NCBI GenBank assembly: GCA_016219375.1
Contig: JACRNC010000007.1
Coordinates: 62,001 to 126,000, forward strand
Direction of reading: 5' to 3'
From: Burkholderiales bacterium
GTDB lineage: Bacteria; Pseudomonadota; Gammaproteobacteria; Burkholderiales; Burkholderiaceae_C
DNA: 64,000 nt
Of this stretch, positions 1-64,000 are shown piece by piece; positions within the stretch are counted from its first letter, which is position 1; the number at the start of each line of letters is the position of its first letter. The position numbers and the translations under genes were made by a program. The notes beneath the pieces are model-generated. The model saw only the letters and a list, made by a program, of their open reading frames with translations, ran no database searches and was not told the DNA's origin.

Positions 1-870
1 TTCTTCGTCATCGGCCGCGGGCACGCGCTGGCCGGCGTCACGCTGATGGCCAGCGAGGTGGTGGTGCATGCCGTGCTGGCCAGCATCCTGATCGGCTGGG
101 ACAGCGGCTTTCACTACTACATCATCCTGGTCGTGCCCGTGGTCGTGCTCAGCACGCTGCACGGCTGGCGCGTCAAGCTGCCCGCGGCCCTGGCCTTCTG
201 CGTGCTCTATGCCGGCCTGTCGGTGGCGCTGCGCGGCGCGCAGCCGCCCTACCCGCTCGACGGCGCGATGCTCGGCGGGCTGCATCTGTTCAACGTGGCC
301 GGCATGCTGGTCATCCTGACGGCGCTGGCGGCCTACTACTTCATCCTCGTCAGCCAGGCCGAGACCACGCTGCGCCGGCTGGCCACCACCGACCCGCTGA
401 CCCAGCTCAGCAACCGCCGCCACCTGCTGGCCGTGGGCCAGGCCGAGGTGCGGCGCGTGCAGCGCTATGGCCGGCCGCTGGCCGTCGTGCTGTGCGACGT
501 GGACCACTTCAAGCTCATCAACGACCGCCACGGCCACGACGCGGGCGACGCCGTGCTGTGGGCCGTCAGCCGCGCGCTGCAGCGCGGGCTGCGCAGCATC
601 GACTGCGTGGCCCGCTGGGGCGGCGAAGAGTTCCTGCTGCTGCTGCCCGAGACGACTCTGGACGGCGCGCTGCTGCTGGCCGAGCGCCTGCGCCAGGACA
701 TCGCCGGCCTGCGCCCGGCCGCCCCGGGCGGCGAGCCGGTGACGCTGACCATGACCTTCGGCGTGGCGGCGCTGGCCGGTGAGGAGACGCTGGAGCAGGC
801 CATCTCGCGCGCCGACCAGGCGCTCCTAGCCGGCAAGCGCGAGGGCCGCAACCGCGTGGTCGCCGGCTGA
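1..870 (+). CDS. Membrane-bound diguanylate cyclase (GGDEF), 5' end cut by window
   Basis: This frame is open from the first base, so the N-terminus lies outside the window. About 289 residues are visible. The first ~110 are hydrophobic and form several membrane helices. A GGDEF domain follows, starting at the LATTDPLTQLSNRR segment. The catalytic signature is GGEEF (RWGGEEFLLLLPE), which is compatible with c-di-GMP synthesis. RSID lies exactly five residues before GGEEF and fits the RxxD inhibitory I-site, so product feedback inhibition is likely. A methionine at position 46 is internal to the hydrophobic region and is unlikely to be the true start. The signal sensed by the membrane part is unknown. 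Confidence 0.9.
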   Translation, partial: FFVIGRGHALAGVTLMASEVVVHAVLASILIGWDSGFHYYIILVVPVVVLSTLHGWRVKLPAALAFCVLYAGLSVALRGAQPPYPLDGAMLGGLHLFNVAGMLVILTALAAYYFILVSQAETTLRRLATTDPLTQLSNRRHLLAVGQAEVRRVQRYGRPLAVVLCDVDHFKLINDRHGHDAGDAVLWAVSRALQRGLRSIDCVARWGGEEFLLLLPETTLDGALLLAERLRQDIAGLRPAAPGGEPVTLTMTFGVAALAGEETLEQAISRADQALLAGKREGRNRVVAG

Positions 871-928
871 GCCGGCACGAGTCCACACCCGGCCCTCGGT
901 CAAGCCCGCTGCGCGCCGGGCCCGTCGA

Positions 929-934
929 TATACT
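929..934 (+). promoter_or_regulatory. Candidate -10 element for the ahcY operon
   Basis: TATACT matches the sigma-70 -10 consensus at five of six positions and stands out in GC-rich DNA. It lies about 7 nt before the 5' edge of the SAH riboswitch, so transcription would begin at the aptamer. No convincing -35 hexamer was found at 16-18 bp. Confidence 0.45.
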
Positions 935-940
935 GGCGCC

Positions 941-1013
941 CGCTTTCGAGGAGCGTTGCAACTCCAGCCATTGGAGCCAGGCTCGAAAGCCCTCCCCCTG
1001 CAACCGCGCTCAC
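941..1013 (+). ncRNA. S-adenosylhomocysteine (SAH) riboswitch in the ahcY leader
   Basis: The leader contains the conserved SAH-riboswitch pattern GAGGAGCGTTGCAA, then CAGGCTCG, then CAACCGCGCTCAC. Visible pairing: GAGCG (951-955) with CGCTC (1007-1011) and TTGCA (956-960) with TGCAA (999-1003) make P1. CTCCA (962-966) with TGGAG (972-976) makes the small internal hairpin. CTTTCGAG (943-950) can pair with CTCGAAAG (982-989) as the long-range pseudoknot helix. In this class SAH binding raises expression of SAH-recycling genes, and the next gene is SAH hydrolase. The RNA ends about 88 nt before the ahcY start. Confidence 0.93.
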
Positions 1014-1100
1014 CCGCCTGCTGTCCATCCGGGTGAGTGAGTCTCTCGACCTCCCCTGCACCTGTTTCGACGCGGCGGCTGCCTTCACCGGAGCTGAGCA

Positions 1101-2537
<1,437 letters not shown>

Positions 2538-2718
2538 CCACCGGGCATTGGCCACCCCCGGCGGCCTGCGGCCGGCTTGCAGCCTGCGCCGACCGGGGGA
2601 GGCGGGTCGGCTCGGCGCAGGCTCGGCCCCGCTCAAGGGCTGACCGGGTCCTCGCTCGGCCCGATGCCTGATGCGAAGGCCGGCGCTTCTTTGCCTTCCG
2701 TTGCTTTCCTTGAACCCC

Positions 2719-3498
2719 ATGCCCCGCATCGACCAGCTCCTCGTGCAGCGCGGCCTGGCGCCCAGCCGCTCGGCCGCGCAGCGGCTGATCGAACGCGGCG
2801 CCGTGCGCTGGCTCGGCCCGCAAGGCTGGCAGGTGCCGCGCAAGGCCGGCGACGAGCTGCCCGAGCGCTGCGAGCTGCAGGTCACCGACGACGCCGAGCT
2901 GCGCTGGGTGTCGCGCGGCGGGCTCAAGCTCGAAGGGGCGCTGGCGCACACCGGGCTCGACGTGGCCGGCCGCGTGGCGCTGGATGCCGGGCAGAGCACC
3001 GGCGGCTTCACCGATGTGCTGCTGGCCCGCGGCGCGGCGCGCGTGGTGGGCTTCGATGTCGGCCACGGCCAGCTGCATCCGCGCCTGCAGGCCGATGCGC
3101 GGGTGGTGGCGCTGCAAGGCCTGCACGTGCGCGAGCTGGCCGGCTCCGCGCTGGCGGCTCACGCACCGGCCGGCGGCTTCGACCTGCTGGTGGCCGACCT
3201 CGCCTTCATCCCGCTGGCCGGCTGCATCGCCCACTTGGCGCCGTGGCTGCGGCCGGGTGGCGATGCGCTGCTGCTGGTCAAGCCGCAGTTCGAGCTGGGC
3301 CCGGCGCACGTGGGCAAGGGCGGCGTGGTGCGCGACGAGGCCTCGCGCCTGGCCGCCCGGCAGGCCGTGCGCCAGGCCTGCGAGGCGGTGGGCTGGACCG
3401 TGGTGGACGACTTCCCCAGCCCGATTGCCGGCGGCGACGGCAATGCCGAGTTCTTCATCCACGCCCGGGCCGGCGGCGATGCACGCGCGCCGGGCTGA
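2719..3498 (+). CDS. tlyA: TlyA-family rRNA (cytidine-2'-O)-methyltransferase
   Basis: A 259-residue protein with an N-terminal S4 RNA-binding domain (RIDQLLVQRGLAPSRSAAQRLI, residues ~3-25) and an FtsJ-type SAM-dependent methyltransferase domain. The SAM-binding signature is DAGQSTGGFTDVLL and the conserved KPQFELGP segment lies near residue 190. The family includes the mycobacterial 16S/23S rRNA 2'-O-methyltransferase, long annotated as a haemolysin. The rRNA target here is inferred. The ATG at 2719 was chosen because the S4 domain starts immediately after it; an ATG at 2671 would add 16 unconserved residues. It lies between ahcY and metF, consistent with a methyl-cycle operon. Confidence 0.9.
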   Translation: MPRIDQLLVQRGLAPSRSAAQRLIERGAVRWLGPQGWQVPRKAGDELPERCELQVTDDAELRWVSRGGLKLEGALAHTGLDVAGRVALDAGQSTGGFTDVLLARGAARVVGFDVGHGQLHPRLQADARVVALQGLHVRELAGSALAAHAPAGGFDLLVADLAFIPLAGCIAHLAPWLRPGGDALLLVKPQFELGPAHVGKGGVVRDEASRLAARQAVRQACEAVGWTVVDDFPSPIAGGDGNAEFFIHARAGGDARAPG

Positions 3499-3570
3499 GG
3501 CCGATGCGCACCGTGGAGACGCCCGCTCCGTCCGGCCGACGCACACACCGATACGCCTGAAAGACACGCC

Positions 3571-4416
3571 ATGAGCGACGCCTTCCCGATCAGCATCGAG
3601 TTCTTCCCGCCCAAGACGCCGGAGGGTGCCGACAAGCTGGCCGCCGTGCGCCAGGAGCTCTACACGCTCCAGCCGCAGTTCTGCTCGGTCACCTATGGCG
3701 CGGGCGGCACCACGCAGTCGGGCACGCTGGAGACGGTGCGCGCCATCCTGGCCGAGGGCGTGGACGCCGCGCCGCATTTCTCGTGCATCGGCGCCACCAG
3801 AGCCAGCGTGCGCGAGCAGCTGGCGCAGTTCCGCGCCGCCGGCATCCGCCGCATCGTGGCCCTGCGCGGTGACCTGCCGTCGGGCTACGGCTCCGGCGGG
3901 CTGGGTGACTTCCAGTACGCCAGCGACCTGGTGGCCTTCATCCGCGCCGAGCATGGCGATGCCTTCCACATCGAGGTGGCCGCCTACCCTGAGATGCACC
4001 CCCAGGCCGCCTCGCCCCAGGCCGATCTGCAGGCCTATGCGGCCAAGGTGCGCGCGGGGGCCAGCTCGGCCATCACGCAGTACTTCTTCAATGCCGACAG
4101 CTACTGCCGGTTCGTCGAGGACACGCGGCGGCTGGGCCTGGACGTGCCGGTGGTGCCGGGCATCATGCCCATCACCAATGCCACGCAGCTGCTGCGCTTC
4201 TCGGACGCCTGCGGCGCCGAGGTGCCGCGCTGGATCCGCCTGCGCCTGCAGGCCTATGGCGACGACCGGGCGGCCATCCAGGCCTTCGGGCTGGACGTGA
4301 TCACCGCGCTGTGCGAGCGCCTGCGCCGCGAGGGCGCGCCGGGGCTGCACTTCTATTCGATGAACCAGGCCGGGCCCACGCTGGCCCTGTGCCGCCGGCT
4401 GGGGCTGGGCGGCTGA
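3571..4416 (+). CDS. metF: 5,10-methylenetetrahydrofolate reductase
   Basis: Flavoprotein that reduces 5,10-methylene-THF to 5-methyl-THF, the methyl donor for homocysteine methylation. The 281 residues match the bacterial MetF length. Recognisable segments are EFFPPKTPEG at the N-terminus, SVTYGAGGTTQSGT, the ALRGDLPSG loop, EVAAYPEMHPQA, ITQYFFNADSYCRFVE and HFYSMNQAGPT near the C-terminus. It starts 72 bp after tlyA. Being behind ahcY and its riboswitch, it may share the SAH-responsive transcript, so recycled homocysteine and its methyl donor would rise together; co-transcription is an inference. Confidence 0.97.
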   Translation: MSDAFPISIEFFPPKTPEGADKLAAVRQELYTLQPQFCSVTYGAGGTTQSGTLETVRAILAEGVDAAPHFSCIGATRASVREQLAQFRAAGIRRIVALRGDLPSGYGSGGLGDFQYASDLVAFIRAEHGDAFHIEVAAYPEMHPQAASPQADLQAYAAKVRAGASSAITQYFFNADSYCRFVEDTRRLGLDVPVVPGIMPITNATQLLRFSDACGAEVPRWIRLRLQAYGDDRAAIQAFGLDVITALCERLRREGAPGLHFYSMNQAGPTLALCRRLGLGG

Positions 4417-4845
4417 GGCTGGCGGCTGGCCTGGCGCCTGCTGACGCCGGGTGCGCCGTCGATATGGCGTCCGCACGACAGCCCGCCTGGCTCGCTCACC
4501 TGCTCGCTCACCGGCTCGCCCGGCCCGTGATGCCCTGCGCAGGTGCGCGGATGAAGGGCTTGTGGCCCTGCGGGCCGGGTTCATCCTAGTCAATCCGGGC
4601 ACCCGGGCTGCCCCGATTCAAGGCCGGCTGCCCCCGCGCCGATAGTGTTCCTGCCAGCCCGTGCATCGGAAGGGATGAGCGCCGCCTTGCGGCCTTCCCC
4701 GCCGGTGCGCTGCGCTGGCTGCCGCCGCGTTCCTCCTCGTCGTCCTCCCGCTCCAGCTTCCTAGACGCCTCATCGCCCCGACCGGCCGCAGCCCGGCGCC
4801 CTGCCGGTGCCGTCCGCCGCCGTCCCGCCCGCCTTGCCGCCTGCC
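4417..4845. other. Intergenic stretch without a recognised gene
   Basis: About 430 bp between metF and the GGDEF-EAL gene. Short open frames exist but none has a familiar domain or a convincing ribosome-binding site. No T-tract terminator was found. The stretch probably contains the promoter of the downstream gene, but I could not place it. Confidence 0.5.
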
Positions 4846-7131
4846 ATGCCCCGCTCCCGCCCCTGGCGCCTGCCTGTGCGCAGCCTGGTGTTCTACCTGG
4901 CGGTGCTGACCAGCGTGCTGGCCGTCGGGCTGGTGCTGGTGGAGCAGGGCATCCGCCGGCAGGTGGCCGTCGAGCTCCACAACGATCTCAATGCCGGCCA
5001 GCGCGCCGCCGGGCTGCTGTGGTCGCCGGTGGTGGCCCCCGGCCTGCCGGCCGCCGCGCGGCTGCGCGAGCTGCAGGCGCTGGCTGCCACGCAGGCCGTG
5101 CTGCTGCAGCGGGCGCCGCAGACGCTGCAGCTTGCCGGCCATGCTGCCGGCGCAGCCGCATCCGAGGCCGCTGCCGTGCCGGCGCTCGCGGGCCAGGTTG
5201 CCAGCCAGGTTGCTTCTCGACTCCCCGCCCAACCCGCCGCCCAACCCCCCGGACAACGCGCCCCGCTGGCCGTCGCCCAGGCCCGCACCACGGCGGGCGC
5301 AGGCGGCGCCACGGATCCCGGCTGGCAGATCGTGGCCGCCACCGTGCCCGCGGCGCTGGCCCGGGACGTGGCCCGCTGGCGTGCGCACCCGGCCGTCGCG
5401 CCCGAGCCCGGCAGCCTGGCGCTGCTGGACGGCGAGCGCTATGCCCTGCGCATCGTGCAGCTGCCGGCCTCGGCCGGCGGGCGGGCCGCGCCCGGCGCCG
5501 GGCCGTCACTGGTGCTGCTGCGCTCGGTGCGCGAGGTCTCGGCCAGCCACGACGCGCTGCGCTGGACGCTCTTCGGCCTGCTTTTCCTGGCCCTGGCCGT
5601 GCTGGCCGGCGGCGCCGCGTGGCTGACCCGGCGCGTGGTGCGCCCGCTGCGCGCGCTGGCCGAGTCGGTGCACCGCCTGGGCAGCGGCGACTACTCCACC
5701 CCCGTGCCCCTGGGCGATGCCCATGCCCTGGGTGCGCTGGCCCAGGCCATCGAGGCCATGCGCCTGGGCGTGATGCACCGCGAAAGCGAGATCCGCCGCC
5801 TGGCCTTCCGCGACGGGCTCACCGGCCTGCCCAACCGCGAGCAGTTCCGCGCCGACGTGCGCCAGGCCATCGAGCAGGCCGTGGCCAGCGGCAAGCCCTG
5901 CACCGTGCTCATGCTGGATCTCGACCGCTTCAAGCACGTCAATGACGTGCTCGGCCCGCGCCTGGGTGACCGGCTGCTGCAGCTCGTGGCCCAGCGGCTG
6001 CGCGACGCGGTGCTCTCGCCCGATCACCGCCTGGCCCGGCTGGGCGGCGACGAGTTCGCCGTACTGTTGCCGGCTACCGACCCCGCCGGCGGCCTGGTGG
6101 TGGCCCAGCGCATCCTCAAGAGCTGCGAGCGGCCGATCACCCTCTACGACCACACCGTGGACCTGGGCGCGGGCATCGGCATCGCCAGTGCGCCGGCCCA
6201 CGGCCGCGACGCGGACGAGCTGCTCAGCCATGCCGAGGTGGCCATGTATGCGGCCAAGCACCAGCAGGCCGGCACCGTCACCTATCACCCGGGGCTCGAT
6301 TCATCCAGCCAGGAGTCGCTGACCCTGCAGGGCGAGCTGCGCCAGGCGGTGGACCAGGGCCAGCTGCAGATCTGGCTGCAGCCCAAGGTCAGCCTGCTCA
6401 GCGGCCAGGTCATCGGCGCCGAGGCCCTGCTGCGCTGGCAGCACCCCGATCGTGGCCTGGTGCCGCCGATGCGCTTCATCCCCTTTGCCGAGCAGACCGG
6501 CTTCGTGCGCATCCTCACCAGCTGGATGATCGAGCGCACGGCCCTCACCTGGCGGTCGCTGCGCGCGCAGGGGCTCAATCTCAAGTTGTCGGTCAACCTG
6601 TCCACGCGCGACCTGATGGACCAGGAGCTGCCCGACAAGGTGGCGCGCCTGCTGGCCGCGCATGCGGTGGAGCCCGGCGCGCTGTGCCTGGAGATCACCG
6701 AGTCGGCCATCATGGACGACCCCCAGCGCGCGCTGGCCACGCTGGAGCGTCTGCATGCGATGGGCCTGCGCCTGTCCATCGACGACTTCGGCACCGGCTA
6801 CTCGTCGCTGGCCTACCTCAAGCGGCTGCCGGTCGATGAGCTGAAGATCGATAAGTCCTTCGTCATGAACATGGAGTCGGACCTGAGCGACGCCAAGATC
6901 GTGCGCTCCACCGTCGATCTGGCGCACAACCTGGGCCTGGCCGTGGTGGCCGAGGGCGTGGAGAACGCCAAGGCCTGGAAGCTGCTGTCCGGCCTGCGCT
7001 GCGACGAGGCCCAGGGCCACTTCATCGCCCGCGCCATGCCGGTGGACACCTTCGTGCAGTGGGCGCGCCTGTGGGCCCCGCCGCACACGGCCGACGAGCG
7101 GCTGGGGACCGAGTTCGCGGCGATGCTCTGA
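4846..7131 (+). CDS. Membrane GGDEF-EAL dual-domain c-di-GMP protein
   Basis: A 761-residue signalling protein. A basic start (MPRSRPWRLPVR) leads into a first membrane helix. A Pro/Ala-rich periplasmic region of about 200 residues, a second helix (LFGLLFLALAVLAGGAAWL) and a HAMP-like linker follow. The GGDEF domain has the intact signature RLGGDEFAVLLPAT. The EAL domain has EALLRWQHP, the DDFGTGYSSLAYLKRLP loop and DELKIDKSFV, so both cyclase and phosphodiesterase activities are possible. No RxxD I-site lies five residues before GGDEF. The ATG at 4846 was chosen because it directly precedes the membrane helix; a GTG at 4807 would add 13 residues. The net direction of activity cannot be told from sequence. 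Confidence 0.93.
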   Translation: MPRSRPWRLPVRSLVFYLAVLTSVLAVGLVLVEQGIRRQVAVELHNDLNAGQRAAGLLWSPVVAPGLPAAARLRELQALAATQAVLLQRAPQTLQLAGHAAGAAASEAAAVPALAGQVASQVASRLPAQPAAQPPGQRAPLAVAQARTTAGAGGATDPGWQIVAATVPAALARDVARWRAHPAVAPEPGSLALLDGERYALRIVQLPASAGGRAAPGAGPSLVLLRSVREVSASHDALRWTLFGLLFLALAVLAGGAAWLTRRVVRPLRALAESVHRLGSGDYSTPVPLGDAHALGALAQAIEAMRLGVMHRESEIRRLAFRDGLTGLPNREQFRADVRQAIEQAVASGKPCTVLMLDLDRFKHVNDVLGPRLGDRLLQLVAQRLRDAVLSPDHRLARLGGDEFAVLLPATDPAGGLVVAQRILKSCERPITLYDHTVDLGAGIGIASAPAHGRDADELLSHAEVAMYAAKHQQAGTVTYHPGLDSSSQESLTLQGELRQAVDQGQLQIWLQPKVSLLSGQVIGAEALLRWQHPDRGLVPPMRFIPFAEQTGFVRILTSWMIERTALTWRSLRAQGLNLKLSVNLSTRDLMDQELPDKVARLLAAHAVEPGALCLEITESAIMDDPQRALATLERLHAMGLRLSIDDFGTGYSSLAYLKRLPVDELKIDKSFVMNMESDLSDAKIVRSTVDLAHNLGLAVVAEGVENAKAWKLLSGLRCDEAQGHFIARAMPVDTFVQWARLWAPPHTADERLGTEFAAML

Positions 7132-7188
7132 CGCGGCGCGGCCAAGCGCCGGCGCGCTCGGATCCGCGCCCGCTGCGCTGCCTGCCGC

Positions 7189-7719
7189 TCAGCGCCCGTC
7201 GCGGTCGATGCGCTCCAGCAGGCCCTGCAGCGCCCGCACCACCGTCTGGCCGCGCACCGCGGCGCGGTCGCCGTCCAGGTGGCAGCACTCAGCCTGCGCC
7301 GCTTGGCCGCATTGGGCCCAGGCGATCCACACCGTGCCCACCGGCTTGTCCGGCGTGCCGCCGTCCGGCCCGGCGATGCCGGTGACGGCCACCGCCCAGT
7401 GCGCGCAGGGCTCACCGTTGTCGCGGGCGCCTACGGCCCGCAGCGCGCCTTCGGCCATGGCCAGCGCCACCGGCTCGCTGACCGCGCCGTGCTTGTCGAT
7501 CAGATCGGCCGGCACGCCCAGCATCTGCGTCTTGGAGTCGTTGCTGTAGGTGACGAAGCCGCGCTCGAAGGTGCTGCTGGAGCCGGGCACGTTGGTCACG
7601 CAGCCGGCGATCAGCCCGCCGGTGCAGGACTCGGCCGTCACCATCTGCTCGCCACGGGCTTTCAGCCGATCAGCTACCCGCTGCACCAGCACGCGTATGT
7701 CTTCACCGATCTCGATCAC
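7189..7719 (-). CDS. pncC: Nicotinamide-nucleotide amidase (CinA C-terminal family)
   Basis: Deamidates nicotinamide mononucleotide to nicotinate mononucleotide, returning DNA-ligase-derived NMN to NAD synthesis. The 176-residue protein is a stand-alone CinA C-terminal domain without the N-terminal MoCF-like part of full CinA. It carries the catalytic AESCTGGLIAG segment (residues ~29-39), a GFVTYSNDSK segment and the VTGIAGPDGGTPDKPVGTV loop. It is the last gene of a minus-strand set thiL-pgpA-pncC, an order common in betaproteobacteria. Confidence 0.93.
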   Translation of the reverse strand: MIEIGEDIRVLVQRVADRLKARGEQMVTAESCTGGLIAGCVTNVPGSSSTFERGFVTYSNDSKTQMLGVPADLIDKHGAVSEPVALAMAEGALRAVGARDNGEPCAHWAVAVTGIAGPDGGTPDKPVGTVWIAWAQCGQAAQAECCHLDGDRAAVRGQTVVRALQGLLERIDRDGR

Positions 7720-7816
7720 GGACTGCTCCTGTCGTTGATGGCTGCCTATTGAGATAGATGGGAGATGGCTGCCCGTTGATGATGCCGATGGATCTTGACG
7801 GCCGCCCGCTTCAGGC

Positions 7817-8371
7817 TCAGAGCGGGCGACGCAGGGCGACGAAGAGCGCCAGCATCAGCAGCGTGCAGCCGGCAGCCACCAGGTCGTCGATCAGGATGCC
7901 CCAGCCCTCGCGCCAGCCGATGCGTCCGCCGCGCGGCTGGATCAGCCGGTCGGCCCAGCCCACCGGGCCGGGCTTGGCCGCATCCAGCCAGCGGAACAGC
8001 ACGAAGGCGGCAAGCTGCATGCCGAAGCCCGCCGGCATCAGCACCCACAGCACCAGCCAGAAGGCGATCACCTCGTCCCACACCACCTGCCCGGGGTCGC
8101 TCGTGCCCAGGTTGCGCGCCGTGACCGTGCAGGCCCAACAGCCCACCGGCAGCGCCGCAGCCAGCACCCAGGCCCATTGCCGCTCGGTGAGCCACAGGTC
8201 GAAGACGATGAAGGCCAGCCATGCCCACAGCGTGCCCACCGTGCCCGGCGCGACTGGGCTCAGCCCGCTGCCCGCGCCCAGCGCCAGCCAGTGCGCCGGG
8301 TGGCTGCACAGGAAGCGCCAGTCGGCGCGGCGCGGGGCGTCGGCGGCAGTCGTGGAGAGGTCGGTGCTCAT
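7817..8371 (-). CDS. pgpA: Phosphatidylglycerophosphatase A
   Basis: Dephosphorylates phosphatidylglycerophosphate to phosphatidylglycerol in the inner membrane. The 184 residues include GSGLSPVAPGTVGTLWAW near the N-terminus and WDEVIAFWLVLW in the middle, both characteristic of PgpA, plus several hydrophobic helices. It lies between thiL and pncC, with about 100 bp on either side, and is probably co-transcribed with them. Confidence 0.95.
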   Translation of the reverse strand: MSTDLSTTAADAPRRADWRFLCSHPAHWLALGAGSGLSPVAPGTVGTLWAWLAFIVFDLWLTERQWAWVLAAALPVGCWACTVTARNLGTSDPGQVVWDEVIAFWLVLWVLMPAGFGMQLAAFVLFRWLDAAKPGPVGWADRLIQPRGGRIGWREGWGILIDDLVAAGCTLLMLALFVALRRPL

Positions 8372-8446
8372 CGGCTCAGCAGGGCGCAGGGATGGTGAGA
8401 AGGGGCGGGCGAGGCGGGCAGGGCAGTCGCCGGGCGGTCGGCTGCC

Positions 8447-8485
8447 GTCAGCGGAAGTGGTCAGCCGAAGTGGTCAGCGAAAGTG
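8447..8485. repeat. Three tandem copies of a 13-bp repeat over the thiL stop codon
   Basis: GTCAGCGGAAGTG (8447-8459), GTCAGCCGAAGTG (8460-8472) and GTCAGCGAAAGTG (8473-8485) are adjacent. The complement of the TCA in the last copy (8474-8476) is the thiL stop codon. The period is not a multiple of three, so extra copies would leave the protein end unchanged. Confidence 0.9.
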
Positions 8486-9436
8486 GTCGAAGGACGCCGC
8501 CTCGTGCACCACCGGCCGGCCCTGCGCGTCGTGCAGGCGCAGTCCCGGCCCGGCCGCGATGCGCCCGATGCGCGTGACGGCCGTGCCGGCGGTCAGCTCG
8601 GCCTGGTGCACGGCGGCTCGCAGCGCAGGCGGTGCGGTGAACAGCAGCTCGTAGTCATCGCCGCCCGTCAGCGTGCACAGGCGCTGCAGGGTGGCCGGCT
8701 GGCGCGCCAGCACCGGGCCGCGCGGCACGGCGTCCGCATCAAGCTCGGCGCCCACGCCGCTGGCCTTCAGCACATGGCCCAGGTCGCCCAGCAGCCCGTC
8801 GGACACGTCGATCGCGCTGCTGGCCACGCCGCGCAGCGCCTGCCCCAGCAGCACGCGCGGCTGCGGCAGCTCCAGCGCCGGCCGCACCGCGTCGAAGTCC
8901 CGCCCGTCCAGCGACATCGCGCCGCGAAAGGCCTCCAGCGCCAGCCGCGCATCGCCCAGCCGGCCGCTGATCCAGATGTCGTCGCCCGGCCTGGCCCCGC
9001 TGCGCAGCAGGGCGGCGCCCGCCGGCACCTGGCCGAAGACGGTGATGTTGATCACCAGCGGCCCGGCCGTGGTGTCGCCGCCGACCAGGTCGCATTCGTG
9101 CTCGTCGGCCAGCGCCAGCAGCCCGCGCGCGAAGCCGGCCAGCCAGGCCTCGTCCACCCTGGGCAGCGACAGGCTCAGCGTGAAGGCCAGCGGCTCGGCG
9201 CCGCAGGCGGCCAGGTCGCTCAGGTTGACGGCCAGCGCCTTGTGCCCGAGCCGGTCCGCTGGCACGGTGGACAGGAAGTGCCGGCCCTCGACCAGCGCGT
9301 CGGTGGAGACGGCCAGCTGCTGCCCGGCGGCGGGCGCCAGCAGCGCGCAGTCGTCGCCCCCGCCCAGCACCGCGCGCGGCGCCGGCCGGCGGAAGTACTG
9401 CTCGATCAGCTCGAACTCGCCCAGGCTCATGCCCAC
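8474..9436 (-). CDS. thiL: Thiamine-monophosphate kinase
   Basis: Phosphorylates thiamine monophosphate to the coenzyme thiamine pyrophosphate with ATP. The 320-residue protein belongs to the PurM/SelD fold. It shows GGGDDCALL near residue 25, VSTDALVEGRHF near 44, GGDTTAGPLVINITVFG near 118, AIDVSDGLLGDL near 206 and TGGDDYELLFT near 260, which carry the metal- and nucleotide-binding acidic residues. The start MGMSLGEFELI has an alternative methionine two codons in. First gene of thiL-pgpA-pncC, divergent from maeB. Confidence 0.96.
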   Translation of the reverse strand: MGMSLGEFELIEQYFRRPAPRAVLGGGDDCALLAPAAGQQLAVSTDALVEGRHFLSTVPADRLGHKALAVNLSDLAACGAEPLAFTLSLSLPRVDEAWLAGFARGLLALADEHECDLVGGDTTAGPLVINITVFGQVPAGAALLRSGARPGDDIWISGRLGDARLALEAFRGAMSLDGRDFDAVRPALELPQPRVLLGQALRGVASSAIDVSDGLLGDLGHVLKASGVGAELDADAVPRGPVLARQPATLQRLCTLTGGDDYELLFTAPPALRAAVHQAELTAGTAVTRIGRIAAGPGLRLHDAQGRPVVHEAASFDHFR

Positions 9437-9476
9437 ATTGTCGACCGCGGCGGCGGCCTGGCGGGCACGCCCTTCC

Positions 9477-9482
9477 TACAAT
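9477..9482 (+). promoter_or_regulatory. Candidate -10 element for maeB
   Basis: TACAAT matches the -10 consensus at five of six positions, lies between the divergent thiL and maeB genes, and would give a leader of about 60 nt for maeB. No good -35 partner was seen, so the call is tentative. Confidence 0.35.
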
Positions 9483-9547
9483 GCCTGTTTTTGGATTGGG
9501 CCAGCCCGCGCCGTGGTCCGCGCGCGTGGGCAGCCGCCCCAGCTGCG

Positions 9548-11842
9548 ATGACGAACCCAGAAGACAAGCGCGCCGAGATCAAGCGTGCCGCGCTCGAATA
9601 CCACGAGCATCCCACGCCCGGCAAGATCGCCATCGCGCCCACCAAGTCGCTGGTCAACCAGCGCGACCTCGCCCTGGCCTACTCGCCCGGCGTCGCCGCG
9701 CCCTGCGAGCAGATCGTCGAAGACCCGGCCAACGCCTTCAAGTACACCAGCCGCGGCAACCTGGTGGCGGTCATCACCAACGGCACCGCCGTGCTCGGCC
9801 TGGGCGACATCGGCCCGCTGGCGGCCAAGCCGGTGATGGAAGGCAAGGGCGTGCTGTTCAAGAAGTTCGCCGACATCGATGTCTTCGACATCGAGATCAA
9901 CGAGAAGGACCCGGACCGGCTGGTGGAGATCATCGCCGCGCTGGAGCCCACCTTCGGCGGCATCAACCTCGAAGACATCAAGGCGCCGGACTGCTTCTAC
10001 GTGGAGCGCAAGCTGCGCGAGCGCATGAAGATCCCGGTCTTCCACGATGACCAGCACGGCACGGCCATCGTCGTCGGCGCGGCGCTGCTCAATGCGCTGA
10101 AGGTCGTCGGCAAGGACATCCGCGAGATCAAGCTCGTCACCTCCGGCGCCGGCGCCGCGGCCCTGGCCTGCCTGAACCTGCTCATCAAGCTGGGCCTGCC
10201 GCGCGAGAACGTGTGGGTGACCGATCTGGCCGGTGTGGTCTACGAGGGCCGCGCCGAGCTGATGGATCCGGACAAGGCCGTCTTCGCGCAGAAGACCGCC
10301 GCACGCAAGCTGGCCGAGGTCATCGAAGGCGCCGACGTCTTCCTGGGCCTGTCCGCCGGCGGCGTGCTCAAGGCCGACATGGTGGCCCGGATGGCTGCCA
10401 GGCCGGTGATCTTCGCCCTGGCCAACCCCACGCCGGAGATCCTGCCGGACGAGGTCCGGGCCGTGCGCGACGACGCCATCATGGCCACCGGCCGCACCGA
10501 CTATCCCAACCAGGTCAACAACGTCCTGTGCTTCCCGTACATCTTCCGCGGGGCCCTGGACTGTGGCGCGACGACCATCTCCGATGAGATGGAGATCGCC
10601 GCCGTGCACGCCATCGCCGAGCTGGCCCAGGCCGAGCAGAGCGAGGTGGTAGCCGCCGCCTATGCCGGCGCCACGCTGAGCTTCGGCCCCGAATACCTCA
10701 TCCCCAAGCCGTTCGACCCGCGGCTGATGATGAAGATCGCCCCGGCCGTGGCCCGCGCCGCGGCCGAGTCGGGCGTGGCCACCCGGCCCATCGCCGACCT
10801 GGACGCCTACCGCGAGAAGCTGCAGAGCTTCGTCTACGCCTCGGGCAACGTCATGCGCCCGCTCTTCGCGCTGGCCAAGCGCGCCGCGGCCAAGCGCGTG
10901 GCCTATGCCGAGGGCGAGGACGAGCGCGTGCTGCGCGCCTTGCAGGTCGTGGTCGATGAAAACCTGGCCCGCCCCACGCTCGTGGGCCGCGCCAACGTCA
11001 TCGCCCAGCGTGTCGAGCGCTTCGGCCTGCGCCTGCAGGCCGGCCGCGACTACGACGTGGTCAACACCGACTACGACGAGCGCTACCGCGACTACTGGCA
11101 GACCTACCACCGCATGACCGAGCGCAAGGGCATCACCCAGCCCATGGCCAAGATCGAGATGCGGCGGCGGCTCACCCTCATCGGCTCCATGCTGCTGCAC
11201 AAGGGCGAGGTCGACGGCCTGGTCTGCGGCACCTGGGGCACCCCGGGCATGCACCTGCACTACATCGACCAGGTCATCGGCCGGCGCGAGGGCTGCAAGA
11301 CCTACGGCTGCATGAACGGCCTGATCCTGCCCGGCCGGCAGGTCTATCTGGTGGACACCCATATCAACTACGACCCCACCGCCGAGCAGCTGGCCGAGCT
11401 GACCATCATGGCCGCCCACGAAATGATGCGCCTGGGTACGCCACCCAAGGCCGCGCTGCTGTCGCACTCCAACTTCGGCTCCAGCAACCAGCCCTCGGCC
11501 GTCAAGATGCGCGAGGCCCTGGCCCTGGTGCGCGAGCGCGCCCCCTGGCTGGAGATCGACGGCGAAATGCACGGCGACACCGCGCTGGACGCGCCCTACC
11601 GCAACAAGCTGATGCCCAGCAGCACCCTGAGCGGCGAGGCCAACCTGCTGGTGCTGCCCAACATCGACGCCGCCAACATCTCCTACAACCTGCTCAAGAT
11701 CGCCGCCGGCGGCGGCATCGCCCTGGGCCCCGTCCTGCTGGGCGCAGCCAAGCCCGTGCACATCCTCACCGCCTCGGCCACCGTGCGCCGCATCATCAAC
11801 ATGACGGCCATGATCGTGGCGGACATCAATGCGGTGAGGTGA
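9548..11842 (+). CDS. maeB: NADP-dependent malic enzyme with C-terminal phosphotransacetylase-like domain
   Basis: Oxidatively decarboxylates malate to pyruvate, yielding NADPH. The 764 residues match the multimodular MaeB type. The malic enzyme part (residues ~1-420) shows [35 protein letters not shown] and the nucleotide-binding [15 protein letters not shown]. The remainder is a phosphotransacetylase-like domain ([18 protein letters not shown] onward), which in this family binds acetyl-CoA for allosteric control and is not thought to be catalytic. The ATG at 9548 begins the conserved [18 protein letters not shown] region; the frame stays open far upstream, but that part is antisense to thiL. 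Confidence 0.96.
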
Positions 11843-12540
11843 GCGCCGCTGGCGAGCCGGCGCTGACCGGCCCGCCAGGCACCAACAGGGTGCGCGCCAA
11901 CGCGAAAAAGACCCTGATCAGGTGCTCAAATTTGAGGCAGCCGGCTTGAGGTCGGACGGCTGTTTCAGTACCATGACGCTTTTGCGGCACAGGGGCGAGC
12001 GTCATGATCGGCAGGCGATCCGGGCGTCGGCAGGCACTGCTGAAGCCCGGCCCGGGTGGGCCCGGTTGGTGCGGTTTCCCTGCACCCCAGGTGCTCCGGC
12101 GTCCGTCTCCGCGCTGCCCGCTTTTGCTCGCTGCCCACGGTGCAGTGCCTTGTCAGCCAGCCGTCTCGGATGCTGTTCAGGGCGCTGATGTACAGAATCG
12201 CCCACGTCATCAGCGACCTGAATTGGCCAGCCCGGCATCCCTGGCGAGGCTGCGGGCGGCAAGCCCGCAAAGCCGATACCGCTTGCACGTCATGGGTTGC
12301 CCAGGTGGCGGTGTGGCCAGCAGCGCCACCGGGCGCGACATGCGGATGCAGCGATGCAGTCTAACGCAAGCGGTGGGCGCTTCCTGCCGGCAGCCGCAGC
12401 GGAAGGCCCGCACATGCAGCCGCCTGGCGGCGCAAACGGGGTCTTGGCTGTACGTCGGCGGCTCGCAGCGGGTGGCTGGGCAACGGCCTGATCGCGATGC
12501 AACTCCTGCCTGATCTCGGACTCTCAACCGGCACGACAAG
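11843..12540. other. Unassigned 700-bp interval, less GC-rich at its left end
   Basis: Between maeB and the barstar gene. Bases ~11890-12000 are visibly richer in A/T than the surroundings. Several overlapping short open frames exist on both strands (up to ~190 codons), but none has a recognisable domain, signal peptide or Shine-Dalgarno. I looked for a secreted barnase-type ribonuclease to partner the next gene and did not find one. It may be a decayed mobile or accessory segment. Confidence 0.45.
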
Positions 12541-13011
12541 ATGACACTCACGAGGCCCCCTGAAGTGACCCCGCCCGCGGCGAGCGGCTGGTACCCCAGC
12601 GCCGGGGATCCCGACATGATGCTGCAGTCCGTCCGTCCGAACATCGTGCAGGCCATCCGCGCCTTCCGGGTCGAAGACCTCTTGGAAGCCGCGCAGAACC
12701 AGGGCCAGCACTTCCTCTATGCCAACCTGGGCGAGGTGCAGTCCAAGCAGGACGCCATCGACGCGCTGGTGGCCGGCTTCACCTTCCCGGAGCAGTACGC
12801 CAAGAGCCTGGACAGCTTCTACGACTGCCTGACCGACGTGGTCAACAAGTCGGGCCCGCAGCGCGGCTTCGTCGTGGTGCTGGACCAGTTGCCGGACAAC
12901 CCGCGCTTCGATCGCGAGGCGCGCGAGCAACTGCTCGACGCCTTCCGCGATGCCGCCGACTACTGGGGCGAGAGGAAGATACCGTTCAGGTGCTTCTATT
13001 CTTTTCAGTAG
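12541..13011 (+). CDS. Barstar-family ribonuclease inhibitor
   Basis: A 156-residue protein whose last ~130 residues match the barstar fold: FYDCLTDVVNKSG (the FDALWDCLT-like segment of the inhibitory helix and loop), RGFVVVLDQLPDN, and a C-terminal helix leading into IPFRCFYSF. Barstars bind and block barnase-type guanyl-specific RNases in the cytoplasm. The first 25 residues are poorly conserved, so the true start may be the ATG pair at 12616/12619. No barnase gene is adjacent, so it is an orphan inhibitor or regulates an RNase encoded elsewhere. A clear terminator follows at 13206. Confidence 0.85.
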   Translation: MTLTRPPEVTPPAASGWYPSAGDPDMMLQSVRPNIVQAIRAFRVEDLLEAAQNQGQHFLYANLGEVQSKQDAIDALVAGFTFPEQYAKSLDSFYDCLTDVVNKSGPQRGFVVVLDQLPDNPRFDREAREQLLDAFRDAADYWGERKIPFRCFYSFQ

Positions 13012-13044
13012 CCCGTTCCCAGGACAATGGCCAGTGGGAACGGG
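13012..13044 (+). other. Inverted repeat directly after the barstar stop
   Basis: CCCGTTCCC (13012-13020) pairs perfectly with GGGAACGGG (13036-13044) around a 15-nt loop, starting on the base after the stop codon. No T tract follows, so it is not a standard terminator; it could protect the mRNA 3' end. Confidence 0.6.
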
Positions 13045-13205
13045 CTGAAGTGGCCCAGAACGATGCGCCGGTCAAGCCGGTGAAGACCGCGAAGAACGCG
13101 ACCGCACCGCTGACGATGAACCTGCCGCCGATGAGCAGCGCGTTCGACACGGCGATGTTGCTGGCCGCGGCCTGAGCTGCGCCTGCCGCATCCGTTCGAT
13201 GAAGA

Positions 13206-13230
13206 GCCGTCCCGCGAGGGCGGCTTTTTT
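13206..13230 (+). terminator. Rho-independent terminator downstream of the barstar gene
   Basis: GCCGTCC (13206-13212) pairs with GGGCGGC (13218-13224), with one G-U pair, around a five-base loop, and six T follow (13225-13230). It ends the plus-strand transcript about 200 bp after the barstar stop. Confidence 0.88.
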
Positions 13231-13420
13231 CATGGGGCCGGCGACAGGGGTCGCAAGCGGACGGTACGGGCCGCGATGCGAGCGGCGTGACGCGGCGTTG
13301 CCGTCCGGCCGCCTTCTGCCCGGCGGCGCAGGAGCTGTGCGGCGGCAGGGCGGCGGCCAACTTGCGCCAAGGTTTCTGTCAAGGCGCGCCTTGCTTGCCG
13401 CTGGGTTGCCGGCGTCGCGC

Positions 13421-15856
13421 TTACGGCAGGTTGGGGTCGGGCGCGGGCGCGCGTGGCTGGTTGGGACCGATGCGCTCGCCCAGCCGGGCGCGGATGGCGG
13501 GCTGGCGGCCGTCGATCAGGCCGGCGTAGACCTCGGCATTGGCCAGCACCTTCTTGACGTAGTCGCGCGTCTCGGCAAAGGGAATGTTCTCCACCCAGGC
13601 CGCGGCATCCAGCGTGGGGCCTTCGCGCCAGCGCTGGGGGCGGCGCGGCCCGGCGTTGTAGCCGGCGGCGGCCAGGGCCTGGGCGCCGCCCAGGTTGTCG
13701 AGCACCAGCTTGAGGTAGCCCACGCCCAGGCGGATGTTGGTCTGCGGGTCGTGCAGGTCGTCGCCCGAGTAGGCGATGCCGAGCTTGCGCGCCGTCCAGC
13801 TGGCTGTCGCCGGCATCACCTGCATCAGGCCGGAGGCGCCCACCGACGAGCGCGCGGCCGGCAGGAAGCGCGACTCCTGGCGGATCAGGCCGTAGAGATA
13901 GGCCGCATCCAGCCGGGCCTGCCGGGCCGCGGGCAGCAGCTCGCCGCGGTAGGGCAGGGGATAGCGCTGCGACAGGTCCACCAGGTTGCGCGTGCGGTCG
14001 CTGGTGTTGATGCAGCGGTCCCAGATCTGCTTGTCGCAGGCCAGCTGGGCGGCGGCCAGCAGCTCGCGGTCGGACAGGCCGCCGGGGCGGGCCGGGCCGA
14101 CGGTGAAGTTCCACTCGCGTACCGCTTCGCTGCGCAGGCCGAGATCGAAGAGCAGCAGCGCCCGGGCCAGGCCGGGCTCCTCGCGGGCGCGGGCGAGCTC
14201 GGCGGGCGTCAGGGCTGGCGCCCGTGCGGGCAGCGTGGCCGGGCGGCCGAGATCCTCAGCGGCGATCAGGCCGTAGAAGCTGAAGGGGCCGGCAATGGAC
14301 TGCAGCAGTGCACGGGCCTCCTGGTGGGTCGTGAGCGCCGGCGCCGCCCGGTTGGCTGCGGCGGCCGCCGTGCCGGCGGAGCCTGCTCCGCCGCCGCCAC
14401 GCCCGGTCGCGGCCGTGGCTGCCTCGCCGCTGCGCCCTGCCTGTGCTTGCACCGGCACGGACGCCTGCACGGTGCCCGGCACCGTGCCTGCCATCGCGCT
14501 GCCCGGGCCCGCCGCAGGGCCCGAGGCGACGGAGCCGGCGGGTCCGCCGGCTGCGGCCGGATCACCCGCTGCGCCGCGCACTGCCTGCGCCGGCAGGGCC
14601 AGCAGCGCGCGGGCCCGCCAGTAGACGCAATCCTCGTCGTCCTGCCGGCCCGGGCTCATGGCGGCGATGGCCGTGAGCACCTGCTGCCAGCGGCGCGCGG
14701 CCAGGCGCGGGTCCACGCCGTCGGTGGTGGCTTGGCGGATGGCCGCGCGCACCTGCCAGGCCAGGGTGTCGTCCGACCAGCCCAGGGCGACGGGCGAGGG
14801 TTCGTCCCGCGTGCCAGCCGGCGCGGGGGGCTGGCCCCAGGCGGCCCAGGCCCGGTCGAAGTGGTCCACGGCCTGCGGCTGCAGGCGCAGCGCGGACTGC
14901 CTGCCGATGGCGGCCCAGACCCAGGCCGCGGCCTCGCGCGCCAGCAGCGGCTGCCAGTTCTCGTCCATCTCGCGCGCGGCGGCGTCCGGGTCCTGCGCGG
15001 CCAGGCGGATCAGGGCCAGCGCGGCCACCTCGGTCCCGAACGAGCCCATCGAGCGGCGCTGGCGGGTGAGCGTGCGTGCCGGGTTGTCCAGCGTCTCGGC
15101 GATCTGCCTCGCCACCGGGCCGCCCAGCAGCACGGCGATCTGCTGCACGTGGCGCGGCTTGTTGGCCTCCACGGCCACGCGCAGCCGGCGCCAGATGTCG
15201 ATGGGCTGCAGCTGGCGGGCATCGCGCAGCGCGGTGGCCAGCAGGTTGCAGCCGTCGTCGGCGTCGCGCTGCTCCCACCAGGCGGCCAGGGCCGCGTTGC
15301 GCACGTTTTCGCCGCGCAGGTGGCGCGTGAGCAGGGCGTAGCAGGCCACCTCGCGGTCATCGCGCATGCGAAAGCCGGGATGGATCTGCGCGAAGCGGTC
15401 CCAATCGCGGCGGCGGCCCAGCTCCAGCAGCCAGTCGTTGCGCAGCCGGTCCTCCACATAGCTGCCGGCCCAGCGGGTGAGGAAGGCCTCGACCTCGCCG
15501 GGCTGCGCCTCGCCCAGACGCGGGCTCAGCTCCCAGTAGGCCACCCAGCCGGCCAGCGGATGGCCGTCGGCCTCCGCAGCCTGGCGCAGGGCGGCCAGGC
15601 GGGGCCGGTCGGCGCGGCGCGCCGCGTCGCGGGCGTCGAGCACCTGGGCATCCTGGAAGGCCGCGGCCGGCAAGGCCACGGCCGCCAGCAGGCCGGCCAG
15701 CGCCAGGGCGCCATATCGGCGGATGAGGCCGATGCCGGCGACGCCGCCGATGCGGCCGGCCGCCCGGGCTGCGGGGGCCGGGCGGCCGGATGCGGGGCGG
15801 GGGGCGGCGGCCTGCGGCTGGCGCATGGCCGGTGGAGATAATCGTCTCCGGTTCAT
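13421..15856 (-). CDS. slt: Soluble lytic murein transglycosylase (Slt70-like)
   Basis: Exported enzyme that cleaves peptidoglycan MurNAc-GlcNAc bonds with anhydro-ring formation. The 811-residue protein starts with a Pro/Ala-rich basic segment, then a hydrophobic export signal ending near ALPAAAFQ. A long helical superhelix region follows, with an unusual Gly/Ala/Pro-rich insert around residues 410-480. The C-terminal catalytic domain has IRQESRFLPAARSSVGASGL with the general-acid glutamate, MQVMPATA, and AAAGYNAGPRRPQRW. The ATG at 15856 was chosen because it is 15 bp from the divergent cyclo-ligase start; the frame extends further but then overlaps that gene antisense. Confidence 0.92.
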   Translation of the reverse strand: MNRRRLSPPAMRQPQAAAPRPASGRPAPAARAAGRIGGVAGIGLIRRYGALALAGLLAAVALPAAAFQDAQVLDARDAARRADRPRLAALRQAAEADGHPLAGWVAYWELSPRLGEAQPGEVEAFLTRWAGSYVEDRLRNDWLLELGRRRDWDRFAQIHPGFRMRDDREVACYALLTRHLRGENVRNAALAAWWEQRDADDGCNLLATALRDARQLQPIDIWRRLRVAVEANKPRHVQQIAVLLGGPVARQIAETLDNPARTLTRQRRSMGSFGTEVAALALIRLAAQDPDAAAREMDENWQPLLAREAAAWVWAAIGRQSALRLQPQAVDHFDRAWAAWGQPPAPAGTRDEPSPVALGWSDDTLAWQVRAAIRQATTDGVDPRLAARRWQQVLTAIAAMSPGRQDDEDCVYWRARALLALPAQAVRGAAGDPAAAGGPAGSVASGPAAGPGSAMAGTVPGTVQASVPVQAQAGRSGEAATAATGRGGGGAGSAGTAAAAANRAAPALTTHQEARALLQSIAGPFSFYGLIAAEDLGRPATLPARAPALTPAELARAREEPGLARALLLFDLGLRSEAVREWNFTVGPARPGGLSDRELLAAAQLACDKQIWDRCINTSDRTRNLVDLSQRYPLPYRGELLPAARQARLDAAYLYGLIRQESRFLPAARSSVGASGLMQVMPATASWTARKLGIAYSGDDLHDPQTNIRLGVGYLKLVLDNLGGAQALAAAGYNAGPRRPQRWREGPTLDAAAWVENIPFAETRDYVKKVLANAEVYAGLIDGRQPAIRARLGERIGPNQPRAPAPDPNLP

Positions 15857-15871
15857 CTGCGGGGGGTCCTC

Positions 15872-16507
15872 ATGTCCGACAGGCCTGGCCCAGCGCCCGG
15901 TGCGCCGCGCGCCGAATGGCGCCGGTGGCTGCTGGCGCGCCGCGACCAGTTCGTCAGCGAGGGCGAGGTGGCGCAGGCCACGGCCCAGCTGGGCCGGCAC
16001 CTGGCCGAGGTGCTGAACGAGCTGGCACCCCGCTGCATCGGCGGCTACTGGCCCATCCGCGGGGAATTTAACCCATGGCCCATGCTGGACCGGGACGCGG
16101 GGTTGCGCGACATCCCCCGTGCTCTTCCCTGGTCGCAGCGCGAGCCGCGGCGCATGGTCTACCGCCTGTGGCCGGCGGGCGGGGCGCTGCAGCCCGATGC
16201 CTGCGGCATCCCGTCGGCAGGCGGCCCCGAGGCCGAGCCCGATGTGCTCATCGTGCCCTGCGTGGGCTTCACGCCCAGCGGCTGGCGGCTGGGCTATGGC
16301 GGCGGCTATTTCGACCGCTATCTGGCCGAGCATCGCGGCGCCCTGGCCGTGGGCGTGGCCTGGCGCTGTGCCGAGCTGCCGCTGGAGGCCTTCCAGCCTG
16401 AGCCCCAGGACCGCCCCCTGGCCGCGTTGGTGACCGATGCGGGCATCCTGCTGCGCCCGGACGGCAGCGCCTGGTCGGCAACCGGCTCGCCGGTCGAGTG
16501 GCTGTGA
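15872..16507 (+). CDS. 5-formyltetrahydrofolate cyclo-ligase
   Basis: ATP-dependent conversion of 5-formyl-THF to 5,10-methenyl-THF, returning a dead-end folate to the one-carbon pool. The 211 residues fit the family. The signature VPCVGFTPSGWRLGYGGGYFDRYL (shown here as adjoining parts GFTPSGWRLGYGG and GYFDRYL) near residue 130 forms the nucleotide/folate site, and IGGYWPIRGEFNPWPML is the upstream substrate segment. It diverges from slt with only 15 bp between start codons, so the two promoters must overlap the opposite gene. Confidence 0.94.
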   Translation: MSDRPGPAPGAPRAEWRRWLLARRDQFVSEGEVAQATAQLGRHLAEVLNELAPRCIGGYWPIRGEFNPWPMLDRDAGLRDIPRALPWSQREPRRMVYRLWPAGGALQPDACGIPSAGGPEAEPDVLIVPCVGFTPSGWRLGYGGGYFDRYLAEHRGALAVGVAWRCAELPLEAFQPEPQDRPLAALVTDAGILLRPDGSAWSATGSPVEWL

Positions 16508-16537
16508 GCCGGCCGTGGCGGCGCGCTGCGGCCGCCC

Positions 16538-17644
16538 TCAGCGTGCAGCGCGTGCCGGCCCGGCGTGGCGCGGCCCCGGTGCCCGCGTCGGTGTCGCGGG
16601 GGAGGCCGCGCGGGCGACCATCAACGCCAGCCGCTCCAGCGCGGCCCACGGCTCCTGCGGCCACTGCGGGTGCTTCAGGCCCTTGACGATGCCGTCGCAG
16701 GTGGCGGCCGCGGCCACCAGCCGGGCCAGGGTGTGGCGGTCCAGGCGCGGCACCAGACGCTCGAAGAGTTTTTCCTTGACGCCCCAGACCCGCTGCTCAC
16801 GCAGGGCCAGCGGCAGCGGCTTGCCGGCCTCGGTTGCGCTGTGCACGCGCTGCAGGGCCAGGATGTCCTCGGCCAGCGTCCACTGCACCAGCACCGCGGC
16901 CTCGCCTTCGGCCTGCAGGCCGTCGAGCATGCGCAGTACGCGCGGCACCTGGCCGGCCAGCACCGCCTCGCCCAGCTTGAAGACGTTGTAGCGGGCCACG
17001 TCCACCACGGCCGCCTCGATCTGCTCCAGGCTCAGCTCGCCGGCGGGGTAGAGCAGGCCGAGCTTGGTGATCTCCTGGTGCGCGGCCAGCAGGTTGCCTT
17101 CCACGCGGTCGGCGAAGAAGGCCAGGGCGCGCTGCCCGTCCTCGCCCTCGGCCACGCGCTGGCCCTGCGCGGCCAGGCGGCGCGCGATCCAGGCCGGCAG
17201 GGCGCTGCGCTCCACGGGGTCGACCTTGATGCTCACGCCCGCGCCGTCCAGCGCGGTGAACCAGCCGCTGGCCTGCTGCTGCCGGTCCAGCCGAGGCAGG
17301 GTGACGAGCGTGAGCACGTCGGCATTGCCTGCGGCCTGCTCCGCGTACCGCTGCAGGGCCTCGGAGCCGTCACGGCCCGGCTTGCCGGACGGGATGCGGA
17401 TCTCGATGACCTGCCGCGAGGCAAACAGCGACAGCGAGCCGGCTGCGGCCAGCACGGCGCCCCAGTCGAAGTGCGCGCCGGCGACGGTGTAGGTCTGCCG
17501 CTCGCCGAAGCCGGCTGCGCGTGCGGCGGCGCGGATGGCATCGGCCGCCTCCTGCGCCAGCAGCGGCTCGTCGCCGTGCACGACGTAGAGCGGCGCCAGG
17601 CCCTTCTCGAGGTGATCGGCGAGCTGCTCGGCGCGGACTTGCAT
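16538..17644 (-). CDS. holA: DNA polymerase III delta subunit
   Basis: Subunit of the clamp loader that opens the beta sliding clamp. The 368-residue protein begins MQVRAEQLADHLEKGLAPLYVVHGDEPLLAQEAADAIR (given here only as its opening MQVRAEQLADHLEKGL and YVVHGDEPLL segments), typical of HolA, with an AAA-like fold and a helical C-terminal collar domain (WTLAEDILALQRV). The last ~25 residues are Ala/Pro/Arg-rich and unconserved. It lies 20 bp after lptE in the leuS-lptE-holA cluster. Confidence 0.95.
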   Translation of the reverse strand: MQVRAEQLADHLEKGLAPLYVVHGDEPLLAQEAADAIRAAARAAGFGERQTYTVAGAHFDWGAVLAAAGSLSLFASRQVIEIRIPSGKPGRDGSEALQRYAEQAAGNADVLTLVTLPRLDRQQQASGWFTALDGAGVSIKVDPVERSALPAWIARRLAAQGQRVAEGEDGQRALAFFADRVEGNLLAAHQEITKLGLLYPAGELSLEQIEAAVVDVARYNVFKLGEAVLAGQVPRVLRMLDGLQAEGEAAVLVQWTLAEDILALQRVHSATEAGKPLPLALREQRVWGVKEKLFERLVPRLDRHTLARLVAAAATCDGIVKGLKHPQWPQEPWAALERLALMVARAASPATPTRAPGPRHAGPARAAR

Positions 17645-17664
17645 CTGCGGATCTGCAGCGCTGC

Positions 17665-18246
17665 TCAGCGCGAGGTGGCCGATGCCGCGGGCGTGGCCGC
17701 AGGCGTGCTGCTGCCCGCCGGCGGCGTGAGCGCGGCCAGGCGGCGCATCACCTGCTGCACCAGATCGGCCTGCATGACGCGGTAGAGCATCTCGGCCTCG
17801 GACTGCTTGGCCAGCGCGTCACGCTCGTTGAAGGTCATGTCGCGCGTCTGCAGCAGCGTGGTGTCGGGCAGCCACACCTGCTCGCCGTCGGGCGAGGTGA
17901 CGCGAAAGCCGAACCACTGGCGCAGCGTCACTTCGCGCACCAGGCCGGCAGAGGTGGTGGTGACGACCGCCTGCTCGCGCGACTCGCGCAGCACGCGCAG
18001 CACCACCTGGGCCTCGTTGGGCGTGTCCACCACGCGCGTGGGGCCGCTGGCGGCGATCTGGCGGCGCAGCTCGGCCTCGAACGGCGAGCGCGTGGCAAAG
18101 CCGACCAGCGCGATGCTGGACAGCGGCAGCGCCTGGCGGCGACGCAGCTGGAAGCCGCAGCCGGCCAGCAGCGTGGCAGTGCTGCCGGCCACACCCAGGG
18201 CCAGCAGATGCCGGCGGGCCAGGGCAACGGATGCAGTGCGGCTCAT
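17665..18246 (-). CDS. lptE: LPS-assembly lipoprotein LptE
   Basis: Outer-membrane lipoprotein that plugs the LptD barrel in the lipopolysaccharide translocon. The 193-residue precursor has an N-terminal signal with lipobox LLAGC at residues ~26-30, then GFQLRRRQALPLSSIALVG, the typical LptE opening after the lipid-modified cysteine. The C-terminal ~30 residues are low-complexity Ala/Thr/Pro. It sits 14 bp downstream of leuS and 20 bp before holA, the conserved proteobacterial order. Confidence 0.94.
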   Translation of the reverse strand: MSRTASVALARRHLLALGVAGSTATLLAGCGFQLRRRQALPLSSIALVGFATRSPFEAELRRQIAASGPTRVVDTPNEAQVVLRVLRESREQAVVTTTSAGLVREVTLRQWFGFRVTSPDGEQVWLPDTTLLQTRDMTFNERDALAKQSEAEMLYRVMQADLVQQVMRRLAALTPPAGSSTPAATPAASATSR

Positions 18247-18260
18247 GTCCCGGCCCCTTC

Positions 18261-21050
<2,790 letters not shown>

Positions 21051-21090
21051 CTAGGTTTGGGACCCTGCGGGCCCTGGGGATGAGCGGCTG

Positions 21091-21531
21091 TCAGCGGGCG
21101 GCCGAGGCCGCGGGCGCGCCCGGCTCGGCGACGAAGGCGATGCGCGACAGCCCCGCCTGCTGCAGCGCGCCGATGAGCTCGGCCACGCGGCCATAGGGCA
21201 CGGCGCGGTCGGCGCGCAGCTGCACCTCCTGGCGCGGGTTGCGCTGCGCGACCTGGCGCAGGCGGCGGTCCAGCTCGGCCGGCTGCACCACATCGTCGGC
21301 CCAGTGCAGGCGGCCGTCGGCGGTGAGCGCCAGCTCCACCACCTCGCCCTCGGGCGCATCGGGCTGCGCGGCCTCGGTGCGCGGCAGATCCAGCTTGAGG
21401 CTGGAGGCCATCAGCGGCGCGGTCAGCATGAAGATCACCAGCAGCACCAGCATCACGTCGATGAGCGGCGTCATGTTGATCTCGCTCATCGGCGCGGGCC
21501 GCGGGCCCCGCTCCAGCCGGCCGAAGGCCAT
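21091..21531 (-). CDS. exbD: ExbD/TolR-family biopolymer transport protein
   Basis: A 146-residue inner-membrane protein with one N-terminal helix (MTPLIDVMLVLLVIFMLTAP). Its aspartate in the LIDVML segment is the conserved proton-pathway residue. The rest is a periplasmic domain. It works with the ExbB-type protein encoded upstream to energise TonB- or Tol-dependent outer-membrane processes. The ATG at 21531 was chosen because the conserved PMSEINMTPLIDV region follows. An ATG at 21636 in the same frame would read through the inserted repeat element and is less likely. Confidence 0.93.
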   Translation of the reverse strand: MAFGRLERGPRPAPMSEINMTPLIDVMLVLLVIFMLTAPLMASSLKLDLPRTEAAQPDAPEGEVVELALTADGRLHWADDVVQPAELDRRLRQVAQRNPRQEVQLRADRAVPYGRVAELIGALQQAGLSRIAFVAEPGAPAASAAR

Positions 21532-21534
21532 CTC

Positions 21535-21695
21535 AGAACCTGCGAGTGAATCGGCCGTGGCCGAAGGCCACGAGCAGGGGCGCCTGATCCAGGCGCAAAG
21601 CGCAGCCATATCGAGCGATATGGCGAGCATTTGCAACGACGAGCAGGCGTGCCTGGGCGGGGCAGGCGGACATGGGTGACGCGCTCACAGGTTCT
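21535..21695. mobile_element. MITE-like palindromic element between exbB and exbD
   Basis: The exbB-exbD junction carries near-perfect terminal inverted repeats: AGAACCTGCGAGTG (21535-21548) and CGCTCACAGGTTCT (21682-21695), matching at 12 of 14 positions when one is reverse-complemented. Inside are three consecutive hairpins: CGTGGCC/GGCCACG (21556-21572), GCGCCTG/CAGGCGC (21580-21596) and GCCATATCG/CGATATGGC (21605-21624). The right repeat covers the exbB stop codon and the left repeat ends three bases before the exbD ATG. There is no coding content. This fits a short non-autonomous element or a structured extragenic repeat. Confidence 0.7.
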
Positions 21696-22344
21696 CCACG
21701 CCCCGGTGCAGCAGCAGCTCGCGCAGGTCGTGGGCGTAGCCTTCGAGCTCCGCCTCGGCCGCGCTCACCTGCTTGTTGAAGGCGTTGTAGGCCAGCACCG
21801 CCGGGATGGCGACCAGCAGGCCCAGGGCCGTCATGATCAGCGCCTCGCCCACCGGGCCGGCGATCTTGTCGATGCCCGCGTCACCGGCCGCCGAGATCCC
21901 CAACATGGCGTGGTAGATGCCCCAGACGGTGCCGAAGAGGCCGACGAAGGGCGCGGTGGCGCCGATGGACGCCAGCAGCACGTTGCCGAGCTGCAGGCGC
22001 TGCACCACCGCATGCAAGGCATCGCGCAGGCGGCGGGTGAGTTGTGCCTCGCGTTGCCCCGCCGCCTCCAGTGTGCCGGCGGGCACGGCGGCCAGGCCGG
22101 CTTCCAGCAGCGGCGCGACGATGCCCTCGCGGTCGAAGGCGGCAAGCTGCCGGCGGGCATCTTGCAGATTGGGCGCAGCCCAGAAGGCCGCCACCGCGCG
22201 GCGCAGGTCCAGCCGCGCGCGGCGCAGCAGCCAGCCCTTGTAGAGGATGGTCACCCAGGAGGCGATGGAGGCCAGCAGCAGCACCACGGCCACCAGCCGC
22301 GTGACCGCATCACCCGGCGCCCAGACGGCAGCGATCAGGTCCAT
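21685..22344 (-). CDS. exbB: ExbB/TolQ/MotA-family proton channel protein
   Basis: A 219-residue inner-membrane protein with three hydrophobic helices. The family signature region runs from LGNVLLASIGATAPFVGLFGTV through GLLVAIPAVLAYNAF (quoted as separate short segments: LLASIGATAPFVGLFGTVWG and VAIPAVLAYNAF). It forms the proton channel with the ExbD-type protein and transduces proton motive force to TonB or Tol partners. The start overlaps the dapB stop by one base (TGATG), showing translational coupling. The distance to exbD is enlarged by the inserted element. Confidence 0.94.
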   Translation of the reverse strand: MDLIAAVWAPGDAVTRLVAVVLLLASIASWVTILYKGWLLRRARLDLRRAVAAFWAAPNLQDARRQLAAFDREGIVAPLLEAGLAAVPAGTLEAAGQREAQLTRRLRDALHAVVQRLQLGNVLLASIGATAPFVGLFGTVWGIYHAMLGISAAGDAGIDKIAGPVGEALIMTALGLLVAIPAVLAYNAFNKQVSAAEAELEGYAHDLRELLLHRGVENL

Positions 22345-23177
22345 CAGGCGTGCAGGCCCAGCACGTCGTCCATGCCGAAGAGGCCGCGCGCCTGGCCGTG
22401 CAGGAAGCGCACCGCACGCAGGCTGCCCTGGGCATAGGTGGCGCGGCTGGAGGACTTGTGCGTGATCTCGATGCGCTCGCCGATGCCGGCGAACAGCACC
22501 GTGTGGTCGCCCACGATGTCGCCGCCGCGCACCGTGGCAAAGCCGATGGTGCTCGGGTCGCGCTCGCCGGTGACGCCCTCGCGGCCGTAGACGGCGCAGG
22601 TCTTCAGGTCGCGGCCGATGGCCTCGGCCACCACCTCGCCCATCTTCAGCGCCGTGCCGCTGGGGGCATCGACCTTGTGGCGGTGGTGCGCCTCGATGAT
22701 CTCGATGTCATAGCCGCGCGACAGCGCCTTGGCCGCCTGCTGCAGCAGCTTGAGCACCACGTTGACGCCCACGCTCATGTTGGGCGCCATGACGATGGCG
22801 ATGTCGGCTGCCGCAGCCGTGATCTCGGCCTTCTGCGCGTCGCTGAAGCCGGTGGTGCCGATGACCAGCTTGATGCCGTGCTCGCGGCACTGACGCAGGT
22901 GGGCCAGCGTGCCCTCGGGCCGGGTGAAGTCGATCAGGAAGCGGGCATCGCGCAGGCCGGTGGCCAGGTCGCTGGTGATGGCCACGCCGCTGGCTTGGCC
23001 CAGGAACGCCGCGGCGTCCTGGCCCAGCGCAGGGCTGCCGGGTACGTCCAGCGCACCGGCCAGCACGCAGTCGTCGGCGGCCTGGATGGCCTCGATCAGC
23101 ATGCGGCCCATGCGGCCGGAGGCACCGGCCACGGCCACGCGCAGGCGGTCGGATGGAGAGGAAGAAGCAGGAGTCAT
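22344..23177 (-). CDS. dapB: 4-hydroxy-tetrahydrodipicolinate reductase
   Basis: NAD(P)H-dependent reduction step in lysine and meso-diaminopimelate synthesis. The 277 residues show the Rossmann motif [18 protein letters not shown] near the N-terminus, [11 protein letters not shown], and the catalytic [16 protein letters not shown] segment near residue 160. The C-terminal NVVLKLLQ and [17 protein letters not shown]-type segments are also typical. It is followed by exbB with a one-base overlap, and bamE lies upstream on the same strand. Confidence 0.97.
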
Positions 23178-23225
23178 GGATCGGGTCGCGGCGCGGCAGT
23201 CAGGTCGTCACGAGGCCATCACGGC

Positions 23226-23280
23226 GTGACCAGGGCGGGATCAGGGGGCGAGCAGAGCGTGATCAGGGCGCGATCAGGGG
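23226..23280. repeat. Imperfect GATCAGGG-type tandem repeats at the bamE 3' end
   Basis: GACCAGGG, GATCAGGG, GATCAGGG and GATCAGGG recur at about 10-22 bp intervals between dapB and bamE. The last copy contains the complement of the bamE stop codon (TCA at 23274). The arrangement resembles the repeat over the thiL stop. Confidence 0.6.
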
Positions 23281-23855
23281 CTAATAGGCTCCAGCGTCGG
23301 GTAGTCGCGCGCCGCTCCCACCGGGGCGTCGTTGCGCGCCACCGGCGCGGCCTGCGGGCGCGGCAGCTTGTCGCGCTGCTCGCTGGAGAGCTCCAGCGGC
23401 GGCACCTTGGCCGGCCGCGCGGTGTCGATGGCGCTGACGAAGTCGCGCTCGCTGGGCAGCTCGTCGGCCTCGAAGCGCTCGACCTGCTCGCCGTTGAAGA
23501 AGACGGTCACGCGCCGCTCCTGGGGCTCGGCTCCCTGGCGGCGGATCTTGAAGACGTAGTCCCAGCGGTTGCCGTGGAAGGCGCTGGTCAGCAGCGGCGA
23601 GCCGAGGATGTCGCGCACCTGGGCGCGGCCCAGGCCGGGCTGGATCTGGGCGATCATCTCCTGCGTCACCACGTTGCCCTGCACGATCTCGACGCGATAA
23701 GGCCGGATCAGGCCGTAGAAGCGGTCGTCGCGGGCGGTGGTGTTGCAGCCGGCCAGCAGGGCCAGCAGGGCGGCTGCGGCCAGCGCCCGGGCGGCGGCGC
23801 GCGCGGGTCGGGATGAGGCGGCAACGCGCGGGCGGCGGGGGGGCGTCAGGGGCAT
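23274..23855 (-). CDS. bamE: Outer membrane protein assembly factor BamE (SmpA/OmlA)
   Basis: Lipoprotein of the BAM complex that inserts beta-barrel proteins into the outer membrane. The 193-residue precursor has an Arg-rich N-terminus, a hydrophobic segment and lipobox LLAGC. The SmpA/OmlA domain follows: YRVEIVQGNVVTQEMIAQI, PGLGRAQVRDILGSPLL and WDYVFKIRR. The C-terminal ~50 residues extend beyond the core domain. The ATG at 23855 gives a normal signal peptide; an upstream ATG at 23906 would lengthen it. It diverges from fur, as in many betaproteobacteria. Confidence 0.95.
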   Translation of the reverse strand: MPLTPPRRPRVAASSRPARAAARALAAAALLALLAGCNTTARDDRFYGLIRPYRVEIVQGNVVTQEMIAQIQPGLGRAQVRDILGSPLLTSAFHGNRWDYVFKIRRQGAEPQERRVTVFFNGEQVERFEADELPSERDFVSAIDTARPAKVPPLELSSEQRDKLPRPQAAPVARNDAPVGAARDYPTLEPISP

Positions 23856-23981
23856 GAGGGCTGGAGAAACCACAGGCTGCCGGGCGCCGGCCGGCACCCG
23901 TATCATCCGGGGATTCTAGTGACCTACTGGCGTGCGGCGCGCTGCAGCGGCTGGCGCCTTCCCCGGGCTGCCATGCCACCG

Positions 23982-24458
23982 ATGACTCACGCCGACGAAC
24001 TCAAGAGCAGCGGCCTGAAGGCCACGCTGCCGCGCATCAAGATCCTGGAGGTGTTCCAGAAATCGACGCGGCGCCACCTGACGGCCGAGGACGTCTACAA
24101 GACCCTGCTCAACGAGGGCGCCGACATCGGGCTGGCCACGGTCTACCGCGTGCTGATGCAGTTCGAGCAGGCGGGGCTGCTGTCGCGCAACCACTTCGAG
24201 GCCGGCAAGTCGGGCAACGAGGCCGGCAAGGCCATCTTCGAGCTCAACGAGGGCCAGCACCACGACCACCTGGTGTGCGTGATCTGCGGGCAGGTCGAGG
24301 AATTCGTCGACGCCGAGATCGAGCGCCGCCAGCAGCAGATCGCCGCCGAGCGCGGCTACACGCTGCACGACCATGCGCTGGCGCTGTACGTGGTCTGCAA
24401 CAAGGAAAGCTGCAAGGCCGCGGCCTCGCAGGGCCGGCTGCGGCATCACCATGGCTGA
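23982..24458 (+). CDS. fur: Ferric uptake regulator
   Basis: Iron-responsive DNA-binding repressor of iron-uptake genes. The 158 residues begin MTHADELKSSGLKATLPRIK, which aligns with Fur N-termini. The winged helix (DIGLATVYRVLMQFEQAGLL) lies near residues 50-70. The metal-binding dimerisation domain has HHDHLVCVICGQVEEF with the CxxC pair, a second cysteine pair CNKESC, and a His-rich tail RLRHHHG. The ATG at 23982 fits the homologous start; ATGs at 23973 and 23919 are in frame upstream. Divergent from bamE. Confidence 0.97.
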   Translation: MTHADELKSSGLKATLPRIKILEVFQKSTRRHLTAEDVYKTLLNEGADIGLATVYRVLMQFEQAGLLSRNHFEAGKSGNEAGKAIFELNEGQHHDHLVCVICGQVEEFVDAEIERRQQQIAAERGYTLHDHALALYVVCNKESCKAAASQGRLRHHHG

Positions 24459-24499
24459 GCCTGGCGCTCTGAAGCCTGCCGTCGCGGCGCGCTGCCCGC

Positions 24500-25450
24500 T
24501 TACTCGCCTGCCTCCATCGCGCGCCGGTGGCGCTCGATGAACTCCTTGTAGGTGTCGATCCCGCGCAGCTGCAGCACGGTGTTGCGCACGGCGGCCTCCA
24601 CCAGCACGGCCAGGTTGCGGCCGGCGTCCACGGCGATCACCGCCTTGCGGATGGGCACGCCCATGATCTCCTCATAGAGAGGCTCGTAGGGCATGCGCTC
24701 GAACTCGCGCTCCATCGTCTCCTTGCGCACCAGGTGCACGATGAGCTTCAGGCGCATCTTGCGGCGCACGGCGGTCTCGCCAAAGATGGCCTTGATGTCC
24801 AGCAGGCCGATGCCGCGCACCTCCAGCAGGTTCATCAGCAGCTCGGGGCAGCGACCCTCGATGGCAGTGCGCGAGACGCGGTAGAGGTCCACCGCGTCGT
24901 CGGCCACCAGGCCGTGGCCGCGCGAGATCAGCTCCAGGCCGAGTTCGCTCTTGCCCAGGCCGGATTCGCCGGTGAGCATCACGCCCAGGCCCAGGATGTC
25001 CATCAGCACGCCGTGGCGGGTGATGCGCTCGGCGAAGTGCTGGGTGAGGTAGCTGCGCAGCACGTCGATGACGTGGCCGGCCGGCTCCTGCGTGACGAAC
25101 AGCGGCAGGCCGGCGCGGCCGCACATGGCCACCAGCCGGTCGGGCGCCTGCTCGCCGTCGGCCACCACCAGCACCGGCGGCTCCAGCGTGACGATGCGCG
25201 AGATGCGGCGCTCCTGGTCCTCGGGCGTGGCGGCGCTGAGGTAGGCGACCTCGCGCCGGCCGACGATCTGGACGCGGTAGGGGTGGATGTAGTTCAGATA
25301 GCCGACCAGGTCGGCGGCGGACTGGGCGTCCTTGACGGCTTCGAGGTCGAAGCGGCGCTCGGAGTAGGCATGCCCGGCGATCCATTCCCAGCGCAGGGCG
25401 GGGCGATTCGCCTCGAACAGCGTCTCGGCGCTGATGATGGCGGACTTCAA
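24500..25450 (-). CDS. hprK: HPr kinase/phosphorylase
   Basis: Bifunctional enzyme that phosphorylates and dephosphorylates a serine of HPr or related phosphocarriers. The 316-residue protein has an N-terminal domain and a C-terminal kinase core with the P-loop [14 protein letters not shown] near residue 155, the adjacent [14 protein letters not shown] with catalytic residues, and the family signature [15 protein letters not shown] near residue 205. It overlaps ptsN by four bases. In betaproteobacteria this pair belongs to the nitrogen-type PTS and envelope-stress cluster. Confidence 0.96.
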
Positions 25451-25917
25451 GCGACGGACTTGAGCGGTTGCCAGTGGTCGATCATCTCGTGCACCTTGGT
25501 GCTGTCGGACTCGGTCTTGAGCCGCTCGCGCAGCTCACGGTCGGACAGCAGCTCGGCGATCTCCGAGAGGATCTCCAGGTGGCGCTGGGTGGCCGCCTCG
25601 GGCACGAGCAGGAAGATCAGCAGCGACACCGGCTCATCGTCCGGTGCGTCGAAGGGCACCGGCTGGGCCAGCCGCAGCACGGCGGCCAGCGGGTTCTTCA
25701 GGCCTTTGATGCGGCCATGGGGGATGGCCACGCCGTGGCCCAGGCCGGTGGAGCCCAGACGCTCGCGGGCGAACAGGTTGTCCGTGACCGTGGCGCGGGC
25801 GATGGCATGCTGGTTCTCGAACAGCAGGCCGGCAACCTCGAACACGCGCTTCTTGCTGCTGGCGTCCACGTCCACCAGCACGCTGCTGGCAGGCAAGATG
25901 GCGGCGAGACGGTTCAT
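25447..25917 (-). CDS. ptsN: Nitrogen-related PTS EIIA protein
   Basis: EIIA-Ntr, a phosphoryl-accepting regulator linked to nitrogen/potassium balance. The 156 residues cover one EIIA type-2 domain with the phosphorylated histidine in [16 protein letters not shown] near residue 70. [22 protein letters not shown] follows, seen as [11 protein letters not shown] and [12 protein letters not shown]. The start MNRLAAILP is normal. It overlaps hprK by four bases downstream, with a good -10 hexamer upstream at 25983. Confidence 0.95.
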
Positions 25918-25978
25918 CGAACGACGCCTCAGTTACGACTGCTTAAGTCTTGGCTGGGGCTTCCTGCTGACTGAGGGG

Positions 25979-25997
25979 GCGGATTATAGGAATCCGC
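25979..25997 (-). promoter_or_regulatory. Promoter -10 with overlapping hairpin upstream of ptsN
   Basis: On the minus strand TATAAT, a perfect -10 hexamer, occupies 25988-25983, about 65 bp before the ptsN start. It lies inside a perfect inverted repeat, GCGGATT (25979-25985) and AATCCGC (25991-25997). No consensus -35 was found at 16-18 bp. The palindrome could be an operator. Confidence 0.5.
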
Positions 25998-26253
25998 AAC
26001 TTTGGGGCCGGTAGACCGGATTCCGGGGGATTGTGGAGGCCATGCGGCGCTGCAACAAGTTGTGTCGGCGCGCCGCGACGGACGGATGTCACGCCGCTTG
26101 CCGGGCTGGCCTGCTCCACCCTCGGTACCGGGCTGCCCTCTCCATGTGACAAGCGTATGGCAGACGCCGTGCCCGAAACCCTGGATCTGGCGCGGATTCG
26201 CTTGTCAGACGACGCGAACGTGCGTAGCAGCGACCAGCGCTCATGCAAACAAA

Positions 26254-26276
26254 GACGGCCCCGTCGAGGGGCCGTC
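26254..26276 (-). terminator. Terminator downstream of hpf
   Basis: GACGGCCCC (26254-26262) pairs perfectly with GGGGCCGTC (26268-26276). On the minus strand the stem is followed by CTTTGTTTGC, a T-rich tail. It lies 50 bp past the hpf stop and separates hpf from ptsN-hprK. Between ptsN (25917) and this element, about 250 bp hold no recognisable gene. Confidence 0.85.
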
Positions 26277-26326
26277 AAGGAGGGCCGGCGGAAGGCCGGC
26301 CGATCGGGGCGCGTGTAGCGCGCGGG

Positions 26327-26662
26327 TCAGTTCAGCAGGGCGCGCTTGGGCGACGCGTGATGATGGTCCTGTACCTTGTCCTTGTGCCGTACGACCTGAC
26401 GATCGAGCTTGTCCACCAGCTCGTCGATGGCGGCGTAGAGATCCTCATGCGCGGTCTCGACGAAGATGTCGCGGCCCTTGAGATGCAGGCTCACGCCGGC
26501 CTTCTGGCGGCGGTCCTTCTCCTTGAGCGGTTCGACGGTGAGCATCACGCTGATGTCCACCACCTGGTCGAAGTGACGCGTCACGCGGTCGAGCTTGGTC
26601 AGCACGTAGTCGCGGATGGCGGGGGTCACGTCGAGGTGGCGGCCGCTGATCGTCAGATTCAT
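26327..26662 (-). CDS. hpf: Ribosome hibernation-promoting factor (HPF/RaiA family)
   Basis: A 111-residue short-type HPF that binds the small ribosomal subunit in stationary phase and reduces translation. The sequence begins [20 protein letters not shown], followed by [19 protein letters not shown] and the conserved [19 protein letters not shown] region. The ATG at 26662 has a perfect AAGGAGG Shine-Dalgarno four bases upstream, which settles the start against a longer in-frame reading. In most betaproteobacteria rpoN lies just upstream; here that place is taken by an intergenic stretch and a TetR gene. Confidence 0.95.
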
Positions 26663-26979
26663 AAAGCCTCCTTGTCGAGGATGGGCGAGAGGGATTGAAC
26701 CGCCGCGGCGACCGTCAGCCTGACCCTGCGAGGGGGGTGGCAGGAGGGCGGCCGGGGGCAGCGGTCCGGCCCAGTTTGCTCGCCTGACAGCAGCGTGACA
26801 AGCCATGGCGCCGAGCGGATTCATAGCCGGCTGCAATGGGGCGCGGAGGGCGTGAAATCACACCATCCGGGCAAGCCCGGTGATGGCTGGGGGACGCGGA
26901 TGGCGTGCGCCCTCGACGCCCGCGCCGGCTGCTCGGCAGGGTGCCCATGCCCGCGCGGCGGGCAGGGGTTTCAGCAAGT
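26663..26979. other. Intergenic stretch between hpf and the TetR gene
   Basis: About 317 bp with no supportable gene. It includes GC-rich purine runs and an inverted repeat-rich segment near 26870-26890 (CCGGGCAAGCCCGG). It presumably holds the hpf promoter, which I could not place. There is no trace of rpoN. Confidence 0.45.
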
Positions 26980-27600
26980 TCAGCCGCACGCGTCGGGCGC
27001 AGCTACTGCGCGCCAGGCGGCATCGGCCAGCACCTCGCGGTAGACCGCGGGCGGGGCCATCTCGCCACCGGCCAGCCAGGCGCGGCTGTAGCTCTGCGCC
27101 GGGCCGATGACCAGGGATGGGTAGATCTCGCAGGGCAGGTCGCGCAGGGCGCCGCTGGCGCGGTGCGGCTCAAACCAGGCCAGCAGCGCGGCATTGCGCT
27201 GGCGGGCGCGCTCGGCCAAGTCGGCTGCGCGCGGGCCGCGGGCGACCAGCGGGCGGGCCTGGAAGAGAAAGCGGGCGCGGATGGGATCGGTCTGGACCCA
27301 GTCCAGGTAGCCCAGCACCAGGCCGCGCACGCCGTCGCGGGGGGTGGGTGCGCCGGCGGTGGCGCGGGCCATGCTGGCGCTCTGCTCGTCCAGCGCGCGC
27401 AGGCACAGCGCGGCCAGGATGCCGTCCTTGGAGCCGAAGTGGTGGTAGATGCTGCCCACGCTGGCGCCGCAGCGCTCGCGGATGGCCTCGATGGTGGTCG
27501 GCTCGATGCCCTGCTCCAGGAAGCAGGCCAGCGCGGCGTCGAGGATGTCGCGCCGCCGGTCGGGGCGCGCGGGGGCGTCGGGGTCGGTCGCGCTTGACAT
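26980..27600 (-). CDS. TetR/AcrR-family transcriptional regulator
   Basis: A 206-residue repressor-type protein. The N-terminal helix-turn-helix is TIEAIRERCGASVGSIYHHF (residues ~34-53), followed by GSKDGILAAL, the usual TetR linker. The C-terminal ligand domain is Ala/Arg-rich with no specific signature. It diverges from fadH, and its start codon overlaps the first of two TAGAA-N5-TTCTA palindromes at 27600-27627. This suggests that it represses itself and fadH in response to a fatty acyl-CoA or related ligand; that role is inferred from context only. Confidence 0.9.
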   Translation of the reverse strand: MSSATDPDAPARPDRRRDILDAALACFLEQGIEPTTIEAIRERCGASVGSIYHHFGSKDGILAALCLRALDEQSASMARATAGAPTPRDGVRGLVLGYLDWVQTDPIRARFLFQARPLVARGPRAADLAERARQRNAALLAWFEPHRASGALRDLPCEIYPSLVIGPAQSYSRAWLAGGEMAPPAVYREVLADAAWRAVAAPDACG

Positions 27601-27627
27601 AGAACTATATTCTAGAAGAGGATTCTA
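27600..27627. promoter_or_regulatory. Double palindromic operator TAGAA-N5-TTCTA between tetR and fadH
   Basis: Two perfect 15-bp palindromes overlap by two bases: TAGAACTATATTCTA (27600-27614) and TAGAAGAGGATTCTA (27613-27627). Both share the half-site TAGAA with a five-base spacer, and the centres are 13 bp apart. The A/T-rich block stands out in the GC-rich background and touches the TetR start codon. This fits a pair of TetR dimers bound in tandem. Confidence 0.75.
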
Positions 27628-27628
27628 G

Positions 27629-29776
<2,148 letters not shown>

Positions 29777-29801
29777 GGCGGCTGCGCCAGCCCTGAGCCC
29801 G

Positions 29802-30596
29802 TCAGCCTGACGCGGCGCTCTCGCCCGCGTTCAGCGCGTCCATCACCGCCTCCACCAGCCGCGCGCTGTAGCGGCTGGCAACCTCGGCGACGAAGCGGCT
29901 GAAGTCCAGCGCCGCGTGCTCGTCGGCGCGGTCGGAGATGGTGCGCACCACCGCCAGCGGCACGCCGAAGTCGGCGCAGACCTGGGCGACGGCCGCGCCT
30001 TCCATCTCCACGGCCAGGGCATCGGGCAGGGCGGTGCGCAGCGCCGCGCTCTCGGCCTGGGTGGAGACGAAGCGGTCGCCGCTGACGATGAGGCCGGTGT
30101 GCAGCCGCGGCCCGCGTCCGGCCAGGCCCAGGGCGGCCTGCGCTTGCGCGCCTGCTGCCTGCAGCGCGCGCTGCGCGGCGGCCTCCACCAGCGTGGTCCA
30201 TGCGGCATCGGCCGGCCAGCGGCTGCGGCCGGTCAGCGGCACCTCCCAGCGTGGGAACAGCGGCGAGGCATCCATGTCGTGCTGCAGCAGCTCGCGGGCC
30301 ACCACCACGTCACCCACGCGCACGGCGGCGTGCAGGCCGCCGGCCACACCGGTGAAGAGGATGCGGCTGCAGTTGAACTCGGTGATCAGCAGCGTGGCCG
30401 TGGTGGCCGCGGCCACCTTGCCGATGCGCGAGAGCACGGCCACGACCGGCTGGCCGTGCAGGTGCCCGACCCAGAACTCGCGACCCGCGCGGCGCACGAG
30501 GGCTTCGTCGGGCATGAGGTCAAGCACGGCGCGCAGCTCGTCGTGCATGGCGGCGACGATGGCGCAGGGGGCGGCAGGCGGCACAGGGCGGCTCAC
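29802..30596 (-). CDS. mtnN: 5'-methylthioadenosine/S-adenosylhomocysteine nucleosidase
   Basis: Hydrolyses the glycosidic bond of methylthioadenosine and SAH, releasing adenine. The 264-residue protein has the nucleoside phosphorylase fold: AIVAAMHDELRAVL at the N-terminus, LFTGVAGGLHAAVRVGDVVVA near 80, and the purine/ribose-binding VEMEGAAVAQVCADFGVP near 195 with RTISDRAD, which carries the catalytic aspartate. It is last in the minus-strand mla-type operon, nine bases after the lipoprotein gene. Members with other nucleoside specificity exist, so the exact substrate is likely but not proven. Confidence 0.88.
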   Translation of the reverse strand: MSRPVPPAAPCAIVAAMHDELRAVLDLMPDEALVRRAGREFWVGHLHGQPVVAVLSRIGKVAAATTATLLITEFNCSRILFTGVAGGLHAAVRVGDVVVARELLQHDMDASPLFPRWEVPLTGRSRWPADAAWTTLVEAAAQRALQAAGAQAQAALGLAGRGPRLHTGLIVSGDRFVSTQAESAALRTALPDALAVEMEGAAVAQVCADFGVPLAVVRTISDRADEHAALDFSRFVAEVASRYSARLVEAVMDALNAGESAASG

Positions 30597-30604
30597 GGTG
30601 CGCC

Positions 30605-31429
30605 TCAGTTCGCGGCGCGAGGCCCGCTGAGCCCCGCCGCCGTTTCCCGGGCCACGCGGTCCAGCACCTCGGCGATGGCCTCGGCCTGGGCCTGGGGCGT
30701 GTCGCCGGCCACCGGCACGCTGTACTGGCGCGGGGCGGGCAAGGGCAGGGCCGGTGCGGCGGCGTCAGGGGCGGAGGCGGCATCGGCCGCAGGCGCCGCG
30801 GCCGGGACATTGGCACCGGGCCCCGGGCTGGGCGCGGCGAAGACCGAGGGGCCGGTGTTGCCCGGCCGGCGGGCGGCGCGCAGCAGGGCGGGCACCAGGC
30901 CGGATTCGGGCCCGGCGGCCACGGCGCGCCAGCGCACCTGGGCCTCCAGCCGGCGCTGGGGACGCAGGTAGTCCAGGGCGGAGAACTCCACCAGCACGGC
31001 CGGGCCCAGCGCGGCGCCGGGGCACACGCCTTCGCAGATGGTCCAGCCGGGCAGCTCGCGGCGCAGGGCGTCGGCCAGGCGTCGGCTGGCGGCAACCTCC
31101 AGCCGCTCGGCCCAGAGCGTGTCGGGCCATTCGTCCAGCAGCGCGCCGTCGGTGCGATAGCGCACACCGGTGGCCTGCAGGTACTCTGGCAGCACGACGC
31201 GGCGCACGGACAGCGTGCGGTCAGGTGCGGCACGGGTGGCCGCGTGGGTGGCGGGGCCGGCCGCCGGGGCGGGGGGCTCAACGTTGGCAGCCGCGCCTGC
31301 TGCGGCGTCGTGTGACGCGGCCGGCAGCATGGGCAGGGCCAGCCAGCGGGTGGGCGGCGCGGCGCAGCCGGCCAGCAGCGTGGCCCCGGCCAGCAGCGCT
31401 GGGGCGACCAGCCGGGCGGGTTGTGCCAT
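30605..31429 (-). CDS. ABC-type transport auxiliary lipoprotein (PqiC/YmbA-like)
   Basis: A 274-residue predicted outer-membrane lipoprotein. The ATG at 31429 gives a textbook signal peptide, MAQPARLVAPALLAGATLLAGC, ending in lipobox LLAGC (here quoted as MAQPARLVAP and LLAGATLLAGC). A starting codon at 31510 or 31567 would add a TTRLV-repeat extension encoded by an 18-bp tandem repeat. The mature protein has the auxiliary-component pattern RVVLPEYLQATGVRYRTDGA, with a Pro/Ala-rich low-complexity stretch near residues 220-260. These lipoproteins accompany MCE systems and are thought to form the outer-membrane end of the lipid conduit. Confidence 0.85.
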   Translation of the reverse strand: MAQPARLVAPALLAGATLLAGCAAPPTRWLALPMLPAASHDAAAGAAANVEPPAPAAGPATHAATRAAPDRTLSVRRVVLPEYLQATGVRYRTDGALLDEWPDTLWAERLEVAASRRLADALRRELPGWTICEGVCPGAALGPAVLVEFSALDYLRPQRRLEAQVRWRAVAAGPESGLVPALLRAARRPGNTGPSVFAAPSPGPGANVPAAAPAADAASAPDAAAPALPLPAPRQYSVPVAGDTPQAQAEAIAEVLDRVARETAAGLSGPRAAN

Positions 31430-31431
31430 GC

Positions 31432-31518
31432 GGACCAGCCGTGCCACCAGCCGCGTCGTGTGGACGAGCCGCGTCGTGTCGGCGAGCCGTGTCGTGGGGA
31501 CCAGCCGCTTCATGCGGT
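31432..31518. repeat. 18-bp tandem repeat upstream of or within the lipoprotein gene start
   Basis: Successive 18-bp units share the core AGCCGYGTCGTG: accagccgcgtcgtgtgg, acgagccgcgtcgtgtcg, gcgagccgtgtcgtgggg, accagccgcttcatgcgg, with a partial copy on the left. The period equals six codons. If translated on the minus strand it encodes TTRLAD-TTRLVH-type hexapeptides before the signal peptide. Confidence 0.8.
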
Positions 31519-31563
31519 CGATCCGTGCCAGGGGGCGGGCGGCGCCAGCGTCTTGGGATCGAC

Positions 31564-32535
31564 TCATCGGTTCTCCTTTCCGAACACCAGCGCATTGGGT
31601 CGGCGGTCCAGCTGGTCGGCCAGGCCGCGCAGGCTGCGCGAGGCCAGCGACAGATCGCGCACCGCGCCTTCCAGGTCGGCACGCAACGGGGTGCCGGCTG
31701 CCGTCAGGCCGGCGAACTGGTCCATGGCCTCGCGGGCGGACTCGGCCGCATCGCGCGTGGCGGCCAGCGTGAGCTGCAGATCCGGCTGGGCGGACAACAC
31801 CACGCCGCGCGAGGTCTCCGACAGCCGCTCGATGGACGCCAGCGTGCTGGTGGCCTGCACCTGCACCGCCTGCACTGCGCCGGTGGTGGCCGCCATGGCC
31901 TGGCGGGCCTGCGCGGCGGTGGCGGCGAACTCCTTGCCGCTGCTCTCCACCACCTGGCGCGTGCTGTTGAGCGCCGCGTCCAGCGACTTCACCGTCTGGC
32001 GCACCTCCTTGACGATGTCGGCCAGCGGGATCTCGGAGGCCTGCTCGATCAGCGCCTCCAGCCGGTCGCGCACGGCGGGGATCTCGGGCACCTTGCCGCG
32101 CCCGCCGGCCACCAGGTGCAGCGGCGTGTTGGGCTTGAAGTCCAGGTCCACGGCGGTCTGCCCGGTGACCACGCTCTGCACGATCAGCCGCGCGCGCAGG
32201 CCGCGCTGCACCAGGCCGGGGATGTCGCGGGTGCGCGGCGCCGGCTCGTCGCCCAGGCGCAGCACGTCGGCTGAGAGGTTGAGCTCCACCGGGATGCGGG
32301 CCACCAGCGTCTGTGGATCGACCTGGATGCCGATGGACTGGACCTCGCCGATCTTCACGCCGCGGAAGGTGATGGGCGCGCCCACGTACAGGCCGCGCAC
32401 GCTGCCCTGGAAGTAGACGATGGCCTTGCTGCGCTGGGCGAAGAGGTCGGCGCCGCCCAGGGTCAGCACGCCCACGACGATGAGCACGAAGGCGGCGAGG
32501 ACGAATCCGCCCACCAGCAGGGCGTTGCGTTTCAT
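31564..32535 (-). CDS. mlaD: MlaD/MCE-family lipid-transport substrate-binding protein
   Basis: A 323-residue inner-membrane-anchored periplasmic protein. One N-terminal helix (NALLVGGFVLAAFVLIVVGV) is followed by the MCE domain: RSKAIVYFQGSVRGLYVGAP, ITFRGVKIGEVQSIGI. The rest is largely helical with an extended alpha-helical tail. MCE proteins form hexameric rings that pass phospholipids between membranes. It is longer than E. coli MlaD (183 aa) and nearer in size to PqiB-like or Ttg2C-like single-MCE proteins. It overlaps the ATPase gene by four bases and, if the lipoprotein starts at 31567, also that gene by four. Confidence 0.9.
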   Translation of the reverse strand: MKRNALLVGGFVLAAFVLIVVGVLTLGGADLFAQRSKAIVYFQGSVRGLYVGAPITFRGVKIGEVQSIGIQVDPQTLVARIPVELNLSADVLRLGDEPAPRTRDIPGLVQRGLRARLIVQSVVTGQTAVDLDFKPNTPLHLVAGGRGKVPEIPAVRDRLEALIEQASEIPLADIVKEVRQTVKSLDAALNSTRQVVESSGKEFAATAAQARQAMAATTGAVQAVQVQATSTLASIERLSETSRGVVLSAQPDLQLTLAATRDAAESAREAMDQFAGLTAAGTPLRADLEGAVRDLSLASRSLRGLADQLDRRPNALVFGKENR

Positions 32536-33314
32536 GCAGGGGCTCCGGATTCAGCGGTCACGGGTTCGTCGGGCAGGGCTTCGCGGTGCAGGAAGGCATG
32601 CACGGTCGGATGGTGGCAGGTCTGGCGCAGCGCCTCGGGCTGGCCGTGGGCGATGGGCCGCTTGCTGTCGGCGTCCAGGAAGATGCCGTCGTCGGCCACG
32701 GCATACAGGCTGGGCAGCTCATGGCTGACCATCAGGATGGCCGCGCCGGTGCGCTCGCGGATGTCGAGGATCAGCTCGTCGAGCTTGCGCGAGCTGATCG
32801 GGTCCAGGCCGGCAGACGGCTCGTCCAGGAAGAGCAGCCGGGGCTGGGTGGCGATGGCCCGCGCCAGGCCGGCGCGCTTCTTCATGCCGCCGCTCAGGTC
32901 CGACGGGAAGTAGCGCGCGAACTCGGCCAGGCCCACCCAGCCCAGCGCCTCCATCGCGCGGGCCTCGCGCTCGGCGGTGGACAGGCCGGTCTGCAGCTGC
33001 AGCGGCAGCAGCACGTTGTCGAGCACGCTCATCGACGACCACAGCGCCGCGCTCTGGAACAGCACGCCGAAGCCGGCGCGGATGCGCGTCTGCTCGGCCA
33101 CGCGGCTGGCCCAGTAGTCAGTGCCCTCATAGAGCACCTGCCCGGCGGCCGGCCGCAGCAGGCCGATCAGGTGCTTGAGCAGCGTGCTCTTGCCGCAGCC
33201 GCTACCGCCCATGATGGCGAAGATGGTGCCCGGCTCCACGGCGAAGCTGATGTGCTCCTGGATCAGGCGCGCACCGAAGCGCATGCACAGGTCGCGGACT
33301 TCGAGCACGGGCAT
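32532..33314 (-). CDS. mlaF: MlaF-like ABC transporter ATP-binding protein
   Basis: A 260-residue ATPase driving the MCE lipid transporter. It has Walker A GGSGCGKSTLLKHLIGLL (residues ~38-55), the signature DLSGGMKKRAGLARAIA near 145, Walker B LLFLDEPSAGLDP near 165 and an H-loop in MVSHELPSLYAVAD. The LSGGMKKR form of the signature is typical of MlaF/Ttg2A. The ATG at 33314 begins the conserved PVLEVRDLCMRFG. It lies 13 bp after the permease gene and overlaps the MCE gene. Confidence 0.95.
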   Translation of the reverse strand: MPVLEVRDLCMRFGARLIQEHISFAVEPGTIFAIMGGSGCGKSTLLKHLIGLLRPAAGQVLYEGTDYWASRVAEQTRIRAGFGVLFQSAALWSSMSVLDNVLLPLQLQTGLSTAEREARAMEALGWVGLAEFARYFPSDLSGGMKKRAGLARAIATQPRLLFLDEPSAGLDPISSRKLDELILDIRERTGAAILMVSHELPSLYAVADDGIFLDADSKRPIAHGQPEALRQTCHHPTVHAFLHREALPDEPVTAESGAPA

Positions 33315-33327
33315 GGGTGCGGCCTCT

Positions 33328-34164
33328 TCAGATGCCGAGCGCGTTGGCGCAGACGGCGAACACCGCATCCAGCGCAATCACGCCGACGATGCCGGTGACC
33401 ACGGCGCGCGTGGTCGCCTGGCCCACGCCGGCCGCGTTGCGCGCCGCGTGCAGGCCGTGGTAGCAGCCGGCCATCGCCACCAGGGCGCCGAAGACGATGG
33501 CCTTGGTGAAGCCCAGGCCCAGGTGGTCGAAGCCCAGCGAGCCGACGCTGCGGTCGTAGTAAGCCGCCGGGGCCAGCTGCAGCATGCTCGCGCCCACCGC
33601 AAAGCCGCCCAGCAGGCCGGCCAGCGTGCCGTAGACATAGAGCAGCGGCATCATCAAAAGCAGCGCGATCACGCGCGGCACCACCAGATGGTCGGTGGCC
33701 GGCAGGCCCAGCACCTCCAGCGCGTCGATCTCCTCGTTGGTCTGCATGGTGGCCAGCTCGGCGGCAAAGGCCGCGCCGGTGCGCCCACACATCACCACCG
33801 CGGTGATCACGGCGGCCATCTCGCGCGACACGGCAATGGCCACCAGGTCGGCCACGAAGATGCCGGCGCCGAACTTGACCAGCTGCACCGCACCGACGAA
33901 GGCCAGGATGGCGCCCACCAGCACGTTGACCACGGTGACGATGGGCAGCGCCCGCGCGCTGGAGTCGGCCAGCACGCGGGTGAAGTCGGCCATGCGAAAG
34001 CGCGCACCGGCGCGCGGCACGCGCAGCACGGCCAGCGTCACCGCGCCCAGGAAGGCGGTGCTGTCCACCACCGGCCGGCTCACGCCGTGGCCCAGCGCCT
34101 GCACCGGGGCAAGCAGCCGGGCCAGGGCCGAGGGGCGGGGCGCGGGCGACGGAGGGGCGGTCAT
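33328..34164 (-). CDS. mlaE: MlaE-like ABC transporter permease
   Basis: A 278-residue inner-membrane permease of the MlaE family. After an amphipathic N-terminus come several helices with the family segments VTVVNVLVGAILAFVGAVQL, AVITAVVMCGRTGAAFAAEL and MQTNEEIDALEVLGL. With the MlaF-like ATPase and MCE protein it forms the core phospholipid transporter that maintains outer-membrane asymmetry. First gene of the minus-strand operon mlaE-mlaF-mlaD-lipoprotein-mtnN. No mlaC or mlaB is present here. Confidence 0.95.
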   Translation of the reverse strand: MTAPPSPAPRPSALARLLAPVQALGHGVSRPVVDSTAFLGAVTLAVLRVPRAGARFRMADFTRVLADSSARALPIVTVVNVLVGAILAFVGAVQLVKFGAGIFVADLVAIAVSREMAAVITAVVMCGRTGAAFAAELATMQTNEEIDALEVLGLPATDHLVVPRVIALLLMMPLLYVYGTLAGLLGGFAVGASMLQLAPAAYYDRSVGSLGFDHLGLGFTKAIVFGALVAMAGCYHGLHAARNAAGVGQATTRAVVTGIVGVIALDAVFAVCANALGI

Positions 34165-34320
34165 GCGGGGAGGATGGCGGCTGCCTGCATCGGCCCGGTT
34201 CTATCACGGCACGCTGGGCTCAAGCCGACCCGGTGCGGGCCGGCCGCCGCGGATGGCGCGAGCACCGGAGCGGGCCGGCGATCAAGCCGCCGCCACCCGC
34301 CGGTGCCGCCGGCCAGGCAC

Positions 34321-35196
34321 TCAGAAGCGCAGCCGCAGGTAGAGCGACGGCCCGTGCAGATCCACGTTGAGCTTGGCCTGCACGTCGTCGTTGCGCCAGT
34401 TGTAGCGGATGCGGGTGGCGCTGTATTCGGCACCGATCCCCAGGTTCTTGGTCGGGAACCACTCCACGCCCACGCCGCCGTTGACGATGTCGCCGTTCTG
34501 GTCGCCGCCGTTCTTCTTGGCGCCCGACACGTCGGCATACAGCCGCACCTGCTCGGTCAGCTGGTGGCGCAGGCCCAGCGTGACCAGCGGCGCCCAGGCT
34601 TCCTTGCTGTCGGTGTCGATCAGCGAGTCGCTGGCGCCACCGATGCTGGCGCGCGCGGCGTAGTCGAGCTGGATCTTGTAGTAGGCCGCGCCCAGGCCGA
34701 CGCCGAAGACCGTGTTGCCGCCGCCGAACCACCAGCGGTAGGAGAAGTTGCCCATGTCCAGCGTGGTCTTGGTGTCCAGGCTGGCGTCCACGGCATAGGT
34801 GGTGCCGTTGAAGCTGAAGGCATCGCGCACGCTGCGGCCCTGGCGGTCTTCCCAGCGGAAGAAGTCCACCGAGAAGCCCTGGCTGTCGAACAGCAGCCAG
34901 TCGATGCGCGCGCGGTAGATGGTGTCGTCACCCTGCAGCACGCGCTGCGGGCCGGTGCTCTGGCTGCCGTCGCGCGACTTGAGCGTCAGGTCGCCCTCCA
35001 CCTGCGGCTGGTAGCCGCCCAGCCAGATGCTGATGCGGTCCAGCGCGGGCGAGGGCTCGGCCTGGGCGGCCGGCGCGGCCAGCAGGGCCAGCACGGCGGC
35101 GGCCAGCAGGCCCGGGGTGCGCCGCGACAGGGAGGTGGCAGATGCGGGGACGACGGCGGCGCGGTCGCGGGGCGCGTCGCGGAAGGTCGGGGGCAT
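34321..35196 (-). CDS. Putative outer-membrane beta-barrel protein
   Basis: A 291-residue protein of unknown role. A signal peptide (RTPGLLAAAVLALLAAPAAQAE) ends in an AxA-type cleavage site (short form LLAAPAAQA). The mature part alternates polar and aromatic residues in strands, such as ISIWLGGYQPQVEGDLTL, FSYRWWFGGGNTVFGVGLGA and LGIGAEYSATRIRYNW. It ends in the typical barrel terminal phenylalanine (LYLRLRF). The ATG at 35196 has a GGAG Shine-Dalgarno seven bases upstream. It stands alone between mlaE and rlmI. It resembles porin-like barrels with paired strands; no closer family is recognised. Confidence 0.8.
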   Translation of the reverse strand: MPPTFRDAPRDRAAVVPASATSLSRRTPGLLAAAVLALLAAPAAQAEPSPALDRISIWLGGYQPQVEGDLTLKSRDGSQSTGPQRVLQGDDTIYRARIDWLLFDSQGFSVDFFRWEDRQGRSVRDAFSFNGTTYAVDASLDTKTTLDMGNFSYRWWFGGGNTVFGVGLGAAYYKIQLDYAARASIGGASDSLIDTDSKEAWAPLVTLGLRHQLTEQVRLYADVSGAKKNGGDQNGDIVNGGVGVEWFPTKNLGIGAEYSATRIRYNWRNDDVQAKLNVDLHGPSLYLRLRF

Positions 35197-35373
35197 GACG
35201 ATCTCCGGCAAGTTGAAGAGCGCTGCCACGGCATGTGACAGCGTGTGACTTGCGGTGGATCGTCCGGCGCGGACAAGACCCTGTCAGTCGGTCGGGACGC
35301 GCGCCGGCGTGTAGGACGGCGCCGCACGTCGCTGGCAGCGGCGTCGGGCCCCGGGCACGGGGCTGCGCCGCGT

Positions 35374-36567
35374 TCAGCGCGTGACGATCATCAGCCCCTT
35401 GAGGTACTCGCCCTCGGGGAAGGTCAGCGTGGTCGGATGGTCGGCCGCGGCCTCCAGGCGCTTGAGCAGGTAGCCGTTCACCTGCGCATCGGCTGCCGCA
35501 CCGGCCACGATCTTGTGGAAGAGGTCCGCCGGGATGCCGCCCGAGCAGGAGAAGCTCAGCAGCAGGCCGCCGGGCGCCAGCAGCTTGAGCGCCAGGCGGT
35601 TGATGTCCTTGTAGGCGCGCGCGGCACGCTCGGCCGACGCCGCATTGGGCGCGAACTTGGGCGGGTCCAGCACGATGGCGTCGAACTGCTCGCCGGCCTG
35701 CAGCCGCCGGCGCAGCTCGGCATTCACGTCCGTATCGCAGGCGGTATGGCGCGCGGCGTCGAAGCCGTTCATCGCCACGTGGCGCACGGCCTGCTCCAGC
35801 GCCGGGGCGGAGGAGTCGACGCTGACCACCTCCTGCGCGCCGCCCGCCAGCGCGGCCACGCTGAAGCCGCCGGTGTAGCTGTAGCAGTTGAGCACGCGCC
35901 TGCAGCCGAGCTGCCGCACCGCGTCGGCGAACAGCCGGCGGTTGTCGCGCTGGTCCAGGTAGTAGCCGGTCTTGTGGCCGGCGGCCACGTCCACGGCCAG
36001 CTGCCAGCCGTGCTCGCGGATGACGACCTCGGTGGACGGCTCGCCCGGGCCCTGGCCACGCAGCCAGCCGCGCACCGGCTCCAGGCCTTCGAGCTTGCGC
36101 GCGCTGGCGTCCGAGCGTTCATAGAGCCGCGTGCAGCCGGTGGCCTGCAGCAGCGCATCGGCGATCACGGCCTTCCAGCGCTCCACGCCGGTGGACAGGA
36201 ACTGCGCGCTCAGCAGCTCGCCGTAGCGATCGACGATCAAGCCGGGCAGGCCGTCGGCCTCGCCGTGCACCAGGCGCACCGCATCGCTGTCGATGGCCAA
36301 CCGGCTGCGCAGGGCCACGGCCTGCTGCACGCGGCGGGCGAAGAAGGCCGCGTCGATGCGCTCGGCCTCGTCGAAGCTCCAGGCGCGCACGCGGATCTGC
36401 GAGGCCGGGCTGAACGCGCCCCAGGCCAGGAAGCGGCCGTCGGCCGCCTCCACGCGCACCGTCTCGCCGGCGTCGCCGCCGCCACGGGCGATGCTGCCCT
36501 GGAACACCCAGGGATGGCGGCGCAGCAGCGAGCGGTCCTTGCCCTCGCGCAGGCGGATGGTCTTCAT
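35374..36567 (-). CDS. rlmI: 23S rRNA (cytosine-C5)-methyltransferase RlmI family
   Basis: SAM-dependent enzyme that forms m5C at the position equivalent to E. coli 23S C1962. The 397 residues have an N-terminal PUA domain ([13 protein letters not shown]). A linker and a Rossmann methyltransferase domain follow, with [19 protein letters not shown] near 222, [13 protein letters not shown] near 287 and [10 protein letters not shown] near 345, where the cysteine corresponds to the catalytic motif. Its start lies 124 bp after the ABC ATPase gene on the same strand, so it may be expressed with it. Confidence 0.93.
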
Positions 36568-36690
36568 GATGGTGCGGCTCGACAGGAGAGAAGGCCGCGA
36601 TTGTCCCGCCGCCGGCCCGTGGCGGCCGATCGCCCCCGGGCAGGCTTTGATGCCGCAGCGGCGCAGGCCGGGGCCGCGGGCCGCCGATGT

Positions 36691-37406
<716 letters not shown>

Positions 37407-37410
<4 letters not shown>

Positions 37411-38705
37411 GACGCCGCCAGCTTCACGCGCGCGCCGTGCTCCAGCTGCGGCGGCGGCTGCAGCACCACGCGGTCGCCTGAGCGCAGGCTGCCGCTGACT
37501 TCCACCACGTCGCCCAGCTTGCGGCCCGGGGTGACGGGCACCGCCTCCACGGTCTCCTCGCCGGTCGCGCCGCTGACGCGCAGCACCACTTTGCGCCCGC
37601 CGCGCTCGACGACGGCCTGCGGGTTGACCGCCAGCAGCGGCAGCTGATCGGCCGCGGTGATGGGCCGGCTCAGGAAGGCCACCTTGGCGCTCATCTCCGG
37701 CAGGATGCGGGTGTCGAGCTGCTCGAACTGGATCTTGGTCATCACCGTGGCCTTGGCCCGGTCCACCGTGGGCACGATGCCCACCACCCGGCCGCGGAAG
37801 CGCGCCTGCGGCAGGGCGTCCAGCGTGATCTCCACCGGCTGGCCCGGCCGGGCCTTGGACAGGTTGCCCTCGGAGACATCGGCCTCCACCTCCAGCGTGG
37901 ACATGTCGGCCATCGTCACCACCGCGCCCTGCGCGCCGGCGGCGCTGGACATGGGCGTGATCATGTCGCCCACGTTGGCGTTCTTGACCAGCACCACGCC
38001 GTCGAAGGGCGCGCGGATCTCGGTGAAGTCGGCATTGACCTGCTGCACCTGCAGCTGGGCCTTGGCCTGCGCCAGCGTGGCCTGTGCGGCCGAGCGCGCG
38101 GCCAGGGCGGCATTCACGCGCGTCTGCGCGGCGTCCACCGCCTGCGGCGAGATGAAGCCCTGCGCCTGCAGGCCCTGGCTGCGGCGCAGCTCGGCCTGGG
38201 CATTGGTCAGCTCCACCTCGGCCTGGCGCACGCCGGCCTCGGCCTGGTGCACGCCGGCCTGCGCGGCCAGCATGGCGGCCCGCACGTCGCTGTCGTCCAG
38301 GCGCGCGATCAGCTCGCCCTTGCGCACCGGCGAGCCCTCGCGCACATGCAGCTCCATCAGCCGCCCGGCCGCCTTGGACGACACGGCCGCGCGCCGCTGC
38401 GCCACCACGTAGCCCGAGGCGGTCAGCTCCACATACTGCTGCGACGCGGTGGACTGCACCACCGAGCTCACGCGCACCTCGGTAGCCCGCGGCGCCAGCC
38501 AGGCGGCCACCGCGCCCACGCCCACCACGGCTGCAGCCACCCAGGGCCACAGGCGCCGTCGGCGGCGGCCGGCCGGCGCGGCCGAGCGGTCGATGCGCAG
38601 GCCGCGCAGGCCCGACGCGCCGGGCTTGTCGCCCGGCAAGGTGCTTGGCGGGGAGCCCGGCGTGGCGGCCGGGGACGGGGCGGGCGGTTCGCTCGGAGCG
38701 CTCAT
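37407..38705 (-). CDS. HlyD/MacA-family periplasmic adaptor
   Basis: A 432-residue membrane-fusion protein. A Pro/Ser-rich cytoplasmic start and an Arg cluster (GRRRRRLWP) precede one membrane helix (WVAAAVVGVGAVAAWLAP). The barrel-lipoyl-hairpin architecture follows: ELTASGYVVAQRRAAVSSKA, a coiled-coil hairpin rich in AQA repeats (residues ~150-230), then ADFTEIRAPFDGVVLVKN. It links an inner-membrane transporter to the outer membrane in tripartite efflux. The ATG at 38705 was chosen over 38720. It is paired with the downstream ATPase but lacks an adjacent permease or TolC-type gene. Confidence 0.92.
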
Positions 38706-38789
38706 GGGGCCGACGTGCAAGGGCGCCGCAGCGCGGCAGGGCCCGGATTGTGGCCGAGCGCCGGCCGGCTCCCTCGCCGTTTATCGGCC

Positions 38790-38825
38790 CGGCACAAGGC
38801 TCGGCACAAGGCCCGGCACACGGCC
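38790..38825. repeat. Three tandem copies of a 12-bp repeat
   Basis: CGGCACAAGGCT (38790-38801), CGGCACAAGGCC (38802-38813) and CGGCACACGGCC (38814-38825) lie in the 150-bp gap between fadD and the adaptor gene. They would be in the upstream leader of the adaptor gene or just after the fadD stop, on the minus strand. Confidence 0.85.
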
Positions 38826-38856
38826 TTGGCGGGTGCGCCGGGCGGCGGCTGGCGGC

Positions 38857-40530
38857 TCAGGCCTCGCGCAGCGCGCGGCGCAGGATCTTGCCCACCGGGG
38901 TCTTGGGCAGCTCCGCACGGAATTCGACGATCTTCGGCCGCTTGTAGCCGGTGAGGTTGGCCTCGCACCAGGCGCGCACGCGCTCCTCGGTCAGCGTGGG
39001 GTCGGACTTCACCAGCACCACCTTGACCGCCTCGCCGGATTTGTCATCCGGCACGCCCACGGCCGCGGCCTCCAGCACGCCGGGCATCTGGGTGAGCACG
39101 TCCTCAATCTCATTGGGGTACACGTTGAAGCCCGAGACCAGGATCATGTCCTTCTTGCGATCCACGATGCGCACATAGCCGCGCTCGTCCATCACGCCGA
39201 TGTCGCCGGTGCGGAAGAAGCCGTCGACGGTCATCACCTTGGCCGTTTCCTCAGGCCGCTGCCAGTAGCCCTTCATCACCTGCGGGCCGCGCGCGGCGAT
39301 CTCGCCCGGCGTGCCCAGCGGCAGCTCGTTGCCGGCGTCGTCCAGGATGCGGATCTCGGTGGACGGCATCGGCAGGCCGATGGTGCCGGTGAACTCGCGG
39401 CTGGTCGGGATGTTGCAGGTCAGCGTGGGTGAGGTCTCGGACAAGCCATAGCCCTCGCAGATCGCCGTGCCGGTCTTGGCCTGCCAGAGCTTGGCCGTGG
39501 CGCTCTGCACCGCCATGCCGCCGCCCACGGTCACGCGCAGCCTGGACCAGTCCACCTTGTTGAAGTCCGGGTGGTGGGCCATCGCGTGGAAGAGGGTGTT
39601 CACGCCCGGGAAGCTGTGGAAGGGCTGGCGGGCCAGCTCCTTGAGCATGGCCGGCAGGTCGCGCGGGTTGACGATCAGCACATTGCAGCCGCCCAGCCGC
39701 ATGTTGAGCATCATGCAGGCCGTGAAGCCGAAGATGTGATAGAGCGGCAGCGCGCAGATCAGCACCGGCTGCTCCTCGCGGCCCAGCTGCGCCCACAGCG
39801 GGCCGTTCCACGCCTCGGACTGCAGGATGTTGGCGGCGATGTTGCGGTGGGTGAGCATCGCGCCCTTGCTCACGCCGGTGGTGCCGCCGGTGTACTGCAG
39901 CACGGCGATGTCGCCGGGCTGCACGGCCGGGCGCGTCCAGCCGCGCCGCGCGCCGGTGGCCAGCGCGGCATTGAAGCGCTGCGCGCGCGGCAGGCTGTAG
40001 GCCGGCACCATCTTCTTGACGCGCCGCACCACGTGGTTGATCAGTGCGCCCTTGAGCGCGCCCATCATGTCGCCCATTGCCGCCAGCACGACGTGGCGCA
40101 CCGCCGTCTTGTCCAGGCACTGCTGCAGCGTGGCAGCGAAGTTCTCGATGATGACGATGGCCACCGCGCCGGAATCCTTGAGCTGGTGCTCCAGCTCGCG
40201 CGCGGTGTAGAGCGGATTGACGTTGACCACCACGCAGCCCGCGCGCAGCGCGCCGAACACCGCCACCGGGTACTGCGGCACGTTGGGCATCATGATCGCC
40301 ACCCGGTCGCCGGGCTTCAGGCCCAGGCTCTGCAGGTAGCCGGCGAACTGGCGCGATAGCGCATCGATCTCGCCGAAGCTCCATGAGCGGCCCATGAAGC
40401 GGTAGGCCGCCCGGTCGCGGAAGCTGCTGCAGCCCTGGTCGATCAGGTCCAGCAGCGTGGGGATCTGGTCCGGGTCAATCTCGGCCGGCACGCCGCTGGG
40501 GTAGCTCTTCAGCCAGATCCTGTCGCTCAT
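38857..40530 (-). CDS. fadD: Long-chain fatty-acid-CoA ligase
   Basis: Activates long-chain fatty acids to acyl-CoA using ATP. The 557 residues show the adenylate-forming motifs: YTGGTTGVSKGAMLTHRNI (P-loop-like, ~residue 210), GYGLSETSP near 330, and RTGDIGVMDERGYVRIVDRK near 430 with KKDMILVSGFNVYPNEIE. The catalytic lysine lies near the end in LPKTPVGKILRR. The ATG at 40530 has a strong AGGAGG Shine-Dalgarno five bases upstream, which rules out the longer in-frame reading. Two long C tracts lie 64-90 bp upstream on its strand. Confidence 0.95.
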   Translation of the reverse strand: MSDRIWLKSYPSGVPAEIDPDQIPTLLDLIDQGCSSFRDRAAYRFMGRSWSFGEIDALSRQFAGYLQSLGLKPGDRVAIMMPNVPQYPVAVFGALRAGCVVVNVNPLYTARELEHQLKDSGAVAIVIIENFAATLQQCLDKTAVRHVVLAAMGDMMGALKGALINHVVRRVKKMVPAYSLPRAQRFNAALATGARRGWTRPAVQPGDIAVLQYTGGTTGVSKGAMLTHRNIAANILQSEAWNGPLWAQLGREEQPVLICALPLYHIFGFTACMMLNMRLGGCNVLIVNPRDLPAMLKELARQPFHSFPGVNTLFHAMAHHPDFNKVDWSRLRVTVGGGMAVQSATAKLWQAKTGTAICEGYGLSETSPTLTCNIPTSREFTGTIGLPMPSTEIRILDDAGNELPLGTPGEIAARGPQVMKGYWQRPEETAKVMTVDGFFRTGDIGVMDERGYVRIVDRKKDMILVSGFNVYPNEIEDVLTQMPGVLEAAAVGVPDDKSGEAVKVVLVKSDPTLTEERVRAWCEANLTGYKRPKIVEFRAELPKTPVGKILRRALREA

Positions 40531-40593
40531 TGGTCCTCCTGATGGTGCGCGACGATTCTGGAAGCGGCGGCCGGCGCGGCCCATCAGGGTAAA

Positions 40594-40620
40594 GGGGGGG
40601 GCGACTCCCAGGGGGGGGGG
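40594..40620. repeat. Two homopolymeric G tracts upstream of fadD
   Basis: A run of eight G (40594-40601) and a run of ten G (40611-40620), nine bases apart, lie 64-90 bp before the fadD start codon on the opposite strand (C runs when read with fadD). No other run of this length was noticed in the window. Such tracts are prone to length change by slippage. Confidence 0.9.
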
Positions 40621-40694
40621 CGCCTGCCTGGCGAAATGTGGCGGGTGACGCGGATGCGGCGGGTGGAGCGGCAGGCGCCGCGGCCCAAAAAGAA

Positions 40695-40719
40695 AAGCGA
40701 CCTGCATGGCAGGTCGCTT
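40695..40719 (-). terminator. Terminator downstream of the first PEP-CTERM gene
   Basis: AAGCGACCTGC (40695-40705) pairs perfectly with GCAGGTCGCTT (40709-40719) around a three-base loop. On the minus strand the stem is followed by TTCTTTTTGGG. It ends the transcript of the gene at 40774-41502. Confidence 0.9.
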
Positions 40720-40773
40720 CACCGTATGCCCGACGTGCAGTGCGTCGGGCGCCGGGTGCAGGCCGCGGGCCGA

Positions 40774-41502
40774 TCAGCCGCGCCGGCGGCGGGCCACCCA
40801 GGCGGCACCGGCCAGGCCCAGGCCGACCAGCGCATAGGTGCTGGGCTCCGGGATCGGCGCAATGCCGATGGCGGCCAGGTAGAAGGACTCCGGCGACGCC
40901 TGCGAGAAGCCGATGCGGAAGGTCGTGCCCTGCAGGCCGCTGGCGCCCAGGATGCGCGGCTGGCCGTTCTGCAGGCCGAACAGCGCCCGCTGCGTCGGGC
41001 CGCCGTCCACGCTGATGGTGAACTCGTCGAAGGCGTCGAGCTCGCCGTTGGGGCCGGTCAGCGAGCCCTTGAAGCGGTCGTCCGGGAAGAACCACAGCGA
41101 GTTCAGCGTGACCGCCTTGCTGAAGCTGAGCACCAGGTTCTCAGCCGGCGCGCTGACCGACGGGTTGACATCGGCCGCTCCCAACAGAGACGTGCCGGTC
41201 AACACGCCCAGGCCGCTGTTCTTCAGCGAGCTCTGTTGCACGTAGGCCATCTTGTCGAGCAACAGGTTGTCTTCGGCCGTCACGGTCAGCTTGCCGCCCG
41301 TGGTGGTGTTGAAGGTCAGCCGCTCGGGGCAGGTGCCAATCAGGCAACCGTCCTTGCCGCCGGCGGTGCCCGTCACCTTGCTGGACGGCAGGGTGATGAC
41401 GTTGCTGGTGGTGAAGCTTAGGTATTCGGTGGCGGCCGTGGCCGGTAAGGCCAGTGCCGCGGCGGCGGCCAGCGCGGCGATCTTCAGGCTTGCATTGAAC
41501 AT
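40774..41502 (-). CDS. PEP-CTERM sorting domain protein
   Basis: A 242-residue exported protein. The signal peptide (LKIAALAAAAALALPATAA) is followed by a beta-rich extracellular domain, and the C-terminus is a complete PEP-CTERM tag: PEPSTYALVGLGLAG, a membrane helix, and the basic end WVARRRRG. In bacteria with exosortase EpsH/XrtA the tag is cleaved after sorting to the cell surface, often alongside exopolysaccharide. The ATG at 41502 has a GGAGGGG Shine-Dalgarno and begins the signal peptide. It is followed by a strong terminator, so it is monocistronic. The domain function is unknown. It diverges from the Slam-type pair. Confidence 0.92.
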   Translation of the reverse strand: MFNASLKIAALAAAAALALPATAATEYLSFTTSNVITLPSSKVTGTAGGKDGCLIGTCPERLTFNTTTGGKLTVTAEDNLLLDKMAYVQQSSLKNSGLGVLTGTSLLGAADVNPSVSAPAENLVLSFSKAVTLNSLWFFPDDRFKGSLTGPNGELDAFDEFTISVDGGPTQRALFGLQNGQPRILGASGLQGTTFRIGFSQASPESFYLAAIGIAPIPEPSTYALVGLGLAGAAWVARRRRG

Positions 41503-41886
41503 ATGTCCCCTCCGGTTTTGATGGACGCATACGGATACGCGTGTTGCAAGCCTAGCGGCAGCCCATCCCGCGCCGCTGTTCGTGCCCTCCCCGCGATCGC
41601 GGGGGAAAAGGCGGCCGGCCATTCGACTGGCGCCATTGCACAAGCCAGGCCCCTGGGGCAGACCCTAGGCTGCACGGCCGTGGTGCCGTCCAGCCGCAGG
41701 ACCAGCCCAGCGCAGATCGCACCCGCGCGCGATGCATGAAGGCAACGCCTGACCCCCTGAATGGGAGTCCATCCATGCGAGCGTGATCTTTGACAATCCC
41801 ACGAACATGAACGTATCAAAAAGTAGCGGAGGCGCCGCACCTGCTGCAGTGGGCAGCACGGACCGGTGGCGCCATCCGGAGCAGAC
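41503..41886. other. Divergent intergenic region between PEP-CTERM and Slam-type genes
   Basis: About 384 bp, visibly less GC-rich at its right end. It contains the plus-strand promoter candidate at 41790-41819. I looked for a sigma-54 GG-N10-GC element in front of the PEP-CTERM gene, as known from other PEP-CTERM genes, and saw only poor matches. No protein-coding gene is supported. Confidence 0.5.
41790..41819 (+). promoter_or_regulatory. Promoter of the Slam-type operon
   Basis: TTGACA, a perfect -35 hexamer, lies at 41790-41795. With an 18-bp spacer TATCAA follows at 41814-41819 as a four-of-six -10. The local base composition is A/T-rich for this genome, and the downstream gene starts about 68 bp later. 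No Fur-box palindrome was recognised. Confidence 0.6.
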
Positions 41887-43209
41887 ATGACCGCACACCA
41901 ACTGACGACCCGTCGCACCGCCGCACCTCGCGCCTCCCTCCTTCGCAAGCCCGCCGCTCTGGCGCTGGCCGCCTTCCTGTCCACCCTCGCCGGTGCCGCC
42001 TGCGCCGCCGGTGCCTCCACGCAGGACAACGACAACTACCGCCAGGCCCTCTACCTGCGCGAGACCGGCCAGCCCTATGCGGCCATCGAGTCGCTGGAGG
42101 CCCTGCTGGCTGCGAGCCCCACGCTCAACCGCGCCCGGCTGGAGCTGGCCGTCGCCTACTACCGCACGCTGGAGTTCACCAAGGCCCGCGCCCAGGTGCA
42201 GTCGGTGATCGACGACCCGCAGACGCCGGAGGCCGTGCGCCTGTCGGCCCTGTCCTTCCTGAAGAAGCTGGAAGTCGAGCAGGCCAGCCTGTTCGGCCAG
42301 CCGCACCGCCTGGACGCATCGGTGTCGCTGGGCCTGCTCTATGACGACAACGTCACCGCCGGCCCGACCAACGCCCTGCTGCCCAACGGCCTGGTGCTGA
42401 CCCCCGGCAGCCTCAAGGACGGCGACTGGGGCGCAGTGGCCCAGGGCTCGCTCACCCACACCTGGACGCGCAGCGCGCCGGTGCGCCTGGGCCAGTCCGG
42501 CGCCGGCCGCTTCTCCTGGGTGTCGCAGCTGGGCCTCTATCACAAGGCCTACAGCGACCTGGACGACTACAACCTGAGCGTGCTGACCCTGGCCACCGGC
42601 CCGGCGCTGCTGACCCAGGGCGGCGTGCGCGCCAATCTGAACCTGCAGGTGGACCAGCTGCGCCTGGGCGACGAGAACCTGGGCCGCTTCACGACGCTGT
42701 CGCCCTCGGTCGCGCTGCGCGTGGGCCAGGGCGAGCTGAGCATCGACGCCCAGTGGTCGCACCGCGACTTCGAGCGCAGCATCGACAGCGGCCGCAGCGG
42801 CTACTACCGCGCGCTCAGCCTGAGCTACGGCCATGTGCTGGCCAATGGCCGGCTGGCTCTGCAGGGCGGCCTGACCGGCTTTGCCGAGGCTGCCGCGGCC
42901 GACCAGTACACCAACAACGGCATCGAGGCCTTCGCCGGCGCCCGCCTGCGTGCCTGGGACGGCGGCGACCTGTTCGCCCGCGCCGCCTGGCGCCAGGCCC
43001 GCTACGACGGCCTGGTGCCCACCTTCGACGAGGCCCGTCGCGAGATCGAGCGCCGCGCCGAGCTGGGCGCCAGCCACCTCTTCGCCGCCGGCCCGCTGGA
43101 CAAGTGGCAGCTCTCCGGCACCGTCACCTACATCCGCAACAGCGCCAACGTCGAGCTCTATACCTACGACCGCACGATCACCTCGATCACGCTGGGCCGC
43201 AGCTTCTGA
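41887..43209 (+). CDS. Slam-type outer-membrane protein (TPR plus beta-barrel; type XI secretion)
   Basis: A 440-residue precursor. A signal peptide (PAALALAAFLSTLAGAACAA) is followed by TPR-like helices (residues ~45-135: NYRQALYLRETGQPYAAIES, LLAASPTLNRARLELAVAYY). A C-terminal beta-barrel follows, with the motif LGLLYDDNVTAGP and alternating strands to the terminal phenylalanine (SITLGRSF). This TPR-barrel architecture is that of surface lipoprotein assembly modifiers (Slam, DUF560), which move client proteins across the outer membrane. ATG 41887 has a GGAG site six bases upstream; a GTG at 41866 is less likely. The next gene looks like its client. No biochemical specificity can be read. 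Confidence 0.82.
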   Translation: MTAHQLTTRRTAAPRASLLRKPAALALAAFLSTLAGAACAAGASTQDNDNYRQALYLRETGQPYAAIESLEALLAASPTLNRARLELAVAYYRTLEFTKARAQVQSVIDDPQTPEAVRLSALSFLKKLEVEQASLFGQPHRLDASVSLGLLYDDNVTAGPTNALLPNGLVLTPGSLKDGDWGAVAQGSLTHTWTRSAPVRLGQSGAGRFSWVSQLGLYHKAYSDLDDYNLSVLTLATGPALLTQGGVRANLNLQVDQLRLGDENLGRFTTLSPSVALRVGQGELSIDAQWSHRDFERSIDSGRSGYYRALSLSYGHVLANGRLALQGGLTGFAEAAAADQYTNNGIEAFAGARLRAWDGGDLFARAAWRQARYDGLVPTFDEARREIERRAELGASHLFAAGPLDKWQLSGTVTYIRNSANVELYTYDRTITSITLGRSF

Positions 43210-43259
43210 CCGGCCAGCGGCGCTGCCGGCCGCAACCATCCTCTCAACAGGAGACCGCC

Positions 43260-44342
43260 ATGAACCGCTCCATCCGCTTCCTTCCCCGCCGCGCCACCGC
43301 GCTGGCCGCGGCCCTGCTGGGCTGCTGGGGTGCGGCGCAGGCCGCCGCCACCGCCGAGCAGCTCGGTGCCGTCAAGCTCTACGGCGACACCACCATCGCC
43401 CAGGACCGCGTGGACCGCTGGGGGCCGTGGGAAGAGTTCGAGCCGCCGGCGGCCGGCCCGCTGGGCTACACCGCGGCCAATCTGCAGTTCCAGCGCGAGG
43501 CCTACCGGCCGCTGGCCACCCCGGAAGACCAGCCGCAGCCGCCCCAGCCGCCTGAAGTGACCGCGCTGCTGTGCGCCGCGGGCAGCCTGTGCGGCTATGG
43601 TCTGCAGGGCGTCATCAGCCGTCCGTCCAACGAGGAAGTCAGCGAAGCCGCGGTGGTGGCCTCGACCACGCTGCATCTCATCACCCTGGAGCGCGGCGTC
43701 GTGGAGAACGATGACGGCTCGCCCGCCACGCCTCGCCTGGCCATCCGCCTGGATCAGCTGCCGCAGGGCGTCTCCGAGACCGGCTCGCTGCTCGCGGTGC
43801 TCAATGGCGCGAACGAGACCTTCTATGGCTCGGCCGACTACAAGACGCAGGCGCTGCTGGTGCTGCCCGCCGAGGACGCCGACCATGTGACCGACGACCT
43901 GAACTTCTTCCTGTCCTCCTATGTCGAGGGCAGCGAGGGCTCGACCCAGCGTCAGCTGGTGGGCGTGGTGGGCCGGGTCACCAGCACGTCTGACATGGAC
44001 GCGCTGCGCATCGAAGGGCAGCAGGCCACCTACCGCGGCTGGGACTACCACCAGCAAAGCGGGCAGATGGGCAGCGTCGCCATCGACGTGAACTTCGGCA
44101 GCGGCACCTTCAGCTATGCCACCGAAGGTGGCGTGCAGAGCTACCAGGCCCAGGGCGTGATCCGCGGCTCCGGCTACGTCGCCACGTCCTTCAACACGGC
44201 CAACACCAGCGGCACGCTGCAGGGCAACTTCATCGGCTCCAATGCCGCCGGCACCGTGGGCGGCGCCAGCGTGACGCAGAACGGTGTGACGGCCAATACG
44301 GTGCACGTCACCCGCCGGGTGTTCGAGGAAGTGCCGCGCTGA
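43260..44342 (+). CDS. Putative Slam-dependent surface or secreted protein with TbpB-like C-terminal barrel
   Basis: A 360-residue exported protein starting 50 bp after the Slam-type gene, with an AGGAG site seven bases before its ATG. The signal peptide ends ALLGCWGAAQAAA: LLGC is a possible weak lipobox and AQA a possible signal-peptidase-I site, so it may be lipidated or soluble. The middle has no recognised domain but holds a CAAGSLC pair. The last ~80 residues contain the strand pattern GSGTFSYATEGGVQSYQ and GTLQGNFIGSNAAGTVGG. The latter matches the LxGxFxGxNAxxxGG motif of TbpB-like barrels found in Slam clients. Ligand unknown. Confidence 0.72.
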   Translation: MNRSIRFLPRRATALAAALLGCWGAAQAAATAEQLGAVKLYGDTTIAQDRVDRWGPWEEFEPPAAGPLGYTAANLQFQREAYRPLATPEDQPQPPQPPEVTALLCAAGSLCGYGLQGVISRPSNEEVSEAAVVASTTLHLITLERGVVENDDGSPATPRLAIRLDQLPQGVSETGSLLAVLNGANETFYGSADYKTQALLVLPAEDADHVTDDLNFFLSSYVEGSEGSTQRQLVGVVGRVTSTSDMDALRIEGQQATYRGWDYHQQSGQMGSVAIDVNFGSGTFSYATEGGVQSYQAQGVIRGSGYVATSFNTANTSGTLQGNFIGSNAAGTVGGASVTQNGVTANTVHVTRRVFEEVPR

Positions 44343-44420
44343 CGTGCAAGGCAGGCCGGGCGGCCTGCCTGGTTCCTCAGGCCCTCAGGGCCACGGGCCA
44401 AGCGGCCCGCACAGCAAAAA

Positions 44421-44446
44421 GGCCGGGCAGATGCCCGGCCTTTTCT
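44421..44446. terminator. Bidirectional terminator between the Slam-type operon and pntB
   Basis: GGCCGGGC (44421-44428) pairs with GCCCGGCC (44433-44440) around AGAT. TTTTCTCTTTTT follows on the plus strand and AAAAA precedes it, giving a T tract on the minus strand too. It can end both the 43260-44342 transcript and the pnt transcript. A second stem, GGCAGGCC/GGCCTGCC at about 44348-44367, precedes it. Confidence 0.9.
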
Positions 44447-44478
44447 CTTTTTGCTTGTGTGGTGTGCCGCCCGCCCGC

Positions 44479-45918
44479 TCACTCCACGGCCTTGACCATG
44501 TCCTCGACCACCTTCTTGGCGTCGCCGAAGACCATCATGGTCTTGTCCATGTAGAAGAGCTCGTTGTCCAGGCCGGCGTAGCCCGCGGCCATCGAGCGCT
44601 TGTTGACGATCACCGTCTTGGCCTTGTAGGCCTCCAGGATGGGCATGCCGTAGATCGGGCTGCCCTTGACGTGCGCCGCCGGGTTCACCACGTCGTTGGC
44701 GCCCAGGATGATGGCCACGTCGGCCTGGCCGAACTCGGCGTTGATGTCTTCCATCTCGAAGACCTGGTCGTAGGGCACCTCGGCCTCGGCCAGCAACACG
44801 TTCATGTGCCCTGGCATGCGGCCGGCCACCGGGTGGATGGCGTACTTGACGCTGATGCCCTTCTCGGTGAGCTTGGCTGCCAGCTCCTTGACCGCGTGCT
44901 GGGCACGGGCCACCGCCAGGCCGTAGCCGGGGACGATGATCACGCTCTCGGCATTGCCCATGATGAAGGCCGCGTCATCGGCCGAGCCGCTCTTCACGCT
45001 GCGCTGCTGCTGCGCGCCCCCGGCGGCCGCCGTGGCGTCGCCGCCGAAGCCGCCCAGGATCACGTTGAAGAACGAGCGGTTCATCGCCTTGCACATGATG
45101 TAGCTCAGGATGGCGCCCGAGGAGCCCACCAGCGAGCCGGCGATGATCAGCATGGAGTTGTTCAGCGAGAAGCCGATGCCCGCCGCCGCCCAGCCGGAAT
45201 AGCTGTTGAGCATGGACACCACCACCGGCATGTCGGCGCCGCCGATCGGGATGATGATCAGCACGCCCAGGATGAAGCTGAGGACCAGCATGGCGAAGAA
45301 CGCCGGCCAGCTCTCGGTCATCATGAACACCAGGCCCAGGCCCACGGTGGCCAGGCCCAGCACCAGGTTCAGCAGGTGCTGGCCGGGGAAGACCACCGGC
45401 GCGCCCTGGAACAGGCGGAACTTGTACTTGCCGCTGAGCTTGCCGAAGGCGATGACCGAGCCGCTGAAGGTGATCGCGCCGATGGCCGCACCCAGGAAGA
45501 GCTCCAGGCGGTTGCCGGTGGGGATGGGATCACCGGCCGCCGGCACGAGCTGGAAGGCATAGGGCTCGGCGACGACCGAGACGGCGATGAACACCGCGGC
45601 CAGGCCGATCATGCTGTGCATGAAGGCGACCAGCTCGGGCATCTTGGTCATCTCGACGCGCTTGGCCATCACGGCGCCGGCGCCGCCGCCGATCACCAGG
45701 CCGGCCAGCACATAGCCCAGGCCCGCGCCGAAGCTCACGCCCATCACCTGCGCCTGGGTGTGGATCAGGCCGATGGTGGTGAGCACGGCGATGGTCATGC
45801 CGACCATGCCGAAGAAGTTGCCGCGGATGGAGGTCGTCGGATGGCTCAGGCCCTTGAGCGCCTGGATGAAGCAGACCGAGGCGACCAGATACAGCAGGGT
45901 GATGAGGTTCAGGCTCAT
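44479..45918 (-). CDS. pntB: NAD(P) transhydrogenase beta subunit
   Basis: The 479-residue membrane subunit of the proton-translocating transhydrogenase. About eight N-terminal helices (LNLITLLYLVASVCFIQALK, YVLAGLVIGGGAGAVMAKRV) are followed by a soluble NADP(H)-binding domain III with IIVPGYGLAVARAQHAV near 320 and ILGANDVVNPAA near 405. It couples hydride transfer between NADH and NADP+ to proton entry, supplying NADPH. The start abuts the stop of the upstream TM subunit gene. Confidence 0.97.
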   Translation of the reverse strand: MSLNLITLLYLVASVCFIQALKGLSHPTTSIRGNFFGMVGMTIAVLTTIGLIHTQAQVMGVSFGAGLGYVLAGLVIGGGAGAVMAKRVEMTKMPELVAFMHSMIGLAAVFIAVSVVAEPYAFQLVPAAGDPIPTGNRLELFLGAAIGAITFSGSVIAFGKLSGKYKFRLFQGAPVVFPGQHLLNLVLGLATVGLGLVFMMTESWPAFFAMLVLSFILGVLIIIPIGGADMPVVVSMLNSYSGWAAAGIGFSLNNSMLIIAGSLVGSSGAILSYIMCKAMNRSFFNVILGGFGGDATAAAGGAQQQRSVKSGSADDAAFIMGNAESVIIVPGYGLAVARAQHAVKELAAKLTEKGISVKYAIHPVAGRMPGHMNVLLAEAEVPYDQVFEMEDINAEFGQADVAIILGANDVVNPAAHVKGSPIYGMPILEAYKAKTVIVNKRSMAAGYAGLDNELFYMDKTMMVFGDAKKVVEDMVKAVE

Positions 45919-46227
45919 TTACTTGGCTCCCGCCTTCTTGTCCTTCTTTTTGAACATCTCCAGCATGCGTCGCGTGACCAGGAAGCCACCGAAGACGTTG
46001 ACCGCGGCAAGGGCCACGGCCAGCACGCCCATGAGCTTGCCCAGCGGCGTGACCGTGAGGGCCGCGGCCAGCATGGCGCCGACGATGACGATGGCCGAGA
46101 CGGCGTTGGTCACGGCCATCAGCGGGGTGTGCAGGGCGGGCGTCACGTTCCAGACCACGTGGTAGCCGACATAGATGGTCAGCACGAAGATGGTCAGGTT
46201 GATGACGACGTGGGATACGGCTTCCAT
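45919..46227 (-). CDS. pntAB: NAD(P) transhydrogenase alpha subunit, membrane part
   Basis: A 102-residue protein with three to four helices (INLTIFVLTIYVGYHVVWNV; TPLMAVTNAVSAIVIVGAM). It ends in a basic tail KKKDKKAGAK. In two-part alpha subunits this gene encodes the membrane segment that in E. coli is fused to PntA. The APALHTPLMAVTNAVSAI-type segment, read here as PALHTPLMAVTNAV, is conserved in the family. It directly precedes pntB without a gap, but is separated from the soluble alpha gene by panD. Confidence 0.95.
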   Translation of the reverse strand: MEAVSHVVINLTIFVLTIYVGYHVVWNVTPALHTPLMAVTNAVSAIVIVGAMLAAALTVTPLGKLMGVLAVALAAVNVFGGFLVTRRMLEMFKKKDKKAGAK

Positions 46228-46320
46228 GGGGGCCTCCTCGGTCTCAGATGCGTTGTGATCGGGCGCGGGCCAGGCGGCCCGCGGGCGCGGCGGATTGCCG
46301 CGCGGCGTGCAGCAAGCCGC

Positions 46321-46683
46321 TCAGAGCTTGCGCACCTCTTTCACCCGGTTGTTGTCGTCCACCAGCACGATGCTGGGCTTGTAGCTGGCGGCTTCTTCCT
46401 CGGTCATCGGCGCGTAGGTGCAGATAATCAGCAGGTCGCCCACGTGGGCGCGGCGCGCGGCGGCGCCGTTGAGCGAGATGGCGCCCGAGCCCCGGGCGGC
46501 CTTGATGATGTAGGTGGAGAAGCGCTCGCCGTTGTTGATGTTGTAGAGCTCGATGCGCTCGTACTCGCGCATGTTGGCGGCGTCCAGCAGGTCTTCGTCG
46601 ATGCCGCACGAGCCCTCGTAGGTGAGGTCGGCCTCGGTGACGGTGGCACGGTGCAGCTTGGCACGAAGCATGACGCGGGTCAT
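46321..46683 (-). CDS. panD: Aspartate 1-decarboxylase
   Basis: Pyruvoyl-dependent enzyme producing beta-alanine for pantothenate and CoA. The 120 residues carry the self-cleavage site in [14 protein letters not shown] near residue 25, where Ser25 becomes the pyruvoyl group after Gly24-Ser25 cleavage. [14 protein letters not shown] and [19 protein letters not shown] are also typical. It lies between the soluble and membrane alpha-subunit genes of the transhydrogenase, 18 bp after the former and 93 bp before the latter, an unusual position. Confidence 0.97.
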
Positions 46684-46701
46684 GGGTACTCCAGGGGCGG
46701 G

Positions 46702-47817
46702 TCAGGCGCGCAGCAGCTGTCCGTCGCGACACATCAGGCAGGCCTTGACGATGTCGTCTTCGAGGTCGACGTGCAGCGCGCCTTCCTTGTTGATGATGAG
46801 CTTGAGGAAGTCGAGCACGTTGCGCGCGTAGAGCGCCGACGCGTCGGCGGCGACGAGCGCCGGCAGGTTCGTTTCGCCGACCAGCGTGACGCCGTGGCGC
46901 ACGACTGTCTTGCCGGCTTCGGTGAGCGGGCAGTTGCCGCCTTGCGCCGCAGCCAGGTCGACGATGACCGAGCCGGGCTTCATGCTCTTGACCATGTCTT
47001 CGGTCACGAGCACGGGGGCGGCGCGGCCGGGGATGAGGGCGGTGGTGATGACGACGTCGGCCTGGGCCACGCGCTTGGCCACCTCGATCTTCTGCCGGTC
47101 CAGCCAGCTCTGCGGCATCGGGCGGGCATAGCCCCCGACGCCTTCGGCGGCTTCCTTCTCCTCGGCCGTCTCGTAGGGCACGTCGATGAACTTGGCGCCC
47201 AGGGACTCCACCTGCTCCTTGACGGAAGGCCGCACGTCGGACGCCTCGATCACCGCGCCCAGGCGCTTTGCGGTGGCGATGGCCTGCAGGCCGGCCACGC
47301 CGACGCCGAGGATGACGACGCGCGCGGCCTTGACCGTGCCGGCGGCCGTCATCAGCATCGGGAAGATGCGCTGGTACTTGTCGGCGGCGATCATCACCGC
47401 CTTGTAGCCGGCCAAGTTGGCCTGCGAGGACAGCACGTCCATGCTCTGCGCGCGGGTGGTGCGCGGCGCGGCTTCCAGCGCGTAGGCGGTCAAGCCGGCG
47501 GCGGTGAGACGGCGCAGGCCGTCGGCATCGAACGGGTTGAGCATGCCGACCAGCGTGGCGCCCTGGCGCATCAGCGCCAGCTCGCTGTCCACCGGGGCGC
47601 GCACCTTGAGCACCAGGTCGCAGGCAAACGCCGAGGCGGTGTCGACGATCTCGGCACCCACGGCCGCAAAGGCGGCATCAGGCACGCTGGCGGTCACGCC
47701 GGCGCCGCTCTCCACGCGGACCGTGTGGCCCTGGGCGACGTACTTCTTGGCGGTTTCGGGCGTGACGGCGACACGGGTTTCGCCGATGGACGTCTCTCGC
47801 GGAACGCCGATGAGCAT
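46702..47817 (-). CDS. pntAA: NAD(P) transhydrogenase alpha subunit, soluble NAD-binding part
   Basis: A 371-residue soluble domain I. It shows LIGVPRETSIGETRVAVTPE at the N-terminus, VARVVILGVGVAGLQAIATA-type Rossmann segment (VVILGVGVAGLQAIATAKRL) near 168, and GSVIVDLAAAQGGNCPLTEA near 280. The ATG at 47817 has a strong GGAGGAG site five bases upstream. An open frame continues upstream but is unconserved. First gene of the pntAA-panD-pntAB-pntB set, all on the minus strand. Confidence 0.96.
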   Translation of the reverse strand: MLIGVPRETSIGETRVAVTPETAKKYVAQGHTVRVESGAGVTASVPDAAFAAVGAEIVDTASAFACDLVLKVRAPVDSELALMRQGATLVGMLNPFDADGLRRLTAAGLTAYALEAAPRTTRAQSMDVLSSQANLAGYKAVMIAADKYQRIFPMLMTAAGTVKAARVVILGVGVAGLQAIATAKRLGAVIEASDVRPSVKEQVESLGAKFIDVPYETAEEKEAAEGVGGYARPMPQSWLDRQKIEVAKRVAQADVVITTALIPGRAAPVLVTEDMVKSMKPGSVIVDLAAAQGGNCPLTEAGKTVVRHGVTLVGETNLPALVAADASALYARNVLDFLKLIINKEGALHVDLEDDIVKACLMCRDGQLLRA

Positions 47818-47947
47818 GCAGTCTCCTCCGAAGGCTGCTGGGGCAGCTTTGACAAACCCGCCAGCATACACCCCTTTAGAGGGTTCTCCCGGCCCTCGGG
47901 CGCGCGGCCGGCCAGCCGGCACAGGGCGCCGGGATAATGCGCACCCC

Positions 47948-48439
47948 ATGACGCCCCGCTGGAAACCCAACGTCACCGTGGCGGCCATCGTCGAGCGCGA
48001 CGGCCGCTACCTGCTGGTCGAGGAGCAGACCTCCGACGGCCTGCTGCTCAACAACCCCGCCGGCCACCTGGACCCGGGCGAGTCGCCGCTGCAGGCGGTG
48101 GTGCGCGAGGCGCGCGAGGAGACGGCCCGGGCGTTCACGCCGCAGGCCTTCCTGGGGGTGTACCTGTCGCGCTTTCGGCGCACGCGCACCGGCGAGGACG
48201 TGACCTACGTGCGGCTGGCCTTTGCCGGCAGCGTGGGCGAGCCCGACCCAGGGCAGGCGCTGGACACCGGCATCGTCGGCACGGTGTGGATGACGCTGGA
48301 GGAGGTGCGCGCCAGCCAGGTGCGCCACCGCAGCCCGCTGGTGCTGCGCTGCATCGAGGACCATGCCGCGGGTCGGCGGCTGCCGCTGGAGGCGGTGGCG
48401 ACCGATCCGAGCGTGTACTCGGAGCCGGTGACGCCCTGA
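47948..48439 (+). CDS. NUDIX hydrolase (NudJ-like)
   Basis: A 163-residue NUDIX protein. The NUDIX box is GHLDPGESPLQAVVREAREETA, spanning residues ~38-59, with the catalytic REAREETA helix. It is preceded by NVTVAAIVERDGRYLLVEEQ. Similarity in length and flanking motifs suggests the NudJ group of HMP-PP or nucleotide pyrophosphatases; in many betaproteobacteria such a gene precedes mnmA, as here. It diverges from pntAA with about 130 bp between starts. The exact substrate is not determined by sequence. Confidence 0.9.
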   Translation: MTPRWKPNVTVAAIVERDGRYLLVEEQTSDGLLLNNPAGHLDPGESPLQAVVREAREETARAFTPQAFLGVYLSRFRRTRTGEDVTYVRLAFAGSVGEPDPGQALDTGIVGTVWMTLEEVRASQVRHRSPLVLRCIEDHAAGRRLPLEAVATDPSVYSEPVTP

Positions 48440-48473
48440 TCCGCGCGCAAGGGCCGGACGGGGGCGGCAGGAA

Positions 48474-48507
48474 AAGGGGCGCCCACACAGGCGCCCCTTG
48501 TCTTTTT
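48474..48507 (+). terminator. Terminator between the NUDIX gene and mnmA
   Basis: AAGGGGCGCC (48474-48483) pairs perfectly with GGCGCCCCTT (48490-48499), followed by GTCTTTTT. It separates the NUDIX transcript from mnmA, whose start is about 65 bp further. Confidence 0.9.
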
Positions 48508-48570
48508 CGCTCGTCTGGCCTGGTGCGCCAGCGCCATCCCTGCTTGAGGGCATCCCCCTAGAATTTGGCG

Positions 48571-49701
48571 ATGGTCAGCAAGCAGCGCGTCGTCGTGGGT
48601 CTGTCCGGCGGCGTGGATTCGGCCGTCAGCGCGTGGCTGCTCAAGCAGCAGGGCCACGAGGTGGTCGGCATCTTCATGAAGAACTGGGAGGACGACGACG
48701 ACAGCGAGTACTGCTCGTCGCGCCAGGACTTCCTGGATGCCGCGTCGGTGGCCGACGTGATCGGCATCGAGATCGAGCATGTCAACTTCGCGGCCGAGTA
48801 CAAGGACCGAGTCTTCGCCGAGTTCCTGCGCGAGTACCAGGCCGGGCGCACGCCCAACCCGGACGTGCTGTGCAATGCCGAGATCAAGTTCAAGGCGTTC
48901 CTGGACCATGCCATGCGCCTGGGCGCGCAGAAGATCGCCACCGGCCACTACGCCCGGGTGCGGGCGGTGGCCGATGCGGCGCATGAAGGCGGCCAGCGCT
49001 TCGAGCTGCTCAAGGGGCTGGACCCGCTGAAGGACCAGAGCTACTTCCTGCACCGGCTGACCCAGTCGCAGCTGAGCAGGACGATGTTCCCGGTGGGCGA
49101 GCTGCCCAAGACCGAGGTGCGGCGCATCGCGGCCGAGATCGGCCTGCCCAATGCCAAGAAGAAGGATTCCACCGGCATCTGCTTCATCGGTGAGCGGCCG
49201 TTCCGCGAGTTCCTCAACCGCTATCTGTCCAACACGCCGGGGCCGATCCAGGACGACCGCGGCCGCAAGCTGGGCGAGCACGTGGGCCTGAGCTTCTACA
49301 CGCTGGGCCAGCGCAAGGGCATCGGCATCGGCGGCGTGAAGGACAAGAGCGCCCCGCGCGGTGGCGGCGAGCATGAGCCCTGGTTCGTGGCCCGCAAGGA
49401 CATCGAGCGCAACACGCTGTACGTGGTGCAGGGCCATGACCATCCCTGGCTGCACAGCCGCGCGCTGCGGGCCGATGACCTGAGCTGGGTGGCCGGCCAC
49501 GCGCCGCAGCCCGGTGCGCTGGCGGCCAAGACGCGCTACCGCCAGGCCGATGCGGCCTGCGAGCTGGAGGCGGTGGACGCAGGCGCCATGCGGCTGCGCT
49601 TTGCCGAGCCGCAATGGGCCGTGACGCCGGGGCAGTCTGCCGTGCTCTACGACGGCGAGGTCTGCCTGGGCGGCGGCGTGATCGCGGAGGCGCTGGATTG
49701 A
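48571..49701 (+). CDS. mnmA: tRNA-specific 2-thiouridylase
   Basis: Adds sulfur to U34 of tRNA-Lys, -Glu and -Gln. The 376 residues have the PP-loop [20 protein letters not shown] at the N-terminus, [19 protein letters not shown] with the first catalytic cysteine near residue 100, and [17 protein letters not shown] with the second near 203. The ATG at 48571 is preferred to a TTG two codons earlier. It overlaps the following PIN gene by four bases if that gene starts at the TTG at 49698. Confidence 0.96.
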
Positions 49702-50282
49702 GCGCGGGGCGGCCGGGCGAGGCGGCGCTCATCGCCGGCGCCAGCGAGCGCGCGGCGGGTGCCGGGCCTCATCTCACGCCGGGGACGTCGGCCCCGCCGG
49801 CCGGCCTGGCTTGCGACCTGCCGTTGATCGTGCTGGACACCAACGCCCTGCTGGACTGGGTGGTGTTCCGCGACCCGGTGGCCGCGCCCTTGGAGACGGC
49901 CCTGCGCGCCGGCCGCCTGCGCTGGATTGCCAGCGCGGCGATGGCGACCGAATGGCATCACGTCTGGCCGCGCAGTGTCTTCGCGCGTTGGCAGCCCGAT
50001 GCGGCCCGCACGCAGGCGGTGTTCGAGCAGGCCCATCTGGTGCCCGAGCCGCCGCGCGGCCCGCTGCGCTGCAAGGACCCGGATGACCAGGTCTTCATCG
50101 ACCTGGCGCTGCAGCACCGCGCGCGCTGGCTGATCAGCAAGGACGCGGCGCTGCTCAAGCTGGCACGGCGGGCGCGGCTGCTGGGCGTGGAGGTGATGAC
50201 CTTCACCGCCTGGGCCGCGCGCCTGTCGGCGGCCGATGCCGCTGCGGCCACGGGCGAGCCGATTGCCGAGGCGGCCGCATGA
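49698..50282 (+). CDS. PIN-domain protein (putative toxin-type RNase)
   Basis: A ~194-residue protein whose PIN domain begins at [20 protein letters not shown]. The acidic residues typical of the metal site are visible: Asp in VLDTN, Glu in MATEWHHVW, Asp in [14 protein letters not shown] and Asp in [13 protein letters not shown]. It fits the COG1569-type putative toxin family. The start is uncertain: a TTG at 49698 overlaps the mnmA stop, and there is no later strong start before the domain. Its stop overlaps the next gene (ATGA). No antitoxin gene adjoins it, so a housekeeping RNase role is as possible as a toxin. Confidence 0.8.
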
Positions 50283-51514
50283 ATCCGGACGCCGCCACCC
50301 TCTGGAAGGGCCCGCGCTGGGCGCTGGCCGTGCTGCTCGCCGCGCTCGGCATGCTGGGGCCGTTTTCCATCGACACCTACCTGCCGGCCTTTGCCGGCAT
50401 CGCACGCTCGCTGGGTGCGACGCCGGTGGAGATCCAGCAGACGCTGTCGGCCTACCTGCTGTCGTTCGCCTTCATGAGCCTGTTCCACGGCGCGCTGTCG
50501 GACAGCTTCGGCCGCCGGCCGGTGGTGCTGGCCGGGGTGGCGGTGTTCACGCTGGCGTCCGTGGGCTGCGCGATGGCGCAGAGCATCGAGATGCTGATCG
50601 CCTGCCGCGCACTGCAGGGGCTGTCCACCGGAGCGGGCATCGTCGTGTCCCGCGCGGTGATCCGCGACATGTTCCCGCCGGCCGATGCGCAGCGGGTGAT
50701 GGCGCAGGTGACGCTGTTCTTCGGCGTGGCGCCGGCCATCGCGCCCATCGTCGGCGGGGTGCTCTTCGTGCACCTGGGCTGGCATGCGGTGTTCTGGTTC
50801 CTGGCCGGCGTGGGCGTGGTGCTGTGGCTGGCCAACTGGGCGATGCTGCCGGAGACGCTGCATGCCAGCCATCGCCAGCCGTTCCGCATCGGCCACCTCA
50901 TGCGCGGCTACCGCGAGCTGGTGCTCAACCGCCGCTTCGTGCTGCTGTGCCTGGCCAGCGGCGTGCCGTTCAACGGCATGTTCCTCTACGTGCTCTCCGC
51001 ACCGACCTTCCTGGGTGAGCTGCTGGGCCTGGCGCCGACGCAGTTCTTCTGGTTCTTCTGCGTGAGCATCGGCGGGATCATGGCCGGGGCCACCGTCAGC
51101 GGCCGGCTGGCCGGGCGCATCGAGCCGGAGCGGCAGATCCGCTGGGGCTTCTGGGTGATGGTGGTGGTGTCGCTGGCCAACCTGCTGGCCAACTGGCTGT
51201 TCACGGCGGATGTGTCGTGGGCGCTGATCCCGATCGGTCTGTATGCCTTCGGCTGGGCCATGATGGTGCCGGTGGTGACGCTGCTGGCGCTGGACGTGGT
51301 GCCGATGCGGCGGGGCATGGCCTCGTCGCTGCAGGCCTTCGTGGGCAGCGCGGCCAACGGGCTGGTGGCCGGTGCGCTGGCGCCGCTGGTGATGCATTCG
51401 GCCCGCGCCCTGGCGCTGGCCGCAGTCGGGTTGATGAGCATCGGCCTGGTGGCCTGGGTGCTGGTGCGGCGGGTGCCCGCGCCGCAGGCGGCGGTGGTGG
51501 CACCGAGGCCTTGA
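50279..51514 (+). CDS. Bcr/CflA-family MFS drug efflux transporter
   Basis: A 411-residue inner-membrane transporter with about 12 helices. The Bcr/CflA pattern is visible as FSIDTYLPAFAGIARSLGAT at the N-terminus, HGALSDSFGRRPVVLAGVAV (loop 2-3 motif A) and CRALQGLSTGAGIVVSRAVI in helix 4-5. Family members export drugs, sulfonamides or dipeptides; substrate unknown here. It overlaps the PIN gene by four bases, so mnmA, the PIN gene and this gene probably form one transcript. Confidence 0.93.
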   Translation: MNPDAATLWKGPRWALAVLLAALGMLGPFSIDTYLPAFAGIARSLGATPVEIQQTLSAYLLSFAFMSLFHGALSDSFGRRPVVLAGVAVFTLASVGCAMAQSIEMLIACRALQGLSTGAGIVVSRAVIRDMFPPADAQRVMAQVTLFFGVAPAIAPIVGGVLFVHLGWHAVFWFLAGVGVVLWLANWAMLPETLHASHRQPFRIGHLMRGYRELVLNRRFVLLCLASGVPFNGMFLYVLSAPTFLGELLGLAPTQFFWFFCVSIGGIMAGATVSGRLAGRIEPERQIRWGFWVMVVVSLANLLANWLFTADVSWALIPIGLYAFGWAMMVPVVTLLALDVVPMRRGMASSLQAFVGSAANGLVAGALAPLVMHSARALALAAVGLMSIGLVAWVLVRRVPAPQAAVVAPRP

Positions 51515-51593
51515 CGCCGTCGTCGGTCGGCTCCATGTTCCGTCCTGACCTGAACCGACGCCAACCGACGCGAACCCAAGGAGGACCGCATCC

Positions 51594-52613
51594 GTGGAGT
51601 TCAAGGACTACTACCAGGTGCTCGGCGTGCCGCGCGATGCCACGGCCGAGCAGATCAAGAAGGCCTACCGCCAGCTGGCGCGCAGGTACCACCCGGACGT
51701 CAGCAAGGAGCCGGATGCCGCCGCGCGCATGAGCGAGGTCAACGAGGCGCATGCCGTGCTGTCCGACCCCGGCAAGCGCGCGGCCTATGACGCCATCGGC
51801 CAGGGCCGGCAGCAAGGCGAGTCGTTCACGCCACCGCCGGACTGGGATGCGGGCTATGAGTTCTCGGGCCGCGGCTTCGAAGGCATGGACGCGCACGAGT
51901 TCAGCGACTTCTTCGCGTCGCTGTTCGGCGGCATGGGGGGTGGCATGGGCGGCGGGGCTGATCGCCGCGCTCGCACGCGTCGCCCGGCCGCCGGCCCGCT
52001 GCGCGGCGAGGACCATCATGCCAAGGTGCTGCTGGACCTGCAGGACGCCTGGCAGGGCGCCACGCGGCAGGTGACGTTGCGCGCGCCGCAGCTCGATGAG
52101 CAGGGCCGCGTGCAGATCCAGGAGCGCACGCTGGAGGTGCGCATCCCCGCCGGCGTGCGGCCCGGGCAGCTCATCCGCCTGGCCGGGCAGGGCGGCGCGG
52201 GCGTGGGCGGCGGCCCGGCGGGGGATCTGTTCCTGCAGGTGCAGATCCGCCCGCATCCGCGCTTCCATATCGAGGGCGCCAACCTGGTGGCCGAGCTGCC
52301 GGTGGCGCCGTGGGAGGCGGCACTGGGCGCCGTGGTGCCGGTGGAGCTGCCCGACGGCAGCCTGCTGAAGGTGCGTGTGCCCGCCGGGGCCCAGGGTGGG
52401 CGGCAGCTCACCGTGCGCGGCAAGGGCCTGCCCGGCGCCCAGCCCGGTGACCTGGACCTGACCGTGCGCGTGATCCTGCCCAGCGGGCTGGAGCCGCGGG
52501 CCAAGCGGCTGTATGAGGAGATGGCGCGCGAGCTGACGGACTTCGATGCGCGCAAGGTGGCCCGCGCGGAGGCTGAACGCTCGACTGCCGGCGACCGCGG
52601 CACGGCTGCCTGA
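51594..52613 (+). CDS. cbpA: DnaJ-class co-chaperone CbpA
   Basis: A 339-residue Hsp40. The J domain occupies residues 1-70 (EFKDYYQVLGVPRDATAEQI) with the HPD motif in RYHPDVSKEPD. A Gly/Phe-rich linker GGMGGGMGGGAD and the two C-terminal substrate-binding domains (residues ~140-320) follow. It stimulates DnaK and can bind curved DNA in its family. The GTG at 51594 has an AAGGAGG site nine bases upstream. First gene of cbpA-cbpM-ftsH. Confidence 0.94.
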   Translation: MEFKDYYQVLGVPRDATAEQIKKAYRQLARRYHPDVSKEPDAAARMSEVNEAHAVLSDPGKRAAYDAIGQGRQQGESFTPPPDWDAGYEFSGRGFEGMDAHEFSDFFASLFGGMGGGMGGGADRRARTRRPAAGPLRGEDHHAKVLLDLQDAWQGATRQVTLRAPQLDEQGRVQIQERTLEVRIPAGVRPGQLIRLAGQGGAGVGGGPAGDLFLQVQIRPHPRFHIEGANLVAELPVAPWEAALGAVVPVELPDGSLLKVRVPAGAQGGRQLTVRGKGLPGAQPGDLDLTVRVILPSGLEPRAKRLYEEMARELTDFDARKVARAEAERSTAGDRGTAA

Positions 52614-52645
52614 CGGTCAAGATGACGGCACAAGGAGACGTGACG

Positions 52646-53038
52646 ATGACCGCATCCGATACCCGCCATCCCGATGCCCGGCTCGGCCCGCGTACGGATG
52701 AGCTGGGCGACGCCCTGGACGCCGCGATGGACCAGGTGATGCATGAGGTCTGGCAGGACGCGCTGCTCAGCCTGGACGAGCTGTGCCGCGCCTGCGCCGT
52801 GCCGCCCGACTGGCTGCATGAGCGCCTGTCGGCCGGGCTGCTGACCGCGCCGGCGGTGCGCCCGTCCGACGACCCAGCGGCCTGGCGCTTCGACGCCATC
52901 GCCCTGCGCCGGGTGCGCAGCATGGTGCGGCTGGAGCGCGACTTCGACGCCGTGCCGGAGCTCGCCGCCCTGGTGGCCGATCTGGAAGAAGAGGTGCAGC
53001 GCCTGCGCGCGCAGCTGCGCCGCGCCGGACTGCTTTGA
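52646..53038 (+). CDS. cbpM: Chaperone modulator CbpM
   Basis: A 130-residue protein with a MerR-like helix-turn-helix at the centre (LSLDELCRACAVPPDWLHER) and a C-terminal helix DLEEEVQRLRAQLRRAGLL. CbpM binds the J domain of CbpA and blocks its co-chaperone action. The ATG at 52646 has an AAGGAG site eight bases upstream; an ATG at 52622 would add eight residues. It lies 32 bp after cbpA and six bases before ftsH, so all three are probably co-transcribed. Confidence 0.88.
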   Translation: MTASDTRHPDARLGPRTDELGDALDAAMDQVMHEVWQDALLSLDELCRACAVPPDWLHERLSAGLLTAPAVRPSDDPAAWRFDAIALRRVRSMVRLERDFDAVPELAALVADLEEEVQRLRAQLRRAGLL

Positions 53039-53044
53039 TCACCC

Positions 53045-54928
53045 ATGCCGCTGACCCCGCTGAAATCGCTCAAGCCCAACCCGAAGACGCAGTGGAACGT
53101 CGGCTACTGGCTGCTCGCCCTGCTGGCCCTGCTGTGGATCCAGGAGATCTGGCAGACCCAGCGCACGGTGGAGCCCGTGCCCTACAGCGCCTTCGAGCAG
53201 GCGCTGGCCGAGGGCAAGGTGTCCGAGGTGGTGATCGGCGAGACGACCATCACCGGCAAGCTCAAGCAGCCTGACGGCAGCAAGACCGTGATCGTGGCCA
53301 ACCGCGTGGAGCCGGCGCTGGCCGAGCGGCTGTCCATCTACAAGGTGCCCTACACCCGTGTAGTGGAGAGCACCTTCCTGCGCGACCTGCTGTCCTGGGT
53401 GGTGCCGGCGGTCGTCTTCTTTGCGCTGTGGTTCTTCCTCATCCGTCGGCTGGCCGACAAGCAGGGGCTGGGCGGCATGGGCGGCTTCATGAGCATCGGC
53501 AAGAGCCGCGCCAAGGTCTATGTGGAGCAGGACACCGGCGTGACCTTCGCCGACGTGGCCGGCGTGGACGAGGCCAAGGGCGAGCTGCAGGAGATCGTCG
53601 CCTTCTTGAAGGACCCGCAGGGCTATGGCCGGCTGGGCGCGCGCATGCCCAAGGGCGTGCTGCTGGTCGGCCCGCCCGGCACCGGCAAGACGCTGGTGGC
53701 CAAGGCCGTGGCCGGCGAGGCCGGCGTGCCCTTCTTCAGCATCAGCGGCAGCGAGTTCGTGGAGATGTTCGTCGGCGTGGGCGCGGCCCGGGTGCGCGAT
53801 CTCTTCGAGCAGGCGCGGGCCAAGGCGCCGGCCATCATCTTCATCGACGAGCTCGATGCCCTGGGCCGTGCGCGCGGCGCCGGCGGCATGGTCGGCGGCC
53901 ATGACGAGCGCGAGCAGACGCTCAACCAGCTGCTGGTGGAGCTCGACGGCTTCGACAGCTCATCCGGCCTGGTGCTGCTCTCTGCCACCAACCGGCCGGA
54001 GATCCTCGACCCGGCCCTGCTGCGCGCCGGCCGCTTCGACCGCCAGGTGCTGGTGGACCGGCCCGACAAGGCCGGGCGGGTGCAGATCCTCCAGGTGCAT
54101 GTACGCAAGATCCGCCTGGCCGCCGAGGTGGACCTGGAGCAGGTGGCCGCACTCACCACCGGCTTCTCGGGCGCCGACCTGGCCAACCTGTGCAACGAGG
54201 CGGCGCTGGCGGCCACGCGGCGCGGTGCGGCCGAGGTGACGCTGGGCGACTTCACGCAGGCCATCGAGCGCATCGTCGCCGGGCTGGAGAAGAAGAACCG
54301 CGTGCTCAATGCCCGCGAGCGCGAGGTGGTGGCCTATCACGAGATGGGCCATGCGCTGGTGGCCATGTCGCTGCCTGGCAGCGACCCGGTCCACAAGGTG
54401 TCCATCATCCCGCGCGGCATCGGCGCGCTGGGCTACACCATCCAGCGGCCGACCGAAGACCGCTTCCTGATGACCCGCGAGGAGCTGGAGCACAAGATCA
54501 TGGTGCTGCTGGGCGGCCGCGCGGCCGAGAAGCTGGTCTTCGGCCACCTGTCCACCGGCGCGGCCGACGACCTGGCCAAGGTGACCGACATCGCGCGCGA
54601 CATGGTCACGCGCTACGGCATGGTCGAAGAGCTGGGCTATGTGGCCTACCAGGCGCAGCCGCCGCGCTTCCTCGACGTGGCCGGGGCGTCATCGGGCGGC
54701 TGCGAGGTCAGCCCGGCGACGCAGCAGCGCATCGACGAGGCGGTGCGCGCCATCGTGATGGCCGCCTTCGACCGCGCCATCGGCATCCTGGCCGAGCACC
54801 GTGCCGTGCTGGAGCGCTGCGCCCGCGAGCTGCTGGCCCGCGAGACGCTGGACGAGGCGGCGCTGCGCGCGCTGACCGGTGAGCTGCGGCGCGAGCCGGC
54901 CGCCCCGGCGCCCGCCACGGTCGCATGA
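53045..54928 (+). CDS. ftsH: ATP-dependent zinc metalloprotease FtsH (probable second copy)
   Basis: A 627-residue membrane AAA protease. Two helices ([18 protein letters not shown] near residue 18 and [19 protein letters not shown] near 115) flank a periplasmic domain. The AAA module has Walker [13 protein letters not shown], Walker [12 protein letters not shown] and the second region of homology [20 protein letters not shown]. The zinc site is [10 protein letters not shown], with methionine where housekeeping FtsH usually has alanine (HEAGH). The third ligand Asp lies in [17 protein letters not shown]. It is coupled to cbpA-cbpM, not to rlmE as the housekeeping gene usually is, so it may be an accessory stress copy. 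Confidence 0.95.
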
Positions 54929-54977
54929 CGCGCTGCCACAATCCCGCGCCCCGCATACCGCACCGGCCACCACCCCG

Positions 54978-55394
54978 ATGAGCACGCCCCGTGACGACCG
55001 CCGCCGCCGCACGCTGATGCTGCTGCGCCGCATCGACGAGGCCTGGGTCGCGGCCTTTCAGGAAAGCGGCTTCTCCGACATCTACTTCTCGCGCCTGTTC
55101 ACCGAGCTGTGGCTGCGCGGCGACGTGGCCCTGCCCAAGACCGATGCCTATGGCCTGGTCAAGGAGGTGGGTCTGCAGACGGCCATCAAGTACGTGCGCC
55201 GAGCGGTGGAGGAGGGCTATCTGCAGGAGCTGGACAACCCGGCCGACGGCCGCTCGCGGCTGATCCGCATGACGCCGCGGCTGAAGGCCCGCTTCGAGCA
55301 GGTGATCGACCGCATCGATGCCAGCGTGACGGAGCTGGCCGGGCCGGGCGGTGCAAGCGCCCGGGCCGAGCCGGCACGCGCCGACAGAGCCTGA
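54978..55394 (+). CDS. MarR-like winged-helix regulator
   Basis: A 138-residue protein. Helical N-terminus (DEAWVAAFQESGFSDIYFSR) and a winged helix with recognition region EVGLQTAIKYVRRAVEEGYL and the wing DNPADGRSRLIRMTPRLKAR, the MarR DxRSR-type pattern. The ATG at 54978 was chosen because conserved sequence begins soon after; the frame continues upstream into ftsH. It starts 49 bp after ftsH on the same strand and could report on the same stress, but its ligand and targets are unknown. Confidence 0.82.
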   Translation: MSTPRDDRRRRTLMLLRRIDEAWVAAFQESGFSDIYFSRLFTELWLRGDVALPKTDAYGLVKEVGLQTAIKYVRRAVEEGYLQELDNPADGRSRLIRMTPRLKARFEQVIDRIDASVTELAGPGGASARAEPARADRA

Positions 55395-55449
55395 ACACGG
55401 CTTGAGCAGGCCGTGAGCCAGCCTTGCGCCGGCGGCTGGCCCGCCGCCT

Positions 55450-56271
55450 TCACTGCGCCGTCTTGCCCCCGTCGGCCGCCCATACGGCACCGTTGACGAA
55501 GCCGGCGGCATCGCTGGCCAGGAAGGCCACCACCGCCGCGATGTCGGCCGGGCGGCCCAGGCGCCCCACCGGTATGGCGGCCACCTCGGCCGCCTGCGCG
55601 GCCAGCGGGTCGGCGGCGACATCGAACTCCGCCTGCAGCATGGCGGTGTGGACGGGGCCGGGGCACAACGCGTTGGCGCGGATGCGCTGCGGTGCCAGCT
55701 CCACGGCCAGGGCGCGGGTCCAGGCCAGGATGCCGCCCTTGGTGGCGGTGTAGGCGGCATAGCCGGGCTGGCCGACCAGGGCCAGCTCCGAGGCGATGTT
55801 GACGATGGCCGCATGCGGCGAGGCGGCCAGTGCGCCCAGCAGCCCGCGCGTCAGCCGCAGCGGCGCGATCAGGTTGACGGCCATCAGCGCGTCCAACAGC
55901 GCATCGCCCGTGTCGGCAAACGGCTGCACGCGGCTGATGCCGGCGTTGTTGACGAGGACGTCCAGCCGGCCGCCCAGGGCTGGGATCAGGCGCTGCAGCA
56001 CGCCGTCCAGCGCTGCCCGGTCGGCTAGGTCCACGGCATGGGGCACGAAGCGCTCGCCCGCGGTCCAGGCCATCGCCTGCAGGGCCTGGTCGTCGCGGTC
56101 CAGACCGTGGACGATGGCGCCGGCCTGCAGCAGCGCGGCCACGATGGCCCGGCCGATGCCGCCGGCCGCGCCGGTGACGACGGCGATGCGGCCGTTCAGC
56201 GCGGCGCTGGGCAGGGTGGGGAAGACGGAAGGGTCGGCGGAAGGATTGGGGGAAGGGTCGGCGCTGCTCAT
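55450..56271 (-). CDS. SDR-family oxidoreductase
   Basis: A 273-residue classical short-chain dehydrogenase. It shows the nucleotide motif VVTGAAGGIGRAIV near residue 32, NNAG in VLVNNAGISRVQPF near 105, the catalytic serine in NIASELALVG, and the YxxxK pair in GYAAYTATKGGIL near 170. The C-terminus has the DIAAVVAFLASDAAGFVNGA pattern. The substrate cannot be named; many similar proteins act on acyl-ACP, sugar or steroid alcohols. It is tail-to-tail with the MarR-like gene and five bases before the desaturase stop on the same strand. Confidence 0.9.
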   Translation of the reverse strand: MSSADPSPNPSADPSVFPTLPSAALNGRIAVVTGAAGGIGRAIVAALLQAGAIVHGLDRDDQALQAMAWTAGERFVPHAVDLADRAALDGVLQRLIPALGGRLDVLVNNAGISRVQPFADTGDALLDALMAVNLIAPLRLTRGLLGALAASPHAAIVNIASELALVGQPGYAAYTATKGGILAWTRALAVELAPQRIRANALCPGPVHTAMLQAEFDVAADPLAAQAAEVAAIPVGRLGRPADIAAVVAFLASDAAGFVNGAVWAADGGKTAQ

Positions 56272-56275
56272 GGCG

Positions 56276-57304
56276 TCACACCACCGTCAGGAAGGACACG
56301 CCATGCGCGCCGACAAAGGCATCGGCCCGCCGTGCGCCAGTCTCGGGAGCCCCGTAATGGTCGGCCACCACGCGCTTCACACGGTTGCGGTGCCAGGTGC
56401 GCAGCAGTTCGGCCAGCGGCATCACGTTGAGCGCGCGCTCGCCGTAGAGCTCGCGATGCAGGGCGGGCAGCCGCCACCAGGGCACGGCCGCGCGCTCGTG
56501 GTGGGCGTTGTGATAGCCGAAGTTCAGCGTCAGCAGGTTGAGTACAGGGAAGCGGTGCGACACCAGGTTGGAATAGGTGTGGGCCTGCTCGTAGACGCGG
56601 TCGCGGCCGTCCATCGGCACGGGCTCATCCTCCGCAACGAAGAACTGATCGAAGGTGTGGTGGAAGGCGTCGAAGAAGTTCAGCACGTGCAGCAGCAGGA
56701 CATAGGCCAGCGCATAGAGCGCCAGCGCCTTCACCGACCAGGCTGCCAGCAGGCCCAGCAGCGACAGCCTCAGCACCAGCATGGCCGCCGAGCGCGGCAG
56801 GTGCCGCCGCTGCGCGGGCACGAAGAACGGCCGCCAGACCACCTGCAGATGCATCAGGATCTCGGTGGCCGGGATGTAGGCCCACTCCAGCGCCTGCAGC
56901 AGCCGGCGCACGGCCGGGCGGCGCTGCATCAGTCCCTTGAAGTCGAAGCAGGTCACGTCCGCACGGTCACGGTGGTGGCGGATGTGCAGGTGGCGGATGC
57001 GGTCGAAGGACGCATAGCTGGCGCCGGCGATGAAGCTCATCGCCTCGCCCGCCCAGCGGTTGATGCGCGGGCTGCTGAAGAGCGTGTAGTGCGCCGCCTC
57101 GTGGATCAGGTAGGCGGCCAGGATCATGGTGTGGACGCAGAGCAGCACGCCCATCGCGGGCAGCGCCCAGCCGGTCGCCGCCATCAGACCGAAGGAGGCC
57201 AGCCAGCCCGCACCCGTCCAAGCCAGCACAAGGGTGTTGGGCCAGACGCCTTCGCGCTCGCGGAACAAGGAGGTGGGCCGGGCGGAGGACGCAGAGGCAG
57301 ACAT
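56276..57304 (-). CDS. Membrane fatty acid desaturase
   Basis: A 342-residue di-iron membrane desaturase. The three histidine boxes are present: HEAAHYTLF near residue 90, HLHIRHHRDR near 120 and the third GYHNAHHERAAVPWW near 270. Hydrophobic pairs of helices surround them (LVLRLSLLGLLAAWSVKALA). Such enzymes put double bonds into acyl chains of membrane lipids or related lipids. The ATG at 57304 follows an AT-rich leader with a TTAC-N6-GTAA palindrome at 57325-57338. The substrate and position of desaturation are unknown. Confidence 0.9.
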   Translation of the reverse strand: MSASASSARPTSLFREREGVWPNTLVLAWTGAGWLASFGLMAATGWALPAMGVLLCVHTMILAAYLIHEAAHYTLFSSPRINRWAGEAMSFIAGASYASFDRIRHLHIRHHRDRADVTCFDFKGLMQRRPAVRRLLQALEWAYIPATEILMHLQVVWRPFFVPAQRRHLPRSAAMLVLRLSLLGLLAAWSVKALALYALAYVLLLHVLNFFDAFHHTFDQFFVAEDEPVPMDGRDRVYEQAHTYSNLVSHRFPVLNLLTLNFGYHNAHHERAAVPWWRLPALHRELYGERALNVMPLAELLRTWHRNRVKRVVADHYGAPETGARRADAFVGAHGVSFLTVV

Positions 57305-57324
57305 GCGGGTCCCTACAAAACTGA

Positions 57325-57338
57325 TTACAGATTCGTAA
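57325..57338. promoter_or_regulatory. Possible operator upstream of the desaturase gene
   Basis: TTAC-AGATTC-GTAA is a 4-6-4 palindrome in an AT-rich patch 20 bp before the desaturase start codon, where a repressor could block transcription. No adjacent regulator gene is seen. The rest of the 310-bp gap up to the MBL gene holds no supported feature. Confidence 0.3.
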
Positions 57339-57614
57339 GCATCCAGCATGCCAGGCGCCGGCGCCATGATGGTGCGCATGCGCCTCATGCCCAGGCGGTG
57401 CCACATCGAGAGGTCCGGGGTGGAAGGCGGCGTCCAGGTCGTGACCACGCTGGGCTGACCGCTGCGGCGGCGGCTGCCGCGCGCCGCCGCAACCAAGGGC
57501 ATGGGCTCGTCCTGCGCCTCGTTCTTGGCCCCGTCCGCGGCCAAGACGGCATCAGCGGCCACGGCGACACCGCTTTTGGTCAAATCGCCTGCACCACGCT
57601 ACGCGCTCACGACC

Positions 57615-58253
57615 ATGCTTCGCTACCAGACCGTCCCCGTCACGCCCTTTGCCCAGAACTGCTCCATCGTCTGGTGCGACGAGACGATGGAGGCGGCCTT
57701 CGTCGACCCGGGCGGTGAGATCCCGCGCCTGCTGCAGGTGGCGCAGCGGCTGGGCGTGGTGCCCAAGGCCATCTGGCTCACGCACGCGCACATCGACCAT
57801 GCCGGCGGCGCCGGGCAGCTCGCGCGCGAGCTGGGCCTGCCCATCGTCGGCCCGCATGAGGGCGACCAGTTCTGGATCGACGCCCTGCCCAAGCAGAGCG
57901 CGATGTTCGGCTTCCCGCCGGCCGAGCCCTTCAAGCCCACGCGCTGGCTGCACGACGGCGACACCGTGATGCTGGGTCGCTGCACGCTGCAGGTGCGCCA
58001 TTGCCCGGGCCACACGCCGGGGCATGTGGTGTTCTTCGAGGCGCACAGCCGCCGCTGCTTCGTCGGCGACGTGCTCTTTGCCGGCAGCATCGGCCGCACC
58101 GATTTCCCCGGCGGCGACTACCAGACGCTGATCGACTCCATCACCGAGCGGCTGTGGCCGATGGGCGACGACGTGGTCTTCATCCCCGGGCATGGCGAGG
58201 AAAGCACCTTCGGCGACGAGCGTGCGGACAACCCCTTCGTGGGCGGAACCTGA
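57615..58253 (+). CDS. MBL-fold metallo-hydrolase (glyoxalase II-like)
   Basis: A 212-residue zinc hydrolase. Metal-binding motif THAHIDHAGG (HxHxDH) near residue 56, further ligands in CPGHTPGHVV near 135, FVGDVLFAGSIGRTDFPGGD near 155 and PGHGEEST near 195. The overall pattern resembles YcbL-type or glyoxalase-II-like thioester hydrolases. The ATG at 57615 starts the conserved LRYQTVPVTPFAQNC; the frame extends upstream without similarity. Likely acts on S-acyl thiol compounds; substrate unproven. Confidence 0.9.
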   Translation: MLRYQTVPVTPFAQNCSIVWCDETMEAAFVDPGGEIPRLLQVAQRLGVVPKAIWLTHAHIDHAGGAGQLARELGLPIVGPHEGDQFWIDALPKQSAMFGFPPAEPFKPTRWLHDGDTVMLGRCTLQVRHCPGHTPGHVVFFEAHSRRCFVGDVLFAGSIGRTDFPGGDYQTLIDSITERLWPMGDDVVFIPGHGEESTFGDERADNPFVGGT

Positions 58254-58329
58254 GCTGTGCCGCGCCCCAAACGCTGTGCGCCTATCCGCTGGAGGCGCCG
58301 TGCGGCCAACGGCCGGAAGCGCCGTGCGG

Positions 58330-59268
58330 CTACCCGCCGGAAATGCCGCGCCCGGACGGCCGCCTGCGCCCCGCCACCAGCATCGCGATGCCGCCCGCGG
58401 CCAGCAGCGCGGCCGCGGACGGCTCCGGCACGGCTGAGGTGAGCGGATAGCGCGTGCCCGATTCGGCCGCGATGGTGATGTCGTCCAGGATGTTTCCCTG
58501 CTCGTCCATGACCGTGATGCCGGTCAGCACCGCGGTGTGGGAGAAGTCGGCCTCGGCATAGCCGGAGTAGCTCGGGCCGGCATAGCCGGTGGAATAGCCC
58601 GCGCCGGCCGTGACGCCGGCGCGCAGCGTCAGCAGCAGCGGCTCGTCGAAGTAGAAGGGCAGCGCGCCGTCCATCTGCACGCGGCTGGGCATCCCGGCCT
58701 GGGTGATCGCATGCGTGGTGGCCTGCCCGGTGTTGCGCTCGCCGCTCCAGTGCGGGCGGAACCAGCTGCTGGCCTCCAGGGTGAACGAGGCGTCGGTGTC
58801 GTACAGCGGGCCGCTGCCGCTGGTGACGGTCGTGCCGCTGATGGACCAGATCATCGACAGATAGCCCTTGCCGGTGTGGCCGCCGAGCGTCCAGTACTCC
58901 TCAGACATGCCGCCGGCGCTGGCCCGCATGCCGGCGCCCTCGTCAGATTGGCCGACGCTCGTCTGGTAGTTCACCCGCGCGCTGCCGTGGAACACGCCCC
59001 AGCCCTGGATGGCATGGGCATCGCTGGCAAAGAGGCCCGCGGATGCGCCCAGCTCGGGCCCGGAGGCGCCGTTGGCCGTGTCCAGCGAGTCGCTGCTGCA
59101 GTTCTGCCCGAAGGCCGAGATCTCGCAGACGCTGGCGCCCACGGACAGCCGCGCGGCCTGCGCCGTGCCGGCCCAGGGGCCGACCAGCAGCAGCGCGGCC
59201 AGACCGAGCAGGCGCGCCGCCTGGTCGGCCCGCGCGGGCGCAGGAAGAAGGGTGGCGGGGTGAGGCAT
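58330..59268 (-). CDS. PEP-CTERM sorting domain protein
   Basis: A 312-residue exported protein. The signal peptide (ARLLGLAALLLVGPWAGTAQ) ends near AQA. A long beta-rich domain with Gly/Ser/Thr-rich strands follows. The C-terminal tag is VPEPSAAALLAAGGIAMLVA and then the basic GRRRPSGR. Some nine residues after the basic cluster extend beyond the usual tag. Two cysteines (VCEISAFGQNC) near the N-terminus may form a disulfide. It is the second PEP-CTERM protein here, about 17 kb from the first. Function unknown. Confidence 0.9.
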   Translation of the reverse strand: MPHPATLLPAPARADQAARLLGLAALLLVGPWAGTAQAARLSVGASVCEISAFGQNCSSDSLDTANGASGPELGASAGLFASDAHAIQGWGVFHGSARVNYQTSVGQSDEGAGMRASAGGMSEEYWTLGGHTGKGYLSMIWSISGTTVTSGSGPLYDTDASFTLEASSWFRPHWSGERNTGQATTHAITQAGMPSRVQMDGALPFYFDEPLLLTLRAGVTAGAGYSTGYAGPSYSGYAEADFSHTAVLTGITVMDEQGNILDDITIAAESGTRYPLTSAVPEPSAAALLAAGGIAMLVAGRRRPSGRGISGG

Positions 59269-59344
59269 GAGGTGCTCCGGGTGGTGGGTGAAGGGCGTGG
59301 GTGAAAAGGAAGGAGAAGGAAGGAAAGGGCGGGCGAGGGGCTCG

Positions 59345-59887
59345 TCACGCGTTCAGCCCACCGGCGCTGTGGCCCAGCGGCAGGGGCGGCGGCGGGGGCA
59401 CAGGTCCAGATGCCGATGCCGATGCCGATGCCGATGCCGATGCCGATGCCGATGCCGATGCCGATGCCGATGCAAGTGCGGGCGCAGCCAGGGGAGCCGA
59501 TCTGGCCGAAGGCCGCCGGCCGGCACGGGGCCGCGACATGCGCCGACTCAGCATGGTCCCCGTGCCGCCACCCGCGCCGAGTGCACAGAGCAGGGCACCG
59601 GCCGCGCCCAGTGCACACAGCAGGGCCCCACCCGCGCCCAGGGGCACGGCCAGCGCCGCGCAGGCCGGTGTGGTCAGCAGCGTGCCGACGGCCGCCCACC
59701 GGGCGAAGGCCGGGCCGTGTTCCACGGCCAGCAGCAGGAGGGTCGGCACGCTGAGCGCTGCGGTGGCCATGCCCGCGATCAGCGTGCCGCCATGCCGCGT
59801 CAGCGCCAGCAGCAGCGCGACGGTGGCCGATACGCCCAGCATCTGGCCCAGCATTTGTCCGAGCAGGTCCCACGGCGCGGTCGGCAT
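59345..59887 (-). CDS. Hypothetical membrane protein with C-terminal Ser-Ala repeat tail
   Basis: A 180-residue protein of no recognised family. After MPTAPWDLLGQMLGQML come four hydrophobic helices (VSATVALLLALTRHGG; LSVPTLLLLAVEHG; VGTLLTTPACAALAVPLGAG; ALLCALGAAGALLCALG). A basic linker and a tail of about ten SA dipeptides follow, encoded by a TGCCGA hexanucleotide repeat, then a Pro-rich end. The ATG at 59887 has a weak GGAAG site; an upstream start at 59959 adds 24 unconserved residues. It lies next to a PEP-CTERM gene on the same strand. I do not assign a role. Confidence 0.6.
   Translation of the reverse strand: MPTAPWDLLGQMLGQMLGVSATVALLLALTRHGGTLIAGMATAALSVPTLLLLAVEHGPAFARWAAVGTLLTTPACAALAVPLGAGGALLCALGAAGALLCALGAGGGTGTMLSRRMSRPRAGRRPSARSAPLAAPALASASASASASASASASASASASGPVPPPPPLPLGHSAGGLNA
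59411..59470. repeat. Hexanucleotide microsatellite, ten copies of TGCCGA
   Basis: Ten uninterrupted copies of TGCCGA (read as TCGGCA on the minus strand) encode a Ser-Ala tail in the gene at 59345-59887. Slippage would add or remove two residues at a time without changing the frame. Confidence 0.95.
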
Positions 59888-60088
59888 GGATGGCGGCTTC
59901 CGGTGGCGACCCGCGCGGCGGCCCTGGCACGCGCCGGGCTGGCCGGCAGGGCGCGTCACGGCAGGGTGGGTGCCATAAACAGTCCAAAGAGGTCGCCACT
60001 CTAGCCACCCGACCCGGCATGGTCATCCCCCTAGGATGCAGTGAGTGGCGGCTATCCGGCGCACCACGGCGGAGCGTGCGGGCGGACA

Positions 60089-60952
60089 ATGCCTGCCATG
60101 CGATCAAACCAAAACGGGTCCATTGCGATGAAGAGCCGATCGTCCACCACCGCAGGCGCCGCCCCCGGGGACGCAGCCCAGCCGCCCGCCACCCCGCTGG
60201 CCGATCTGGTCGCCGGCATCCGCCTGGATGCGGCCAGCTCGCGGCCCTATTACCTGCAGCTGTGCGAGCAGCTGCAGGCGCTGATCGACAGCGGCCGGCT
60301 GCCCAGCGGGCAGAACCTGCCGGCCGAGCGGGTGCTGGCCGAGATGCTGGACGTCAGCCGCGCCACGGTGAAGCGCTGCTATGACCGCCTGCGGCAGGCG
60401 CAGGCCCTGTCCACCCACGGCCGCGGCGGCACGGTGGTGCGCGCCACGCCGCGCCTGGCGCCCGAGCTGCGCCAGCTCAAGGGCTTCACGCAGGAGATGC
60501 GCGAGCTGGGCATGACGCCGAGCTCGCAGCTGCTCGAGCGCGCCGTGGTGCAGGACCGCACGATGGCGTCCGTCTTCTGCCGGCCGAGCACGGCCAGCTT
60601 CCTCAAGCTGGTGCGCCTGCGCCTGGCCGACGACTGCCCGATGTCGCGCGAGGTCGCCTGGTACGACCTGACGCTGGCCCCCGCGCTGGCCGACTGGGAT
60701 GCCAACGGCTCGGCCTACACCTTCCTCAAGGAGCGCTGCGGCATCCACCTGGGCGACGCCGACCAGAGCATCGAGGCGGTGATGAGCAGCGAAGAGGAGA
60801 CGCGCGTCTTCGGCTTCACCGAGCCCGGCCCCTGCCTGCTGCTCAAGCGCCACACCTACACCACGCACCGCCAGCTGGTGGAGTACGTGGAGGGCACCTT
60901 CCGCGGCGACGCCTACGCCTACCGGATCAGGATGCAGAGCGATCGCGCATGA
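60089..60952 (+). CDS. GntR/HutC-family transcriptional regulator with UTRA domain
   Basis: A ~287-residue regulator. The GntR winged helix covers residues ~45-115 (YYLQLCEQLQALIDSGRLPS, LPAERVLAEMLDVSRATVKR). The UTRA ligand domain follows (GFTQEMRELGMTPSSQLLER, LLLKRHTYTTHRQLVEYVEG). HutC-type regulators sense sugars, amino sugars, histidine intermediates or similar. The start is uncertain: ATGs at 60089, 60098 and 60128 are in frame, and 60089 follows GGCGGAC. Its 3' end overlaps the convergent PfkB kinase gene by 26 bp; a sugar or nucleoside ligand is suggested by that neighbour only. Confidence 0.88.
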   Translation: MPAMRSNQNGSIAMKSRSSTTAGAAPGDAAQPPATPLADLVAGIRLDAASSRPYYLQLCEQLQALIDSGRLPSGQNLPAERVLAEMLDVSRATVKRCYDRLRQAQALSTHGRGGTVVRATPRLAPELRQLKGFTQEMRELGMTPSSQLLERAVVQDRTMASVFCRPSTASFLKLVRLRLADDCPMSREVAWYDLTLAPALADWDANGSAYTFLKERCGIHLGDADQSIEAVMSSEEETRVFGFTEPGPCLLLKRHTYTTHRQLVEYVEGTFRGDAYAYRIRMQSDRA

Positions 60953-61871
60953 AGCCGTCCACCTCGGCCGCGCCGGGCAGCGCGCCCAGCACGCCGGGGC
61001 GCGAGGCGACGATCGCGCCGCAGGCGCAGGCCCGGCGCAGCGCGGCGGCCAGAGCCGCGTCATCGGCCTGCAGCCCGGGCAACGCGCACAGCAGGCCGCT
61101 GGCAAAGGCATCGCCCGCGCCCAGCGTGTCCACGGCCTCCACGGTGAAGGCCGGCACCACGATGCGCGGCCGCCCGGGCCGGTAGGCCACGCAGCCGCGC
61201 GCGGCCCGCGTCACCACCAGCAACTGCCCCGGCCAGGCGGCCCACAGCGCAGCCACGGCGGCATCGAGGGCGCTCAGGTCGTCGTCCAGCCTCACCCCGC
61301 CCAGCAGCGCGGCGGCCTCGCCCTCGTTGACCAGCAGCACGTCGGTCAGCGCCAGCAGCGCGGGCGGGATGGCCTGCCAGGGCGACGGATTGAGCAACGT
61401 GGGCACCCGCGCCTGCCGCGCCAGCGCGAAGCAGGCCTGCACCGCCGGCAGCGCGGCCTCGAAGACGCCGTAGACCCAGTCGGCGCCGGCGATGGCGTCG
61501 GCGGCCTGCTGCGCATGCCGGGCCGTCAGCAGCAGGTTGGCGCCGGCAAAGACGGCACCCATGTTGCTGCCGTCGGCAGCGATGAAGCCAAAGCCGTGGC
61601 CGCTGCGCTCGCCCAGCCGGTGGACATGGGTGGCGGCGATGCCCTCGGCCGCCAGCAGGCTCAGCAGCGCGTCACCGGCGGCATCCCGGCCGATGCCGAA
61701 GAGCGCCTCCACGCGGGCCCCCAGGCGGCGCGCACCGATGGCCACGTTCAGGCCCTTGCCGCCGGCCTCCACGCCCAGGCCATCGGCCAGCAGGATCTCG
61801 CCCGGCGCCGGCTGGCGCGCCACGCGGCTGCAATAGACGGTCAGGTAGTTGGCCGCAACGAACAGGTGCAT
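60927..61871 (-). CDS. PfkB-family carbohydrate kinase (ribokinase-like)
   Basis: A 314-residue ATP-dependent kinase. It shows the substrate-binding VEAGGKGLNVAIGARRLGA near residue 35, NPSPWQAIPPALLAL near 160, and the PfkB catalytic signature VDTLGAGDAFASGLL near 248, with the base aspartate in GAGDAF. The N-terminus (MHLFVAANYLTVYCSRV) is slightly unusual. The substrate could be ribose, another pentose or a nucleoside. It is convergent with the GntR gene and overlaps it by 26 bp. Confidence 0.9.
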   Translation of the reverse strand: MHLFVAANYLTVYCSRVARQPAPGEILLADGLGVEAGGKGLNVAIGARRLGARVEALFGIGRDAAGDALLSLLAAEGIAATHVHRLGERSGHGFGFIAADGSNMGAVFAGANLLLTARHAQQAADAIAGADWVYGVFEAALPAVQACFALARQARVPTLLNPSPWQAIPPALLALTDVLLVNEGEAAALLGGVRLDDDLSALDAAVAALWAAWPGQLLVVTRAARGCVAYRPGRPRIVVPAFTVEAVDTLGAGDAFASGLLCALPGLQADDAALAAALRRACACGAIVASRPGVLGALPGAAEVDGFMRDRSAS

Positions 61872-61974
61872 GGCAGGGGCCGCTCAATGCAGACGCCGGG
61901 CAAGCAAGGCATGCACCCGGGGCCTTGTCTGCCCACCCCCTAGCGTCTGCGCGGTCAGAGCCGGTGCCGGCGCC

Positions 61975-62751
61975 TTACTTCTCGACGAACGCCCGCTCGA
62001 TGACGTAGTCGCCCGGCGTGCCCTGGTTGGGCGAGACCTGCAGGCCGCGCTCGTCGAGCAGCCTGCAGGTGTCGGTCAGCATCGACGGGCTGCCGCAGAG
62101 CATGGCGCGGTCCACCTCGCGGTCGAGCGGGGGCAGGCCGATGTCGTCGAACAGCTTGCCGCTGACGATCAGGTCGGTCAGCCGGCCCTGGTTGCGATAG
62201 GGCTCGCGCGTGACCGTGGGGTAGTAGATGAGCTTGTCGCGCACCAGCTCGCCCAGGAACTCGTCGTTGGGCAGCACGTTGGTCAGGAAGTCGTTGTAGG
62301 CCAGCTCGCTGACCAGGCGCACGCCGTGCACCAGCACCACCTTGTCGAAACGCTCGTAGGTGGCCGGGTCCTGGATGATGGACATGAAGGGCGCCAGGCC
62401 GGTGCCGGTGCCGAAGAGGTACAGCGTCTTGCCCGGCAGCAGGTCGTCGATGACCAGCGTGCCCACGGGCTTCCTGCTGACCAGCAGCGTGTCGCCCACC
62501 TGCAGGTGCTGCAGGCGCGAGGTCAGCGGCCCGTTGGGCACCTTGATGCTGAGGAACTCGAGGTGCTCGGCCCAGTTGGGGCTGGCAATGCTGTAGGCCC
62601 GCATCAGCGGCTTGCCGTCCACCGGCAGCCCGATCATCACGAAGTGCCCGCTGTGGAAGCGCAGCGCCGTGTTGCGCGTGGTCTTGAAGCTGAACAGCGT
62701 GTCGTTCCAGTGATGGACGTGCGTGACTTTCTCTTCGTAGAAGGCGGACAT
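61975..62751 (-). CDS. fpr: Ferredoxin-NADP reductase
   Basis: FAD-dependent transfer of electrons between NADPH and ferredoxin or flavodoxin. The 258 residues match the bacterial Fpr class. FAD-binding RAYSIASPNWAEHLEFLSIK near 50 (RxYS motif), NADP-binding LFGTGTGLAPFMSIIQDP near 110, and the C-terminal GTPGDYVIERAFVEK ending in lysine. The ATG at 62751 begins the conserved SAFYEEKVTHVHHWND. It is monocistronic here, on the opposite strand to the following gene. Confidence 0.96.
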   Translation of the reverse strand: MSAFYEEKVTHVHHWNDTLFSFKTTRNTALRFHSGHFVMIGLPVDGKPLMRAYSIASPNWAEHLEFLSIKVPNGPLTSRLQHLQVGDTLLVSRKPVGTLVIDDLLPGKTLYLFGTGTGLAPFMSIIQDPATYERFDKVVLVHGVRLVSELAYNDFLTNVLPNDEFLGELVRDKLIYYPTVTREPYRNQGRLTDLIVSGKLFDDIGLPPLDREVDRAMLCGSPSMLTDTCRLLDERGLQVSPNQGTPGDYVIERAFVEK

Positions 62752-63175
62752 GGCGGGCGACCGGGGGTGACGACGAGCGGCGAAGCGGGCGCGTCGCCGA
62801 TGGACAGGGGCAGGGCGCCCCATGAAAACCCGCTATTGTCCCCGAACTCCCCCGGCGCTCTGCTGCGCGGGTCGGCCGTCGTCAGCCGTTGTTCGCGCTT
62901 GAAGCGGGTGAGGGCCGGGGTGATGGCGGCGTGATGGCAGCGTGATGGCAGCGTGATGGCAGGGCGGACCAGGGCGGGCGGCGCCGGCGTGTGCGGTGCG
63001 GCCTTGCGCTGTGGCGTCTGGATCCGTCGCCCGCGCGGCACTGGGCCTTGGCGCGGCGATCCGCCGCCGGCCCGGGCGCTCAAGTCCGGGGCGCGGGCGG
63101 CCGAAATGAGGCTGTGCCAGTGCGCCGGGCCGGTTGGGCCGGGCGCAGCCTCATCTGCCCGCCTCCGCCATCCCC
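62752..63175. other. Divergent intergenic region with tandem repeats
   Basis: About 424 bp between fpr and the partial gene at the window end. It holds the 11-bp tandem repeat at 62919-62962. No RNA gene, terminator or clear promoter was seen. An open frame of 262 codons starting at 62953 overlaps the true gene in another frame and has no family signature. Confidence 0.5.
62919..62962. repeat. Four tandem copies of an 11-bp repeat
   Basis: Units of CGTGATGGCAG: one copy with two mismatches (62919-62929) and three perfect copies (62930-62940, 62941-62951, 62952-62962). It lies between fpr and the next gene. Confidence 0.95.
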
Positions 63176-64000
63176 ATGCCGCCCGCCCGTCCTGTCTGCG
63201 CCCCCGCCCGCCCCTTGCCCGGCGAGCGCGGCGCGCGGGTGCCGGCGCGGCCGACGTGCCGGTGGCGGCAGAGCCTGGCGGTGGTCGCGCTGATGCTCGT
63301 GTCGGCGCTGGCCGCGGCCCTGCCCGGCCGGGCGCGGGCGAGCCAGCAGGAGGCCGATCCCGGCCCGTTGCTGCGCGAAGGCCGTGCCCTGCCGGCGCGG
63401 CGGGCGGCCCCGGCCTCCGCGCCGGCCACTCCGCCGGTGCATGCGGCCCATGCGGCCCATGCGGCATCCGGCCCCATCGCCATCGAGCTGCGCGTGCCCA
63501 CGGGCGCGCCGGTGCCAGCCGCGCGTGCGTCTGCGCCGTCGCGCCGCGCGGTGGCCACCGGCGCGCTGCGCGACGGCGGCCAAGCCGACGAAATGGAGGC
63601 GCTGCGCCAGCGCATCAGCGAGCGGCTGCGCCAGCTGCGCGAGCGCGAGGAAGCCCCCGGCCCCGCGCGCAAGCCGGCCACCGCCTCACGAGGCAGCACG
63701 GCGCGCAGCAACGCCGCCCCCGCCGGCCCCGCGCGTCCTGACCCCGCTCATGCCGGCGTCGCCGCGTCCGTCGACGCGCTGGACCCGGGCGAGGTGCGCG
63801 TGGATGCGCCGCCGCGGCACACGCCCGTCGCCCATCCGGCAACGCTGGCCCAGGCGGTGCCGGCAGGCTCGCGGCCAGACGGAGCGGGCCCAATCCCTGC
63901 CGGTGGCCCCGGCGGTGGTACCCGGGACGGGCACGGAGCAGGCCAGGCGTCCGCGGTGTCTGCTGCGTCGGCCGCGGCCGCCTCGCCGCCGGGCTCGTCC
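63176..64000 (+). CDS. Ala/Pro-rich exported or membrane-anchored protein, 3' end cut by window
   Basis: The frame is open from the ATG at 63176 to the last base, giving 275 residues. An Arg-rich N-terminus leads into a hydrophobic segment SLAVVALMLVSALAAALPG ending near ARAS, a signal peptide or anchor. A low-complexity Ala/Pro/Arg region with HAAHAAHAA follows, then a short charged helix DEMEALRQRISERLRQLRE near residue 145, and more Ala/Gly/Pro-rich sequence. The functional domain probably lies beyond the window. A similar N-terminal layout occurs in some Burkholderiales periplasmic enzymes, but I cannot name the family. Confidence 0.6.
   Translation, partial: MPPARPVCAPARPLPGERGARVPARPTCRWRQSLAVVALMLVSALAAALPGRARASQQEADPGPLLREGRALPARRAAPASAPATPPVHAAHAAHAASGPIAIELRVPTGAPVPAARASAPSRRAVATGALRDGGQADEMEALRQRISERLRQLREREEAPGPARKPATASRGSTARSNAAPAGPARPDPAHAGVAASVDALDPGEVRVDAPPRHTPVAHPATLAQAVPAGSRPDGAGPIPAGGPGGGTRDGHGAGQASAVSAASAAAASPPGSS

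Follow-up and report, generated by a model that had tools for sequence, protein, structure and literature searches.

The window analysed here is a stretch of 64,000 nucleotides from the 3.58 Mb genome of an Aquabacterium-like member of the Burkholderiales. It contains two adjacent genes on the forward strand which very likely form a self-contained, divergent type 11 secretion (T11SS, Slam-type) pair. The first gene (41887..43209) encodes an outer-membrane translocator of 440 residues with a signal-like sequence at its N-terminus, and the second (43260..44342) encodes an exported cargo protein of 360 residues. The genes lie exactly where the first-pass annotation had placed them, each running from an ATG to a stop codon, with 50 nucleotides between them. 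That annotation had also called them a Slam-type pair; the kind of system is supported, and the assignment is refined here to a divergent branch. The structure models, the pairing and the matches of relatives to the Pfam families SlipAM and TbpB_B_D together lead to this assignment. Membership of the pair, as a divergent representative, rests on structure, on pairing and on homology linked through relatives, and not on a direct SlipAM score. The architecture, the folds, the pairing, the co-occurrence and the relative divergence of the two genes were computed here.

The translocator and its neighbourhood

Slam proteins are described as combining a TPR domain with a predicted 14-stranded barrel (PMC5449769). 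The AlphaFold2 model of the window translocator, built on a 16-row alignment, has a mean pLDDT of 85.5 and the same architecture. Predicted periplasmic TPR helices occupy residues 45–135 (42019..42291, forward strand) and 14 long strands form a beta-barrel at residues 140–439 (42304..43203, forward strand), with a three-residue extra strand at 199–201. The TPR-plus-barrel fold on which the earlier reading of this protein depended is thus present in the model.

Sequence profiles recognise the translocator less readily. SlipAM (DUF560, PF04575) does not match it at E<=10, and a six-frame SlipAM search of the whole genome is empty. TPR_Slam (PF24575) matches at an E-value of 5.6e-5, which is below its cut-off; TPR_19 and TPR_16 also match in the helical region, and no TPR model in Pfam reaches its cut-off. 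Searches of PDB sequences return nothing, or TPR proteins. The relatives provide the link to the known family. At E<=1, TPR_Slam matches 16 of 16 translocators in the clade and SlipAM matches four (best 0.0012), so that Pfam SlipAM misses most of this Aquabacterium branch. When 22 more distant relatives are added, SlipAM matches 21 of 38 at the same threshold, the best at 5.1e-18 (the distant alignment holds 22 of the 25 translocators found, with L012, L019 and L023 excluded). The missing SlipAM score of the window translocator therefore places it in a divergent branch. It is like the Slam/T11SS outer-membrane proteins in its TPR domain, its 14-stranded barrel and the adjoining gene for a TbpB-barrel cargo, the sequence link running via relatives. 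It is unlike them in that SlipAM itself does not recognise it and in that its clade forms a branch of its own (support 100/100), apart from the strong-scoring SlipAM group.

Porins rank first when the translocator model is compared with the PDB using Foldseek. The best target TM-scores in the 50 matches listed belong to 2iwv (OmpG, 0.72) and 2x9k ('a E. coli porin', 0.68), both superposing at an rmsd of 5.1, and no Slam is named among these 50. PelBC and BcsC also occur among the matches, and a TPR domain with a barrel is common to both kinds of system. The first protein could on these grounds be read as an exopolysaccharide exporter of the PgaA, BcsC or PelB type and the second as a polymer-associated lectin. 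We regard this as highly improbable: the best target TM-score among the matches listed is that of OmpG, whose barrel has 14 strands, and each of the 16 pairs has a homologous partner whose barrel is of the T11SS-cargo type. The genomic context also argues against it. Eight neighbours were scanned in the window between 37.4 and 48.4 kb (HlyD-type, AMP-binding, PEP-CTERM, PntB, PNTB 4TM, aspartate decarboxylase, PntA and NUDIX), and no polysaccharide synthase gene is among them.

The pair had been reported to lie between a perfect −35 element and a strong terminator. The TTGACA at 41790 is present. This hexamer occurs six times in the window, against 8.1 occurrences expected by chance, and no sigma-70-like site passes in a promoter scan of the region; the motif is therefore no evidence of a promoter and carries no weight, and we rejected it as such. 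The terminator fared better, a terminator-like hairpin of 12 pairs being found after the pair at 44417..44444 on the forward strand. Shuffles of the region yield 0.9 such sites, and the convergent pntB gene may share the hairpin.

Pairing and unequal divergence of the two genes

The two genes occur together wherever close relatives are found. A scan of contigs with the translocator alignment identified 15 related loci, in Aquabacterium and in unclassified Burkholderiales or Comamonadaceae, with translocators 44–62% identical. The comparison of neighbouring genes that the first-pass annotation had suggested gives a clear result, a cargo homologue lying directly downstream on the same strand, at a distance of 13–52 nucleotides, in 15 of 15 loci. 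Profile searches of 42 genomes of the same genus find translocator and cargo in the same 22 genomes and neither in the other 20. These 22 genomes contain 23 adjacent pairs, 17–59 nucleotides apart by match ends, one genome having two. The hypergeometric probability of this co-occurrence is 1.9e-12, a statistic that ignores shared descent. The two sets overlap (the contigs of L034, L044 and L047 are as long as those of G693, G241 and G033, respectively), and the search profiles were built partly from genomes that were also searched. Around the 16 loci only the pair itself and antisense frames recur in all 16, the next clusters recurring in six and five of them; this clustering covers frames of 110 codons or more, and some of the loci are on short contigs.

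Beyond the genus no cargo was detected. When 299 genomes of the family are searched with single sequences, the cargo turns up in three of them, which belong to one of the 141 genera, and relatives of the translocator turn up in 29. A contig scan for relatives of the cargo, also with a single sequence, found nothing.

The translocator is much the more conserved of the two proteins. Across the 120 pairs that the 16 loci allow, the median pairwise identity is 55.8% for the translocator (71% in the TPR domain and 53% in the barrel) and 34.5% for the cargo, and the translocator is the more conserved in 120 of the 120 comparisons, which are not independent of one another. The identities of the two proteins correlate at 0.87, a value that common descent alone could give. 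The divergence of the cargo is uneven, with median identities of 46% in residues 30–115, 17% in residues 116–225 and 41% in residues 226–360.

The cargo protein and its probable role

The cargo can be divided into four parts, all on the forward strand. Residues 1–28 (43260..43343) are a signal peptide, assigned by eye, with a probable signal peptidase I site between AQA and the alanine that follows it. Residues 30–115 (43347..43604) form a conserved N-terminal region containing, in order, the motifs IAQD, WGxWexFEPPAAG, YRP and CxxGxLCGxG. Ten of its columns (Y41, D49, W54, G55, W57, E61, A64, G66, Y82 and R83) are invariant in the 16 cargos, and C105 and C111 are present in 15. Residues 116–225 (43605..43934) are the hypervariable middle region as defined by pairwise identity, a candidate effector region. 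A helix and an eight-stranded barrel at residues 243–353 (43986..44318) probably constitute the export domain, as suggested by the AlphaFold2 model, Foldseek and TbpB_B_D.

The motif L-x-G-x-F-x-G-x-N-A...GG, which the first-pass annotation had noticed near the C-terminus, is found in the barrel at residues 320–335 (44217..44264, forward strand), where the sequence is LQGNFIGSNAAGTVGG. F324, G326, A329 and G334 are invariant in all 16 cargos and G322 is conserved at 90% or more. The core G.F.G..A is retained in 14 of 15 relatives, the exception being L048 with AAFYGMQA.

The whole model of the cargo is weak, with a mean pLDDT of 64.5 and values below 50 in most of residues 56–100 and 174–214. 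The C-terminal part is modelled better, pLDDT in blocks across residues 241–350 being 79–94. The eight-stranded barrel by which the earlier interpretation was to stand or fall appears here with the fold of TbpB, fHbp, NHBA and the hemophilins. The top solved folds retrieved by Foldseek are holo HphA, TbpB, an fHbp chimera and apo hemophilin, and the C-terminal domain of NHBA (NHBA-C) aligns over 114–115 columns with target TM-scores of 0.78–0.80 and rmsd values of 1.9–2.3. The query-normalised TM-scores of the fold matches are low (0.21–0.33), and the 50 matches include two unrelated proteins, a DUF3598 protein and BFA1. PDB sequence searches with the cargo return nothing meaningful. TbpB_B_D matches the window cargo at an E-value of 0.02, below its cut-off; at E<=1 it matches 15 of the 16 cargos, the best at 1.9e-9. 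The profile searches that the first-pass annotation had proposed for the two proteins, against DUF560/Slam and TbpB-like barrels, give no match above cut-off for the window pair itself and find matches at E<=1 among its relatives.

The signal peptide had been reported to contain both a weak lipobox (LLGC) and the AQA site. Both are there, the LLGC ending at residue 22; the lipobox is not conserved in relatives. A regular expression of our own picks out a lipobox just ahead of the cleavage region in the window cargo only; VAAC occurs at residue 13 in the cargos of L043 and L047, and 13 of the 16 cargos have no lipobox. A28 is invariant and A26 is conserved at 90% or more. The lack of conservation of the lipobox therefore favours a soluble cargo cleaved by signal peptidase I, and we rejected LLGC as the default processing site. 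Soluble cargos processed by signal peptidase I are a described class (PMC8406197), and the aligned signal sequences make it most likely that the window cargo, too, is soluble and not a lipoprotein. Under the alternative of a strict Slam client, signal peptidase II would cut at LLGC, and the acylated cargo would be flipped to the outer leaflet as a surface lipoprotein. The characterised systems are in subcluster 1A, where 75.1% of the associated cargo is reported to be lipidated (PMC8406197), and LLGC could still act as a lipobox in the window species alone. We consider lipidation quite unlikely, given that the window is alone among the 16 cargos in having a lipobox just before the AxA site, that AQA and its following alanine come after the LLGC, and that HphA has a lipobox in its signal peptide and is nevertheless described as secreted (PMC8560813), an example of a lipobox that can go unused.

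The route of a soluble cargo can be proposed from these elements, although the translocation of the cargo, its direction, the processing site and the ligand are what we infer. The cargo would cross the inner membrane via Sec, and signal peptidase I would cut after AQA. The TPR domain and the 14-stranded barrel of the translocator would then recognise the periplasmic cargo, mainly by its C-terminal helix and barrel. The cargo would reach the outside, either to leave the cell or to stay at its surface with no lipid anchor. The WGxW...FEPPAAG region, the C-x5-C pair and the hypervariable middle would form an outward-facing part that binds a ligand or acts in adhesion. Our preferred reading of the cargo is a putative binding protein, either kept at the surface or released, with an effector region that changes fast.

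Several known cargo types share features with this protein. It resembles the soluble TbpB_B_D cargos (the TXISS-1B type, including Hpl/HphA, HrpC and CrpC) in having a signal peptide, a single C-terminal eight-stranded barrel and, across its family, no conserved lipid anchor. It differs from them in its extra conserved N-terminal region, its approximately 110 hypervariable residues, its lack of a conserved histidine and the absence of a TonB receptor among the scanned neighbours in the window. The surface lipoproteins TbpB, fHbp and NHBA have the same barrel fold; unlike them, the window cargo has one barrel and no conserved lipobox, and host ligands would not be expected in an environmental bacterium.

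The best solved fold of the cargo being holo HphA, the pair could be a secreted hemophore system of the hemophilin/HphA type which takes haem or metal from outside. Several T11SS cargos are described as binding haem or metal (PMC12282271, PMC8560813), HphA binding haem through two histidines (PMC8560813). In the window family no histidine column is shared by as many as 11 of the 16 cargos, and six of the mature cargos have a single histidine. No haem or TonB gene is found among the eight scanned neighbours in the window, and the variable half of the cargo has no reliable model. TonB receptors are present in all of the 42 genomes searched; among the matches listed (the best of 415), the smallest distance to a pair on the same contig is about 46 kb, in G701 and G716, and none falls within 40 kb. 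The lack of a conserved histidine, the lack of recurrent neighbours and the TonB search together indicate neither a haem nor a polysaccharide operon. The histidines and the eight neighbours scanned speak against a haem operon in the window, which we set aside, and we regard the hemophore reading as unlikely.

An adhesin or matrix protein, held at the surface non-covalently and binding surfaces or other cells, is a further alternative and is compatible with the main reading of a Slam-type pair. The hypervariable middle region would fit such a role, as would orphan proteins in three genomes which share the barrel end of the cargo and carry a PEP-CTERM-like tail. Pfam identifies no adhesin domain in the cargo. 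We hold this role, with a putative ligand, to be possible and put it forward tentatively.

FecR-domain partners in other Burkholderiales

The most interesting part of the analysis lies outside the window, in FecR-domain proteins with a barrel-like C-terminus and in the PEP-CTERM-tailed orphans. Of 399 genomes sampled from the order, 92 contain a SlipAM match. We surveyed 20 loci, one per genome, from the weaker SlipAM rows only (E-values from 2.2e-16 to 2.5e-9); fragments and, by choice, G377, G414, G638, G631, G396, G498 and G427 were left out. In 19 of the 20 loci, L098 being the exception, the translocator is followed on its own strand by a frame matching the FecR profile. The offsets of this frame reach 323 nucleotides, and the called frame of L095 overlaps the translocator. 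In 15 of the 20 loci the FecR frame is matched by a C-terminal-region profile as well; four of them (L087, L090, L091 and L096) had not contributed to that profile. A FecR frame is likewise found in 22 of 26 loci of the family with a translocator match, several of the called starts reaching into the translocator. The other four have no FecR frame (L026 and L029) or almost no room for one (L012 and L023). The FecR partners in L010 and L025 end in proline-rich tails, not in a barrel.

Nineteen of the FecR proteins were chosen for an alignment, and 17 of these rows, without L080 and L091, made up a C-terminal profile. Pfam identifies FecR in 19 of the 19 and TbpB_B_D in one, at 0.0048. Comparison of the C-terminal part of the cargo with those of the FecR proteins (17 rows) using hhalign gives 94% with a P-value of 1.1e-7. 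Eight decoy comparisons give 2% or less, and a comparison with both sides reversed gives 93%, as expected. The whole-length comparison of the cargo with six FecR proteins is weak (10%), and the C-terminal cut was chosen after this result. The FecR-domain proteins behind SlipAM are like the window cargo in gene order and in a C-terminal region that aligns with the cargo barrel; they are unlike it in having an N-terminal FecR domain in place of the Aquabacterium N-terminal region. As far as sequence comparison goes, FecR-domain proteins with a barrel-like C-terminus are a probable cargo architecture of the T11SS.

In a tree of 70 translocators the 16 Aquabacterium rows form one clade (100/100) and 34 FecR-paired rows form another (100/100). 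A further branch, also supported at 100/100, parts 17 stronger-scoring rows from the Aquabacterium rows, the FecR-paired rows and three f44 rows. The stem of the Aquabacterium clade is long (1.54), which makes its position in the tree less sure. The tree excludes L026 by choice, L061 and L065 (over 620 residues) and L073–L078 (from the same places as L079–L084), and has no rows for L070 and L072, which gave no match. We considered whether the Aquabacterium translocator arose inside the FecR-paired clade and rejected this, since the tree gives separate clades.

A broader reading, to which we give an even chance, is that the window pair belongs to a large and largely undescribed environmental T11SS branch of Burkholderiales that combines a single export barrel, at the C-terminus, with interchangeable outward modules. 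These modules would be the hypervariable WGxW/C-x5-C region in Aquabacterium, FecR in many lineages and the clients with PEP-CTERM tails that are encoded as orphans elsewhere in the genome. If this is true, the T11SS would be a general delivery route of free-living betaproteobacteria and not mainly a tool for the piracy of host nutrients. The pair in Aquabacterium-like genomes and the FecR partners offer concrete, harmless test cases for the export signal and for the role of the T11SS outside hosts. A 2025 survey states that only seven T11SS translocators have been verified experimentally, all of them in the animal-associated cluster 1 (PMC12282271).

The same survey lists ten cargo architectures, FecR not being among them, and its main text does not contain the word 'fecr' (PMC12282271). 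A FecR cargo architecture was not found in the literature searched, which covers main texts and few subscription papers. Within the same scope no literature was found on the FecR domain with DUF560 or on FecR with surface lipoprotein assembly modifier, and none linking Aquabacterium with TbpB or PEP-CTERM with DUF560. Among the matches listed, the words FecR and Slam co-occur in literature on Lysobacter lysochelin and on Leptospira biofilms, and 'FecR domain' occurs with outer-membrane terms in literature on the Legionella secretome and an anammox proteome.

FecR-domain proteins behind SlipAM translocators

FecR-domain proteins are found immediately downstream of Burkholderiales SlipAM (DUF560) translocators, both at the order-wide loci (L079-L098) and at the family loci (L007-L033). 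Many of these proteins have a barrel-like region at the C-terminus, and the FecR domain together with this region is probably a type XI secretion system (T11SS) cargo architecture in Burkholderiales, of which no description was found in the literature searched. The order is reversed at one locus (L069), where the FecR-type frame, which has a tail rich in proline, lies upstream of the SlipAM gene, not downstream.

Other genes upstream of translocator homologues

Two of the family loci (L011 and L027) have long, repetitive adhesin-like frames that end 8-10 nt before the translocator homologue; on its downstream side, both loci have a FecR-type frame. This layout possibly connects T11SS-like barrels with large adhesin loci. 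At L071 a minus-strand gene upstream of a SlipAM gene (2902-3840) encodes a product ending in a barrel-like stretch, GAFFGPQA; its open frame is truncated by the locus edge.

PEP-CTERM proteins and a tandem copy of the pair

The translocator-cargo pair of the window adjoins, in divergent orientation, a PEP-CTERM gene (40774-41643, minus strand; PF07589, E 2e-7). Orphan exported proteins in three Aquabacterium-like genomes (L099:794-1612, L100:2263-2847 and L101:1523-2398) resemble the cargo barrel in its final strands, in a stretch reading SGAFFG.. or AGAFFG.., and then end in a PEP-CTERM-like tail. They are encoded on contigs other than those with the pair, and may be second clients or exosortase-anchored relatives.

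The pair is present twice, in tandem, in one genome (L102, 1415-4043 and 6892-9520). These copies are offset by 5477 bases and identical at 3092 of the 3300 bases compared, and they scored equally in the translocator and cargo profile searches of the genus genomes.
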